A stretch of DNA of 64,000 bases from Onchocerca volvulus. Taxonomy: Eukaryota; Nematoda; Chromadorea; Rhabditida; Onchocercidae. Of the stretch, positions 1 through 64,000 are shown piece by piece. Below the pieces are notes generated by a model that saw only the letters and a program-made list of their open reading frames with translations, had not been told where the DNA came from and searched no databases. The stretch's first letter is position 1. Every line of letters starts with the position of its first letter. The stretch lies in contig HG738138.1 in assembly GCA_000499405.2 (NCBI GenBank), positions 5,578,888-5,642,887 on the forward strand, given 5' to 3'. The translations under genes were made by a program, and so were the position numbers.

Positions 1-3000
1 AAAATTTCATCACGGCAAAAAAAAAAAAAAAAAATAAGAAAAAAAGAAAAATAAAACGAACTGGCAAAAGAATATGGAAATGGGACGCAAATAGAAAAAT
101 GCTATTAGAAACAATCTTAAATATTATATTTCTCTTTCTTCCTTGTACTTTAAAGCTCGTTATTGCTATTGCTTCTACGAAATATTTCTGCCTTATGATT
201 GATGGAAAAGCATAAGCAAGTCAAAAGTATTTAATGGATTTCAAGACAGCCTCCTTTCAATTCATCTCCTTTTTTTTTCTTTCGCTTTCTGTATCTCCCA
301 AAAAAAGAAACATATGCACATCCAAATAGAAACATTTGAAACAAATCTTAAAATCAATGAGAAGAAATGAAAAAAATTAGATAAAACTAAATGAACGATC
401 AAAACTTTGAGAAATACAATGACTATTCAGTCATTCAGTGTTGTATGCTTATCCAGCGATAATTTTGCAAGTTTAAAAAGAATAAAACAAGGTAAGCATG
501 AAATATTAGCAAAAATTAGTATAGCATCCGTGCAAAATGAGCACAGCGCGGCAAATTTAATTTTTCATACATACAGCTTCAGCAGTATTGGAAATCTAAT
601 AAAAAAATTTTGCCGATTTTAGAAAAGCTATGCAGATTCAGCAGTTTTCATTGTTACATCCCATATTAAAAGAACGAATTTTCTATATTACTGCAATAGT
701 ATATAGTTCCAAAATGCATAAATATGATTGAAAATTACAATTTGCGTATAATCGTATCCAAGAACTTATGGGAACAAAGTTTTGCATACTTGGTAAGTCT
801 TAATCTTATTCGTTAATGATTTTATTAATTCATTTTGAATTATTACTTACGGTGACTTATGATTAAGATTTACATAAAAGTCCCGTAATTTATGGATGCA
901 GAAAGTACTCATTAGACTCTGAAAATAAAAATAACGGGAACAGTTTAAATAAAAGACTAACGCTCGAAGTTTTTTGAACTGCAAAATGTGAGAATTCATA
1001 TTATCCGAAAAATAAAAGAAAGAAAAGAGAAAGGAGCGGAAATGTTGTAAAAAAAAAAAAAGTTTAAAATAAAAAATTTCAAATATTGAGAATGAAAGCA
1101 TACCAAATGTACTATCGATAAAAAATTGCCAAATGAATTAGGTGAAACCGGATTGCTGTCAGGATTTTTACGAAGAGGAATAATACTGTTGGATTCAGAA
1201 TTACGGCCGGTTTCAAACACAGAAGATGGCGAAAGTGAAGACGATGGGAACAATTGTCTGGATGAAGTTGCTGGTATTGCCATTGATGTAGCTGTTGTTA
1301 CTAATGGAGGTGCTGCAGTTCGCGATTAGCTTCAGTTACTTCTTTAGCTTTCTTGCAAACTTGAAATCCTTCTCCAATTGCTTTCACACAGAAGTGATAA
1401 ATACGTTTTACACAGAGCATCTCCTCCTAGCGACTACTACTTCACAGATTATCATCTCATTATCATGCCATATTGGACAGGTTTTGCAACCAAATTAAAA
1501 TTAGATTTCTCAAAATTAACTCTTCAAATTGCTTTAAATTTGCAAATTACTCGATTTAAAATTCTAAAAAATTTTCAAAAATGTGACAAATCGTACAAAA
1601 AAGGACTTTTATTCAAGATACCATCAAATTTAGTGCTATAATGAGTTTATTTTTTCACACGTTATATTCATCAGTTCCTTTTTTTTTAGTAATAAGTTTT
1701 TCATTTATAAAGTTCCTACTTTTTAAAATTGTAATGAGTCGAATAAAAATCTTTCAAACATTCTTGATAATATATTTGATATATGGAAGTAGAAATCGAG
1801 ACTTGGCAATTCAATTACCGCTATTTATCAAACAGTAACTATCGATAGTCAGCCTTTTTAAAAATCAAATTAGAATAAAGTTGCAGAAAAATATCAGACC
1901 AATGAAACTGACTTGCTGATTTTTCTAGCGAAAAGTAGCTTTTTTCGGTGAAACCACTACTGAAAGTAGAAAATTTCGAGAAGTGAATATAAATTAACTA
2001 ACTTATAAATAATTGACAGTCAATACGAGACACAATCATGTAAATAAATGATGAAATACAGAAGCAACTGATAATGTAATGGGGTTGAAACAGTGTTTTT
2101 CAGTTATATAAACGCTGCACATTTCCAAATTTCCAATTTAAGCAACTCTATTACAACTCACTTTCATCCTAACATTTGATGGAGAATAAGAAAATAACAT
2201 AGTTTAATGCTTCAAACTTCATCACGAAAGAGCCAAGTTTGGAGTATTGATGAACTAGGAAGTGCCCGAAAGATAAACAGATTCATTTAAATAAATTGAA
2301 GTGCATGAATTCTGTAGAAGGACAAATAGATGGATTGATGGATAATAGATATTTGCTTACCATAAAGTTACAAAGGCGTGAACCATTCTACAAAAGCATT
2401 TGGAAGAACAACTATGAGTTCCTGCCTCTAAAATTTATTTATGTATTATTCCGGAAGTATGTTTACCTTGATACTGATTGTCTTACAGTATCTGCTGTTA
2501 ATTGAGCGACACCGGCAAAATTTTCTTCAATAGAATCGTATCCAGAAATATGGGAATCTTGATCGCAAGATAGTAGAGACGATGATTGATATTCAATCTT
2601 TTGATAAAGTTGGTCCATATCTGCGAGAGTATGAAATACTTTATGGTTTGCAAGTATTTTGAAGAATCATCTCACACTGCAAGCTGAATCACACATGCCA
2701 TCTTTTTCATCCAAGTGTCACTAATCATTAGAATGCCTATCTGTTGCATACATCTCTAAGATGAAGTCATCCGAAATTCTAATATCGAGCAGATCTTAGT
2801 TTCAAGTTTTTAAATATGACGATATCATTTTGAACCCAAAAATGGCCAGTCTTCCAACTCCCTACGAATAGCTCCAAATATTTCTATCGTCAAATAAAAA
2901 ATTTTTGAAAAGTCAATTCTATGTTTTCATTATTTTTAATTGAAACTGACCATTATATCCATTACTGTGCATGAAATCAGACGAAGGTAAAGGAAATATT

Positions 3001-4260
3001 TTTGACGGTGGATAATTTGTGGATATACTTGAAGACAGCACCTAATTATCGTTAAGCTCCTCTGGTCTTGTGCACCTGCATGCATTGAAATAGTTGTTAA
3101 TTGCGCTGACAAGTTTATATTATGTGGAACTTCGAACTATCAAAATTGAATGTTGCAGCATTTCTTTGAACTATAGGTTTCATTAGTACTGGGGGCAGGA
3201 GTTTAAGAACTTGTCTTGCATTAAGCAAATCTTCTGAAACGGGTCTAAATATAGTTTTTCCCGAATATTGAACAGATAGTGTACTCAAAGTGAAGCCTAA
3301 AACAAGAAATACTACATTTCTCGTCACCGAACTTCAGTAGTATATTACCAACCACTTAGAACTAAATTTCAAACATTTCATGATAAAATTGATCAATTAG
3401 AACAAATCAGAAAATGAGACCATCAATTCAAAATTGAAGACACATGTATTATCAAGAATGATCTAGACAGAGAATCATTTAAAATGAGCAATGCCAATCT
3501 GACGATGAATAAATCGCGCAAAAAAAGCTGAACGAAATAAGCAAACGAGCTGCTTTATCAATGATGAAAAAGAAGTAAAACAAGTCAGATGTCTGTGCCC
3601 AACAGCACCATAATACAATCAAACATGATGTTAATCAAGAAGAAATAATTTTCAAGAAAAAGTCTTTTCCTACGTTTCGTTACGATGGTGAAAATGTGAT
3701 GATTTCGCGAACAGCCAAAATTTAAAATAAAATATAAAAGTAAATTCAATTCAGCTTTTGTTCCTCCGTACAAATCAAATCTGGACATGTCACTGCGGAT
3801 GTGAGAATAAAAACAATATAAAATGCTTCCGGTAGCTTGACAAAAGCTATGATCATGTAAATTTCACAACTACAGCTAAGTGCTGGGAATGATAAATATC
3901 ATGAATCTTTTTTCGGATTTCATGTGCAGTCGTGTTTGTATACATTCAGGCCGCCAATTAAAAAGTTTCTACGTCGAATAACAGAATGCCCTGGGAAGTC
4001 ATTATTGATTCATGGCAAACCAGTGATGTTGGATAAAAACCATCAAGTTATATTCGATCATTTAATTCAGATTTAAGGCTAAGCAGTAGCCAGTGAAATC
4101 AACAATCGTCTGTTGTCTAATTAGTTATACAATAATTTAAAGAACTCCATATCTAATAATTACCAAATTTAATTCATTCTCTTTAATTCACTTTTTGTTA
4201 ACTTTGCAACCTGACTTCTGTCTCTATTAATTCGTTTCAGTCATAGCAGTGACCATCAAA
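1..4260. other. Intergenic, no supported gene
   Basis: AT-rich DNA with short open frames only. The one stretch with different composition is at about 1,107-1,325, more GC-rich and open on the minus strand as a Ser/Pro-rich segment ending at a possible donor (GTATGC) near 1,103. No clear acceptor precedes it and I recognise no family, so it is at most a weak candidate exon. Confidence 0.5.
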
Positions 4261-4501
4261 AAGATAAAGGAAAACATATATTATGGATACGCACTATGTT
4301 TAATCTATCATTTCTTTAAGCAATTTCAATTTGTTCAATCCGTCCTTCTTGAAAATGCCAAAATGTTATGCTAGAAATGAAGAAAGACTGAATGACATCT
4401 GAAACTTCTTAAATCACATGTGAATTGTAAATTAAGAAAGCAACATATATGCTACACTTTCAGAAAATTTTGCATAATTCTGAGACAACGTTTGAATGTC
4501 A

Positions 4502-4930
4502 TTCAGGCTTTCTTCATTTTCAGCATAACACAATCGAATTTTGAGGAAGAAAGGATTGGATAAAGCGAAATTGCACAAACAAATACTGATCAAACATGAT
4601 GCAAGATGTGCATCCAGCGTGCATCACATTGAAAATGCATATCATGATGTGTCTTCCCTGATCATTAATGATCTGTCTAATATTGGCATCTCAAGCATGC
4701 TAAAACTGAATGGAATTAATGGATGAAGATCTGCTTGGCTACTACCTGTCTGGTTTGTTTGGTCCACCTTAATGAATGATTGGCCTGATTATCAAGTCTG
4801 TGTTTTCGACTGTTTCTATTGGTAGTAGTAATTATTTTCACGGATGGCAATCATTTGCTCTGTCATTTTTTGGAAAGTCGTTGTTCCTACAACGACAATA
4901 ATGGATCTGAATCTAAGCCGACTCACTGCA
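4502..4930 (+). repeat. Repeat module, copy 1
   Basis: Copy of the ~0.45 kb module, nearly identical in reverse complement to 10,209-10,640. It ends with a short hairpin at 4,877-4,896 (stem GTCGTTGT / ACAACGAC). A 61-codon frame in it exists only because copies differ at single bases; I do not consider it a gene. Confidence 0.75.
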
Positions 4931-4989
4931 TAAAATGATAAAATCAATTTTTTCATCGCTTGTTAATTTCCGATTAATTCTTCATCTTT

Positions 4990-5400
4990 CTTCATTTCCA
5001 GCATAACAAAATGGAATTTTCAGGAAGAAAGGATTGGATAAATTGAAATTGCACAAATAAATGCTAGATTAAACATAGTGCAACCAGTGTACGTCACCAT
5101 AATATAAATTTTCTTTATCTTTTTAATTACCATTGATTAGTAATCTGTCCAATATTGACATCGCTGGTATACTAAGAATGGAACGAATTATTATTGTGTG
5201 CGATATTACCTGTCTGGCTTGTTTGGTCCCGCCTTAATGAATGATTGATCTAATTGTCAAGTCTGTATGTTCGACTATTTCCATTGGTAGCAGTCGCAAT
5301 TTTTAGAATAGCAATTTATCCGCTCTGTCATTTTTTGGGAAGTTGTCGTTTCGACAGCAACAATATACATCGATAATGGCGGTCTGAATCTCAAGAGGCT
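4990..5400 (+). repeat. Repeat module, copy 2
   Basis: Second direct copy, adjacent to copy 1 and more diverged. It retains the phrase for the spacer before the hairpin (CATTTTTTGG) and a weaker hairpin at 5,342-5,361. Confidence 0.65.
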
Positions 5401-6283
5401 CATTACATAAATTAATAAATTCTTTATTTTCAATCAATTTGTCGAATTTCTGATTAATCGCTGCGTAATCCTATCGATCATGTGAGAATATTTGTTTCAA
5501 GTAATCATTTTCATCCAAAACGAAAAAAAAAAGTCATAGAATTACATTATAATTTGCAAAGATTTCATATTGTGTTAATCGATTTTTTAATCTTAATTTA
5601 TAAGAATTCATTGTATGAAAAAATTTATGACAGGAAAACACAGGAATACAATTCAAATTTAAAAAAAAGTTTTAATATTTTCAATCCATAAATCAGAGTC
5701 ATGGTTTTCTTCAAAGCTTTTATTGAAATGTAGGAACTGAAAAAAGAGGCGGATTAATAAGCAGAAAATATGTAAAAGAGAACAGATCTTTATTGTATTT
5801 TTTCTTTCATCTTGCACTTATTTATACAATTTCAATTTATTCACCCGTCTTCTTGAAATTCTATTGTTCTATGTTGAAAGCAAAGAACTGAATAATATCT
5901 GACCGACTTTAAATTATCGTATAGTTTCATTAATGAGATGAACCTTTTCTTCGATCCATCAGAAATTAATATTACAAATATTTTTAATTGGTATAAAATT
6001 TATTTCTCTTCAGTGTATTGGGAGAAAAGGAATAATAAAATAAAGACATATCTTTTTTTATATATTTTCTGATTATCAATCCGTTTATCATTTCAGTCCA
6101 ATATTTCAATAAAATGGTTTTAAGGAAACCATAAACTCTGATTTTTAAATTAAAAATGTAATTTTTTTTTTTTAATTTGCATTATATTCTTCATATTTTC
6201 TTTCATCCTTTCTTTGGCAATGAATTCTTTTTTGCATAAAGATAGAAAATCGATTGAGTGATGGAATTTTTGTAAATTATAGT

Positions 6284-6680
6284 TGTCGCCGATCTTCTTT
6301 ACCGTGACAATAATAAGGGATCATGTTTTTATCGTATTGTTATCGAATATTTCGCGGTATCTCAAACTTGGGTAATTAAACCTTTATTACAGAAATTTAG
6401 ATAACACAACAACGTACGAACAATTACAAATCAATTATATCAATAAAATAATGTAAATGACGATTTATTAATATGAGAAAATGGGGTAAAGATTATTATT
6501 AAGAAGAAAATTGAAATATCCCAGACGGAGGAACCAACCGCATCCTTCGTTAGCCTTCCTTTAAAATGATGCACAAAGGAGTATCTCCGTAACATGAAAA
6601 GGCTTTTCTTTGTTAGCGCATAAGATAGCGCTTTTATGGTACGATTTACAGTAGTTTAAAACAAAGGTTAAAGCATCACA
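6284..6680 (-). mobile_element. Truncated BEL/Pao LTR carrying SL1
   Basis: Matches the LTR at 8,768-9,325 from its TGTCGC terminus to about 6,680, where the match stops; the 5' (U3) part of the minus-strand LTR is missing. It contains an exact reverse-complement copy of the nematode SL1 leader at 6,361-6,382. The family is taken from the better preserved copy, which abuts BEL/Pao pol sequence. Confidence 0.7.
6361..6382 (-). other. SL1 spliced-leader sequence inside LTR (copy 1)
   Basis: Read on the minus strand this is the complete 22-nt nematode SL1 leader (starts GGTTTAATTACC, ends CAAGTTTGAG), preceded by TAATAAA and followed by ATACCGC. It is not followed by the GT donor of an SL RNA gene, so it is not an SL donor here. 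Confidence 0.9.
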
Positions 6681-6709
6681 TTAAAACTGTATGTTCACGA
6701 TATATTCTT

Positions 6710-7010
6710 CTTTATCTTTCTAATCATCAGTGATTAGTAATCCGTCCAGTATTGACATCGTTGGTATACTAAGTCTGGAACGAATTAATATGGATTTGCC
6801 AACTCTTAAGAACTACTACCTGTATGGTTTGTCTGATCATCCCTATGAGTGATTGGCCTAATTGTAAAGTCTGTTTGTTCGATCGATTCTATTGGTAGTG
6901 GTTGCATTATTTATGGATAGCATTTATCTGCTCTATCATTTTTTGGGAAGTTGCTGTTTCCACAGCAACAATATGCATCGATAATGACGGTCTGAATCTC
7001 AACTACATGA
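6710..7010 (+). repeat. Repeat module, copy 3 (partial)
   Basis: Partial copy just beyond the truncated LTR. It has a perfect hairpin at 6,950-6,969 (GTTGCTGT / ACAGCAAC). Compared with copy 1, both stem halves have changed together. Confidence 0.65.
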
Positions 7011-8049
7011 ATTAATAAATTCGAGTTTTTAATCGGTCTGATATTATTTTCTGATTAATCAAAATACTGTCTATCGTCTAAGAATATTTGCTTCAAGTAA
7101 TATTTTTCCTCCAAAACATCAGAAAGAAATCATAGAATTACACCATAATTTACGAAAATTCCATAATTCAATCGATTTTCTATCTTCATGTAAAAAAGAA
7201 TTCATCGCCAAAGAAAAGATGAAAGAAAATATGAAGAATACAATGCAAATTTAAAAAAAAAAAACATTTTTAATCTATAAATCAGAGCTTATGGTTTCCT
7301 TCAAACTATTTTATTGAAATATTAAACTGAAATGATAAACGGATTGATAATCAGAAAATACATGTCTTTATTATATTCTTCCTTTTCTTCCAATACACTG
7401 AAAAGAAATGATTTTATATCAATTAAAAATTTTCATGATATTAATTTCTGATGGATCGAAGAAAAGGTTTATCTGATTAATGAAACTATACGATAACTTA
7501 AAGCCGGTCAGATATCATTCAGTTCTTTGCTTTCAACATAGAAAAATAGAATTTCAAGAAGACGGGTGAATAAATTGAAATTGTATAAATAAGTGCAAGA
7601 TGAAAGAAGAAATACAATAAAGATCTGTTCTCTTTTACATATTTTCTGCTTATCAATCCGCCTCTTATTTCAGTAGCTACATTTCAGTAAATGCTTTAAA
7701 GGAAACCATGACTCCGATTCATGGATTAAAAATATTAAAACTTTTTTTAAAATTTGAATTGTATTCCTGTGTTTTCCTGTCATAAATTTTTTCATACAAT
7801 GAATTCTTCTTATAAATTAAGATTAAAAAAATCGATTAACACAATATGAAATCTTTGCAAATTATAATGTAATTTTATGATTTTTTTTTTTCGTTTTGGA
7901 TGAAAATGATTACTTGAAACAAATATTCTCAGATGATCGACAGGATTTTACAGCGATTAATCAGAAATTCGTCAAATTGATTTTTAAAAATATGAATTTA
8001 TTAATTTATGTAATGAGCTTAACTGAGATTCAAATTATCGATAATTATT

Positions 8050-8460
8050 TTTGTATATTGTTGTTATCGATGTACGCTGTTGCTATCGAAACAGCAACTT
8101 TCCAATAAATAAAAGAGCAGTTGATTGCTATCCTGAAATTTATGACTACTACCAGTAGAAACGGTCGAACACACGGACTTGAAAATCAGGCCAATCATTC
8201 ATTAGGGTGATCAAACAAACCAGACAGGTAGTAGTCCGCTTATTTTACAGAGTGCTATCAATTCGTTCCGTTCTTAGGACCAGCGATGCCAATATTGGAC
8301 AGATTGCCAATCAGTGATGATCAGAAAGATAAAGAAAAGATATATTTTGGATATGCACTCCCAATGTGATGCACTATGTTTAATCTAGCATTTATTTGTG
8401 CAATTTCGCTTTATCCAATCCTTTCTTCCTCAAAATTCGATTGTATTATGCTGAAAATGA
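8050..8460 (-). repeat. Repeat module, copy 4
   Basis: Inverted copy in the right arm of the large inverted repeat. Its hairpin lies at 8,079-8,098 with one stem mismatch. Confidence 0.65.
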
Positions 8461-8767
8461 AGAAAGGCTGAATGATATCTAAACGTTGTCTTAGAATTAT
8501 GCCAAATTTTCTGACTGAAAGTGTAGCATAATATGTTGCTTTCTTAAATTACAGCTTACATGTAATTTAAGAAGTTTCGGATGTCATTCAGTCTTTCTTC
8601 ATTTTCGCATAACATTATGGCATTTTCAAGAAGGACGGATTGAACAAATTGAAACTGCATAAAGAAATGATAGATTAAACATAGTGCGTAACAGCGGGAG
8701 TGCATTCCAGAATATATCTTTTCTTTATCATTCTGATTAGTAATCTGTCCAATGCCGGCATCGCTGG

Positions 8768-9325
8768 TGTCGCCGATCTTCTTAATCGTGACAATAATAA
8801 GAGTTCTTGTTTTATCGTTCTTGTTTTATCGTGTTGTTATCGAATGTATAGCGGTATCTCAAACTTGGGTAATTAAACCTTTATTACAGAAATTTAGAAA
8901 CACAATAACATACGAACAATTGCAAAACAATTATATCAACATAACAATTTAGATGACGATTTGTTAATATAAGAAAGAGGATAAAGATATCTTTAAAACC
9001 AAAAACCAGACGGTGGAACCAACCGTCTCCCTGTTAGCTTCCTTTGAAAAATGATGCACAAAGGCATCTTTGTAACATGATAATCTTTTCTTTGTTAGCG
9101 CTTGAGATAGCGCTTTTATGGTATAATTTACAACAGAATGAAACAAAGGTTAAGACGTTTAACACAATCATATGGCAAGCTGAAGCAACTTAACAAAGCC
9201 ATAAACTAAGCCATTTAATTTGAAACAAAGAGATAAATTTCTTGCAACCATCAACGGTTACAATTTGCTTCTTTTAAAACAAAGAAATCACTTTTGTATG
9301 ATCTTTCTCGCTTCTTTCAGCGACA
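8768..9325 (-). mobile_element. BEL/Pao 3' LTR with embedded SL1
   Basis: A 558-bp LTR bounded by TGTCGC and GCGACA. On its high-coordinate side it abuts coding sequence for the C-terminal end of a BEL/Pao polyprotein (9,326-9,500, minus), so this is the 3' LTR of a minus-strand element. The SL1 sequence at 8,858-8,879 divides it into ~446 nt upstream (U3-like) and ~90 nt downstream (R-U5-like). A short tandem duplication (ACGATAAAACAAGA unit) lies downstream of SL1. The element is inserted in a repeat module after CATCGCTGG. Confidence 0.8.
8858..8879 (-). other. SL1 spliced-leader sequence inside LTR (copy 2)
   Basis: Exact 22-nt SL1 on the minus strand, again preceded by TAATAAA and followed by ATACCGC. 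It has the same position relative to the LTR 3' end as the other two copies. Confidence 0.9.
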
Positions 9326-9500
9326 CTCCCGGGGCGAACGATCCTTTCGGCTTTGTTTTTCGTCGGAGATCTCCAAGGGATAGAGATGCCCTACTGCTCT
9401 CACTAGTTCGCTTCCACTAGCTATTCTTACCACTGCTGATCTGCTTATACCATCCTTACCCCTTATGAATCTCTGTACCCTCCCCATTTTCCAGATATTT
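9320..9500 (-). pseudogene. BEL/Pao pol C-terminal fragment (DUF5641-like)
   Basis: The minus-strand frame, read up to its stop, encodes a segment with a W-K-M-G-R-V start, an S-A-V-V-R-I-A-S-G core and an L-Y-P-L-E-I end. This is the signature of the DUF5641 domain that follows the integrase in BEL/Pao polyproteins. The frame runs into the LTR and stops at TGA formed by the LTR terminus (TGT CGC TGA). The rest of pol is missing because an N at 9,501 marks a join to unrelated repeat sequence. The purine-rich CCCCGGGAG just before the LTR is the likely polypurine tract. Confidence 0.75.
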
Positions 9501-9501
9501 N
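9501..9501. other. Ambiguous base, probable assembly join
   Basis: A single N where BEL/Pao pol sequence stops and repeat sequence (matching ~7,484 onward) starts. The abrupt change suggests a collapsed or arbitrary gap join. Confidence 0.7.
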
Positions 9502-10207
9502 AATGAAACTATACGATAATTTAAAGTCGGTCAGATATTATTCAGTTCTTTGCTTTCAACATAGAACAATAGAATTTCAAGAAGAACGGGTGAATGAATT
9601 GAAATTGTATAAATAAATGCAAGAAGAAAGAAAGAATACAATAAAGATCTGTTCTCTTTTACATATTTTCTGCTTATTAATCCGCCTCTTTTTTCAGCTC
9701 CTACATTTCACCGACTTTAAATTATCGTATAGTTTCATTAATCAGATGAACCTTTTCTCCGATCCATCAGAAATTAATATCACAAATATTTTTAATTGAT
9801 ACAAAATTTATTTCTCTTCAGTTTATTGTTAGAAAAGGAATAATATAATAAATACATATCTTTTTTTATATATTTTCTAATTATCAATCCATTTATCATT
9901 TCAGCCCAATATTTCAATGAAATGGTTTGAAGGAAACTATAAACTCCGATTTACAAATTAAAATATTATAATTTTTTTAAAAATTTACATTGTGTTCCGG
10001 CAAATTGTCTTTCATACTTTCTTTAGCAATGAATTTTTCTTTTACATTGAGATCGATTGGCATAATGGAATTTGTGCAAATTATGATGTAATTCAATGAC
10101 TTCTTTCAGGTGAAATGTTTTGGACAAGAAAGATTATTTAAAGTGTTTTCAGATGATTGACAAGACTATATAGTGATTAATCAGAAATTAACAAGCGATG
10201 AAAAAAT
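9502..10207. repeat. Third partial copy of the inverted-repeat sequence
   Basis: 9,502-9,700 matches 7,484-7,690. The orientation then flips at ~9,708, where 9,708-10,200 matches the left-arm orientation of 5,915-6,280. It is flanked by the N bases at 9,501 and 10,208. Confidence 0.65.
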
Positions 10208-10208
10208 N
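10208..10208. other. Ambiguous base, probable assembly join
   Basis: A single N exactly where a near-identical inverted copy of 4,440-4,926 begins. Confidence 0.7.
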
Positions 10209-10640
10209 GAGTCGGCTTAGATTCAGATCCATTATTGTCGTTGTAGGAACAACGACTTTCCAAAAAATGACAGAGCAAATGATTGCCATCCGTGAAAATA
10301 ATTACTACTACCAATAGAAACAGTCGAAAACACAGACTTGATAATCAGGCCAATCATTCATTAAGGTGGACCAAACAAACCAGACAGGTAGTAGCCAAGC
10401 AGATCTTCATCCATTAATTCCATTCAGTTTTAGCATGCTTGAGATGCCAATATTAGACAGATCATTAATGATCAGGGAAGACACATCATGATATGCATTT
10501 TCAATGTGATGCACGCTGGATGCACATCTTGCATCATGTTTGATCAGTATTTGTTTGTGCAATTTCGCTTTATCCAATCCTTTCTTCCTCAAAATTCGAT
10601 TGTGTTTTGCTGAAAATGAAGAAAGCCTGAATGACATTCA
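10209..10640 (-). repeat. Repeat module, copy 5
   Basis: Nearly identical to the reverse complement of 4,502-4,926, so either recently duplicated or an assembly duplicate. Hairpin at 10,237-10,256 (GTCGTTGT / ACAACGAC). A 76-codon minus frame exists because one TAA of the other copy reads AAA here; I treat it as spurious. Confidence 0.75.
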
Positions 10641-10717
10641 AACGTTGTCTCAGAATTATGCAAAATTTTCTGAAAGTGTAGCATATATGTTGCTTTCTTA
10701 ATTTACAATTCACATGT

Positions 10718-11314
10718 TGTCGCTTTTTTTCTTTCTGATAGTGACAAAATAATAAGTTGAATTCTGTTCTTCAGTTCTCACAATTTCTTCAATTTTGTTA
10801 TTTACTCACTTGGAAAACAAACCTCAAACTTGGGTAATTAAACCTTTATTATGACTAATTTGTTAATCAACGTACGCATTAACCATTACAACGATTACAT
10901 TAACAATACAATTTCGACAATATCATGAAGAAATTATAATGCAAAAAAAGAGGGGGAGATAGGTTACGGAAAGAAGAAGAATTGGTATACCACGAGCTGG
11001 TCCATCCGACCGAGCTCATGGCAGCTTGTTCGTCGAAATGATTTTTGTACTTAGGACCCTCATCTTCTTCGTGGATGGAGGTCCTGGTATCATTTTGTAG
11101 AGACAAGAAAGATCCTTTGTTGTCTCGGGAGCATGCGCTTTGGTGCGCATGAAATTGTGCTTGTGGTTAGCAGAAGATGAAAGAGAGCTTTTTTAAAGCT
11201 CATTGACTTGATAGACAAAAAATGATTTCATAGTCAACTACATCAAATATGCAATGTAAATTTAAAATAAAGAGATCACTGATTTTCTTCTTTTATCCTC
11301 CGATTTCAGCGACA
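10718..11314 (-). mobile_element. Solo BEL/Pao-like LTR with 5-bp target duplication and SL1
   Basis: A 597-bp element with TGTCGC / GCGACA ends, flanked by CATGT at 10,713-10,717 and 11,315-11,319. The sequences outside (AATTCA on the left, GATCTTATAAATCATTCAG on the right) rejoin into the unoccupied paralogous site around 4,400-4,425, which proves insertion. It shares with the 8,768 LTR the termini, the SL1 segment and a TTATTATTTGTCAC-like stretch, but is otherwise diverged, so it is a different subfamily. No internal region is present, so it is a solo LTR. Confidence 0.85.
10823..10844 (-). other. SL1 spliced-leader sequence inside LTR (copy 3)
   Basis: Exact 22-nt SL1 on the minus strand, preceded by TAATAAA. 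Here it is followed by GTTTG, so a GT stands directly after the leader. U3-like part ~470 nt, downstream part ~105 nt. Confidence 0.9.
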
Positions 11315-11319
11315 CATGT

Positions 11320-11760
11320 GATCTTATAAATCATTCAGTCTTTCTTCATTTTCGCATAACATTATGGCATTTTCAAGAAGGACGGATTGAACAAATTGAA
11401 ACTGCATAAAGAAATGATAGATTAAACATAGTGCGTAACAGTGGGAGTGCATTCCAGAATATATCTTTCTCTTTATCTTTCTGGTCATCACTGATTAGTA
11501 ATCTGTCCAATGTTGGTATTACTGATTTGTAAAGACTGAAGAAGATGACCCTAGCATTTACCACACACTGGAATCTACGAACTAATGCCTGTCTAGTGTG
11601 TTCGGTTTGAAATGATTGTCTGATTTGATTGTTGAGCGGTTTTTTTGGTTGTTTCTATTGGCATTGTTGAAAGTAGATTTAAGGTAACGGTAGATGTTCT
11701 CTATTTTTTGGAAAGTTGCTCTTTCGAGAGCGACAAAAACCAGTATCTTCTACTTATATT
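11320..11760 (+). repeat. Repeat module, copy 6
   Basis: Continues the module interrupted by the solo LTR. Hairpin at 11,715-11,734 (GTTGCTCT / AGAGCGAC, one T-G pair), a third stem sequence that still pairs. Confidence 0.65.
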
Positions 11761-13874
11761 TTCACTTCGCATGAAACAAAATGGTGAATTCAAGCATTGC
11801 TGTCTTTGCTGAAATAACTATCTTAAACAAATAAAATCACATGGTAATTAAGAAACAAATAATAACAGAGATAGATAAATTGGTGATTAATGATCAGACT
11901 GAATAAAAAAAACTTCATGTGAAAAAAAAGTATGCACAAAATATGCCATGCATCATTTAAGTTTCAATGACAGAAGAAAATGACCGAACTCGATGATTTA
12001 GGTCGGAAGCCCACTACATTCATCAATTGCTTCCTTGTCCAATTTAATATTTATTTTTCAACAGTTTAAAAATGACGATATCTTATCAAATTGATGATAA
12101 TCCTGTACATTTATCAATTAATCTGCATCATATTGAACGTACATGCTCAATAAATATCTTTTCTTTGTCTTCCTAATCATTATTATTTAATCTGTTTAAC
12201 ATTAGCATCATTGGTTCGATTGTTGAGCATATCTATTCGGCAGATTTGGATATCTTCTACATAATTCAGGTAATTTAGGTAATTTGGGTAACAGTTATCA
12301 GTTCTGTTATTTTTAGGAAAATCCATTTTGGGAAGTGACATTCATGGCAGTATCGAATTCTTAACTTATATTACATTCTTTTTTTTTTTTTTAAATATTC
12401 TCAGCTTCAAGCGTATAATCGTACCTGAATCTTCTCGATTAAGATGATGTTCTGATTTCTCGGTGATAACTTATTGTCTCTTTTGAGATTAACATTAGCT
12501 TAAATGTTCAATACATTTGGGGCAATTATATTGGAAATTCAAAAAATTATTTGTAATTATAAGTCAAAAAAGTATAGTTTGAGGGAACACAGAGAACATA
12601 TTTTTTGAATAAAGTAGACATCGATTACTTATGGAACAATTTTTGGTGTGTAAGAATCTCAGCAGATATGAGAAGCAGATTAAAATAAGTTTTTATCTGA
12701 AATTCACTCAAATGTTTCTGATGTCAGCATGGAACTTTGACATGATCCCCATTCTTTTTTAAATGCTTATTATTGCTCTTTCTTTGCACTATTCTCTTAT
12801 TCAAAATTTAATTGATATACTTTTATGTATATCCAACAAATTGCAAAAGACTTCTTTTAAATTAAATTAGCTTTGTGTATGAATAAGCAAAAAAAAAAGA
12901 AAAATTATCAAATTTAACAAGATTTTCGGCTAAAATACGTGAAAATATTCGCTGGCTTAACTCATCTTGCATTTATTCTTGAAGCAAAGTGTTTGACAGG
13001 AACTTTCAGCGTTACGCAACGACCGTTGCCGATAACTACTGCCATTCTTGAGGCAGTTTAATGATGCTTGAGAAGAAAAGGATAGCCACTTTCCAATAGA
13101 AGTACTTTCACGGATTTTAAGCAAACTTTTTAGTAAAGTTAATATAACGAAGAATTAATTTTAAGCTAAAATAATTTATGGATGATTATGTTGCCAGGTT
13201 TTAAAAAGGTGTCGAAATGTCGAAATATTTGGCGGTTTTAAATTATTAGATTTTCGAATAATTGGATGAATTAATTTTTGAATTTATAAAAAATTACTAA
13301 AATATTTTTTATTAAGAGGTTTAAAATTATTTCAGAGTATTAAAAGAAAAGGATATAGTAAAGACACGTCTTTTTTCCTGTATAGTTTTTGGCTCTGAAT
13401 CAATCTATCACTTAAACATTTCAAAAAAAAATTGTTTAAAAGAAACCATAACTCTGATTTTTAGTGAATTATAAAATGACAAGTTAACAGCAAAAAAGTC
13501 TGCTCTTTCATTTTTTGGAACTCATCATTGCAACACGATGATAATCATGGAAACAATATTCGATCAATCACTGAATGTAAATTTTTTGTGCGTGATTATC
13601 TAGCTATTTCGAATTTCAAATTTATTTCTTTTACTAATTCTATGTCTAAAACGTCAACAAAAAGATATTGTTTTGAATAAACAATAATTTATAAGTTTTA
13701 TAAAAAAATCAAGCTGAAAATTGGAAAATATTCTTGAATAACTCACAAAAATTTCAAATTCATTTATTTTCACTACTTTTTTTGTTTAAAAGGTCATCAA
13801 ATATATATTTCTTTATGTGAACAATAAATTCCAAATTTTATAAAAAACTAGTTAGTCCAAAAATTCTTAAATAC
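11761..13874. other. Intergenic, no gene seen
   Basis: AT-rich. A strongly decayed further piece of the repeat module may lie at ~12,120-12,340 and a trace at ~13,495-13,560. No open frame or RNA gene is supported. Confidence 0.5.
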
Positions 13875-14112
13875 ATGCCTTATCTATATAAAAACTTGCG
13901 CGTATTCGAATGTAACTTTATATCAAAATTTCAAAGCAATAGGTAAGAACTTTCGAAGATCTTAGATTCTGGACTTAATAGATAAGGCATGTGTTTAAGA
14001 AATTTCGAAGATTTAAGATTTTGAACAAACGAACATTCACATTTTTGTTCATATAGACTAACTGTATCCTGCCACAGCAACGCGTGGGCGGATACAGTTA
14101 GTCTATATGAAT
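13875..14112 (+). mobile_element. Short non-autonomous Helitron-like repeat
   Basis: Begins near TCTATATAAAAAC at ~13,882 and ends with a hairpin followed by ACAGTTAGT. The start resembles Helitron 5' ends (TC...), and the GCAACGCG...GATACAGTTAGT end resembles Helitron 3' ends (hairpin plus CTRR-T, here with T for C). Related copies occur at 48.1, 60.9, 61.2 and 63.5 kb, and Helitron protein remains occur at 61.5-63 kb. Family assignment is inference from the ends. Confidence 0.5.
14048..14111. repeat. Perfect 22-bp hairpin
   Basis: Arms 14,048-14,069 and 14,090-14,111 are exact reverse complements around a 20-nt loop containing GCAACGCGTGG. It forms the end of the Helitron-like repeat. Confidence 0.85.
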
Positions 14113-15484
14113 GAAGAAAAAAAACTGACAAACATTCGTGACAAAAATATTAGCTATTTAAGTTTATAAGACTATATTAATATTTTGTAATACTAAGCTG
14201 CACCAAAAGCAACGCCGTCCAGCATATAAGATAGATTAGATCGAGTTATGAGGAATACTGATAATCAAAGAAAAGAGTAGTTAAATGCATATTCCGATCA
14301 AAATAATGAAATTTATTTATTTTTTTCTTTATTCTGAAACGTCAAAATTTTTAAGAAAAAACTTACAAGTAAATTTTGCCAAATTTTTTTTTACCAAACT
14401 TAAAATCCAAAATTATTAAAAGCAAAAAAGGTGAACAGAACCTAATTGACTCGAATTTGTTCATCTGGAAAAACCGCAAAACGAAGACCCTATGGTGTTC
14501 CACCAACCAAACAATCATTTTGTATGATCATTTCACTTAGTTCGATCTTCTGTTGCCAGAAACATTTGCTAGATGAAAGGAGCTGTCGGAAGTGCGTGAA
14601 ATACGAATGAATGGATGGCGAATGACCAATCGGATAAGTGTGGGAAGGGGATAACTGATAGCTACATAGGAGAGTAAAGAACAAGTGAAAGCATAATAGC
14701 AGCAGAACAGTCTTTCCGGACAATCATCCGAAAGGTTAAAAGTAGATTAAAGAAGCTGAAAGGTGTTCATCTGCTCGTACCTTCAGGTCACGTTTCCTTC
14801 GCTCTATTTTGCTGCTCTTTTCCTGCCTTTGACGTTTATAGTTACTCCTTTGCATTCATTGTAATTTTATTTTCATTCCTTTCAAATTTACCGCCTTTAT
14901 TCTGACAAGTTACAGTAATTAGACTGCAACTTGCTCTCTCCGTCGTAGGGTTTGTAGCGTCACAAAACTTCCTCCCGTTTTATCGTCTGTTTATTGGTGT
15001 TGGTGTTGATGGTGGTGATGGTGGTCGTAGTGGTTTCGCGGTGTGTATGATATTTAATGTGGTATGGATGGACATTTTAACTAAGGTGGTTCGGATACCA
15101 ATGCAGTTGCATAGACTTCGTTAATGCATTTTGCTATGCTAGCTGTTAGATCATTCTGCAGAATTTGTAGTCGGTTGAGCTAGGAATGGTTTATATTATT
15201 CCACTTGCTTATCTAAATATTATCCATCTACTGGTTCAATGATTATCTCGATATTATCCATTTACTTGTTCAATTTTCACACTCTTATAAGGGTTGTTGA
15301 AACGGAGGAAGGAAAGGTATCTTGGATAAATAGAATTGTATAACAAACTTTCTACTTATAAACTTCTTGATATTTGGGGAGAGTTAATTGAAAAGTGTTT
15401 TGCGTTGTACATAGATTCGATGCAATTAAAATATATTGCTTTCCTATCTGAACCTATTCAGTTATGGTTGAATTGCGTCGTTCA
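14113..15484. other. Intergenic, upstream of TRAM
   Basis: No gene seen. A GGTGAT/GGTGTT-type simple repeat lies at ~14,996-15,045. The promoter and 5' UTR of the TRAM gene probably lie here, but no defined element can be pointed to. Confidence 0.5.
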
Positions 15485-18293
15485 ATGGGAGGACGCGGCA
15501 AAAAAACCTCACCACCATTTCTATCTCATGAATTTATTATTCAAAATCATGGCGATATCATGTCCTGCTTATTGATGATCGTTGTCGTTGGACTTCTTTT
15601 TCAGGTAACTTTTTTCGGAAACATCAGGAAAACAACATTATGAATATTCGTTAAGTAATTGTGAGCTACATCACTAGAGTCATTGTTACAATTTAGTTTT
15701 CCTGCTGAAATACGTGAATAGTTCTGTAACTAATGTATCAGGCTAATAGTTTTCAGTCGAATCTATGATTTTATAGGGTACATCGGCATTCGCAAGCATT
15801 TTTATTGTTCCGCAGTACAATGACACATTCCCGCTAATCCCGGATTCCGGTATGTTGTGTTCTAAACAAAGTAGTAAAAAAATTCGTTTTTTTAAGATGG
15901 TTTGATTTTCTTTTCAGCGGTATGCCTCAACTCCTGGTTGCTGCTTCTTGTTGGCTATCCTGCGTTGAATATGTAGTTGATTCTGGAAAGCGGTACTGGT
16001 TTTTCTTTTCAAGGTAGAATCCAGTCGATACCTGCTATCCATGCAGGCCTAGTTCCGGTGAATTGCTCTCACCGTCTTGCGAATGTATTAAAGAAATTAT
16101 TAAGAATATCCATATTGTCTTCAAAGACAGAAGTCGTCACTTATTTTTTCGGCAGTATTGGTGAAAATTATATAAGTAGTCTATGGAAATTGCTTTTAAA
16201 TTATTTATTACACAGGATTATTTTCTTTTTTTGTAGAACCACAAGCTTATTATCGAACTGGTCTGAAAGATATAGCAGCTGTTGTGTTTTATACTATTGG
16301 ATGGATCACTCTTCACGCCATTTTGCAAGAATATGTGTTAGATAAGTTGCAGCGGAAACTTCATTTAAGTAAAACGAAGATGAGTAAATTTGCTGAATCA
16401 GGACAGCTGTTCGTTTTTACTCTATATTCCGTTATACACAGCGGTAGGTTGTTTTTCCTAGATGTTCCCTATTTTCTTGCTTTTCCTGGAATGATTTTCT
16501 TAACACTTTTTCACGTGCTCTTTTGATGAAGGCATAATTTTTGGTGGAAATTCCAAATTATCTTTTTTTGTGTTTCGTCGAACATGTATTATACTCTTGC
16601 GTGATACAATTTATAGGCTATATAATGCATGATCTACGAATGCATATCGACCTTACCAAATTGTGGATTGGATATCCTGAAATTCATCGTCATATGACAC
16701 TTCATCTGAAACTTTTTTTTATTTTTCAGGCATGGCTATTTTATACACTAGTTGCATATAAATGATGACTCCCCGCCCGCAAATTTTTTGAAATTGTTTT
16801 GTTTTATCTAATTTTTAATATTCAAATTTTAAAATGTAAACACTTTGCAGATTGCATATTGGTTGCATCAGTTCCCTGAATTTTATTTCCAAAAGGTGCG
16901 TAAGGATGAGATACAACCGCGAACATTGTACTCACTTATTTTTCTTTTCTTCACCACTGCAGCATATTTTTTGAAGTAAGTTTTCATTTCTTTTTCAACC
17001 GTATTTTTTCTTTTTTGTCACCTTCAGATTTTTGATTCAAAATTTGGAGATAACAAAAAAGGAAGAATTTTTCATGTACATCATATTTTAAGCTTGAAAG
17101 AATTACAGGTTTTAGTAATAAATGGTTGAATTGCATCGGATAGCCTATATAGTCCTATAAAGCTAAGTCTCTGTATTTATCCATAATTATAGCGCTTTTT
17201 TTAAAATAATTAGGTCACTTCCTTATTCTTCGCAGTTCCAGTAAAATTATTCTCTACCATTTTTCCCTATAATACTTTGCTTATTGCTCATTTCAAAGCC
17301 TTCCTACAATTCTGGGAACTTTTTTTTTTTTACATTGAAATGTGTGTTGGAAGTAGCAATATCGGTTTTCGATCTCAGCAATTTTTTTTTCAGCTTCAAT
17401 CGACTTGCTCTAGCTCTCCTTTTTCTGGAATATGTTTCACAAAATGTTTTCCATCTCACGCGCCTATTTCACTTTGCTGAAAAATGGAACATTGCGAAAA
17501 CTGGGTTCATTCAATTTTTTCTATTTTTATTTTTGTCATGAAAGTATGTTTAAGGTGGACGTTCTATATCTATTATTGCTTTTAGGTACCGTTTCAGTAG
17601 AATAAATGATACAGTTGAGCCAGTATACCTAGTTTTTTCACATTTCTTTTTTCTTTTTTTTTACTTCAACAAGCGTTGGAATAGGTGCTTTCCGCATTAT
17701 AAAAATCGGCATTTAGTTATATATTGATGTATTAATATCAATAAAAATTTAGTTTCAAAATTTGGAATATTGTATTTGTGGTAGTACGATTGGCAAGCGC
17801 AGTGTTAGCTGTACTCACGTTGTGGTATGGGCTTCGTTCCAATGAAACTCCCTATGTGGATCCAGTCAATGGAAATTTCAATACTGCGTTCATCCGGCAA
17901 GTTCTTTTACTGGAAAAGTTAAAATGATGTTTGCAATTCCGGTCGATAACTTTGTTAAACCAGAAGTAATCTTTGTATGTATGTTAACTGTATGCTTCTG
18001 TCTGTTTAAATGAACAGCCAGCATTTACAAACGATCTTTTAAGTTATCAGGAATATTGTTGCAGGTTGAATAGTTTGTTATGCGTTCTGGCATTGCAGTT
18101 ATATATGTTGTGGAACTTTGTTTTATTCCATGTACGTCGCTACCGAGAGAAACATAGCAAGATTAAAATAGACAAGCATTCTAGAATCCATCAGAAGAGA
18201 AGGAAGCATATAAACGACGATGTTAGTTTATTATTTATTCATCTATATATGTTACCACAAAATTTGGCTGTATATCTTATTGTGGAGAGCTAG
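15485..18293 (+). CDS. tram-1: TRAM, translocating chain-associated membrane protein
   Basis: Eight exons join in frame: 15485-15604, 15777-15849, 16237-16443, 16617-16729, 16851-16975, 17394-17504, 17753-17896, 18065-18293. They give 373 residues, against 374 for human TRAM1. TRAM is a multi-spanning ER membrane protein beside the Sec61 channel that helps nascent chains enter the bilayer. The start is followed by a basic stretch and a conserved H-E-F-I-I-Q-N-H-G-D-I block. The TLC (TRAM/LAG1/CLN8) domain shows the blocks L-H-A-I-L-Q-E-Y, K-T-K-M-S-K-F-A-E-S-G-Q-L, A-Y-W-L-H-Q-F-P-E and V-R-R-Y-R-E, followed by a Lys/Arg-rich cytosolic tail. Alignment without gaps requires introns 4 (donor GC at 16,730) and 7 (donor GCAAGT at 17,897) to be GC-AG. 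The last exon reads straight to TAG, so an alternative C-terminus cannot be excluded. Confidence 0.92.
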
Positions 18294-18341
18294 ATTGTTT
18301 ATTTTTTCCCAGAATTTGTAAGCAATTTTGGATTGCGTTGC

Positions 18342-18743
18342 TCATTGTTGATTGCCGAATACCACCGGTAACTTAACCAAGACAAATGAAACAAAATGGT
18401 ATGGCGATTGAAATTTTGATCTTCTGATATACTGAAGCGTCCGCTGACTCTCGGAATGTGTGAGAGAATATCCTAGGGAAAGATCGAAATCCCAACCGTC
18501 GTACCATTGATTTGATTGTCTGAATAATTGGACGTTTTCTCTGAGTAGAAATGGATAGCTCTTATAATATATTAAACAACTAGAAATTGGCATTTGTGCA
18601 GAAGTTAAAAGTTGATAGATAAGTAATATGATTGCTAACGCATTGATTATTAATAGAAATATTACGAATAACGCATTAGTTAAGGTTGCAGGTGCGCGAT
18701 CTTCCTGAAGCTGACCAACATTCCCGCAAGAAGTCCAATTAAA
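18342..18743 (-). CDS. Possible 3' exon of a membrane-protein gene, unrecognised
   Basis: A 134-codon minus-strand frame, open from 18,743 to a TGA at 18,342, tail-to-tail with TRAM. It shows a short Cys-containing segment, one strongly hydrophobic stretch of ~25 residues (A-L-F-V-I-F-L-L-I-I-N-A-L-A-I-I-L-L-I), then a polar, aromatic-rich tail. A possible acceptor (CTTCAG) lies inside the 5' part. I recognise no family, and it could be chance overlap with the TRAM 3' UTR. Confidence 0.25.
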   Translation of the reverse strand, partial: FNWTSCGNVGQLQEDRAPATLTNALFVIFLLIINALAIILLIYQLLTSAQMPISSCLIYYKSYPFLLRENVQLFRQSNQWYDGWDFDLSLGYSLTHSESQRTLQYIRRSKFQSPYHFVSFVLVKLPVVFGNQQ

Positions 18744-20030
18744 TTATTCAAGAAGTGTTAGCTTATTAAGCTGAACGGCAGAAGAGCATAATCTCTTAGT
18801 GAATGGGACAAAAGTTCTTGGTACAATTTTCTCATGTAATGTTACATTTCTCCGAAGTGAGGATGCATTTTTGTCCTCAAAATATTTTTAGTTGTGTTTG
18901 AAAACATAAAAATCCATTCATCAATATATAGGTCATGCCTGATACCTTTTCGAATAGTTTTTCATTTTTCAATCGTTTTTGGATAAAAGTCATTTGGGAG
19001 GAGTCAAAGTCATTTTTTCATTTTTTATTTTTTAGGGGAGAGGGGCGGGAGAGTATCAAGTTCAGATTATAGCCGCTGGCATAATTATTTCATCCATATT
19101 CTGTCTGACATTTGTTGTACCCTTAGATTAATTATTACTTCCTGATTTTTTTATTTTTTCTCTTTTGCAAAGTTCTTATACCATTCTATTTAGATTTATC
19201 GAGCATGTTATGGCCCTTGATTTTTATGAATTTGCCTAGTTTTTGAGCAGTTTTGGACCCTCGTTATATCCCTTCAGGATCTGAAATCCCTCTCTACCCA
19301 AATTTGTTTTAATCCTTCTCTTCCCAAATTTGTTTTAACAGTTAGGTTTATTTCAGGTTACGTAGAATATGAAAGCATCATATTAAAATTATTTTTCAAA
19401 TTTTTATATGTTGCATTATCTGATTCCAGTTGTGATTCTTTGTGGTTCTTTATTAATTACTGGATTTTTTTTTTTTTTGTTTTTAATCCACATTTTCCTC
19501 CATCTTTCACATTATTGTGATTCTAATTTTTGTATTTTTTTTCTTCCGTTTTGTTTTTAGCTTGACTTAACCTTCCGATTACTTTATTGGTCATCTTGGT
19601 TTTAATTTATAAATTTGTATGAACGTTGTCAGTCAGTCTATTATATTATAATAAATTATTGGTGAACTTTCTCTCTTAGCGGATTGAAATATCTTGAATC
19701 TAAATAGTTAGATGAGCTGAATGGAATAATGGTAATAATCGAGTCTTAAAAGTTACGATAATCTCTACAAACAAATTTCTTTTTGGTGAGTTGCTTATAA
19801 GTATTGCTGCTGAGCATCATCTGCATAGCTTCTAATACTTTATTCTCCTTTATTTTCTGCAAATTCAGTTTTTACAAATGTAAATCCAATTCAGAAATAC
19901 ATTCTGAAACTATCCCATACTTGAGTGTGTTAGAATACATACGCTATGTTTAAAGCAAACACAATGAAAATTAACGTGATTTAAACGCAAAATATTTAAA
20001 TGAGGACATTTACAGATATGTTATCGAAAT
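18744..20030. other. Intergenic, no gene seen
   Basis: T-rich on the plus strand with several homopolymer tracts. No frame or splice pattern is convincing. Confidence 0.5.
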
Positions 20031-20399
20031 CATAGATTTTAAACAGTCCGAATTCTTGACAGCATTAAATTTTCGAAAACAAATTGAAAAATGCTCGAGT
20101 TCAATATCGGAAAATGATTCGTCTTACGAGATGGTAATGATGTCAGTGGGAACTGTTCGGCCATTCAAATGGTGCATCTGTTCTGTGGATGCAGTCTTTG
20201 CCCATGTTTTAAATCTTGGTCACCATACAAACTTTTATTTAATATTCCGCTGACTAGGTTCTCGATATCTCGAGCATCATTCTTAATTATATCCCATTGA
20301 AACAAATTAAGGTTTGGTTTGTAAAATCTTTTAAAATTGGGGATTTGAAGTTAAAATTCGAAAAAACCAGTATTTGGAAATAATGCAAAAGTTCACATC

Positions 20400-22335
20400 C
20401 ATATGTTTTTTTGGTGTTAGACCGATTGTATAACTTGTTAACTATGGACTGATCAATATATTTCTTCTTCGCTCTCGGAAAAGCTGCTTTCAAAACTAGT
20501 TCCTGCAATAGGGATCAAGAACGTGAACTAAATTATTCCCTTTATCAGCGTTGGATTCACAGAAAAATTTGAAAAAAATCTATCAACTTAGTAACTCAAG
20601 GGCTGAAAAATTACGTAAAAATTTTAGTAAGTATTTTAAAGCTGTTTTTGCTACAAAAACATACTATTATTCATGCTAAGATCGGTTTGGTTCAAATTAC
20701 TGCTTTCTCTTAATTTGGAGCAATTTGATGTATCTTCTTTGCCTGTAATATCAATATATGTTGAAAACTAGTGCACTGCGCTAGTAATGTGCAATTTATT
20801 TGATTTTTAGTACTTCTGTTCAAATTAATTGAATTTCAAATATTACGCCCAGAATTTCCAGGCCATAAAAGCCTGGATTAGTTAGTTCCAGCACATATTA
20901 TCGTCATAGCGCCATTGAGAGGTCGCACTGAACAATCAGATGTTGTAAGACAGTAGTGACCATATATATATGCAAGTTAAATAAAGCCTTTTGAATTATA
21001 TCAAAAGGAATTAAATCATCACCAAGACAAGTATTTGAACCGCATCCTACACTGTCTATGATAAGATGGTTCAATGAAAAATTTACCGTCAACTGATATC
21101 GAGTCCAGTTCTGAGTCAGAAACCCAACATAAGCGATATGTCCTGGAAATTTAGTGGAGAGGATTCTCATAAATCATAATCATCAGAAGCTCACTCGAAT
21201 TATTATAATTTTTAAAAAAATATAGATCACATACCTAGCTCTTGGTGCCGTCATGGAAACTATCCGCTGATCTGAAATTGCCTCTGACAAATTCGAAGTA
21301 TTTAATATGCTTTCTGAAATGTTGATTTTGTTAGAATAACATCAAAATAAATTTCTCTTCTCCCGTTGGGATTTAAATTGCATAACAATACTGATAAATT
21401 ACATTTAAAATTTGTGAGTCGAATTTATATCTGATCAAAGGATAATATATCATACTTTCTGGATGCGAGAAGGTCCCAGTTGTTATACCTGATTTAAGGC
21501 CCCAACTGTCTTCCAAATAGTTATCTTCAAGAATGAAATCACTCAAATTTCTTTCTGGACTCTGAAAATATCACAATACGGGTTTGAAGTTTCATTCACT
21601 TTCATTTGATTCTCAAAAAATTAATAAAATCTGCAACCGTTTATTAAGAATTTTTAAAAATTAATCATAAGACAATGTGATAAGGATAATGACAACGGAT
21701 TCTCTTAGCTCTTAAATCTCCTGACCGCCTGATACTAAAAATATGGTAAATTAAGCCATCAGTTTTGACAGTTCATTTTGAATTCAGATATAAATAATTT
21801 CGAAAATTAAAGACTTCAGATATAAATAATTTCGAAAATTAAAGACTCAAGTTGCCTGCTAATTGAAATACTAAAAACAATCAGTATTTCAGATGCATGA
21901 AAAAGGCTTGTAGTTACGCTGTGAATAGTGTTCTTCAACCGATTGCGGGACGGTGACACTGCTGATAATGGCGTTACTGTTGATTCATCGACGTGACCAA
22001 TCGCCAATGTACCATCTGCCAGCTAAAAATTTTCATCTTTTTAAATCTTTTTTGCTTTATGAAAAGTTTACTAACAATTCATAGTAAACAGTTCATTGCA
22101 ATTACCAAACTTCATCATAACTTCAAATCTGAATTATTTGCAGAATCAGCTAAACCTTTCTGCTGCTAGAAAAGGGAAAAGAGGAAAACATCCCATCATT
22201 ATAATTTTTGTAAAGTTGTGAATTCTTGGCTAGTTATTTGATAATATCATTATGGAATGATATTTAGTGATACACATACCATCAACGTTTCAAATGCCGT
22301 TTCCATATCCTGTCTATCAGCAAATATTTCTTGAA
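20400..22335 (-). CDS. Unrecognised gene with N-terminal similarity to the neighbouring PP2A B'' gene
   Basis: Exons joined by phase: 22280-22335, 21918-22022, 21456-21561, 21235-21313, 21087-21142, then less certain pieces at ~20,960-21,074 and from 20,505 down (starts E-L-V-L-K-A-A-F-P-R-A-K). The first two exons resemble exons at 31,540 and 31,245 of the next gene: M-E-T-A-F-E-T-L-M against M-Q-T-A-F-E-T-V-I, then A-D-G-T-L-A-I-G against T-D-G-T-I-A-I-S, both cut by phase-0 introns. A later S-T-V-T-P-L-S block resembles S-T-I-P-L-Q-L-S. I see no EF-hand part, so this is either a diverged partial duplicate or a different Ser/Asp-rich protein. A further small exon with a good donor may lie at ~20,115-20,175. 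The 5' end, 3' end and function are unknown. Confidence 0.45.
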
Positions 22336-23542
22336 CTAAAAGCAAAAGACAAACAAATACCATGTACAAAATGAGTCGAAAAGCATGAAAATCTCTGCAT
22401 AAACAGGCCAAGAGGAAGCCAAGTAAGAAAAATGAATAAATTCATAATTGCTAATCACAAAAACAGAAAATTTATTATTTGAAAACAGAAACCTTCCATC
22501 CTAAAGAAAAACCAATCAGTTACCAATGAACGGGTAAGAATAAAACAATATGGGAAAAGTGGTAGTTGATCTGTAGGAATTCCAGAACATTCCATATCTT
22601 TCATTCTTTATCTCTCTTTCTCAAGCGCTTTCGAAGCGACGAAATCTTTTCCAAGCTTATTTAAAATCATTTAAATTAATCAAAGATGACGGAATAATCA
22701 TTTAGCTACTTTAAAGATATGCCCATCAACTACCGATGAAGTGAGGATAGTGCGATGTCAAACATTCACCAATCTAATGCTCCTCATGTTTTCAAAAAGA
22801 CAGCGCAATGCAAAAATTACCTTCTATGTTTGAGCCCTAAACCTCTTTTTATCTATCTCTGATCATTTAAATCGATTTGAATTCACGATAGCTTTCTATC
22901 ATTCAACGTATTCTATGGAGCACAAACAGTTCTCAATTCATCCGTTCTTCAGAACGTTGTTTCTCGGATGATTCAATCGAATATTCGCTTAGTTTGCTTT
23001 GTTCTTCTCAGCTATTTATTGTGTCGTTGGTTCTACTGTGAAATGTATAAAATGATGAATGACAACTATAAAGTGCTAAGAAGTTCCATAAGAATATTGA
23101 TGGATCTCAAATATTTCTGTCTTTCGTGGTCGTCGTCGTCGTCGTCTTGCAGGAGGCTGCGTGCTTGTGCTCAATGTTACCCAAAGTTTCTTTTTTCCCA
23201 TCTATTTGTAGCAGTCATATAAACGATGCTATTAGTAATGATCTTTGAAGCTGAAGCGGCAATTTTGTATCAGAAGTGTGTCATGTTCAAAGATTTTTTA
23301 TTTAGACTTTGGATTTTCTATTGCATTCACACGGGAACCATACTTTCAAATAATTGAATTGTTTAAAAAATTTGCCTTTAAATTTCATTATTACAGCAAA
23401 ATATGCATCTTACAAGAGCATTTCAAAAGAAGTTTTAAACACGGAATAGTAATACAAGATACTTATCAGCGAGCATTTTAAATTACAATTAATTACTTTA
23501 TAGTTGGAAATTTATTTTACAGCTTAATCATTATATAGATCA
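22336..23542. other. Intergenic, no gene seen
   Basis: Separates the two related minus-strand genes and probably holds the promoter of the 20.4-22.3 kb gene. A (TCG)n run lies near 23,130-23,148. A plus-strand 84-codon frame here depends on that run and is not supported. Confidence 0.5.
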
Positions 23543-23593
23543 TTAGGTACTGCGGGTAGACATATCATCATTATTGTCTACTTCATTTTCAAA
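23543..23593 (-). CDS. Possible alternative last exon of the PP2A B'' gene
   Basis: A TTTTACAG acceptor is followed by 16 acidic codons (F-E-N-E-V-D-N-N-D-D-M-S-T-R-S-T) and TAA. Vertebrate PPP2R3A ends with a similar acidic F-E-D-Y-E-T-D-E segment. The main model stops at 24,169, so use of this exon would need a donor upstream of that stop; I cannot identify it with certainty. Confidence 0.3.
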   Translation of the reverse strand, partial: FENEVDNNDDMSTRST

Positions 23594-24168
23594 CTGTAAA
23601 ATACCACAAAAATATAATCATTAAATTCAAAAATATAATCATTAAAACACAAAAATATGGTCATTAAATTCAATTTCGAAAAAGTGGAGAGTAATCGGGC
23701 TTGTTTTCCAAGCTATGACGCTTGAGTTATAGTTTTTCTTATCTTCAATCAAATTTAAAATGTGAAATTTGCCAGGGAAAAACTTAATTTAGACATCTTG
23801 GTATACCATTACATATTTTTAAAGCGAATTAAAATTCATTGAGCATACCACATTCGCTCTTGCAAATTTAAGCTTCTTCTGTGCGTAAGTCGATCCTAAT
23901 CGACGTTTCACTGAATAGCAAGAACTTATGTGAAATTATAATTGAATATAAAATAATTCAATGAATTCAAGTTAACAATTTAGTTTCAGTAAAAAGAATC
24001 GTTTTCTGATATAACATCAAACGACAATTAACTTTCATCAGTTCAGTAAAATTCCTGAACTAACAATAAACCTAAATTCAGAAAATAAGCAATTTTGGGA
24101 AAATAGTGGGTGTGGTTATTTTTTAGTATTAGATTCAAATCATCTAAAATTTTGCTAACCCTTTTTTC

Positions 24169-27100
24169 CTAGTCATCATCCAACAAATTTGCTACAAAGA
24201 TTTCGTATTCCAATTTACAGAAACGATTCCAATCATTGAACGGTCTATCTATTTCCTAAATGAGTTTGAGTTTTTAAAAGTTCTGAACAATTTTTTGCAA
24301 ATTATCAAAAAAAATTGAAATATGGAACATTTTCAATACAGTAATTCAAATAATCCGAAAAATTGAATTCCAGAATTTCAAGATATGGAGGAATCAAGAA
24401 ACTTATTTATTTTACAGTTGATAAAGGTTTAAATACTGTTAATTTTACTTTTGTTCCTGTCTCCAAAATAAACTCTTTACTAATTTGCAACAACATACAT
24501 TTCTTTTATCAGGAAAGCTATTTTCTTGTGCAATATGTTTTATCCAGTTGACGAAAGTGTTGAAGAAATAACGTGCCAGTGAAGGAAATCGTTTGAAATC
24601 GGATAATGTAAAATATGTTGATGAATGAGGTGATATCATATCATTTAACTTAAAAATTTTTCAGAAAGTGAAATATGACTGAAAAAAAGGTTTGATTAAA
24701 AGTATATGATTAATACTCCTTCCCGGATCATAATTGTTTGTTGATGCAAGCGGGTGATATTATTTTATCGCAATAAAAGTAATCTACAATCAGCAGTATT
24801 GCTTTATCAATACAAAGAAAGAAAAAAAGAAATTTCACCTTATTTATTAAATTACTGAATGTTATTACATCCATATCCATACGAATAACATTTACCACAA
24901 TTTCATTGTAAAATTGTTTCATTTCGTCAAATGAAATGCGACCATCTCCATTTAAATCCATTATTCGGAACCAATATTCGATGCTTAAATTATAAGAAAA
25001 TTGCTAAATTCCTTTTTTTTTTTTTTTTTATAATTTAAACACTGTATACCCATTTGAAATATAATTCAGTCATTAAGGACATGACGAATATTATCAAAAA
25101 TCGTAAGCGAAATGATGACGTAAGATTATAAATTTTTCTAGTGAAAACTTGATAATTCAATTAATCGATAGCTTACCCAACGGTTAAATTAAATGGGACA
25201 ATTTGGTCATTTAAACAATCATCCATTTTCCAACAGACTTAATATGATTGCATTCGAAATATAATTTCTAGAATGCAAGATAAGCTAAGTAAATGGGATT
25301 TTGGGGTCATTTAATAAACTCAGATTTTTTAAATTATGAAGTGTAGGCATGCAGACAGGTAAATAATATTTATCGACCTTTTCGGGTGACATTTATCAAT
25401 TTCTGCCAGTAAGAAATTGACGAATGCAGTGTAGTCCATAGTTTGTTTCATTGAACTATTCAGCGATACAGCTCCAGAAAAGATACGTTGCACTACCAAA
25501 TTTGTTAATGCTAAAAACTCTTCACTTCAATATTATCCAATTTCAGTAAAGGACATTCTAAATGGCTGGTTGTTCTCTCCTAAAACCAATCAATCCTTCG
25601 CATCATTATTCAAAGCTCAAAACGTGACATATCACTGATTCAAAAATCAACACGTGATATCTTATATGAATTTTCCATATATCACAATGGTCAGAGCTTG
25701 GCCGATAGAAATTGCTCCTCAAACTGTCGTTTTTTTTTTTTTTTTTTTTTTTTTTCGATTACAACAAAACTTACCACCATTCGAATAAAAAGAAAGGTCA
25801 ATCGGTGTCAAATAATGCTTTTCACATTTATCCAAGTAATGAAAATTATAGTAAATGACATAGAAGTGTTCGTAACTAAAAAATTCACGCTCTTCATTGA
25901 TGTCTGCTCTTTCCAACATTGTAATTGCCTGCAAAAAAAAATTCGTTTTTTTTTTTTTCGAAAAACTCTGAAATAGTTAAAATAGAAAGATCAAAATAGA
26001 AAGGTAGTTAAAAAAGAAAAATGGTTGAATATTGACTCAACTATATTTTTTAAAATCAAAGAGTTTTTTCGGCCTACATTAATGATTCAATTAGATTAAC
26101 TACAGTGCCGTGAAGACTGATTATAAGATTTATTAGTAAATGATACAAACAAGTGACTCATCTTTAAAAAGTTTGATAATCTTAATTCTGCCGTCGAAAT
26201 ATATTTTTTCCAAGAATGACATACAGTCCAGAAAATGCGTGCTATTACCTGAAATATTTAAGATTTAAAATCAAACTTGCAGATCTTAAGAATGAAGAAT
26301 TTTTTCATAACCGTTTTTATATAAGCTTGATGGAAGGCGACTGCTTCATTTAAGAAGTACAGGGAAGGTACTGTTTCAATCAAGTCCTGAATGAGTGCTT
26401 CAAAATCATTTGCAGTAAGAAAATTTCGGTTTCCATTCGTCAAGATATAAACAAAACGTGAAGCCTCATCGCGAGCATTTTCATCAAATCTGAAAAAAAG
26501 AAAGAATATGTTCAATTTAATTTAATAGAGAATATATTTAATTTAAAATTTCAATGAGATTTCAGAATTTTCGGAAGTGAAAACAATGTTTTTCCAGTTT
26601 AAACGTAAAGGATTAACACTTGCTGGAATAAAGCAAAATTTCAATTTTTGAAAACATACTTTTTCCACCAACTTGCAAATTCGTTAAAAGTAATGAAATT
26701 TGAAACTGAAGTAAGGATGCAATTGTAAAGTGGTCGTTTCCAGAGTGGGCACAGTCCGGATGCTGAACAAATTTTCTTCATATGCGACAAATTAACCTAA
26801 AATAAGGAAGTGATGAATAATGTACTATTTTATCGATAATCTAATTTTAGATATTATTTCCAGTTTCACATTTTCTATGAATATTTCATTCATTACTATT
26901 TTTTTCACAGTTCTTTTATTAAACTGCTCTATTCTACATATACTCATTCATATCGTAACGTTTCAATCATCTAGCTCTTCTCTCAAGAAATTTATGGTGA
27001 ATGTTTTACCTGATTATTATATTTATGAAATAGTTTTTTCACAGCGTCTAAATTATTGCAACTTTCCTTACCATTAATTGGAATACCATAAGGATAATGA

Positions 27101-30100
27101 AAACTGAAAGATGTCAATATAAAAGATTTTTGCATCAAACAGATTTTTCGACATTTATGAAATTTGAAGTTTGAATTAAGTTTGAAAACTAAGTAATGTA
27201 CTGTGGAATGTTGGATGATGACGATGATGATAGTGATGAATCAATCTTTTTTGGTAGGTAAGATCCAGTAATCAATGTGAAACTTTTATTCAATGTGATC
27301 TACCTCACTAATCATCTTCTGGTCTGAATTTTCAGTAACAGCACTTATTGCAAATTCTGTGGCGGTAGGAAAAAGAAACCCTTATCACTCTCATTAATAA
27401 TTACATTATTATTCCTAGTAGTAGTAATTAGTTAAGATTAAATCATTTGTGACTTAATCTTAATTCATGAGATATTTCTTAGAAACGGCCAAGACATCAA
27501 TACGAAATCAGGGCTTGTAAAATCTATTATAAAAGTTTTGAGTTACTACCGCGGAATGTTGGATGAAGATGAATCAGTTTCGTCAAGAGTGTCAGCTTCA
27601 TGAAGAGTTGAGGAATTAAGATCGCTTGGTAAAAATGCTTCGAAGAAACTGAAATTCTGGAGTAAGACTTAAACAGTTATAAGTAATTCCGAAAACTCAT
27701 TAAATTAGAAATTCGTATTTGATAAAATTCATACCTTTCATTCCGTTCATCTTCAATTCTTTCAGGGGTTGACGCCTTACTGCTTTCCTAAAATATTTGA
27801 ATTTCTAATTCGATTATTTCTCGAATGAACAAAGCCTACAAGTTCCATTTAATTTTTCAACAAAACGAAATCCTCCAAATTATTTTATTTACCACATTTA
27901 GAGTAGTAAATTTATTTGCTAATTTTTTTTTAAATTTTTTGTTAATTCTTTTCTATAAATTTGATTTATTTTTCTTTACACCAAATTTCAACAATGGCGT
28001 TCAGTTCAACCATCATGAGACCTATAACAATACTTACGAATAAACCATATGAAAATTTCTACCGTATACCTTTTTTTTTTAAAACTTACTGTTTTGTCAT
28101 ATGTATTTACAATTTGAGAAATAAAATGTGAACATTTATCATAATTAGGATTTTGAATCTGTCTATAGCGTTTCGAAATATTTGTCTTGTTAAATTTATT
28201 ACTGATGCAACTTGGAACCATATTTTTTTTTACTTTTTAATGGCATGAGAAGAAAATTCTTGCAAACTACCAAAGATAGGTGATAGTAAGAGTCAATCTT
28301 AGGTTTGTGAGCATTGTATATTTCCTGGAATACGAAAATTTTATTCATTTTAAGGATAATTACAATAAATCAGAAGGAAAGTCAAATGAAAACATAACTA
28401 CCCCAAGCTAGCTTACTTGAACTGATTATGAAAAGTATTTTCTTTCCTGGCATTTCCAGAAGATGTACAATCCTTCCATAATATTGTAAAATAGTTAATT
28501 TTTAAGATTTGAAGCACCTTTTCATTTTAAGCTATCAACTACTCAAGTTTCAAGTTTTGCATAATAAATATAATACATGTTTAAAACCTCGAAAATTTTA
28601 ACTGTACCGAAACGTAGGACGGTATGAGCCACGAAATATCACTGTCATTCGGATCATCAAGAATTACATCATTTGAAGGATCTTCAGAAGCGCTATTCAT
28701 TAATTCTTGATTATCTTGTAATACATCATCATCCCATATTTGTAACCCCATCAATTGTAACTGCAAATGTAGTTTATTTATTAAAATTTGATAAAAGTTC
28801 GGAAGATTAGGAATTTATTTGATGTGCAAATAAATTAAATTCAACGATACATCTTTCATGTATGAAAGAAGCAAAAGTTACAAAAGTCGTTACTTTAAAA
28901 GTTCAAAAGTTTAGTTTTAAAATTTTGAAATCTCAAGTCGTTTCACTTAATTTTCCTGAAGGGGGCCTTCCATTTTTTAAAAATCAGGCTTTTTTTTTTT
29001 GTCGCGTTAAGAGAACTGATAACAGTACCGCCTCCTTTTTTTTTCGACCTAACACTTTTTCATGCGTATTCCCATCCGGAGATATAACATATGGATTCTT
29101 ATCATAGTTCAAACAAGATGGGCTACTCGGTACTTGTCTACTGCAATTCCAAACATTCTCCTGCTCCTGTTCAAAATTTTCAAACCATTTAAACCTATAA
29201 AAAGATACCAATAAAATAATACGCTTCAACTTGGACAACAATGTTAAAGCAATGTTAGAGCAATGTTAAAAATATTCTGATCGATGTTTATTGTGTGGTA
29301 TTGTGCCAAACTTCAATAACCGAAACTTAGTTCTGAGCAGTTGGATATTATGAAAAGCAGAAATGCAGATATATGAAATGATCCTAAAAAGCAATCCTAC
29401 TTTCTGGGCGCTTCCAGAAGTTTCGTGAATATATCGGGATTCTGAAAAGGATCACATTCAGAATTATATCCAGGTTTCATTCAATAATACTATCTCTTTT
29501 CAAACATTCAATGAATGAGCTAACAAACTGTTAGAAAGCTGAATGGACTGCAATTATACCAGATGGAGAGGTGATATGTTCGCAGCTTCATTTTTATCAT
29601 TTGAAACATCCGGAGATACTGTGTTTTCAAAGACTTTAGAGATATGATCCATTATTAATTGGTGCTGATCATTATAAATGATGTCTTTTCCTGGATTTTT
29701 TGAAGTTGTAAACTGCAATTTCAAAATTTTCTTTTGAATTTAATGGGTTCTGTTTGGTTTGTCTTCTCACATCCTATGAAACCGGTTTTCACTCACACTA
29801 TGGGAGTGGATTGAAGATAAATTTTCCGCCACACCTTGCTTTATTTTTGAATTTGATTGATTACTTTGATTAATTTTAATTTTAAAGGAATCATTTCCAA
29901 GTATTTTAAAATGGCATGTTATCTCGTGCAATGTTTAATGCATCATTACTTCTAGGAATATTCATTGCATGCGATATCAGTATTAAAACTGAATTAAAAT
30001 CATTTCAATCTTATTTAATTAACCGTAATGAAAAATTACTTTTATAATGGAAATAACAACAAATCATAAATACATCGACAAATTATCAAATTAGAAATAC

Positions 30101-31245
30101 CGTTACTGATGGCAGAACATTTAAATGTTCATTATTTTCCATTCCGATTTCATTGTTAGCAGCACTCATTTCAGGCTCGTCGAAACTTGAACTAAAACGC
30201 GGAAAGTACTTTTTTCAAGAAAGTGTCAAAAATAATACCTCAAATTTCAGAGCGGATTTTCCAAAACAAAGTTGAAAATAATAACCGCAGAAGAAATTTG
30301 TTATACTGTTGCATTGTTTCTAGTTCAAATTTTATATTAGTTCCAAGTGTGGTACCGTAGGATCCTAAATGAAGAAACTAATATAAATGCAATAAAAAAA
30401 TGATGGATAAGACAAACCCTTGAGAATGCCGGTTCTTTCGAGCGGTTAAGGCTGAAAGTTGTAGAGGTATCGTTGAACTCTGAAAGTACTTCATTGCTAA
30501 ATTTAGTATCAAATTCAAAGTGAGATAAAATGCGATAAATTGAATAGTTCTTGCTCTACTAAATAATTTCGATTAACATTCATTTCAAAAACTTTAAATT
30601 TAAATTCGATTTTTCTTTTAAATGCGAATTCTTCAGCTGTTATAGTACTCAAGTGGTTAAACAATGAAAAACGTCAGCACTTACGACTACGTCGGTGAGA
30701 TCATGTTTCGAAATTTGCATCGGAAAATGTAGTGGTGAAACTGGTGGTAGCAATGCTGTTGCATTGTTTTCTTGAGTAGTTGTTATTCCACGAATATAAC
30801 TTTTATCGCCAATTTTTTCTGATAGCCTACTTAGATTCATTACAAAACTATCATTATTATTGCCATCATCAGCTGTAACTTGCATAACGTCCTGATGTGG
30901 TCTTAACTCCTTCAATTTCTGTAAAAACAAATACAATCTAGAAATCCTAGGATATCATTACATTCAATATAGAATTTTTTTAGATTTTCTCTTACAACAA
31001 TAATGATCTTTAAACGTAATCAATTGATTATTTTCTCGATTCTGGTGTGTGTCAGAAGGAGTGAAGAAACAAGGAGGATAACTAAGGTGTTACATGTAAC
31101 ATCTGGGAGATACTGGGATGCGACATCTTGGTGATGCAAGTTGGCAAAGGGCGGGAGTAAAGCGGAAATACAAAGAACTTACTGATGTAGAAGTATAAGG
31201 TGCATGCCGTTCTTTATAAGAAATCGCTATCGTTCCATCGGTCAT
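24169..31245 (-). CDS. PPP2R3: PP2A regulatory subunit B'' (PR72/PR130 family)
   Basis: B'' subunits bind the PP2A scaffold and catalytic subunits and direct phosphatase activity. Exons in transcription order: 31245-31183, 30918-30685, 30479-30418, 30191-30101, 29712-29560, 29441-29401, 29194-29056, 28760-28608, (possible 28324-28271), 27787-27735, 27648-27550, 27103-27072, 27047-27010, 26796-26660, 26489-26312, 26248-26147, 25928-25775, 25510-25378, 24983-24839, 24648-24499, 24255-24169. All phases agree, giving ~748 residues. The N-terminal third is Ser/Asn-rich and unconserved. The conserved core begins at N-I-P-R-F-H-Y-P and includes F-F-S-Y-E-H-F-Y-V-I-Y, Q-R-I-F-S-G-A-V and S-I-E-Y-W-F-R. 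The second EF-hand is canonical (D-L-N-G-D-G-R-I-S-F-D-E); the first (L-D-K-C-E-K-H-Y-L) has lost most calcium ligands. An upstream exon at 31,540-31,501 may extend the N-terminus. The first ATG is preceded directly by TTTTAG. Confidence 0.9.
27196..27260 (-). repeat. Partial duplicate of a PP2A B'' exon
   Basis: The minus strand encodes an S-S-S-S-S-S-N-I-P segment like the end of the true exon at 27,550-27,648, with a similar flank. It retains a possible donor in a compatible phase, but its acceptor (AAAAAAG) is poor. Probably a local duplication rather than a used exon. Confidence 0.45.
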
Positions 31246-31540
31246 CTAAAAGATTTCACACTAATCACTATTATCTGAGGCTCATGTTATTGCTTTCTTG
31301 ATAAGGCGAGAAGTATTCATTACATGTCAAAAATCTAATCACCGTCGAGAACATACTTCCCAAATATATTCTATTTTGTTGTCCTTTAACACTGTTCTGG
31401 AAAAATTTGAATGCACGTCATTTTTTTAAATACATATGTAAACTTTGATAGATTAGTTTTCTGGTGACGTGCCCAATTGATGAATTGAACCAAAACTTAC
31501 TATTACTGTTTCAAATGCCGTTTGCATGGCTTGTTTTGGT

Positions 31541-32994
31541 CTGCGAAGTACAATTGCACAAAGTTATCTTTCTAAATTGAATTAAGAAATCAAAGTAACA
31601 TTTTAGCTAAAGCAAAACAAATGAATCCTACCAGTAGGGCTACTCTAAAGTTCCATTTTAAAAAGCGGATACAAGTAAAATAATTTTCCAGATTCATTTT
31701 TTAAATTCTAAGTTTAAATCACCCAGATAGCAAAATTTTAGATCGTCAAGCACATAATACATTGTATTTGAATCAAATAGCTTCAACTTCAAGCAAATTT
31801 CACGCAAATATTAAGAAATGAATGAGCAAAGAATACGAATGGGTAACAAAAACTCTGATAATTAAGCAAAGACTAGACTTTCTCAGATGGAAATCGATTA
31901 ACTGGACAACTTAGATAAGTGAAAAAATAGTAGGTCAAAAACTCACTTAGGTATCGGTTTCTAGAGAATTCCATGTAATTCAGTTTACACCTCCATGTAT
32001 ATATTTCTCGCGCAACTGATCTACAGTGGAAATTACTTTCTGTTTATCGCTTTGATTCTAACATTATGGCTTTGACTGTTTTCATAGGTACATGCAGTAA
32101 CTTTTAGAAACATTTACATAAAATTTTATAATTTTTACAAATGCATTTGCATATGATATTGAATATTGAATTCCAACAGTTGATGGATATTTCTTCTAAT
32201 GAAGCGAAAGATTTCTCAATATTTACTTTTTTGGCGAACGAGAGAGATCCAAACAATTGAGTTATTGTTCACATGTAATCCAGGAATTTCTTCCACACAA
32301 TATTTTATTCAGTGACAAATAAGATCCATTTCAGCAGACATACATCTTGACTTGTCATTTATACTTAATAAAAGTTCTCAGGAACACAATTTCTGGATTT
32401 TTATCCCATTATTGCAGAAAGTACGATGATCTCAGTGGGTTTCCACGTGAAAAGTTCGACACATCCCCTAGTAAAGTAGACCAAGAAATAACTTAACACC
32501 AGGCTTCATAATTAATTAGGCAATGCTACCAGAATTTAGAGAAATTATCTCAGCGTAACTAGTAATAATTTTTTACAGAATTAAATCAATTCTACCCGCA
32601 AAATCAAATCAAGTAGAGTTAAATCCACTTTAGTTCAATTGGTAAATCGCATTACTGCATTCTCAAACATGATTATTCGCTTCTGCATCCATTTGATAAA
32701 ATGTCAATATCTTCCTTCGATAACTTTAATGTTAAGCTCTGCGCAAAGAAAACAGTATTATCTTTACACTCATGGATGCAAGATTCATTTTCAGAGTAAT
32801 TTATAGCAAAATGAGGTATACATTTCATTACCCACAGATTAGATCATATTTCAAAAAATGAACAACTTTTATAGCTTGAACAGTATGACAAAATGATAAT
32901 TTTCAACAAAATAAATAGTTTTAGTAAAAACAAAATTTCAACAAAATAATAGAAACACAAGAAAAGAATATATAATAAATAATGAAAAAAGTAT
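31541..32994. other. Intergenic between PP2A B'' and LACTB genes
   Basis: No gene seen. It is likely to hold the promoter and 5' UTR of the PP2A gene and the 3' UTR of the LACTB gene. Confidence 0.5.
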
Positions 32995-35900
32995 TCATGA
33001 GGTCTCCGTAGAAGTAGCAGAATCAAAAATTTCAACAATTTCCATAGCTAACTGCGTAAGTTCGCTGCACTGATGTAAGTTTGTAAGAATAGCAACGCAA
33101 GTTCCATTAGCACCAGTGAAATTATGATCTGGTTTGATAAGGAGAACAGATGAAGCACCTACAGCAGCACCAGTATGCAAAAAAACTCCATTTCGTGGCC
33201 AGGCATCACTTAAACCTCCATATTTTTGATCATATCCATCAATTTTGTACCAGCCAAGAGCGTACACATGTCCTCGATGATCCGAAATTTCGCCCTTCCA
33301 AAATGTTTTCATGGTTTCGGCATCAAGCAAAGGTTTCATTCCATTATTTTCGGTAGATAATTGTTGCGCTGCATGATAACTGAAAATGGAATACCAAGTT
33401 TTTCTCTAAAAATTATGAATTTTTTCGTGAACTTCGAGAAAAAATTTTTTCATATCGTTTTGATATATTCCGAACTTTTAATTTACCCAAAATCCGCATG
33501 TTCTAAACTTTTGATTTGTCAAAATCCACATGCTTCGAATTTTTAATTTTATCTGTGAACAATAAATTGAGCGGTAGTGAATTCGAATTTACCTATAAAG
33601 CATTGCATTAGCGAAAATAAGTAAATCAGTGACAGTGGATAAAAGCCCACCACCTGCCCATTTGCTTGAATTGTCTACTTCAGGAACATTCTTTAATTTG
33701 TGATCAGCATCGCGATAGTAATACCTGAAACAAACAATCTGCAAGAATGTCTGACTGAGACTTTCACAAAACTGCGTTTCATAAGGAGTTTCCAGTCATT
33801 CAGTAAAATGCATCGTCAGATAGGAATAGCACTACACATCCGAAATAATTCGGATAAGTTTTTTTTGAAATAGGATTCCGACCCATTTGACCATTCTGAA
33901 ACAACTTATCTACTAGTTAAACTTCAGTGATGCTTCTATGTTTTTGAAATGTCAAATATTTATTTATATATCCTAGTTTAAGTAATTGCGCTGCTAATGA
34001 ATTAAAATCAAAGCAATACGAATAGATAATTAAAAACAGCTTGAAAAAGCACGAAATACCTGGCTCGATTAGCGATGAGAGGAAAGTTGAAATCGAGATA
34101 TGAATGATTCATTCCCAATTCATGGAATAAATTTCTTATTTGATCTACATAGCTTTTATTGGCTGCTTTTTCCAATGCTGCACTGAGTAAAGTAAATCCA
34201 TGAGTTGTATATCGGAATTTGCTTCCAGGTTCTGCTACTAATTCATCATTTTTGAAGATTTCTAGTGCATCCTTCACACACTCGTAGTGGACATTGGAAA
34301 AAAACTCAGAATTATCCTTAAGATCGACACTCTCATATCGCGTTGAATTGCTTTTACAGTATTTCTCCTGGAAGATTAGATCACTTAAAAAAATATCATA
34401 TCTTATTTTGACATCCAAACAGATAAAATGACTCAAAATAGTAGTAAGACAGCTAGAATCGAACCTGTTTTTGGGAGACACGCGATACCTGGGAATACTG
34501 ACATACAAATGAATCAAAAAGGAAAGAGGACATGCTGCACTGGATACTCCCGATAATCTTGCTATTATGTCAAATTAACTAAGTTCGTCTCATGATGTCA
34601 GTTAAGCAAAGTCATTTTATTTGATCTGCTCACTGTTCAGAAAATCTGATACAAAACAAAGTTACTCCGATTCATCTAACTCAAAAATTTAACTTTACAA
34701 ATTCGCAGAAAGATAATTTGGAAATATTCAATAAAAAAAACACAAGCATACCTTATATTTAATGTTTATTCTATCCAATAAATTCTTCACATTATCATCA
34801 GTTCCTGTCTCAACTGCTTTCCTTAGTTCCTTCACAAAATCTTCCACAGTCGGCTCATCCGGCTGTAACACAAAGAATAAATCTAGAAAAATAACCGAAA
34901 CAAATCGCAACGAGCCACTAAAGTTTTCACATCGCGACACGAACGTCTAATATTTGGCTGTGCGATGGCTGCGGTTCACTGAGCTTTGTTAAAATCTATG
35001 TTGTTATCGCGTTTTCGTGTGGGATGGTTTCTTGATCGAGTTCATAAAAAGCGGTTAGAGGGTATCAGAAATTTATGGAGTTCCTAAGAAGAGATTCATT
35101 TCAGAAGTACATGGCTTTGTCATCGACGAAATTGTCTCCATTTTTATCCCCGACTGTCAGCATTGGAGTTATAAATGCACTTTATCACAAAAAAGTTATT
35201 GATCACTACGAACATCCACGAAATGTTGGGACACTAGACAAGAATGACCCGAATGTTGGCACAGGCATTGTTGGATCACCTGCCTGCGGTGATGTTATGA
35301 AACTTCAAATCAAGGTAAGTTCTTTCATAAAACGTAAACCGTAAACTGCTTCATGGATTCGCAACGATAAATAGAATAAGAGCTGTAAGTCCCAGTAGCT
35401 GATATTTGAGGACAATCAGTTTCATCGCCTATTTTGTTGTGTTTTCTATCCAAACTGATAATTAGCACTTAATGGCTGCAAAAAAATTGAAGCCGCATGC
35501 AACTGTAGAAGTTAGAAATTCACAACAGTATTTAACATTTTAAAGTCAGGTCGATCAAAATGGGAAAATAATTGATGCAAAATTTAAAACATTTGGTTGT
35601 GGCTCAGCGATTGCATCAAGTAGTTTGGCTTCCGAATGGATTAAAGGGAAGACAACGGAATATGCTTCGAGAGTCAAAAATGACGAGATTGCAAAAGAGC
35701 TTTGCTTACCTCCCGTCAAACTTCATTGCTCCAGTAAGTTACGAATTTTTGATGTCTGCCTCCTTAATGTTTTTGACATTCTGCCTCTACATTAAATCGT
35801 TTTAAATTAATCATTTTCTGCAGTGCTAGCTCAGGATGCAATTCAGGCAGCTTTAAAAGATTATAAGAAAAAACAGAAAAAGTCGAATGGCTGATGATAT

Positions 35901-37350
35901 TGAGCAGTTAGTACATATATTTGGAATATATTCTTTTTTTTGTGTCTTGAATATTTTTGATGTCAAGTATTTTTGTCCTTGCTTATCTGGTGATTATAGA
36001 TATTTATTTGTAATGCAGGTGCTTTATTGTATATGTTTGTAAAATAAAACTAAAACTTTTAATCATGTTTTACGGTTAGATTCCTTTTTCTGCAAAAGGT
36101 TAATCACATTTTTATCCACATCTCTAATTTATTTAGTGCACTGGAACAGATCGTAGTATCTCGAAATTCCCATCTTACTGCTGTTATTTATTTAACTAAT
36201 TAAGGAAAATGAATTTGAAATTATTTAGATTTACTACAGTCCTTAAGAGCAGTTCTGACAATTGATCGCGCTTAAGTTATGTCACTAAATGCGTCAAATC
36301 TTACAATTCTACTTCTTTTTCGGACTCTACATCATATGCTTGATGTTTCAGTTCAGTACATTGCGTTACCCAGATATGCTCAGTGGGAACAAAACGAAAG
36401 TTTCGGCAAAATGAGAGGGATGGGTGAGTGTAACATGAAAAAATAACCGTTTTGTAATGTCTGATACCGCTTGTATGACTCAAAAGTTGACGGGTTGTTA
36501 TGGTAACGTCTTTCTCGTTATACTTCTTTTTCGGGAAATCCGGCACATAGTCCTGCAATTCATTCTTTATTTCTTCGATATAATTTCTGAAGATAAAACT
36601 CCGAATACGTTCTCGTAATCAGTAGTGATGATTTCCAGTACTGCAGGTTTGTAAACCTCTTTCTTCACTACTTTTTATAAAAAAGTTATTCTTAATAAAA
36701 ATGTAGAAACCTGAATAGGCGCATCCAAATCAAGCTTTCCACTCTGGACTAAACGTGCGGCAAGAGCGGCTGTTACCGATTTACTTATGCTGGCAATTCT
36801 CATCACTGTATCGCTTTTGCATGGTACTAGCTGTTCCACATCTGCATAACCGAATCCTTGTTCCCAGACACATCGACCGTTATGTGAAACACCTACAGAC
36901 AGCCCTGGGACTCCATTTCTTACCTGCACCATAACTGATTTTAAGCATCGGATGTGACCAACTGAATTCATCATTTTATGTGATTTGGTAATGAAGAACC
37001 TTGGTTGAGAGTATTTGTCCCAACAGTTTATGATACATATATATCAGAATCATTGAAACTGATTCTGATATATATAATAAATTGATATCAGAGTCACTGA
37101 AATCAACAATTCTCGGATGTTAGCAGAAATTTGCTGGGATAAGTTTATTGCAGGTCTCCGTTCGTAGTGTTTTCTCACTTCCTTATTGTTAATTATTTCC
37201 ATACCATACCATGAACTGCTTCACGATAGCAGCCGCTTTCTCCTTTTGTTCAAAATACTTTGGAGTATCGAATGACTGACGATCGGTACTGAGTCCTAGT
37301 GCAATGCCTGTTATCGATATTGGAAGAGCCAAAGAATGATGCCAACGCAT
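32995..37350 (-). CDS. LACTB: LACTB-like mitochondrial serine beta-lactamase-fold protein
   Basis: Exons in transcription order: 37350-37210, 36923-36711, 36552-36448, 34862-34752, 34367-34060, 33724-33593, 33379-32995. Phases agree and give 464 residues (human LACTB 547). LACTB is a penicillin-binding-protein relative that forms filaments in the mitochondrial intermembrane space. Near the N-terminus is a hydrophobic stretch (L-A-L-P-I-S-I-T-G-I-A-L-G-L). The catalytic S-x-x-K is S-I-S-K at ~92-95, the Tyr motif is R-Y-T-T at ~243, and the third motif is H-T-G at ~405. G-I-R-H-Y and K-W-A-G-G-G-L-L-S-T are also family blocks. A TTTTCAG acceptor lies 11 nt before the ATG, as expected for a spliced-leader site or a leader exon. 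A possible extra exon at ~36,303-36,383 has a good donor but an incompatible phase. Intron 3 contains ISCU on the other strand. Confidence 0.93.
35075..35894 (+). CDS. ISCU: Iron-sulfur cluster assembly scaffold ISCU
   Basis: Three exons (35075-35314, 35550-35733, 35824-35894) give 164 residues (human 167). ISCU is the mitochondrial scaffold on which cysteine desulfurase, frataxin and ferredoxin build [2Fe-2S] clusters. All three ligand cysteines are present: Cys71 in A-C-G-D, Cys97 in G-C-G-S and Cys140 in L-H-C-S, with the human spacing (26 and 43). The L-P-P-V-K chaperone-binding motif is at ~133-137. The first ~35 residues are basic and Ser/Thr-rich, like a mitochondrial presequence. I chose the ATG at 35,075; an ATG at 35,111 is also possible, while an upstream ATG at ~35,000 is out of frame. 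The whole gene lies in an intron of LACTB on the opposite strand. Confidence 0.95.
36043..36048 (+). terminator. Poly(A) signal of ISCU
   Basis: AATAAA about 150 nt after the ISCU stop codon, in a T-rich 3' UTR. It lies within the same LACTB intron. Confidence 0.6.
37038..37074. repeat. Perfect 15-bp hairpin upstream of LACTB exon 2
   Basis: TATATATCAGAATCA and its exact reverse complement around a TTGAAAC loop, within LACTB intron 1. A degenerate third half (TTGATATCAGAGTCA) follows. Function unknown. Confidence 0.7.
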
Positions 37351-37361
37351 TCCGCTCGCTC

Positions 37362-37368
37362 CTGAAAA
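37362..37368 (-). promoter_or_regulatory. Candidate trans-splice acceptor of LACTB
   Basis: CTTTTCAG on the minus strand, 11 nt upstream of the LACTB start codon. Nematode SL sites look like this and often sit within 20 nt of the ATG. A normal intron after an untranslated exon would look the same. Confidence 0.45.
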
Positions 37369-37987
37369 GCCTTAAATACAGTTAATAACGCGTTAGTGAA
37401 CACAGATACAGGCGCGGGGGAAAATGCGGCTTCAACAGCCTTCAATCGGTGGTTGAATTACGAATTGGAGCATTTCATCTCCTGTAAGCATTAATTTCGA
37501 TTAACGGATGAATTCACTATTACGTTTCGAACTTCCAAGAAAATTCCTTTTCTACTGATGATTAGTTCTCTAACTGCTGACACTTCTAGTATATTGACCA
37601 TCAAATTTGGAAATCCATTATTTGAGACGGAAAGAAAATCACATCCGTATGGTGAGTACATGATTGCATGCGTGTGGGACGTAGATTCTCGAGAAACGAA
37701 GCATTTATCATATGACGACGCTGAGCAAGGAAAACTGTGTGAACTTACATATACTTGAAAAAAAGAGTGTCACTTTTGTCAAAAAATGGAGACACTAGGA
37801 TATTTTCGGGATTCTCTCTTAATCTTTCAGTTTGTTGTAAATAGTTTTATTTCCACATTTTGTTTTTTCTAATAGAAATTTTCCAGATATTACTTTAGAT
37901 CATTTTTTAAGGTAACATTTCCACATGTTCCAATAATACTATGCTACAAAGACTATATACATATGTATGTGCTTCCATATCTGCGAA

Positions 37988-38301
37988 ATGAATTTGGCAC
38001 TACATCTCTTCGGTTATTCGCGTAATCATCACAGTGAATTCTTGGCACTAATTATTTCTGTATCCTATGAGTATAAAAAGAAGAACCCGAAGGCATATTT
38101 TTTAAAATATTTAGCACAAAAGATATGACACCACTTTTCAAAAGATAATTGATATTTCTGGTGGATTTGAATAGTAAATTATTAAAATGTTTTTCATTGA
38201 TGTATTTTATCGCAATTTTGATTTCTCCAGTAGACTTTTTTATTAAGATTTAAGACAACTTTGCAATGGCTTTCGTTTGTGTCAAAAGGAAAATATCATT
38301 T

Positions 38302-38338
<37 letters not shown>

Positions 38339-38575
38339 CAGTTTGATGTCTGGACTATGAGCAATGCTGATGTACAGTCATATCCGGTATACGATCAGAT
38401 GGAGTATACAACCAAATGGCCGTACACCTTTGGTGATTGAATCGCAAAATGTTATTTGATCAGCACGAAAAATATTTGAAGAAAAGAAAAGGGAAATTGA
38501 ATTTATGGCCAATTATTGCAAGAATTCATTGGTGATCATTACACGAATAACCGAAGAGGTATAGTGCCAAATTAT
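37988..38575. repeat. ~590-bp element with ~65-bp inverted ends
   Basis: 37,988-38,053 is the imperfect reverse complement of 38,502-38,575 (shared core ATTACGCGAATAACCGAAGAG). A related third piece occurs at 38,630-38,660. The interior holds a ~30-nt T tract and a short exon-like frame. This could be a MITE-type transposon. Confidence 0.5.
38339..38440 (+). CDS. Exon-like frame after a long T tract, unrecognised
   Basis: A ~30-nt T tract and CAG are followed by 33 open codons (F-D-V-W-T-M-S-N-A-D-V-Q ... T-K-W-P-Y-T-F-G-D) and TGA. The composition looks coding and the acceptor is strong, but I find no upstream exon in a compatible phase (the open stretch at 37,559-37,640 with donor GTGAGT ends in phase 1). 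It may be a captured exon fragment inside the inverted-repeat element. Confidence 0.25.
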   Translation, partial: QFDVWTMSNADVQSYPVYDQMEYTTKWPYTFGD

Positions 38576-38890
38576 TACTGCAACTTGTGGGAATATTATC
38601 TTAAAGAATTATCTAAAGTAATATTAAAAAAATTTCATTGGTGATGATTACGCGAGTAATCTCCTTTTCATTTGTATGCCGACATAAATGTATCTATGTT
38701 CAGTAGGAGTGCACATTTATCGCCTCAAAAGTATATCTACTATTTACTTGAACTAATTAGGTAACAAATATCGTCTGTTTTATTTTCTTCTTCGCTGAGG
38801 CTGTTCACGAAGCTTTAAAAAAAGGAGTCAGGTACTGTTGCTTTTATATTTCATATCTGGAAAACAATGGTTCCACTTGGAAAGCAGTTA

Positions 38891-38939
38891 AATTCTAAGA
38901 GATGACCATTATCGGCGATAGTGTTCATCTCTTAGAATT
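38891..38939. repeat. Perfect 15-bp inverted repeat
   Basis: AATTCTAAGAGATGA at 38,891-38,905 and its exact reverse complement at 38,925-38,939, with a 19-nt loop. Could be a transposon footprint or a small hairpin RNA; nothing more is visible. Confidence 0.7.
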
Positions 38940-39269
38940 AAGTAAGTGTACAGACAATTGATGACTGATATCCAAGAAGTTCATGCTCGATCGCCCTAAA
39001 ACATTCAGTTAAATTAAAATAGAAAGGTCCTCACTCAGTAATACTCTAGACGCGTCGATAGTATAGGGTGCAGATCCAAGAAGCATGGAAACAGGATTCA
39101 GGTCCGAAGTATGGCTGAGTAGAATATAATTACTACTCGGAAGCTTTTTTATAAGGATCACTGAATAAATGATTTACATATAAGTTTGATTTGCGAATAA
39201 AGTAGGCAAAAACCAAGGCAGTTAGCAGTTTTTGTTTACTTTATTTGCAACATTGATGAAAAACAATAT

Positions 39270-39830
39270 ATTTTAAGGGTCAAGTAGCGCCACAATTATT
39301 AAAAACAAGGAGTTAAAGGTCTAAAAGCGCGAAGATCGTTTCAAATGGACCAACAAAGGAAACATACTTTCGTGCCAAAACGATAAACGTGTGAGAGAGG
39401 AGGAATCCGAAAGGGTTTAAAAGGTTCGGATTTTGGAGCAGGAGCAGTTTAATTACAAGTTTCGGTGCGACGCGGCAACAACAGTTCGTTTTACCTACAA
39501 GTTTCGGTACCGACGCAGCTACAGTTCTACGATGACAAGGATCGACGCATCTATAGCAACAGTTCGACGTTCCAGATCGAATGCGCCACCATTCAACAGA
39601 AGACTCTGTTAGTTCATTTGATAATGTTATGATGATATTTGTCGTGTATTGTTCATTTACTGTTTGCTATTTTATAGTACGATATTGTGTAAAATATCGT
39701 ATTACCCAAGAAAGGCTATGTCGAGTCACAATAGCAACAAGAATCCATCTCCAAGCCAACCAATCTACAAACCAAATTATACAATTCAATCAGAATTTTT
39801 TCCCAACGAATTGGTACCAGGATGTCGTCT
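39270..39830 (+). mobile_element. BEL/Pao LTR and leader, copy A
   Basis: Matches 42,548-43,084 throughout. It starts at (TT)TTAAGGGTCAAG and contains a TATA-like GGGTTTAAAAGG at ~39,413, a GCAGGAGCAG stretch, and a region of short Ser/Asn/Pro coding just before the gag. The exact LTR end and primer-binding site are unclear. Confidence 0.6.
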
Positions 39831-40029
39831 ACGACACGGGCAAGTTTTATCCCCGCGAAGGGAAGGATTCTGAAATTTCTGTGTAAAGTGCTTGAAATGG
39901 ATTGATGACCAATCGACCAACATACAGAAAACGATGAACAATGAGAATACGAAAACCGGAAGAGTTTAATTGATGGCAAGGTGGAAGGATTCGAATTAGA
40001 TGTTGAGATGCTCATGAGCATCAGCGACA

Positions 40030-40586
40030 AATGGCTGGATTTTCTGCTAAAGGTCCCACTACAACGTTAAAAGAAAGAAGAAAAGAAATACGCAGACATG
40101 ATGGAAGACGAGCAGGGAATATTGAACATAATCAATGAAGGAAAGGAAGCGTTGTTTATCTTGGCTCGATGCGAGAAGAATGCTGAAGCTGCAATCTAAT
40201 GCATACGAGACAAATGAAGTGAGCCCTCAAATCAAACGGATCAAAAATAAATGACCCAGATGGCTTGCCAAACAACGGTAAAATTGCCCCAATTATCACT
40301 GACAGTCTTCAGAGGAGATCCTCAAAAATGGAGGGAATTTTGGAACAACTTTGAAGCAGCAGTACATAAGCAAGACCTTCCAGACAACATACAGAAGCTC
40401 AGCTATTTGCTTTTCTGTTTGAAAGGAGACGCCTCAAGAGCAGTATCTGGATACATTGTCACGCCAATATTAGAAAACTATAGCATTATTAGACAATTAC
40501 TAATGAAGAAATTCGGCAACATATCGGCGATCGAGAATTCTCTATACAGCGAATTTCAAGATATTAAAAGAAATGACCGAGATTAG
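40030..40586 (+). pseudogene. BEL/Pao gag fragment (DUF1759), interrupted
   Basis: A short N-terminal gag part at 40,030-40,215 is broken by a frameshift and stops. The frame at 40,251-40,586 encodes the DUF1759 gag block (F-R-G-D-P-Q-K-W-R-E-F-W, L-S-Y-L-L, K-G-D-A-S-R-A-V-S-G-Y). Coding stops exactly where the TGTCGC terminus of a second LTR begins at 40,587, so a later insertion cut it. Confidence 0.8.
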
Positions 40587-41316
40587 TGTCGCGAATTTTG
40601 ATGTCGCGAAACTCCAACAAAATTCCAAATGAATAAACAATTAAATACATTTCTCATTTAAATTGTAAAACTAATCAAACAACTGATACATTGCTCTGTA
40701 ATAATGAATCACCCAACCAATTTCACATTCCTTTAGATTCATTTCCCATGTTTTCTTTTACTTTTACCCACCTTCACATCTGTGTACTTCTTTTATCTAT
40801 ATTCACATCTGTGCATTTCATTTATCCATATTTACATCTGGTATTTTATCATACCGTAATTCCCTTTAATATCAACCGCTAACTGTACTAAATTTACATT
40901 TTGTTCATATTTACTTCTTAATTTTCCCACATGGAGACCAGCTGTAATACTTGAATAATTATGGGAATCCACTCCCACTTGCTAATGTTCATAAGCCTTA
41001 TTGAATTGAACTATCATCACTTTTAACAAATAAAATCCCGATAACTCGTTCGTCCACACAACGTAACTCACATTAATTGCCCTTTGGTAATCCGTTCAAT
41101 TTAATCAACCCGCTATTCGGTTCAACTTATTCAACCCGCTATTCGGTTCCCCTTTTAACTCAACTGTTACTCAAATCCAACTTAATCTTATCCAATTCAA
41201 AACACCTCAATCGACTCCCCTCAAACGACGCGAAAGGTAACTCAACCTTGGTCTAAATATTGGTTGTATCTGGTTATCAATAGACACACTTTCGACTATT
41301 CAACAAATTCACTACA
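40587..41316 (+). mobile_element. Second LTR inserted into BEL/Pao gag
   Basis: Runs from TGTCGCG to ACTACA (~730 bp), followed ten bases later by a primer-binding-site-like TGGTGCCCGAGGTGAGG at 41,326-41,342 and a gag ATG at 41,347. Its TGTCGC start is shared with the SL1-bearing LTRs, but I see no SL1 in it. Confidence 0.65.
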
Positions 41317-41325
41317 AAACAAAAT

Positions 41326-41342
41326 TGGTGCCCGAGGTGAGG
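41326..41342 (+). other. Retrotransposon primer-binding site
   Basis: TGG followed by TGCCCGAGGTGAGG directly after the LTR, complementary in form to a tRNA 3' end (CCA). The tRNA is not identified. Confidence 0.55.
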
Positions 41343-41346
41343 TACG

Positions 41347-42200
41347 ATGTCGAGTAGTATTGTTGCCAGTATTCAACCAGCAAAAACCAGGTTAGTCCTT
41401 CTTCTTAAAGAAATAAATACCCTTGTATTTGAATCGCCAGATCCGAATACGTCATACGAGTAACAGGGAAACCTGTATATAGCGAGGAATCAAGTGCTAA
41501 CAAATAAGATTGATAGAGTCCAGTTATGTGTTAAGTCACTCAAAGAGGCCTACGACAATTAGAAAGAAACAACTGGAACGACTGAATGGGTTCTTCAACA
41601 ATGAGAAGCCATAGGGGAAAACTGGACCACCTGAGTGTGTAAACGATTATCGAAAGAAAACTACTTCGATGAATTTTAACAAAGGTGTATCAGCAGAAAC
41701 AGGAAGACTAGTCTTAATCAACAGAGAAATTGAGACACTGCTTGAGGAAAATAGCAAGAACTGAAAAAAGGCGTTACTTGAACCCAAACATGCAATTCCG
41801 AATTCGAAAAGAGACAGTAAAAACAAGTCGACAATTTCGGGAGACAGAAAAAGGAGAATCCTCGGCCCTAGCCGTAGCAAAGCGGCAGAAATCAAACGAC
41901 AATGTCCCGAAAGAAATCGAAAAGAGAAGTTCGAACCGAAACTCAGCTAAAAGAAGATCTTTTCATTTTATAACAAGGATCATTGGGATAATGAATGTCG
42001 AATCTATCCCGCCGTGAAGCAATGTACTGAGCGTTTGAAGGAAATCGATGCATGCTAAATTGTCTAAAATAGGGCCATCTAGAGAAAATTGTCAGACCAG
42101 AAAAGTATGCTTTCATTGCAAGGAACGAACACAGAGGGAACATGTCAATCCGAAAAACTTGAAGGACCATATGCCAATAATAGAATAGTAGATGAACTAG
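41347..42200 (+). pseudogene. Degenerate BEL/Pao gag with zinc-knuckle remains
   Basis: The first 38 codons (M-S-S-S-I-V-A-S-I-Q-P-A-K ...) end at TAA (41,461). Broken frames follow with a Lys/Arg-rich linker. At ~41,970-42,170, in shifting frames, are the remains of CCHC knuckles (D-H-W-D-N-E-C-R-I-Y-P and C-F-H-C-K-E-R). The DUF1759 block expected between is missing, so this copy has an internal deletion. Confidence 0.6.
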
Positions 42201-42547
42201 AGGTCTGTGGATGCTCAACAGGAAATACAAAAGGCCAATAAATAATATTTTCCTCTGGATCTGTGATCATTCCTTTATTTTTTGTGTAGCCCCTTTCGCG
42301 TCTTTTCACCGTCTGTATTGATTGTGTCGTTGACTTCGAGAGGGTAAAGCATCAAGAACAAGGAATGCTGTTAGAAAGCGATGTGCGGTTGAAGAATACT
42401 CTGCATGAACGCATTGCGTTTTTCAGCGAAAATGTCGGCGAAAGCCGAAAGATGTTAATATTTGTATATAAATAGGGAAATGTCGAAAGTTCAAGTAGCT
42501 GGAAAATAATGACGAAGTGAAAAGATGCAACCATAAAAAACAAGATA

Positions 42548-43084
42548 TGTTAAGGGTCAAATAGCGCCATGACAATTATTAAAAACAAGGTCAGGAAGCG
42601 TGAAAACCGTTTCAAATGGACCAACAAGGATAAACATGTTTCCCCACTGAAACAATAAACATGTGAGAGGAGGAGGAGCCCGAAAGGGTTGAAAAGGTTT
42701 GGTTTTTGGAGCAAGAGCAGGTTAATTGCAAGTTTCGACGCAACGCGGCAACAGCAGTTCGTTTTACCTACAAGTTTCGACGCCGACCCAGCTACTGTTC
42801 TACGATGACGAGGATTGATGCATTTATAGAAATAGTTCGACAGTCCAGATCAATACGATCCGCAATCCAACAGAAGACTCTGTTAGTTACTTCCCTTACT
42901 TATCGTGTATTGTTCAATTACTGTTTACTATTTTATAGTACGATATTGTGTATAATTTCACATTACCAATAAAGGCTGTTGTTGTCCTTGTTGAGTTACA
43001 ATAGCAACAATAACCCATCTCCAATACAACCGATCTAGAAACTAAATCATGCAATTCAATCAGATTTTTACCCAACAAAGTGAT
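42548..43084 (+). mobile_element. BEL/Pao LTR and leader, copy B
   Basis: Starts at TGTTAAGGGTCAAA and parallels copy A to ~43,084, including an AATAAAGG at ~42,968. It could be the 3' LTR of the copy A element or the 5' end of another copy. The preceding 42,241-42,547 contains degenerate unidentified coding (open from ~42,366). Confidence 0.55.
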
Positions 43085-43855
43085 ATACTGTTGCTTCAAA
43101 GTTGCTCCAAAATTCCCTCTATTTTCGAGGATCTCCTCTGAAGACTGTCAGTGATAATTGGGGCAAATTTATCGTTGTTTCACATGCCATCTGGGTCATT
43201 TATTTTTGATCTGTTTGATTTGAGGGCTCACTTCATTTGTCTCGTATGCATTCGATTGAAGCTTCAGCATTCTTCTCGCATCGAGCCAAGATAAACAACG
43301 CTTCCTTTCCTTCACTGATTAAGTTCAATATTCCCTGCTCATCTTCCATTATTTCTGCGTATTTTTTTCTCCTTTCTTTTAACGTTGTAGTGGGACCTTT
43401 TGCAGAAAATCCAGCCATTTGTCGCTGATGCTCACGAGCATCTCAACATATAATTCGAATCCTTCCATCTTGCCATCAATTAAACTCTTCCGATTTTCGT
43501 ATTGTTCTCATTGTTCATCGTTTTCTATATGTTGGTCGATTGGTCACCAATCCATTTCTAGCACTTCACATAGAAATTTCAGAATCCTTCCCTTCGCGGG
43601 GATAAAACTTGCCCGAATCGTAGACGACATCCTGGTACCAATTCGTTGGGAAAAAATTCTGATTGAATTGTATAATTTGGTTTGTAGATTGGTTGGCTTG
43701 GAGATGGATTCTTGTTGCTATTGTGACTCGACATAGCCTTTATTGGGTAATACGATATTTTACACAATATCGTACTATAAAATAGCAAACAGTAAATGAA
43801 CAATACACAGAAAGTAACTAACAGAGTCTTCTGTCTATCAAAAGAAATTCAAATT
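43085..43855 (-). pseudogene. Inverted BEL/Pao gag and leader fragment
   Basis: Reverse-complement copy of about 39,590-40,345. On the minus strand 43,418-43,233 encodes the gag N-terminus in one frame (M-A-G-F-S-A-K-G-P-T-T-T-L-K), better preserved than copy A. It joins copy B head to head at ~43,085, which implies a rearrangement. Confidence 0.7.
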
Positions 43856-44053
43856 ATTGTGTCATTATTAGTGTATTATCGACAATCAGTTGTTTTGCAT
43901 CGTAATTACAGTGAATAAAATCAATCAAATTAAAACTTTGTTACACAACAAATCCAATTTTTCCCAATTCCCAATCCTATAAAAAACCTCTTTCACTACA
44001 AGGTTTTTGATCTTCCGATCTGCTAACTAAGCCTTTGATTTTTGCGCTATAGT

Positions 44054-44458
44054 TAACATGTTGTAAATCGTGCTATGATTGACAAGTAGTAAACAAACTC
44101 GCTTTCTACTAAAGTTAACATGCTGAAAATTAACTCTCTTTGCGCTTCAGTCAACATATTATAAATTATGCTAGGGTTGACATGTAGTAAACAAATTCCT
44201 ACTATATGTAAGACTTAGGATCATCTATTTAAATTAGAACAATCAGTACAAGCAGTACGATTAGAATGAACAGAATGAAACTCTCAAAGAAGACTCGAGA
44301 AGCTGTACGACCCCCATTTGGTCTCTATGAGCTACAAGAAAAAGAAGAATCTAGCGATCGACTCTACTAGTGATATTCTCGGATAATTAATTATCTGTCA
44401 CAGCGTATAAGAAGAATAAACCTCCATCAACTAATTTATCTTTATCACAATTATTCGT
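44054..44458 (+). mobile_element. Possible further LTR
   Basis: Contains two imperfect repeats of a ~60-100 nt unit (GTTAACATGTTGTAAATCGTGC type), an AATAAA at ~44,415 and, at its end, TGGTGCCAGTTG resembling a primer-binding site. No coding follows, so this is weak. Confidence 0.3.
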
Positions 44459-47400
44459 GGTGCCAGTTGTTAAGAAGCTTCCACGACAAATAGTTTTAAT
44501 GGATAATATACATTGTGCCAGGACCAGCATCTTAGACCAGATGGTCTCTGATTTGATTTTGATTTTATTTTATATGTTAACGAGATTAGGTTTGGTTTAA
44601 TTTCCTATGGATTTGATACAAAAGATCCGAAAATTTTGTTTAGTAGTGTAAATTAGTTTATTTAACGACTTAGATTTCAGGTGAACTTTGGAGTCGAAGG
44701 TTTCTGTGACATTCTTCAACCTCTTTTCTGGCCCTAGCAAAGGATAATGTGATGTTTCCAATAATTAGAAAGAGAAATTTTTTTGTATAACGAACAATTT
44801 CTACATAACAAATCGAATATTTTCAGAGGAGAACTCGGATAAGCATTAAAACAAATGAAGAGAAAAAGATCGTGCAGGCGCACTTTTAGTTTTCGTTAAA
44901 TTTTGATTTGCACCATAAATTACAATAAATATAAATATAGAATGTAAGCGAGAAAGTTTTTTAATTTGCAGTGATAAATGGTTCTTTGAAAATGAATAGA
45001 AATCCATATTGCTAGTCTGAAAGACTATTATCCTATTAATTTTGATGATGATCTGCTGAAAAATTCCGACATCAAGTATTGTCATATAAAAAGTAAACAG
45101 TCGACTAACGAAGTCGAATAATCAGCTTCAACTATTATAGAAAGAAAAAAGTAATTGATGATTGTTTTTCATTAGCAACATTTAATAATAAAACTGATCA
45201 CATGATTCTCTCTAATTACAACTTCGGAATCTTGTTCCATTTTTTCCTTTTCTACCGGTTAATGATCTTGAACTAGGCTCTAGGAGGCCAAGTTAGATAA
45301 GAAAAAGGGAAAAAATTAGCTAAAAGCAATAATACAGCTATAGCCTGATACATAGTCATGTTTCTGATTGTATCAACAATCTTCCTCATAAAGTTATTCC
45401 ATTTCTGATTGTTTGTGTTATCGATCCTCCACATAAATTTTTTTTTAATTTTCATTTCAACCGGTCTTGTCTATAGTATAGCATCATTTGTCGATTTTAA
45501 AAAAAAGTTCGCAACTGTTCAATTTCTTATTGATTTAAAACAGAAGTGATGGAAATTTCGATTTATACAGGTTTTTTTTTTTTTTGATTTCGATTTCTAG
45601 AAATCTTTCACATCACAATTTACAAAGCACTCAGATCGGGCAAAAGTAGGAAATAATAGGAGCATTGGCACTACTGAAATTAAGCTTGCTGATATTGAGC
45701 TTGTGCTTGAATAAAACAGCTGAATAAATTTTGCAGGTCACACACTGTTTTCATCTGTGCTATCGAAAATCTTGTTTAATTATCCGCAAATGTGAGACAT
45801 TCCGGACGTGAAAAATCCTGAAGCAGACACTGACCAACTATCAACGAAATCGACATCTCATCCAACTGTTTTTCAACAGTCTTTTAGAGAGCGCTGCAGA
45901 TTGTTGCCACACAGACCACACACGATGTTTTCGACAAATTGGTGAGGTCATCATATCGTTCTACTGCACCCTTTATTCAACACTGAACGCCATGATGACG
46001 TCATTTCTTAGGATTTGAATTTTTTTCAAACTTGGCGCCCTTGCAACCTTTAAAATTGCATTTCCATCCGCATAGTACAGCCCATAAGGAAGGTATCACT
46101 GCATTAAAATATCAAATAAAGTTCCAAAAAAGTTGAAATATGACTTATCTCAGCTTCAAAATGAGAATACGAAGACAATCAATGTGATCATGATTAAACA
46201 TATGATAACCATAATGATCGCAATACCGAAAAATATATGAAAACTTATTTTATATTTAAAAGGAAAAATAGCGTTTCTATCATTCAGCTGTTCAAAAACG
46301 GAACGCAAATCCCTTCAACAAGAGATAAGTTGAAAAATTTTCTACTCTGTCGAAGCTTAAGAAATGAAAAAAAAAAAAAAAATTTTTAAAATGTGTTTTG
46401 AATTCGAATTGAATGAGGCGAATTGAATGTTGCCTGCAAAATTCTTTCTGTATATCCAAAACCTTGGGCTTTAATCACCAGCTTCAGTTTCAGTTGCTAT
46501 TAACATATTAATTAGGGAAAATGGAAAATATCATTCATAGAAAAAGAAATCATACATTAGATGAACGTATGAAACAGTGATAACATGAGAAAACGATCAT
46601 TAAAAAGAGAAAGAGCTGAAATGAGATACGGTTGTTTGGATTCTGAAGAAAAGAAAAAGTGTCATGTAATTCTTAACACAATGTTTTCTGGAAAAAATCG
46701 TCACAGTCTTGCAATGATTCCTTATATTTGTTGCAAGTTATTTTGAAGTGCTTTAGTCCTTTTTTTTTTTTTAAACAAATTTTGAATTTGGAAAATATTC
46801 AAACTTTCAACCAGAATATTCAACAAATTTCATTTGGGAACAACAATGGGAAACATATCTTGGAATATGGATACTCCGGAATCAGTTCCAAATAATACTA
46901 GCTATCGCTTCTGACACTTCGATATTTTTTGTAAATATATCCATTGCATACTATGACTTTATTCACGTTTTACAAATTCAGTTGATTCTATTGAATGAAT
47001 GAATTTTATTTTCACTAAACAATTCAGTATAACATATTTTTTATGGATAATGTAATATATTTTGTTGCATATTCCCTAACTGTAAATATATTATCTTATA
47101 GTATATCGACTTTTCAAGAATAATTAGCTTTCAATTTTATGTCAAGAAAGTTCAAATGACCAATTAAAAAAATAATTTGAAGGCTATATCGAGGTGACAT
47201 GCGTTTATTGCTATTCAATCAAAACTTTTGGATGATAAAATATTTGGGAAATACAATCATTAAAGTACAATCATTTTAGTTCAATTCTAGTTTTGAAATG
47301 AATAGAAGAATTGACTCACAAAGATTTTGTATCGCAGTTTTTGCAGCAGGACATGTAATTACTGGTAAGGATTCGTTAAATGAAAAAAGACATTTTTAAG

Positions 47401-48084
47401 GAAAATAATTTTGCAGTAAAAAACGATTTTTCCTTAAATTATCCTTTTTTCTGCTACTTTTTCTCCAATACCTTATGTATCATTTTAGAGGAAAAAGTCG
47501 AACCAAATGTTTCGAATGCCATTTGAAAGAAACACTCTTGAAATTAGCGGCGTGAGTCTTTCTCCCTTTGAACGCTTATTTTATATAAAAGTCACTTTTG
47601 TGTTCACTAATACTTTCTTTTTGTTATCTTTTTTTAATACTGAATATTCAAAGCTGCAGAAAAAGGTTGAGAATAATTGAATGTATTTTTTAAAAATAAA
47701 ATATTTGTCTCATTTGATTGGGTACGCAAATTCAGAATACTGCTACACTTTGGGCCAAATAAATCCATTCATTCGCATAATTTTATTCTTGAATACTGGT
47801 GCAATTACAGAGAACAGTCAGTTCCATTTATGTTAGTTCATTTAATCAAATTCCAAAGAATCGGCAAAATGCTTCTGTCCTTATCCCTTTTGACATGTCC
47901 TCGAATTGTGTAATCATTTGGTTCAAATTAAGAATTAAATATAGTATTCTGTATTATTCGTCCGCGCAACCTACGAAAAGATTCACTTATTCTTATTAAA
48001 AAAATGTCTGCTTTCATTTACTATAGGCAAAGCAAAGATATTAGGGTGTGAAAGTAATCTAAGAAACATTTAAAACTAGATGGA
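44459..48084. other. Intergenic, no confident gene
   Basis: Two weak candidates only. A 60-codon minus frame at 45,273-45,455 has a C-terminal hydrophobic stretch. A 23-codon plus exon at ~47,300-47,365 ends at a good donor (GTAAGG) and could join an exon after TTTTAG at ~47,490 to give a very short product. Neither is recognised. Confidence 0.45.
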
Positions 48085-48260
48085 TTGGCCAAGCGAAGCT
48101 TGGCCGGCTCTAATCCGAATGTCCTTGAACACGCGCCTATTCAAATGTAACATTATGTCCAAATTTCTGATCAATCGGTGAAGAAATTGAAATGTTGTGT
48201 GGCAAGTAATAACGAACATTTACATTTTTATTTACGCAGACTTAAAACTTGACTAACTAG
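48085..48260 (+). mobile_element. Helitron-like end and repeat copy
   Basis: A hairpin GGCCAAGC-GAA-GCTTGGCC at ~48,089-48,107 is followed by GGCTCTAAT, i.e. hairpin plus CTRR and T, the form of a Helitron 3' end. The next ~140 nt match the repeat at 13.88 kb (ACACGCGCCTATTCAAATG...). Confidence 0.45.
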
Positions 48261-48708
48261 TTGAAAATCAAACCTCATTATTGTAGTAGCATGAATTTCC
48301 GCCTGTTATCTTCACTACCCAGTTTCTAAAAAAATATATTTAATTGTACTTCATCATTCTATTCAATAGCACTATAATCTCCAGCAGTAAATTATTTCCA
48401 CAGTTTAGTATTATTTTGGAATTTTAAAAAACTCGAAAATGAAACGACATTGGCACACAATATCGATCCATTTGAAGATGTGTTTTACATTAACCTTATA
48501 CTGATGTCTACTATTTTGCTGTATTTATTTTATGCTACCATTAATAACATTAATCATGGTGAAGAATAATTCATTCACCAAAGTTTAATAAATCTCCCCT
48601 CTATAAACAAAAAGGTATCAGTTAATCTCGTCGAATTAATTCAAAAAAGATCCATTAAGAATCAAAAAGGTATCAGTTAAGCAGCAGTTTATTCTTTTGT
48701 GTTAATTT

Positions 48709-48972
48709 TTGAAATTGGATTTGCATTTTTTTATTTTATTTTATTTATTTATTTATTTATTTATTTTTTTGCCATCGACCATTTTGAACAACGTATATTC
48801 ATACGACAAATGTATGGCCGATATTTTTACAAATAGATTAGATTTTTCAACTTATCAGTCTCAAATGAAATATAATGCAGATGTTAAGAGTCACTCTTTA
48901 GACTCTAATCATGTTTTTTCTTACATTTATGAAGCTTTAATTGACACTGGCAATACTCATGTTGTAATTTAA
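48709..48972 (+). CDS. Weak open frame with hydrophobic start
   Basis: An 87-codon frame whose hydrophobic N-terminus is encoded by an (ATTT)n microsatellite at ~48,733-48,769. The rest is polar and of unknown family. The repeat origin of the start argues against a real gene. Confidence 0.12.
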   Translation: MKLDLHFFILFYLFIYLFIFLPSTILNNVYSYDKCMADIFTNRLDFSTYQSQMKYNADVKSHSLDSNHVFSYIYEALIDTGNTHVVI

Positions 48973-49209
48973 AATATACTTTTTTTCCAACAAATAGCGT
49001 GCAATAACAAAATTCTTCTAATCCATAATGTTTATATTTTGACACCTTACAATTTGAAAAAGTTGAACAAGTTCTTATAAATTATTTACTTTAGTAGAAA
49101 GTGATTGAATTTATACTTACAAGCGATTTCGGAAGTTTTTGAAATTGTCATAACATGGAAAAATAAATAGACTATTTGCAGTATGACATGACGACACTAT
49201 TTGCAGTAG

Positions 49210-50190
49210 GTATGCAGAAGATAATGAAATGCAAAAACAGCTACTTGAAGAATCAAGGAGAGAGCACGATCTTATACAACAAAACTTTCGTGACAGTTAC
49301 AGAACTTTAACATGGAAGGTTGAATTTAAATTTAAACATAATTCAATTTTTATAATGAACGATAAAATCAAATCTCGTTGACGATACATTGAATATAATG
49401 CAAATAAAAAAAGAAAAAAAATAAAATAAAATCAAATGTATTGCAAAAAAAAAAGAATTGATATGCCAATGTATCAATTCTTTTCTTTTTTGCCAATACA
49501 TTTTATTTTTTTTTTTTCCGTGCTAAAGAAAAAAAAAAAACATTTCCGATGCGCCATGTAATATCCATTCCATATTTCTTTTTTAATCACTACTGTTTTT
49601 TGGAATTTTCAGCCATTGATAGATTCGCCCGGCGAAATCTGCAAAGCATGGACAAATTTATCTCGAGAAACATCTCTTAGGCATTGATGTGGCTTCGTTT
49701 CATAGATGAATATTGTCCGAACATGCATTCCATAATAAAGTTTGATGGTGATATCGTAGGCAATATATTGTAAATGCTTCATCTTCTGAATGAACGTATT
49801 AAAACAGTGAGCTTGTTGGAATCACAGAAACAAATTTACTACCGAGTAATTCACCACTGGCGAGTGTCACGAGAAAAGACGAATAAGTGGTGTATCAATG
49901 CTTAATTGATTATATCATTTCCTCTTTCCGTGCTGTTTTCGCATATGATTCGTTTATGTAAGTTTCGATGTAAACATTTTATGGATATTTGCGGAAATTC
50001 GGTAAAAATAGCTAATGTTTTCTTAAAGGTATAAAACAAAGGATGAATTATCTATTATTCGAACTATTGCGTGGGTATGGCAGTCATATTTACGGGTGAT
50101 TTACCGAGCGTGTTGTTACGAATAGCCACAAAAGAAAGATATTTCTGGGTTCATTGTTTTATACAATACACTTCTTCCAGTTAAATGTAA
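49210..50190 (+). pseudogene. Broken beta-1,3-galactosyltransferase (GT31)
   Basis: Exon 49,210-49,318 encodes E-E-S-R-R-E-H-D-L-I-Q-Q-N-F-R-D-S-Y, the classic GT31 block, and ends at a donor. The next exon starts in phase at 49,681 (W-L-R-F-I-D-E-Y-C-P-N) and runs to donor GTAAGT at 49,957. The catalytic D-D-D region reads D-G-D, and two in-frame TAA codons (49,771 and 49,903) interrupt it, followed by the expected L-L-N-E-R and N-K-W blocks. A third piece at ~50,035-50,190 may be the E-D-V-x-x-T-G region (I-F-T-G). GT31 enzymes are Golgi type II membrane glycosyltransferases; the N-terminal anchor exons are not found. Confidence 0.75.
49430..49512. repeat. ~38-bp near-perfect hairpin in GT31 pseudogene intron
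   Basis: Arms containing AAATGTATTG, (A)10 and AAGAATTGATA pair with TATCAATTCTT, CTTTTTTG and CCAATACATTTTATT around an eight-base loop (TGCCAATG). It could be a MITE remnant. Confidence 0.65.
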
Positions 50191-50199
50191 AATGATTAA

Positions 50200-53100
50200 T
50201 GTGAAGTTGAACTCAAAGGTTAGAAAAGCCAAGTTAAATTTTTGGGCTGTAATAAAATTTTTTAAAATTCTATAGGAATATGATAAAGATGAAAGTATTG
50301 TTACTTGTCCTTAAACGACAACGAAAGTAACTTAAACAAACGAGAAAAATTAAAGAGTTTTGCTAATTTATCATCAATGATAAACAGAAGGAGGTTGATA
50401 AGCTTTATGAAAATCCAAATGAAAGCTTATTTCATGAGAAATTAGATGATCAGATAAAGATAAGCAGAAATGAAAATTTAGTTGTAGATCGATGATTACT
50501 TCATAACTGGAATCTTGGCCAAAAAAGCTAAAGTTCATTTAGGATTTAAAACGAAAAATAATCGTCTACATGTGGGAAGGAAGTGAAGATTCGTTTGTGA
50601 ATGTTGATATCTTTTATCGTACGTTATCAAATATGTCTCATAGTTTGCAATTATGGCGACAAATTGAGCATAATTACTCTAAACGATTTTTAAATAAATC
50701 TGCACAATTGATGGTTCATCCTTCGCGTAATCATTTCCGGAGAATTTGGGTGCATATTTTACTCAAAGTTATGCGCATTTCTGTCACACAAAAGTAGAGT
50801 TGAAAAACTAAATTTTTGATTTTTGTCAGAAAATTATACAACCATTTAACTCAAAAGTACTTTTTTGATTACAAAGGATTTTTGTTTTATTAGAGAATAC
50901 ATATTTTTACTAGAATAATTCTTGAGCAATTTATTGAGAAATCAAAATTCATGGTAAATAATTTGATGAGCAATCGGTAACAGTCCCGGGTTCCGGATTC
51001 CAGGTTCCTAGATGATGTTAGCATCTGTTTTTCTATCAGACCCATATAAACGGGAAAGGAGAGGTGAAAACGGTTTGCGGTAAAGCAACGCATGGTTAAA
51101 GATATCGGTTTTGGAAGTATGTTTTCTACAATAAGTTTATTAGTAAACCATGACGGTTACTTTTGTTTATACCAGGAGAAAATTATGTCAGAATTTGGGA
51201 AAAATTCTAAACTTATGGTTTAAAATGCACAAAGATTACATAAGGGTAGAGGTCAGGGCAGGGTGGAAGGAGAAAATAAGAGATGAAAGTACAAGAGAGG
51301 AAAATTTATCGGTTTTAATCTTTGTGCTAATTAAATTTATTCACATGCGCACTAACTGATAAGAATTAAACTTGCAGGCAGCAGAACGAGAATCTATTTT
51401 GTTCATGATATATTCTGGATCAACATTTGTATTTTGGTATTCGACATCTTAACCTAAAAACTTTTCTCTGCTGTAACTGTTTTAAACTGACTCTGCGATC
51501 TGTATGTAGCAGATATGTTAGCAGGAGGATAAAACTTTCATGACACTTCAAATGCACAGTTTCCTTAAAAATGTGTGCAAGTGCACTTGTTCAATTAACT
51601 TCCTTCCAGATGAAATTGCTGCCTCAGATGTGCAACTTACGTTTCCCAAAACAAGTTGAGCAAAATTGTGTTCTGACGATTTTCTCAATATTGAAATAGT
51701 AAAAACGCGTGCTTGGAGTTACTGATTTTGGAAATGTATTACTTTCATGTTCCAAGTTTTCTTTCAATTGATGAATTAGTATTCATGTTCCATCATCGTT
51801 CACCAATAAAATTCCGTTTTTCTTTTTTTTCACGCAAATGCTGGTTACATTTTCGTCTCCGCTTTTCGCTTCTTGATACTACTAATTAATTTAAATAGAA
51901 TTTTTCTTTGATTTTTTGAGTTTATTTTATTCATCCATGTTAATTTAAAATAATTTTATTCTGTTTGCCAGATTTTGCAACAGGAAGGTACAAAGCTAGA
52001 AAGAGAGACCGAGATTATCAAAAGCGTTTAGCTATTTAATGCACCGCCAAATCTCTTGTGATAGTAGTATGTCGTTCATCATTTACAACGTTTAATTTGT
52101 TGAACTATTATGTTAGTGTTCCATCTTTCAGTTAGACTCTATATGTTTGAAATGACGTCAAACAATTCTTCGATTTCATTTATTTTTTGTAGAATTTACT
52201 CAGTTTTAGATTTATGTATTATTTCTTCCCTAATAGAGTAATATTTCCAGATCATATAAAACGGTATTAACACTAATATTTTGGTATAAGAAAAAGAATT
52301 TTTACATAGTATGCAAATAACCATTTCATTTGCTTGCGTAGGAAGGAAGTCCAATTTTTATCGCTTCTCTTAACTTATAAACACTACAAGAAATTCGAGT
52401 AATGAAAATGTTTTTAAAAAACTTATTTTTTTCACCTCAATTTGAAAAAAAATCTTATTCAAACATAAAATCACTTTTTTACGATTATATTGCACAAATA
52501 TTGTCCATAATACTATGCTCATTGATAACTAATGATCTATTTGTTCTGATTTGTGATATGTGGCATAACGTTGTCAAGTTGTTTAAGGGTTTTTTGACAT
52601 ATACACAAAGATCCAATAATTTCTTATCTTGTCCTATCGGTTTGCTTAATGTCACCCCATCAACATCTTTAATAAAGTTACCAACAAACGAATAAACTGA
52701 CAGTTGGAATAATAGCCGTTGCCTGATCAATATAGCAATTGTCAGATTGTGAAATTGCAAGAAAAAAACTTGTCCGGAATAAGAGTACTGAGATTTATGA
52801 AGAACTCTGGATAAGCGTTACGTGAAAATGCTTGAGATTTCGATTATGAAATACTTATCTGGACTATTGGGTTTAATGAGAAACTTGTTGGATAAGCTTC
52901 GTTGGAAACTTTGTTGCAGGGAAAATAACGCCAACTAGTTCTAGCTAGGTTTAATAATGGATAAGCTTGCCATTTTCATATTATCAACGCATAATTGTAA
53001 GGCTTTCATTAAATTTCCTTTGTCTCTTGCTAACTGCAACGCGATGAGATTTCATCAAGTTCGCAGAACTGATCAAACCTTTTGTTTTCCATTGTCAGCA

Positions 53101-53344
53101 ACTTGTCATTTGACTTTCTTATCAGAGAGGGAAAGCTCACTTCGAGAGAGTATTATGAGATTGCCTAATATATCACAACCAGCTGCTTGCCAAGCAAGTT
53201 GTGTATATAAGAAAAGTTGTGAGGTGGCACTGTCTGAGGAGGTCGGAGATGGAGTGTGACCTGAGGAGCTCATTAAACTTCGACGCCACAACCACTACCA
53301 CAGCTATTTCACTCCTTGCACCCTCCTTGCCTTGCCAACAAATA
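50200..53344. other. Intergenic, no confident gene
   Basis: The open frame at 50,570-50,797 and the overlapping frames at 52,402-52,760 match nothing I know and have no clear splice context. The upstream region of the CRTAP/P3H gene ends here. Confidence 0.45.
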
Positions 53345-56300
53345 ATGCATCACACTAGATATTTATTCATACTTTTACTGTTTCTTCTAGATGGCGTCAT
53401 ATGTACTTCCGAAGAACCTGAGGTATTTCTCTTTCAAGAAAATTCACATCCATTCTTCCTCACTCAAAACGTGCCACAACTTCTGTTTCATCAAATTTCT
53501 CGAACAAACTTTTCAAATTTTTTTCGAATTTCTAATAAAAATTTTCTTCAAATTAAATTTAGACGGACTTCTACAAATTCAAGAACTTAATCGATTTTTT
53601 TTAAGAAAATTAACATGTTAAATTTGATTTTTTTAAGGTAACCTTTGAACAGTTGTATAAATATGGCAAAATTGAGTATACGAAGGGTAACTGGAATGAT
53701 TGCATTGCATTTTTTCTTCGGTCAATCGAGGATTTCGATTATTTTGTTGACGAAAATGTGTGGTGTCGTGAGAAGTGCGCACGAGAGCATAAAATAAACA
53801 AGCAGACAGGTCCATTTATTTTATTTAATATTTTTATTGAATAGTACGAATGTCATTCAGAAAACTGATTATATTCCCATTGCACTGAATAATCAAATAA
53901 TTTTAGTGGGAAGTTTGTGAAAATATACATCAAAACCATTGCAGGTAGCTGATCGATTGATTCGATCCTGATACATTCTGGATTTTCTCATCGTTTCATT
54001 TTATGCAAATTATCCTTCATATACTTCTCTAATATGTATGAATTCTGTTTATCTTAAAAATTTTTAGAATTGAATGATGCCAGAGAAGATATTGCGGAGA
54101 TAGCTATGATGTATACAAATGCGCAACATGCGTTGTGCTTATTTCGGTGTAAAAATGACCGGTTAACATCGATGAGACCTCCAGTAAAAGATCCTAGTAT
54201 TTTCGAGGAATTCCAAGCCAGGAAGCCATATCAGTATTTGCAGATCTGCTACTGGAAGGTTCTATTTAACATTCGTCTGATAAATGATTTTTAGAATAAT
54301 TTTTTTAAAGTTTTTTTCTTTCGAAGTTTTTTTTTTTTGTAAATTTTCGAGCCGATATATATATGTATAATTGGGATGTAATTTTGATTCAAAAGTAAGC
54401 CATTCTTTTCAGCAAAAAGATTTAGCATCAGCCGTAAGAAGCGCCTATACATATTTGGTAGCAAATCCGAAAGATCAAGAAACATTGGATAATTTAGCAT
54501 TTTACATGGAACAAGATATGTATGATGAAAATATGCTTATCGATGCTCGACAAATGAAATATGAGGTAAATTAAATGAGATTCCACAATCGTATTCTTGA
54601 AAAATTAAGAATTGAGATGATTGGTGTAAAATTTTAAAAATTCCAAACTTGCGAATCGGTGGGAAATCTCTTGAAATAAAATATTTATTTAAGATGAAGC
54701 TTCGCTGCTCAAAGCATAATGATATTTGGAATGATGCTTAGTTCTTCAAATGCATTATTAATCACAAATTACAACTGGTACCATTGATGGTACTATGCGA
54801 ATATTTGTAATCATGCTTTTATATGAATAAAGTGCACGTCATTTGTTCTTGAAGTTGTCCAGTGTGTGAAGTATGAAGCGATCAAAAAGATGTTTACCAA
54901 GCGGACTTCAGATTTAAAATAAAATTAAATTGTTTTTGCATTCAGGCAAGCTATATGCGAGGTGTCAAAGCATACAACGATGAGGAATGGCAGTTGTGTG
55001 TTAATGAATTCGAAACTTCAATGAAACAATTTTTTGACGAAGAGCAAAAGTGTCGGCTTGTTTGCGCAGATAAATTAAACTGGGAAGCATTTGATAACAT
55101 CAATCCAGAAATCACTATTATTGTCACAAGTTTGTATTAATTGTATTATTTGCACGTGAAATTTTCCAAATATCTTGCACAAAGTTCCATATATTTATGT
55201 CAAGCATTTATTCTAGGCATATATTTATCAGTGTTGCGATGTAAACATGACTGTGTTAAGCAGCTATCACGGGTAAATGGTCACGACATCGGATTCATTC
55301 TTCCAACATATTTCGAATATCTTCATGTTTGCTATTACAAGTGTTAGTTTACTTATAAAACAACGAAGAAAGAAGTATAAGTGATGTTCTCACGACCATG
55401 CATCCAATACTACTGCTGATGAATCACCTGAAAAAGGCTTACCAATCGTTATACTTTTTCGTTTAATCTATCAATTGGACTATCCATTTCGTAAACCATG
55501 GGAAACCAGTAGGACAAATATCTTCTCGGTTTTTTGGAATCTATGGGATAATGTTCAGCAACAGCAAAGCCGACTATAGCAATGATTTAATAGAACGAAC
55601 TTACGTAACAAAGAAACAACAATGCAAATTTTTTTCAAATAAAACAATAAATCAAAAAAGATTTATTTGTAATGCCAGTATTTTTCAGACTTAAAGGGAA
55701 ATTACGAATCACTGTACTCTAATATTTTTTAGAACAAAAGATGCGAACATTCAACAATTTCTGAAAATTTCCAGTGAATCGTGGAAGAGATGTATGCGAA
55801 TCCGTAGCAAATAGCATTCTGCTGAATCCAAGAAACCCCGTCATGCGCCGCAATAGGCTTTTCTATTCAAAAATATACAAGAATGATGATCTTTTCAAAC
55901 CTTCCGATGTAAGTTTCCAATGGGTCACATAGAATTTTTCTTCTATTGGTGATAGGGGATATATTTGGTTAAAAAGTTCACTGAAATTATCACATACACA
56001 TAGATACATGTAAAGAGCAACGAAGTTACAATTCTTTCACATATACATAAATTTCTTATGGTCAGCTATGATTTCAGGAAATTATCGAATTCCATAAACG
56101 GTATGCAATCGAAAGACTATTCCTGGAGTTCGTCGACGAACGTTTCAAGTTTGAAAACAATGAGGTACGGATAATTTTCGTTTGTAATCCGTGGAGATTA
56201 TAACAAAGCAGACATTTTGCACTTTTATCAAAACCACAAAATGGTGCTAAAAAAATAAGGAACGACTTTGTAGATTGCCCTGTTTTTTACTATCAATGTC

Positions 56301-56715
56301 AGTGAAAGTTGCAGTAATCATTTTTTTTTTTCATGACAGTGATTTGTAGCTACCCGCAGAGAGAGTGGATGATCGTCTTCCGTTAGATATAACCATACCT
56401 ATTAACGATGACTTCGATTATTCGGAGATCGATAAAAACTTAGTTACTGAGGAAGAATGTTCGGCACTAGCAATAGCGGCTATATTCGAAACAAGAACAG
56501 CACAACAAAAGAAGTTATTAATCGATCTGACTGAACGAGTGACATTACGGTATAAAACTCAAGCTCTGTACCATTCTCTCACTTGTTCCCCGGACAATGT
56601 CGCGCCGATATGTCCTCATCACACATTTATTGTGTCTATAGATCGTTCAGATTGTGGCACATTTCTAACTAACCCACAACCAAACTCCTGCGTACTCATT
56701 TTTTGCGTTGGCTAG
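53345..56715 (+). CDS. CRTAP/prolyl 3-hydroxylase (leprecan) family protein lacking catalytic core
   Basis: Nine exons join in frame: 53345-53422, 53638-53809, 54068-54258, 54413-54565, 54946-55129, 55217-55342, 55775-55908, 56078-56164, 56350-56715. They give 496 residues. The protein starts with a signal peptide ([13 protein letters not shown]) ending near I-C-T-S. Four C-x3-C pairs (C-R-E-K-C, C-L-F-R-C, C-R-L-V-C, C-K-H-D-C) and the Y-K/Y-Q-Y-L-Q repeats are the leprecan TPR-like region shared by CRTAP and P3H1-4, which act in the ER on procollagen. The last exon continues into the P3H linker ([16 protein letters not shown]) but ends at TAG shortly after, around where the H-x-D-N-C iron motif would be. 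No dioxygenase core or KDEL-type signal follows before the next gene. It is either CRTAP-like in function or a truncated P3H. Confidence 0.85.
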
Positions 56716-56924
56716 GCGATGACAATGACCACTTTCCGATTCTAATAACATGCATTTACATAAAATTGAATACTAGTAAAAATATTTACACCAAGGATGA
56801 CACTTTCGTAATTTAACCATAGATTTATCAGAAAAACTATAAATTTAATTCACAATGCGCAACGATTTGAATTATGCAAATTTTACTGCCTTCATATAAC
56901 TTTAGCGTCGTGTATCCTAATCAA

Positions 56925-56934
56925 AATAAATAAA
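56925..56934 (+). terminator. Poly(A) signals of the CRTAP/P3H gene
   Basis: Two overlapping AATAAA hexamers ~210 nt after the stop codon. Their presence supports the transcript ending here rather than continuing into a dioxygenase domain. Confidence 0.5.
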
Positions 56935-57883
56935 AGACAACAAAGATAAGGCTTTTAAACTGTCTTGTTTTATCAAACGATAAGTGAAATCGCTGATGTA
57001 TGTGCACGAATAAAGGATCATACGAAAGCTTTTTAACATGGACATTTTTGTATGAAAATCGAGATCTAAGATTGATCATTTTTTCTGTTACTGCTTTTGC
57101 TGATGTTAATCTATTGTTACAAAAGAAATCGTAGAGTAAAACTTGTATAACTAGTTCAAGATATTCAAATAGATATACGTAAGCATACATACAAACATTT
57201 CAAAATTTCGAATACAAATGCCAGCTTCTTTATACTGAATTCTGTTAACCACGAAAAAAATGAAACCTTAAATCCAAGACTGTAAGCATACCGTTTTCTC
57301 TGTCAACCGCAACCCTTACTCTGATTTTCAAAGAAGTACGTAAATCAGATTTTACACAATTGAAGTTGTCATCACTGTTACTAAATGGTAAAATGGACGA
57401 TGACAATATAAATTATTTCCTAAAACATCACAAAAATCAAATATATGACAAACTTTATTTCTTTTTTTTAGTTGATTTGATTCTGCACAATATAGTTACT
57501 AGCACAAATGATTAAAATTAGCAATACAAGACAAAAGTAAAGGTAAAAATTAGTACCCGTAAATCAGTAAAACTGCATAGAGCTACATTCTTCCAAAGTA
57601 CCATGCATACCTAATACACCTGAAGGAAAATATAGAAGAGAAGAATAAAAATATGCTCTAAGATTTCCAGAAAGAAAAGCAAAACTGAGCAATATTTTTT
57701 GAAATGGTCGCATTTGTAAGACACGAGATTCTTAAAAGGCAAATATCTTAGAATCAAAATGATTTTCAGAAATAATGATTATTCAGTTCAACATTTCCTC
57801 TGACGATGATTTAATTATTTCGTAATTTGGAAATAGAAGTCAATGTATTAGAGAAATTCAGAACTACAAGCGACATTAATGAA

Positions 57884-58834
<951 letters not shown>

Positions 58835-60890
58835 ATTTCTTGAAAATTATATAGTTGAAAGAAAATACACATTTTTTTACAAAGGCAAACTCTTTAAATC
58901 GGTATCTTTGAAAAGATTTCAATGTCACTCATATTTAGAATTCTTATGTAAAGAGGTTTACAATATGTGCAATCACTAAGATCACCCTCATTATCTCTTC
59001 TCTCGATCGTGTTCAAATCTGACTATATACTAGGTATAGTTATTTAGACTCATCTTCTTTGGATTATCGGTAAACCGATCCTCACAGATTTATTATAAAC
59101 TAACTAAGAAATGCAGATGCAGTTATAAATATTCGAATCTTTTTTCTCCAATATTCAGCTAATACCCATTGTTTTCGTCACATCTAGCTCAGATTGGCTG
59201 AAAGTAACGAATATCATCCAAGGATATATTTCAGAATCTAAAAAGAAAAATAGTACTTCATATTTGGTCCAAAATTCACGCATAATGTCTGAAAACGACA
59301 TTACATATTTCACGTAAAACATGAAAGAATCATTAGTGATTTCTGTTAGTGATTCTATTTGAGGTATCAGCTCGAATGCATCACATTATATAAAAACTGA
59401 ACACTTCAAGGAAGCTTCACATTAAGTGAACAGAAACTATTCAAAATATTTGTGTGTCTGTCACCCTGATTAAACTATGCAATTAATTTGGACATTTTCT
59501 CGTTACGATCACTTCCAATTTCAAGAAATAACAAAACTTTAAGAAATCTATTTTGTCAATTTTGGGAACCCATTTGCCTAACTTAACTGGAATTGTGAGA
59601 ATCCCAACATACAAGCATGTCATTACCTCAAATCATGCTTGGATTCGTGTGAGCACAAATAGAAATAGCTTACAATGCAATCTCTCCGTCTCAAAACGGT
59701 TCTCTCACATTTTTGAAGCCTCTACCGCTAGTCTTAACTGACAACTAAAAGGGGATTTTTTCCTCATCATTAAAACTATTCAGTTGTCTTGCCGGACGCA
59801 TTATCCTGTTCAACTTATCCGCCAGTTAAGCAACCTATCATTAGTTACCCACCGTTACCCATTTTACCCTCCGCTACCCATTCCAGATGCGATACATGAC
59901 CATCCTACTTTCTACAACGAAATTAGTCTTATTAACTGAGTTTTTGGCAATGAGCATTGAATATCCTTTTTACTTCGAGAATAGAATACTGCATTTGAAT
60001 ATTTGAATAAATGTATTCTGAATAAAAAAATGTATTCAACGTGTATTCTGTAAAAAACATATTCTATGTTAATTTTATCATCATTTTTCGTGAGATTACG
60101 ACAGTTATAATAATCAGTAATAGTTTGTTACGACGAAAAAAAATTGTGGAGTAGCCTTCATAGAAGTTTTTGTTGTGACATTTTGAGTTTGAATTTTGAG
60201 GCATCAACTTTTTCGCGATTCTTGGGACAATAATGATCACAGAAACATAGGTAAAATTTCAGTACAGATAAAAATTGGATAGCAGAATAGACTTGAAATT
60301 GTTTTCGGCCTATGGGATTTGGTCAATTTTGTACTGCTCATTGTGAGCAAAATCTTTTGATAAGTTTTAGACTTTTATTTTTATTCTCTGTTGTTAAATA
60401 TTTGTTTGCCTTTCTCGCCTTCGAATATTTTGTTTCGAAATTTAATTTTAAAAAATTCAAAAACTACGGCTTTAACCCACATACTTTCCCCACAAAAAAA
60501 GAAGAGTTTTCACGATAAAATAAATGATATGGAAATCAATGAATGATTGGGAAGGATAGAATGAATATTTCAAGTACTATGAGTTTAAATGAAATAAAAT
60601 CCTATTTTTCTACTTAGTTCTTACTGATTACAATACTGTGACTTCTGCAGGATGATTAGCGTGCACACAATTCATGACTGCATCATTACTTATGAATCCT
60701 CAAAAGATATTGTCATCTCGAAATATTCTCATAAGGCATTCACGTCCGATAGGTGCAGTTTTTCAACAGTAATTTATTGATCTAAAACAAAAACAATAAT
60801 AACTCACTAATTTGAGAAGCTGATGAATTAATAACTCACTAATTTATATAAAAATGTAAATGTTCGCTGTAACAAATATCAAATCTCCGG
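58835..60890. other. Intergenic, no gene seen
   Basis: AT-rich. A C-rich patch of short TTACCCA-type repeats lies at ~59,840-59,885. Short frames at 59,553 and 60,312 are not supported. Confidence 0.5.
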
Positions 60891-60894
60891 ATGT

Positions 60895-61240
60895 TCTCCA
60901 CCGCTTGTTTTCAAATTTTGACACAACCTTGAATTCGAATAGATGTTCTTTTTTATATAGACATACTTACTTTTTTTTTAACGTGTCACGCCCGTGTCAA
61001 CTAAAAATAAATGAGCGGACTGAATTTTCTGATTCCACCCTGCAGCATGCCCTCACGAGCGGACTGAATTTTTTTGATTCCGTCTTGTACCACGCCTTTA
61101 TGAGCGGACAGAATTTATTTATCATGCCTACTTTCTGCACTGACAGCGGCTACTTCCTGCAACGTCTCAAGTTCTTCACCGATTGATTTGAAATTTTCAT
61201 ACAACGTTGCATTCGAATAAACGCGTGTTTTTAACTAAAT
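60895..61240 (-). repeat. Two copies of the Helitron-like repeat end with a tandem repeat between
   Basis: 60,895-60,962 and 61,180-61,240 both match, on the minus strand, the start of the 13.88 kb repeat (ATTCGAATGCAACGTTG type). Between them, ~61,011-61,115 is an imperfect tandem repeat of ~45 bp with core GAGCGGACTGAATTT, 2.5 copies. Confidence 0.55.
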
Positions 61241-61484
61241 AAGGCGAGTAATTTAAGCTTTTCGTTTGTTTTTTACTTTGGAATATAATTCGTTTATTTT
61301 TTGATTAAGGAATATAATTCGTTTATTTTTTGATTTTGAGAAATATAGTTGCGTCGCAGAATTGTCGAGGTCATGACAGTATATAATGAGGTGTTTTGTT
61401 CAGGCGACTTACGGATTATTTTCCTGACTTCTAATATTAGTTCATGTCTTGGATTGCCTCTTTGTCGTAAATGTTTGTTGTTCA

Positions 61485-62165
61485 TTTTGACACAACGTTT
61501 CTAATCTGGCTTTATGATAAAATTACTTCAAACGAAATCAATGTAATATGCGCTGAAATACCTGATGTTGACGTCGATAAGGATTTGCGTGAAATTGCAA
61601 CGAAAACTATGATACATGGATTTTGCAGTACATGCAGTCATACACAAGTCCGTTGACACTGTTGTGGAAGCAGTAAAGCAGTTAATTATCCAACAGAATT
61701 TTTTAATTCACTTGATATGCCAAGGATGCCACCGCACGTGCTGCAATTGAAAATCGATATGTCAATTATCAACGTGCCAATGAATTGTTGCAAAATGTCA
61801 ATCAGCCAAAACTTTGCAATCGCACGCAGCTTGCAATAAAAAAATTAATGAGCAACGTCGTAAAAGTAACAATCTCGACAAGACTTTTCAAAGATGAAGA
61901 GTCTTTATTCCTCGAATTCCTATGATTTCAACGGATATGCCATTTCAATTTAAGAGATTACAATTCCCAATTCAACTGGCATTTGTAATTATCATCAAAA
62001 AAACTCAGGGCTAATCTTTAGAATTGTGCGGTTCAGATCTAGAGACGGATTGCTTCTCACATGGACAATTATATGTAGCGTGTTCTAGAATCGGCAAACC
62101 AGACAATATCTATCTACACAGACAACGAAATCACAAAAAAAAAAAATATTTTATACCACAAGCAT
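61485..62165 (+). pseudogene. Helitron Rep-helicase remains, including PIF1-like helicase end
   Basis: 61,489-61,650 encodes an E-I-P-D-V-D-V-D-K-D ... M-I-H-G segment of the Helitron poly-protein. After frameshifts, ~61,895-62,130 encodes the C-terminal PIF1 helicase part: I-P-R-I-P-M-I-S-T-D-M-P-F-Q, then S-L-E-L-C-G, F-S-H-G-Q-L-Y-V-A-C-S-R and K-P-D-N-I-Y-L. The Rep HUH motif and helicase motifs I-III between them are missing, so the copy is deleted and dead. Confidence 0.75.
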
Positions 62166-62214
62166 TATGAAATTAATTTTCCCCAACATTAGAAATTCAA
62201 GTGCGATAACAAGT

Positions 62215-62340
62215 CGGGTTCAACGAACAGATCAGTCCGGAGTTTCCACACCGATGCAACAGCTACTTTACAATGACACAAATCGATGCAGCAATAGCAG
62301 CAAATCGACAATCAAAGAATTATAATCTCTACAGATGACA
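62215..62340 (+). repeat. Fragment related to the BEL/Pao leader
   Basis: Resembles 39,455-39,590 (CCGACGCAGCTACAGTTCTACGATGAC type), without coding. It lies between two Helitron fragments, so the site has been hit more than once. Confidence 0.4.
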
Positions 62341-62499
62341 AAGGAAAGAATAATCCAGTGATTAATTTGCTTGAATAATCTCAAATATTGTGCAATTGAT
62401 ATGCTTTAGTTCATCCAAATAATGCTTTGCAGAAGATTAAACTTAGGTCGTATACTCGCGCAACATTGCCATAATTAATCGCAAATCAAACTGAGAAAG

Positions 62500-63010
62500 A
62501 ATGGCCATCAGCGAATGAGCATAACAAAACAAAAAATAGCTCAAATGCGAAGAGACCGACATGCACCTAGACTTGAGGATGCACGGTTGCAAGCACGTCG
62601 ATCGTGTTCCCAGCTTCAGATCTGCTTTGTTATGAACAGAATCAACATGACAGGCTGAGAGTGGCTGAAAGATGTCAACGAGAAACAGGAAATGAGTGTC
62701 AAACACGACTTCATATTCAGCAATCACGCGATTACAATCGCATTGCATTTCAGTACAATCCAGCAGCTGATTATAATTTGAGCCCGCATGTTCTCATTGG
62801 CACTATGACTGAAGTGTGTCCCTATTGCAAGATTTGAAATTTAATGGAGAAACAAAAGGAATGTGTTGCGCCGCTGAAAAAATCAAGTTTCTTCAACTTG
62901 AAGAACTGTCGAAGCCGTTAAAAACTCTGCTTGCCGGATCTAAAGACAAATCAAAGTATTTCCTATCTGTCATCAAAAAATACAACGCCTGAACTCCTGC
63001 TTCCAAATGA
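62500..63010 (+). pseudogene. Helitron protein N-terminal fragment
   Basis: An Arg-rich start (M-R-R-D-R-H-A-P-R-L-E), then in shifted frames R-I-A-F-Q-Y-N-P-A-A-D-Y, C-P-Y-C-K, G-M-C-C-A and F-L-S-V-I-K-K-Y-N, the order found in the N-terminal part of Helitron Rep-helicase proteins. In-frame stops (62,835 and ~62,991) break it. It lies downstream of the C-terminal fragment, so these are two different copies in tandem. Confidence 0.7.
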
Positions 63011-63457
63011 TGTCGTTTGACGCAGAAATCGTAACAACGCAATTTATGCCAACTTTTAAAGTTGAAAGGGCAAATTTATCATAAAGCCGGCTTGCTACTT
63101 CCGTTGCCAGATGATCAACAATCTGATAATTCAATTGAACAGTATTATTTTCTATCAACGAAAAAGGAAAGAATAACCTAGTTATCAGTTTGCCTGGATA
63201 TTTCTTGATAATTGTTTGTTACGAAGAATCACTCTTCATCGATCAATAATACCTTTCCCAACAGGATTCATTTCTGTCACACAAGATACAAAAAACCTCT
63301 TCACACTTATTGCTGAGTAGCCTAATCAAAACAGCAAGAATCAGTCTCCAATCCAACCGAACTATTAATCAACTTACAAACCATCAGTTTTTTTTTCTCC
63401 AATACCAGAAACATACGCTTTCTCTTTTCTTTTTTTCCATTTAACCAAACTGAGCTA

Positions 63458-63650
63458 CAGCAACGCATGTATGTAAAAACATGCGCATATTCGAATGCAA
63501 CGTTGCTTCAAAATTTCAAAGCAATAGGTAAGGACATTTGACATCAAAGATTTTGAATTAATATAGATAAGACAAGTGTTTACGAACTTTCGGAGATTTA
63601 AGATTTTGAACAAACGAACAATGACATCTTCACTTATATAGACAAGCTGA
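63458..63650 (+). repeat. Helitron-like repeat copy
   Basis: Matches 13,880-14,060 (AAAAACATGCGCATATTCGAATG ... CAAAGCAATAGGTAAG ... TATATAGAC). It is preceded by CAGCAACGCATG, which at 14.08 kb lies at the opposite end. Confidence 0.6.
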
Positions 63651-64000
63651 ATCGATCAAATTCATTAGTTAATTTAAATTAGAATGTTGTCCGTTCGTTT
63701 TTTTGGGTCTGGAAAAAAAAATTATAGTGTCAAAACATCTACCCCCTCCCCTCCCCTCAACCTTATTCCTCTGTGACAAATTGGCTATTCATCTCCCAAC
63801 CCGTCAAAATGCTCATTTTTAACGGTCCTTAAATGGTCTTTGGTTTCCCGCAAGATGAAATGTCGCTGGGGATGCAGAGGACGATGTTGTTCTGAAGTTT
63901 TTGGATTCTGTGACTATTCCGTGGATAAATAAATAATTAGTGTGGCTGTAAAAGGGTGAGTGTAGAGAGCAAATCCTAGAGCAAAAAATGAGGACTATTC
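63651..64000. other. End of window, no gene seen
   Basis: Contains a short pyrimidine tract (CCCCTCCCCTCCCC) at ~63,742-63,758. No supported feature. Confidence 0.5.

Follow-up and report, generated by a model that had tools for sequence, protein, structure and literature searches.

Spliced leader SL1 next to AATAAA in LTRs assigned to BEL/Pao in Onchocerca volvulus, and a possible role as a renewed terminal repeat

Introduction

In Brugia malayi, 60 of 120 SL1 sequences located outside SL RNA arrays lie within 1 kb of PAO elements, and occasionally two SL1 sequences on one strand flank such an element; their origin was inferred to be the addition of leaders to expressed PAO RNA, followed by integration (Foster et al. 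2020, PMC7181701). The occurrence of SL1 at PAO elements was thus partly described in 2020 for that species. In dinoflagellate retrogenes, a new spliced leader is joined in front of a truncated relict of an older one, and genes with two or more relicts are taken to have passed through repeated cycles (PMC12014239). The RNA of another nematode LTR retrotransposon, Cer1 of Caenorhabditis elegans (Gypsy/Ty3), can also receive SL1, although this applies only to its short spliced mRNA, while the 8-kb RNA receives no leader at that site, which counts against the cycle proposed below (PMC3315495). The main text of a survey of BEL/Pao elements contains no occurrence of the term “spliced leader” (PMC3118150). 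A TRIM element of E. multilocularis was considered as a further parallel and set aside, as the part of that paper cited here concerns competition for the acceptor site of the leader rather than a leader within an LTR (PMC4558846).

Here we describe LTRs carrying SL1 in a 64,000-nucleotide stretch of Onchocerca volvulus DNA (the window) and their relatives across the genome. They resemble the B. malayi case in the proximity of SL1 to PAO elements and in the inferred origin, while the fixed AATAAA|SL1|purine position inside the LTR, the use of SL1 as R, and the scars reported below are not stated in the cited part of that account (PMC7181701). Dinoflagellate retrogenes share with them the copying of a spliced leader into DNA and the placement of a new leader before a truncated old one, but those are host genes in which the relict was the signature searched for, whereas the carriers here are LTR retrotransposons, in which the old leader would usually leave no trace (PMC12014239).

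Results

Three LTR copies on the minus strand of the window each contain the complete 22-nt SL1 (22 of 22 matches), as originally predicted. Copy 1 comprises the 3' part of an LTR (6284..6700, with a CGACA end at 6284), with SL1 at 6361..6382 and the adjoining AATAAA, presumably the poly(A) signal, at 6383..6388. Copy 2 (8768..9325) is a full-length LTR of 558 nt, TGTCGC...GGCGACA, with SL1 at 8858..8879 and AATAAA at 8880..8885. Copy 3 (10718..11314), a full-length solo LTR of 597 nt, has SL1 at 10823..10844 and AATAAA at 10845..10850, and is bracketed by the target-site duplication ACATG (10713..10717 on its 3' side and 11315..11319 on its 5' side); no target-site duplication was seen around copy 2. 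At a 70% clustering cut, copies 1 and 2 belong to cluster 8 and copy 3 to cluster 7. The predicted spacing was confirmed by measurement: TAATAAA directly abuts SL1 in all three copies, SL1 lies 77, 90, and 105 nt from the LTR 3' end in copies 1, 2, and 3 (77 to 105 nt predicted), and it starts 446 nt (copy 2) and 470 nt (copy 3) from the LTR 5' end (about 450 to 470 nt predicted). The window contains no further SL1 site with up to 3 mismatches, 100 dinucleotide shuffles of it contain no SL1 match, and a search at the Rfam gathering threshold gave 0 matches to a full SL1 RNA gene (RF00198) in it. Because a profile search (150 of 154 candidates scored) gave no Pao peptidase match inside the window, its LTRs look like solo or truncated LTRs.

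The assignment of the window LTRs to BEL/Pao rests on related LTRs elsewhere in the genome. As the mark of a BEL/Pao element we took the Pao peptidase A17, RT, integrase H2C2, and DUF1759/DUF1758 between SL1-type LTRs. Locus L063, a member of cluster 5 (the window LTRs being in clusters 7 and 8), encodes PF05380, RVT_1, PF17921, DUF5641, DUF1758, and DUF1759 between two LTRs that are 92.5% identical and have an exact SL1 each; this is the domain set of the superfamily (PMC3118150). At least 3 of the 40 scored candidates of the window family (C2:14402392, C5:7027787, and C5:10175476) lie about 2 to 3 kb downstream of a Pao domain on the same strand, as compared by eye, and for 10 of 76 Pao matches on C1 to C5 an exact AATAAA+SL1 lies no more than 5 kb away on that strand, with 0.44 expected at random. 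LTRs of BEL/Pao elements have TG...CA ends and generate target-site duplications of 4 to 6 bp, and such a duplication was found around copy 3 of the window and around L090, a solo LTR flanked by the 5-bp duplication GTATG. SL1 is not universal in Pao LTRs, because one full Pao element, L123, has LTRs that are 98.7% identical and both lack SL1. Five 1.5-kb intervals at expected 3' LTR positions, which may not contain an LTR, gave no SL1-like match with up to 6 errors. The Gypsy control, PF17919, had no match here and is uninformative, because the control genomes had none either.

Genome-wide, exact SL1 is found at 434 sites, 144 of which are AATAAA+SL1; 6 have neither A before nor G after the leader, and the remaining 284, counted together, are SL RNA genes along with variants (AATAAAA, for example). 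The base following SL1 at the 144 AATAAA+SL1 sites obeys a purine rule (G at 100, A at 40, T at 4, and C at none). At least 46 matches to window LTR positions 6285 to 6700 were obtained in a genome search in which 40 of 367 candidates were scored.

Clustering of 78 fetched AATAAA+SL1 LTR sites yielded 13 clusters at the 70% cut and 4 at the 60% cut, the cluster representatives and 55 of the 78 sites having come from searching for exact SL1. The fixed position of SL1 in the LTR holds in all 13 clusters, with unlike flanks: in 22-nt flank blocks, 12 cluster representatives agree at 0.53 to 0.66, compared with 0.55 and 0.60 in two shuffled controls. By single linkage, 68 of the 78 sites form a single group. 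The sharing is due in part to common descent, because the median agreement among representatives, taken across 150 nt on the upstream side and 40 nt on the downstream side, is 0.61 versus 0.51 for shuffled pairs, and the 60% cut leaves only 4 clusters.

The expectation that SL1 would be more conserved than its flanks within one family was borne out modestly. In 41 LTRs of the window family, the mean pairwise identity is 0.934 for SL1, 0.881 and 0.878 for the two flanking 22-nt blocks, and 0.855 further upstream, but AATAAA exceeds SL1 with 0.976; the best sliding windows reach 0.94 to 0.95, but overlap AATAAA and SL1 itself. Exact SL1 is present in 10 of 13 and 4 of 6 L063-type copies found by U3 alone (1.33 and 0.07 expected), in 14 of 32 L068-type copies found in the same way (1.75 expected), and in 21 of 40 copies of the window family (3.69 expected). 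These expectations assume that SL1 diverges like U3, and they overstate the special status of the leader, because AATAAA and the last ~36 nt of U3, which match at 89 to 94% in distant L063 relatives, are also conserved.

All 4 sites with T after SL1 among the 144 AATAAA+SL1 sites read SL1+TTTGAG+U5. Three of these scars are in cluster 8 and one is in cluster 1, and each has an insert-free nearest relative within the fetched set of 78. The scarred L090 is 99.5% identical to copy 2 of the window and, the TTTGAG insert apart, differs from it by no indel longer than 1 nt. A search for a second predicted scar, of 21 nt and with SL1 fused to SL1 position 2, yielded a single case, in a decayed copy. 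A scan of 81 SL1-like sites for repeats of the SL1 end (4 to 21 nt) detected only four TTTGAG, one ATTGAG (one mismatch to TTTGAG), and one 21-nt case. The 77 nearest-neighbor pairs contain 7 exact tandem duplications of at least 4 nt in about 417 nt, 4 of them inside the 22-nt SL1 (binomial probability of 0.0002, with events treated as independent). The TTTGAG scars fit renewed trans-splicing, because splicing of a new leader to the inner AG of the old one should produce this sequence, and they would be the best evidence that trans-splicing has continued. In cluster 11, U5 starts at variable points, which hints at SL1 joined to downstream AGs of U5.

A TATA-like motif, defined after the sequences had been seen, occurs upstream of SL1 at 21 of 78 sites versus a shuffled mean of 2.8 (maximum, 7) and in 6 of 13 clusters versus 2.3 (maximum, 6), with none in clusters 7 and 8 of the window, and plain TATAAA is not enriched over shuffles (22 versus 17.7). 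The shuffled control weakens the case for a TATA box, leaving the motif as a weak hint that transcription may begin upstream of SL1.

Discussion

The RNA of the SL1-bearing BEL/Pao elements is probably trans-spliced by the host, with SL1 recopied into the LTR by reverse transcription and serving as R. In such a cycle, element RNA would start in U3, upstream of SL1, and the host would join SL1 to it at the terminal AG of the SL1 copy already present in the LTR; the outron and the old SL1 would be replaced, and the new SL1 would stand directly before U5. At its other end the RNA would carry U3-AATAAA-SL1 from the 3' LTR, being cleaved and polyadenylated within SL1 or immediately downstream of it, and SL1 at both RNA ends would provide a short R repeat for minus-strand transfer, giving a DNA copy that again reads U3-AATAAA-SL1-U5. 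If renewal is a regular step, the leader would be rewritten from host SL RNA and would therefore stay exact while U3 and U5 diverge. Splicing to a different AG, either the one inside SL1 (CCCAAG|TTTGAG) or that of the junction (AAAG|GTTTAATT), would scar the DNA copy with part of the old leader, lying after the new one. The nematode splice acceptor is UUUUCAG, and the SL1 end, GTTTGAG, is not ideal, which counts against its use as an acceptor. The original prediction that element RNA is trans-spliced and the leader fixed by reverse transcription agrees with the fixed position, the unlike flanks, and the TTTGAG scars, but does not extend to all Pao elements, as L123 demonstrates. At somewhat less than an even chance, we also propose that host-supplied SL1 serves as R in a large group of LTR retrotransposons, the leader copy in the LTR being the splice acceptor through which the leader is renewed every cycle.

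SL1 may instead have entered an ancestral LTR once and been kept by selection in the poly(A)/R region, with no renewal today. Most families may indeed share one ancestor, given the single-linkage group and flank agreement above shuffled values over 190 nt, and the conservation of AATAAA and the adjoining U3 end is in line with such a history; the trait may also predate the split of the two species, because B. malayi has SL1 near PAO elements as well. However, it is not obvious why a poly(A) or R function should require the entire 22-base leader, and a single capture predicts neither four TTTGAG scars whose nearest relatives in the fetched set are scar free nor the 21-nt scar, so that we regard it as unlikely. 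The scars themselves could have been made by slippage of replication or reverse transcription, which would be silent on splicing, because both types are tandem duplications bounded by AG dinucleotides, and three other exact tandem duplications exist in the flanks. Yet four identical events fall in 22 nt, versus three different ones in about 395 nt, and the narrow range of duplicated SL1 ends at the 81 SL1-like sites also argues against slippage, to which we assign a similarly low probability.

It is much less probable that SL1 serves translation or cap mimicry, as an internal part of the 5' leader that helps an ordinary transcript, never trans-spliced, to pass as an SL1 mRNA. The TATA-like motifs in 6 of 13 clusters, weak as they are, would place SL1 inside a conventional R, but an internal SL1 brings no trimethylguanosine cap, and both the scars and the fixed abutment of SL1 and AATAAA would be unexplained. 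Derivation of the LTR leader from an SL RNA gene, or a cluster of them, struck by insertion is hardly credible. Such genes are abundant, with a tandem array at C1:212-242 kb in which one locus, L001, holds five SL1 RNA genes (RF00198 match), but the neighbors of SL1 in the LTRs differ from theirs: GTAATTG, the 3' neighbor of SL1 in the SL RNA genes seen, is present at 0 of 78 LTR sites, and the LTR sites are dispersed, with AATAAA almost always in front of SL1.

If the trans-splicing cycle is correct, the terminal repeat of an LTR retrotransposon is a piece of RNA that the host supplies and that is thereby repaired in each round; to our knowledge, R is encoded by the element in retroviruses and other known LTR elements. 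Under the wider proposal for a large group of elements, SL1 supplied in trans by the SL1 snRNP would allow minus-strand transfer, the element would depend obligately on host trans-splicing, and the host leader would be unable to change without the elements following. The cycle would also account for the occurrence of SL1 close to PAO elements in B. malayi, the LTRs would hold DNA-level fossils of trans-splicing, and SL trans-splicing would be linked to reverse transcription in a way that is open to test. For genome annotation, a genomic SL1 can mark an LTR, and SL1-trimmed reads can be mis-mapped there.

SL1-bearing LTRs and the source of the leader

Three exact copies of SL1 (GGTTTAATTACCCAAGTTTGAG) are present in the window, all on the minus strand and each directly preceded by TAATAAA; a search allowing up to 3 mismatches returned no further SL1 in the window and none in shuffled sequences. 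Re-measurement confirmed the originally proposed placement of the three sites (6,361-6,382, 8,858-8,879, and 10,823-10,844, 77 to 105 nt from the LTR 3' end). They lie in the minus-strand LTRs copy 1 (ending at 6284), copy 2 (8768-9325, 558 nt), and copy 3 (10718-11314, 597 nt), the last of which is bordered at both sides by a 5-bp duplication, ACATG, that marks it as a genuinely inserted solo LTR. Imperfect long inverted repeats (5613-6283 versus 7142-7797, 91%; 6813-7508 versus 9710-10394, 76%) between or beside the LTRs constitute a separate repeat, and the LTRs are apparently nested within it.

The 94.7-Mb assembly (115 contigs) contains 434 exact SL1 sites. A 313-bp tandem array on contig C1 accounts for 95 of the 100 SL1 places among the matches listed, and at locus L001 five array units match the Rfam SL1 RNA family; the SL RNA genes examined have ATT before SL1 and GTAATTG after it. 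Distinct from these genes are 144 sites genome-wide with AATAAA directly before exact SL1, where the next base is G (100 sites), A (40), or T (4), and never C. Outside the SL RNA genes, 78 distinct exact SL1 sites were fetched (23 via LTR search, 55 via exact-SL1 searches). SL1 is abutted by AATAAA in 72 of them, by AATAAAA in 4, and by AATGAA and GATAAA in 1 each, while GTAATTG follows SL1 in none of the 78. Since none of these sites shows the GTAATTG of the SL RNA genes, the leader in the LTRs most likely derives from the spliced form of SL1, not from an SL RNA gene.

Pao elements with and without SL1

Among the Pao elements of this genome, SL1 is common, not universal. One fetched element, L063, has Pao peptidase A17, RT, H2C2 integrase, DUF5641, DUF1758, and DUF1759 domains and two flanking LTRs (92.5% identical), both with exact SL1 after AATAAA. 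Of 141 Pao peptidase matches, 113 entered the distance count; the other 28, each a further piece of a domain already included, were left out. Of the 76 matches on the five large contigs, 10 have exact AATAAA+SL1 on their own strand at a distance of up to 5 kb (0.44 expected at random) and 3 have it on the opposite strand (0.42 expected); the majority of these matches have no such site within 5 kb. Both LTRs of another Pao element, L123 (G000:C4:8991800-9001700; LTRs 98.7% identical over 464 columns), possess AATAAA (AATAAAGGG...) and lack SL1; SL1-bearing and SL1-free BEL/Pao elements therefore coexist.

When the 78 sites were grouped on the 150 nt before and the 40 nt after SL1, the number of clusters was 25 with a cut of 80%, 13 with 70% (used hereafter; window copies 1 and 2 fall in cluster 8, copy 3 in cluster 7), 4 with 60%, and 2 with 55%; single linkage gave groups of 68, 8, 1, and 1. 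Since cluster representatives agree over 190 nt at a median of 0.61 versus 0.51 for shuffled pairs, and 68 sites are linked in one group, deep common descent of these LTR families is possible.

Conservation of SL1 relative to its flanks

In the 22-nt blocks adjoining SL1, 12 representatives agree at 0.53 to 0.66, with shuffled controls at 0.55 (U5) and 0.60 (U3 end). As all representatives were chosen for exact SL1, copies found by U3 alone provide a fairer test. Query copies were left out, and the second LTR of the element that supplied each query was kept; rows not reaching the U3 end or representing other pieces of the same copy were also omitted (18 of 38 in the search with L063, 7 of 40 with locus L068). 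Compared with counts expected if SL1 diverged at the same rate as U3, exact AATAAA+SL1 occurs in 10 of 13 L063-type copies reaching the U3 end (twelve at 88 to 92%, one at 73%; 1.33 expected), in 4 of 6 distant L063-type copies (identity of 73 to 87%, from the companion piece; 0.07 expected), and in 14 of 32 L068-type copies (40 of 133 candidates scored; 1.75 expected), and exact SL1 occurs in 21 of 40 copies of the window's family (40 of 367 candidates scored; 3.69 expected). Conservation of a block surrounding AATAAA accounts for part of this excess: identity over the terminal ~36 nt of U3 is 89 to 94% in distant L063 relatives, and AATAAA has a mean pairwise identity of 0.976 in 41 LTRs of the window's family. 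The original prediction that SL1 is better kept than its flanks held modestly in these 41 LTRs, with 0.934 for SL1, 0.881 for the block before AATAAA, 0.878 after SL1, and 0.855 farther upstream.

SL1 as a putative R repeat

A bold reading of the sequence pattern is that SL1 may act as a host-supplied R repeat. With AATAAA abutting SL1, the usual spacing from AATAAA to the cleavage site would place RNA cleavage within or just past SL1, and an RNA also starting with SL1 would carry it at both ends, where it would serve as R. Such a model would jointly account for the constant position of SL1, its exact sequence, the divergent flanks, the scars described below, and the purine after SL1; a purine after a 3' splice site is normal. 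The RNA processing is inferred here from patterns in DNA. An outron would require a transcription start upstream of SL1, at which the sequences hint weakly: a TATA-like motif of our own design lies 124 to 201 nt upstream at 21 of the 78 sites (2.8 on average and at most 7 in shuffles) and in 6 of 13 clusters (2.3 on average, at most 6). It occurs at none of the 39 sites in the window's clusters, and plain TATAAA upstream of the 78 sites is not enriched over shuffles.

The core idea, SL1 passing from PAO element RNA into DNA, is already in print (for Brugia malayi in 2020, PMC7181701), and the SL1-bearing LTRs are a real feature that extends a reported one. Within the literature searched, what is new is the precise layout of these LTRs, how many families carry SL1, and the scars; in the open-access main texts covered, SL1 was nowhere described as R or as being renewed, and no such scars in LTRs were reported. 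The 8-kb RNA of Caenorhabditis elegans Cer1, which does not receive SL1 by trans-splicing at the known site (PMC3315495), cautions against generalizing.

Scars after SL1

If the LTR's own SL1 served as acceptor, use of its last AG would replace the leader without trace, whereas use of the inner AG (CCCAAG/TTTGAG) would leave SL1+TTTGAG and use of the junction AG (AAAG/GTTTAATT) would leave SL1 plus 21 nt. SL1+TTTGAG+U5 is found at all four AATAAA+SL1 sites (among 144) with a pyrimidine after SL1. Three of the four belong to cluster 8 and the other to cluster 1, and the insert is absent in the nearest fetched relative of each (99.7, 92.1, 91.6, and 86.9% identical). Scarred L090, with GTATG duplications at both sides, shares 99.5% identity with window copy 2 across 558 nt, the scar being the only indel besides two single-base inserts. 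The TTTGAG class was noticed by chance, while the 21-nt class was predicted first and then searched for; the latter consists of one copy, L124, decayed in both leader parts and AATAAA.

In a control of 77 nearest-neighbor pairs with 93 inserts of at least 4 nt, four of seven exact tandem duplications are the TTTGAG scars, and these lie within the 22 nt of SL1 out of about 417 nt compared (binomial for this concentration, 0.0002, with independence of the events assumed). Slippage between AG dinucleotides is also a possible origin, since AG bounds both scar classes. In dinoflagellate retrogenes, a truncated relict leader behind a leader marks retroposition, and further relict leaders are taken to indicate repeated cycles (PMC12014239); TTTGAG scars would correspond to such relicts in nematodes.

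Duplicated SL1 ends of 4 to 21 nt at 81 distinct SL1-like sites comprise, besides the known scars, only ATTGAG in L064 (one mismatch); it directly follows SL1, one base off TTTGAG, and is perhaps an older, mutated scar. Four loci (L010, L031, L042, and L045) have an extra A between AATAAA and SL1 (AATAAAA/GGTTT), possibly a strand-transfer junction variant. The LTR of L122 with SL1 at minus-strand offset 1506 lacks, as judged by eye against the window's family, ~200 nt of U3, and its upstream part (...TTTTAAATAAA) is joined directly to SL1 with TAAA microhomology at the join, perhaps through misplaced strand transfer.
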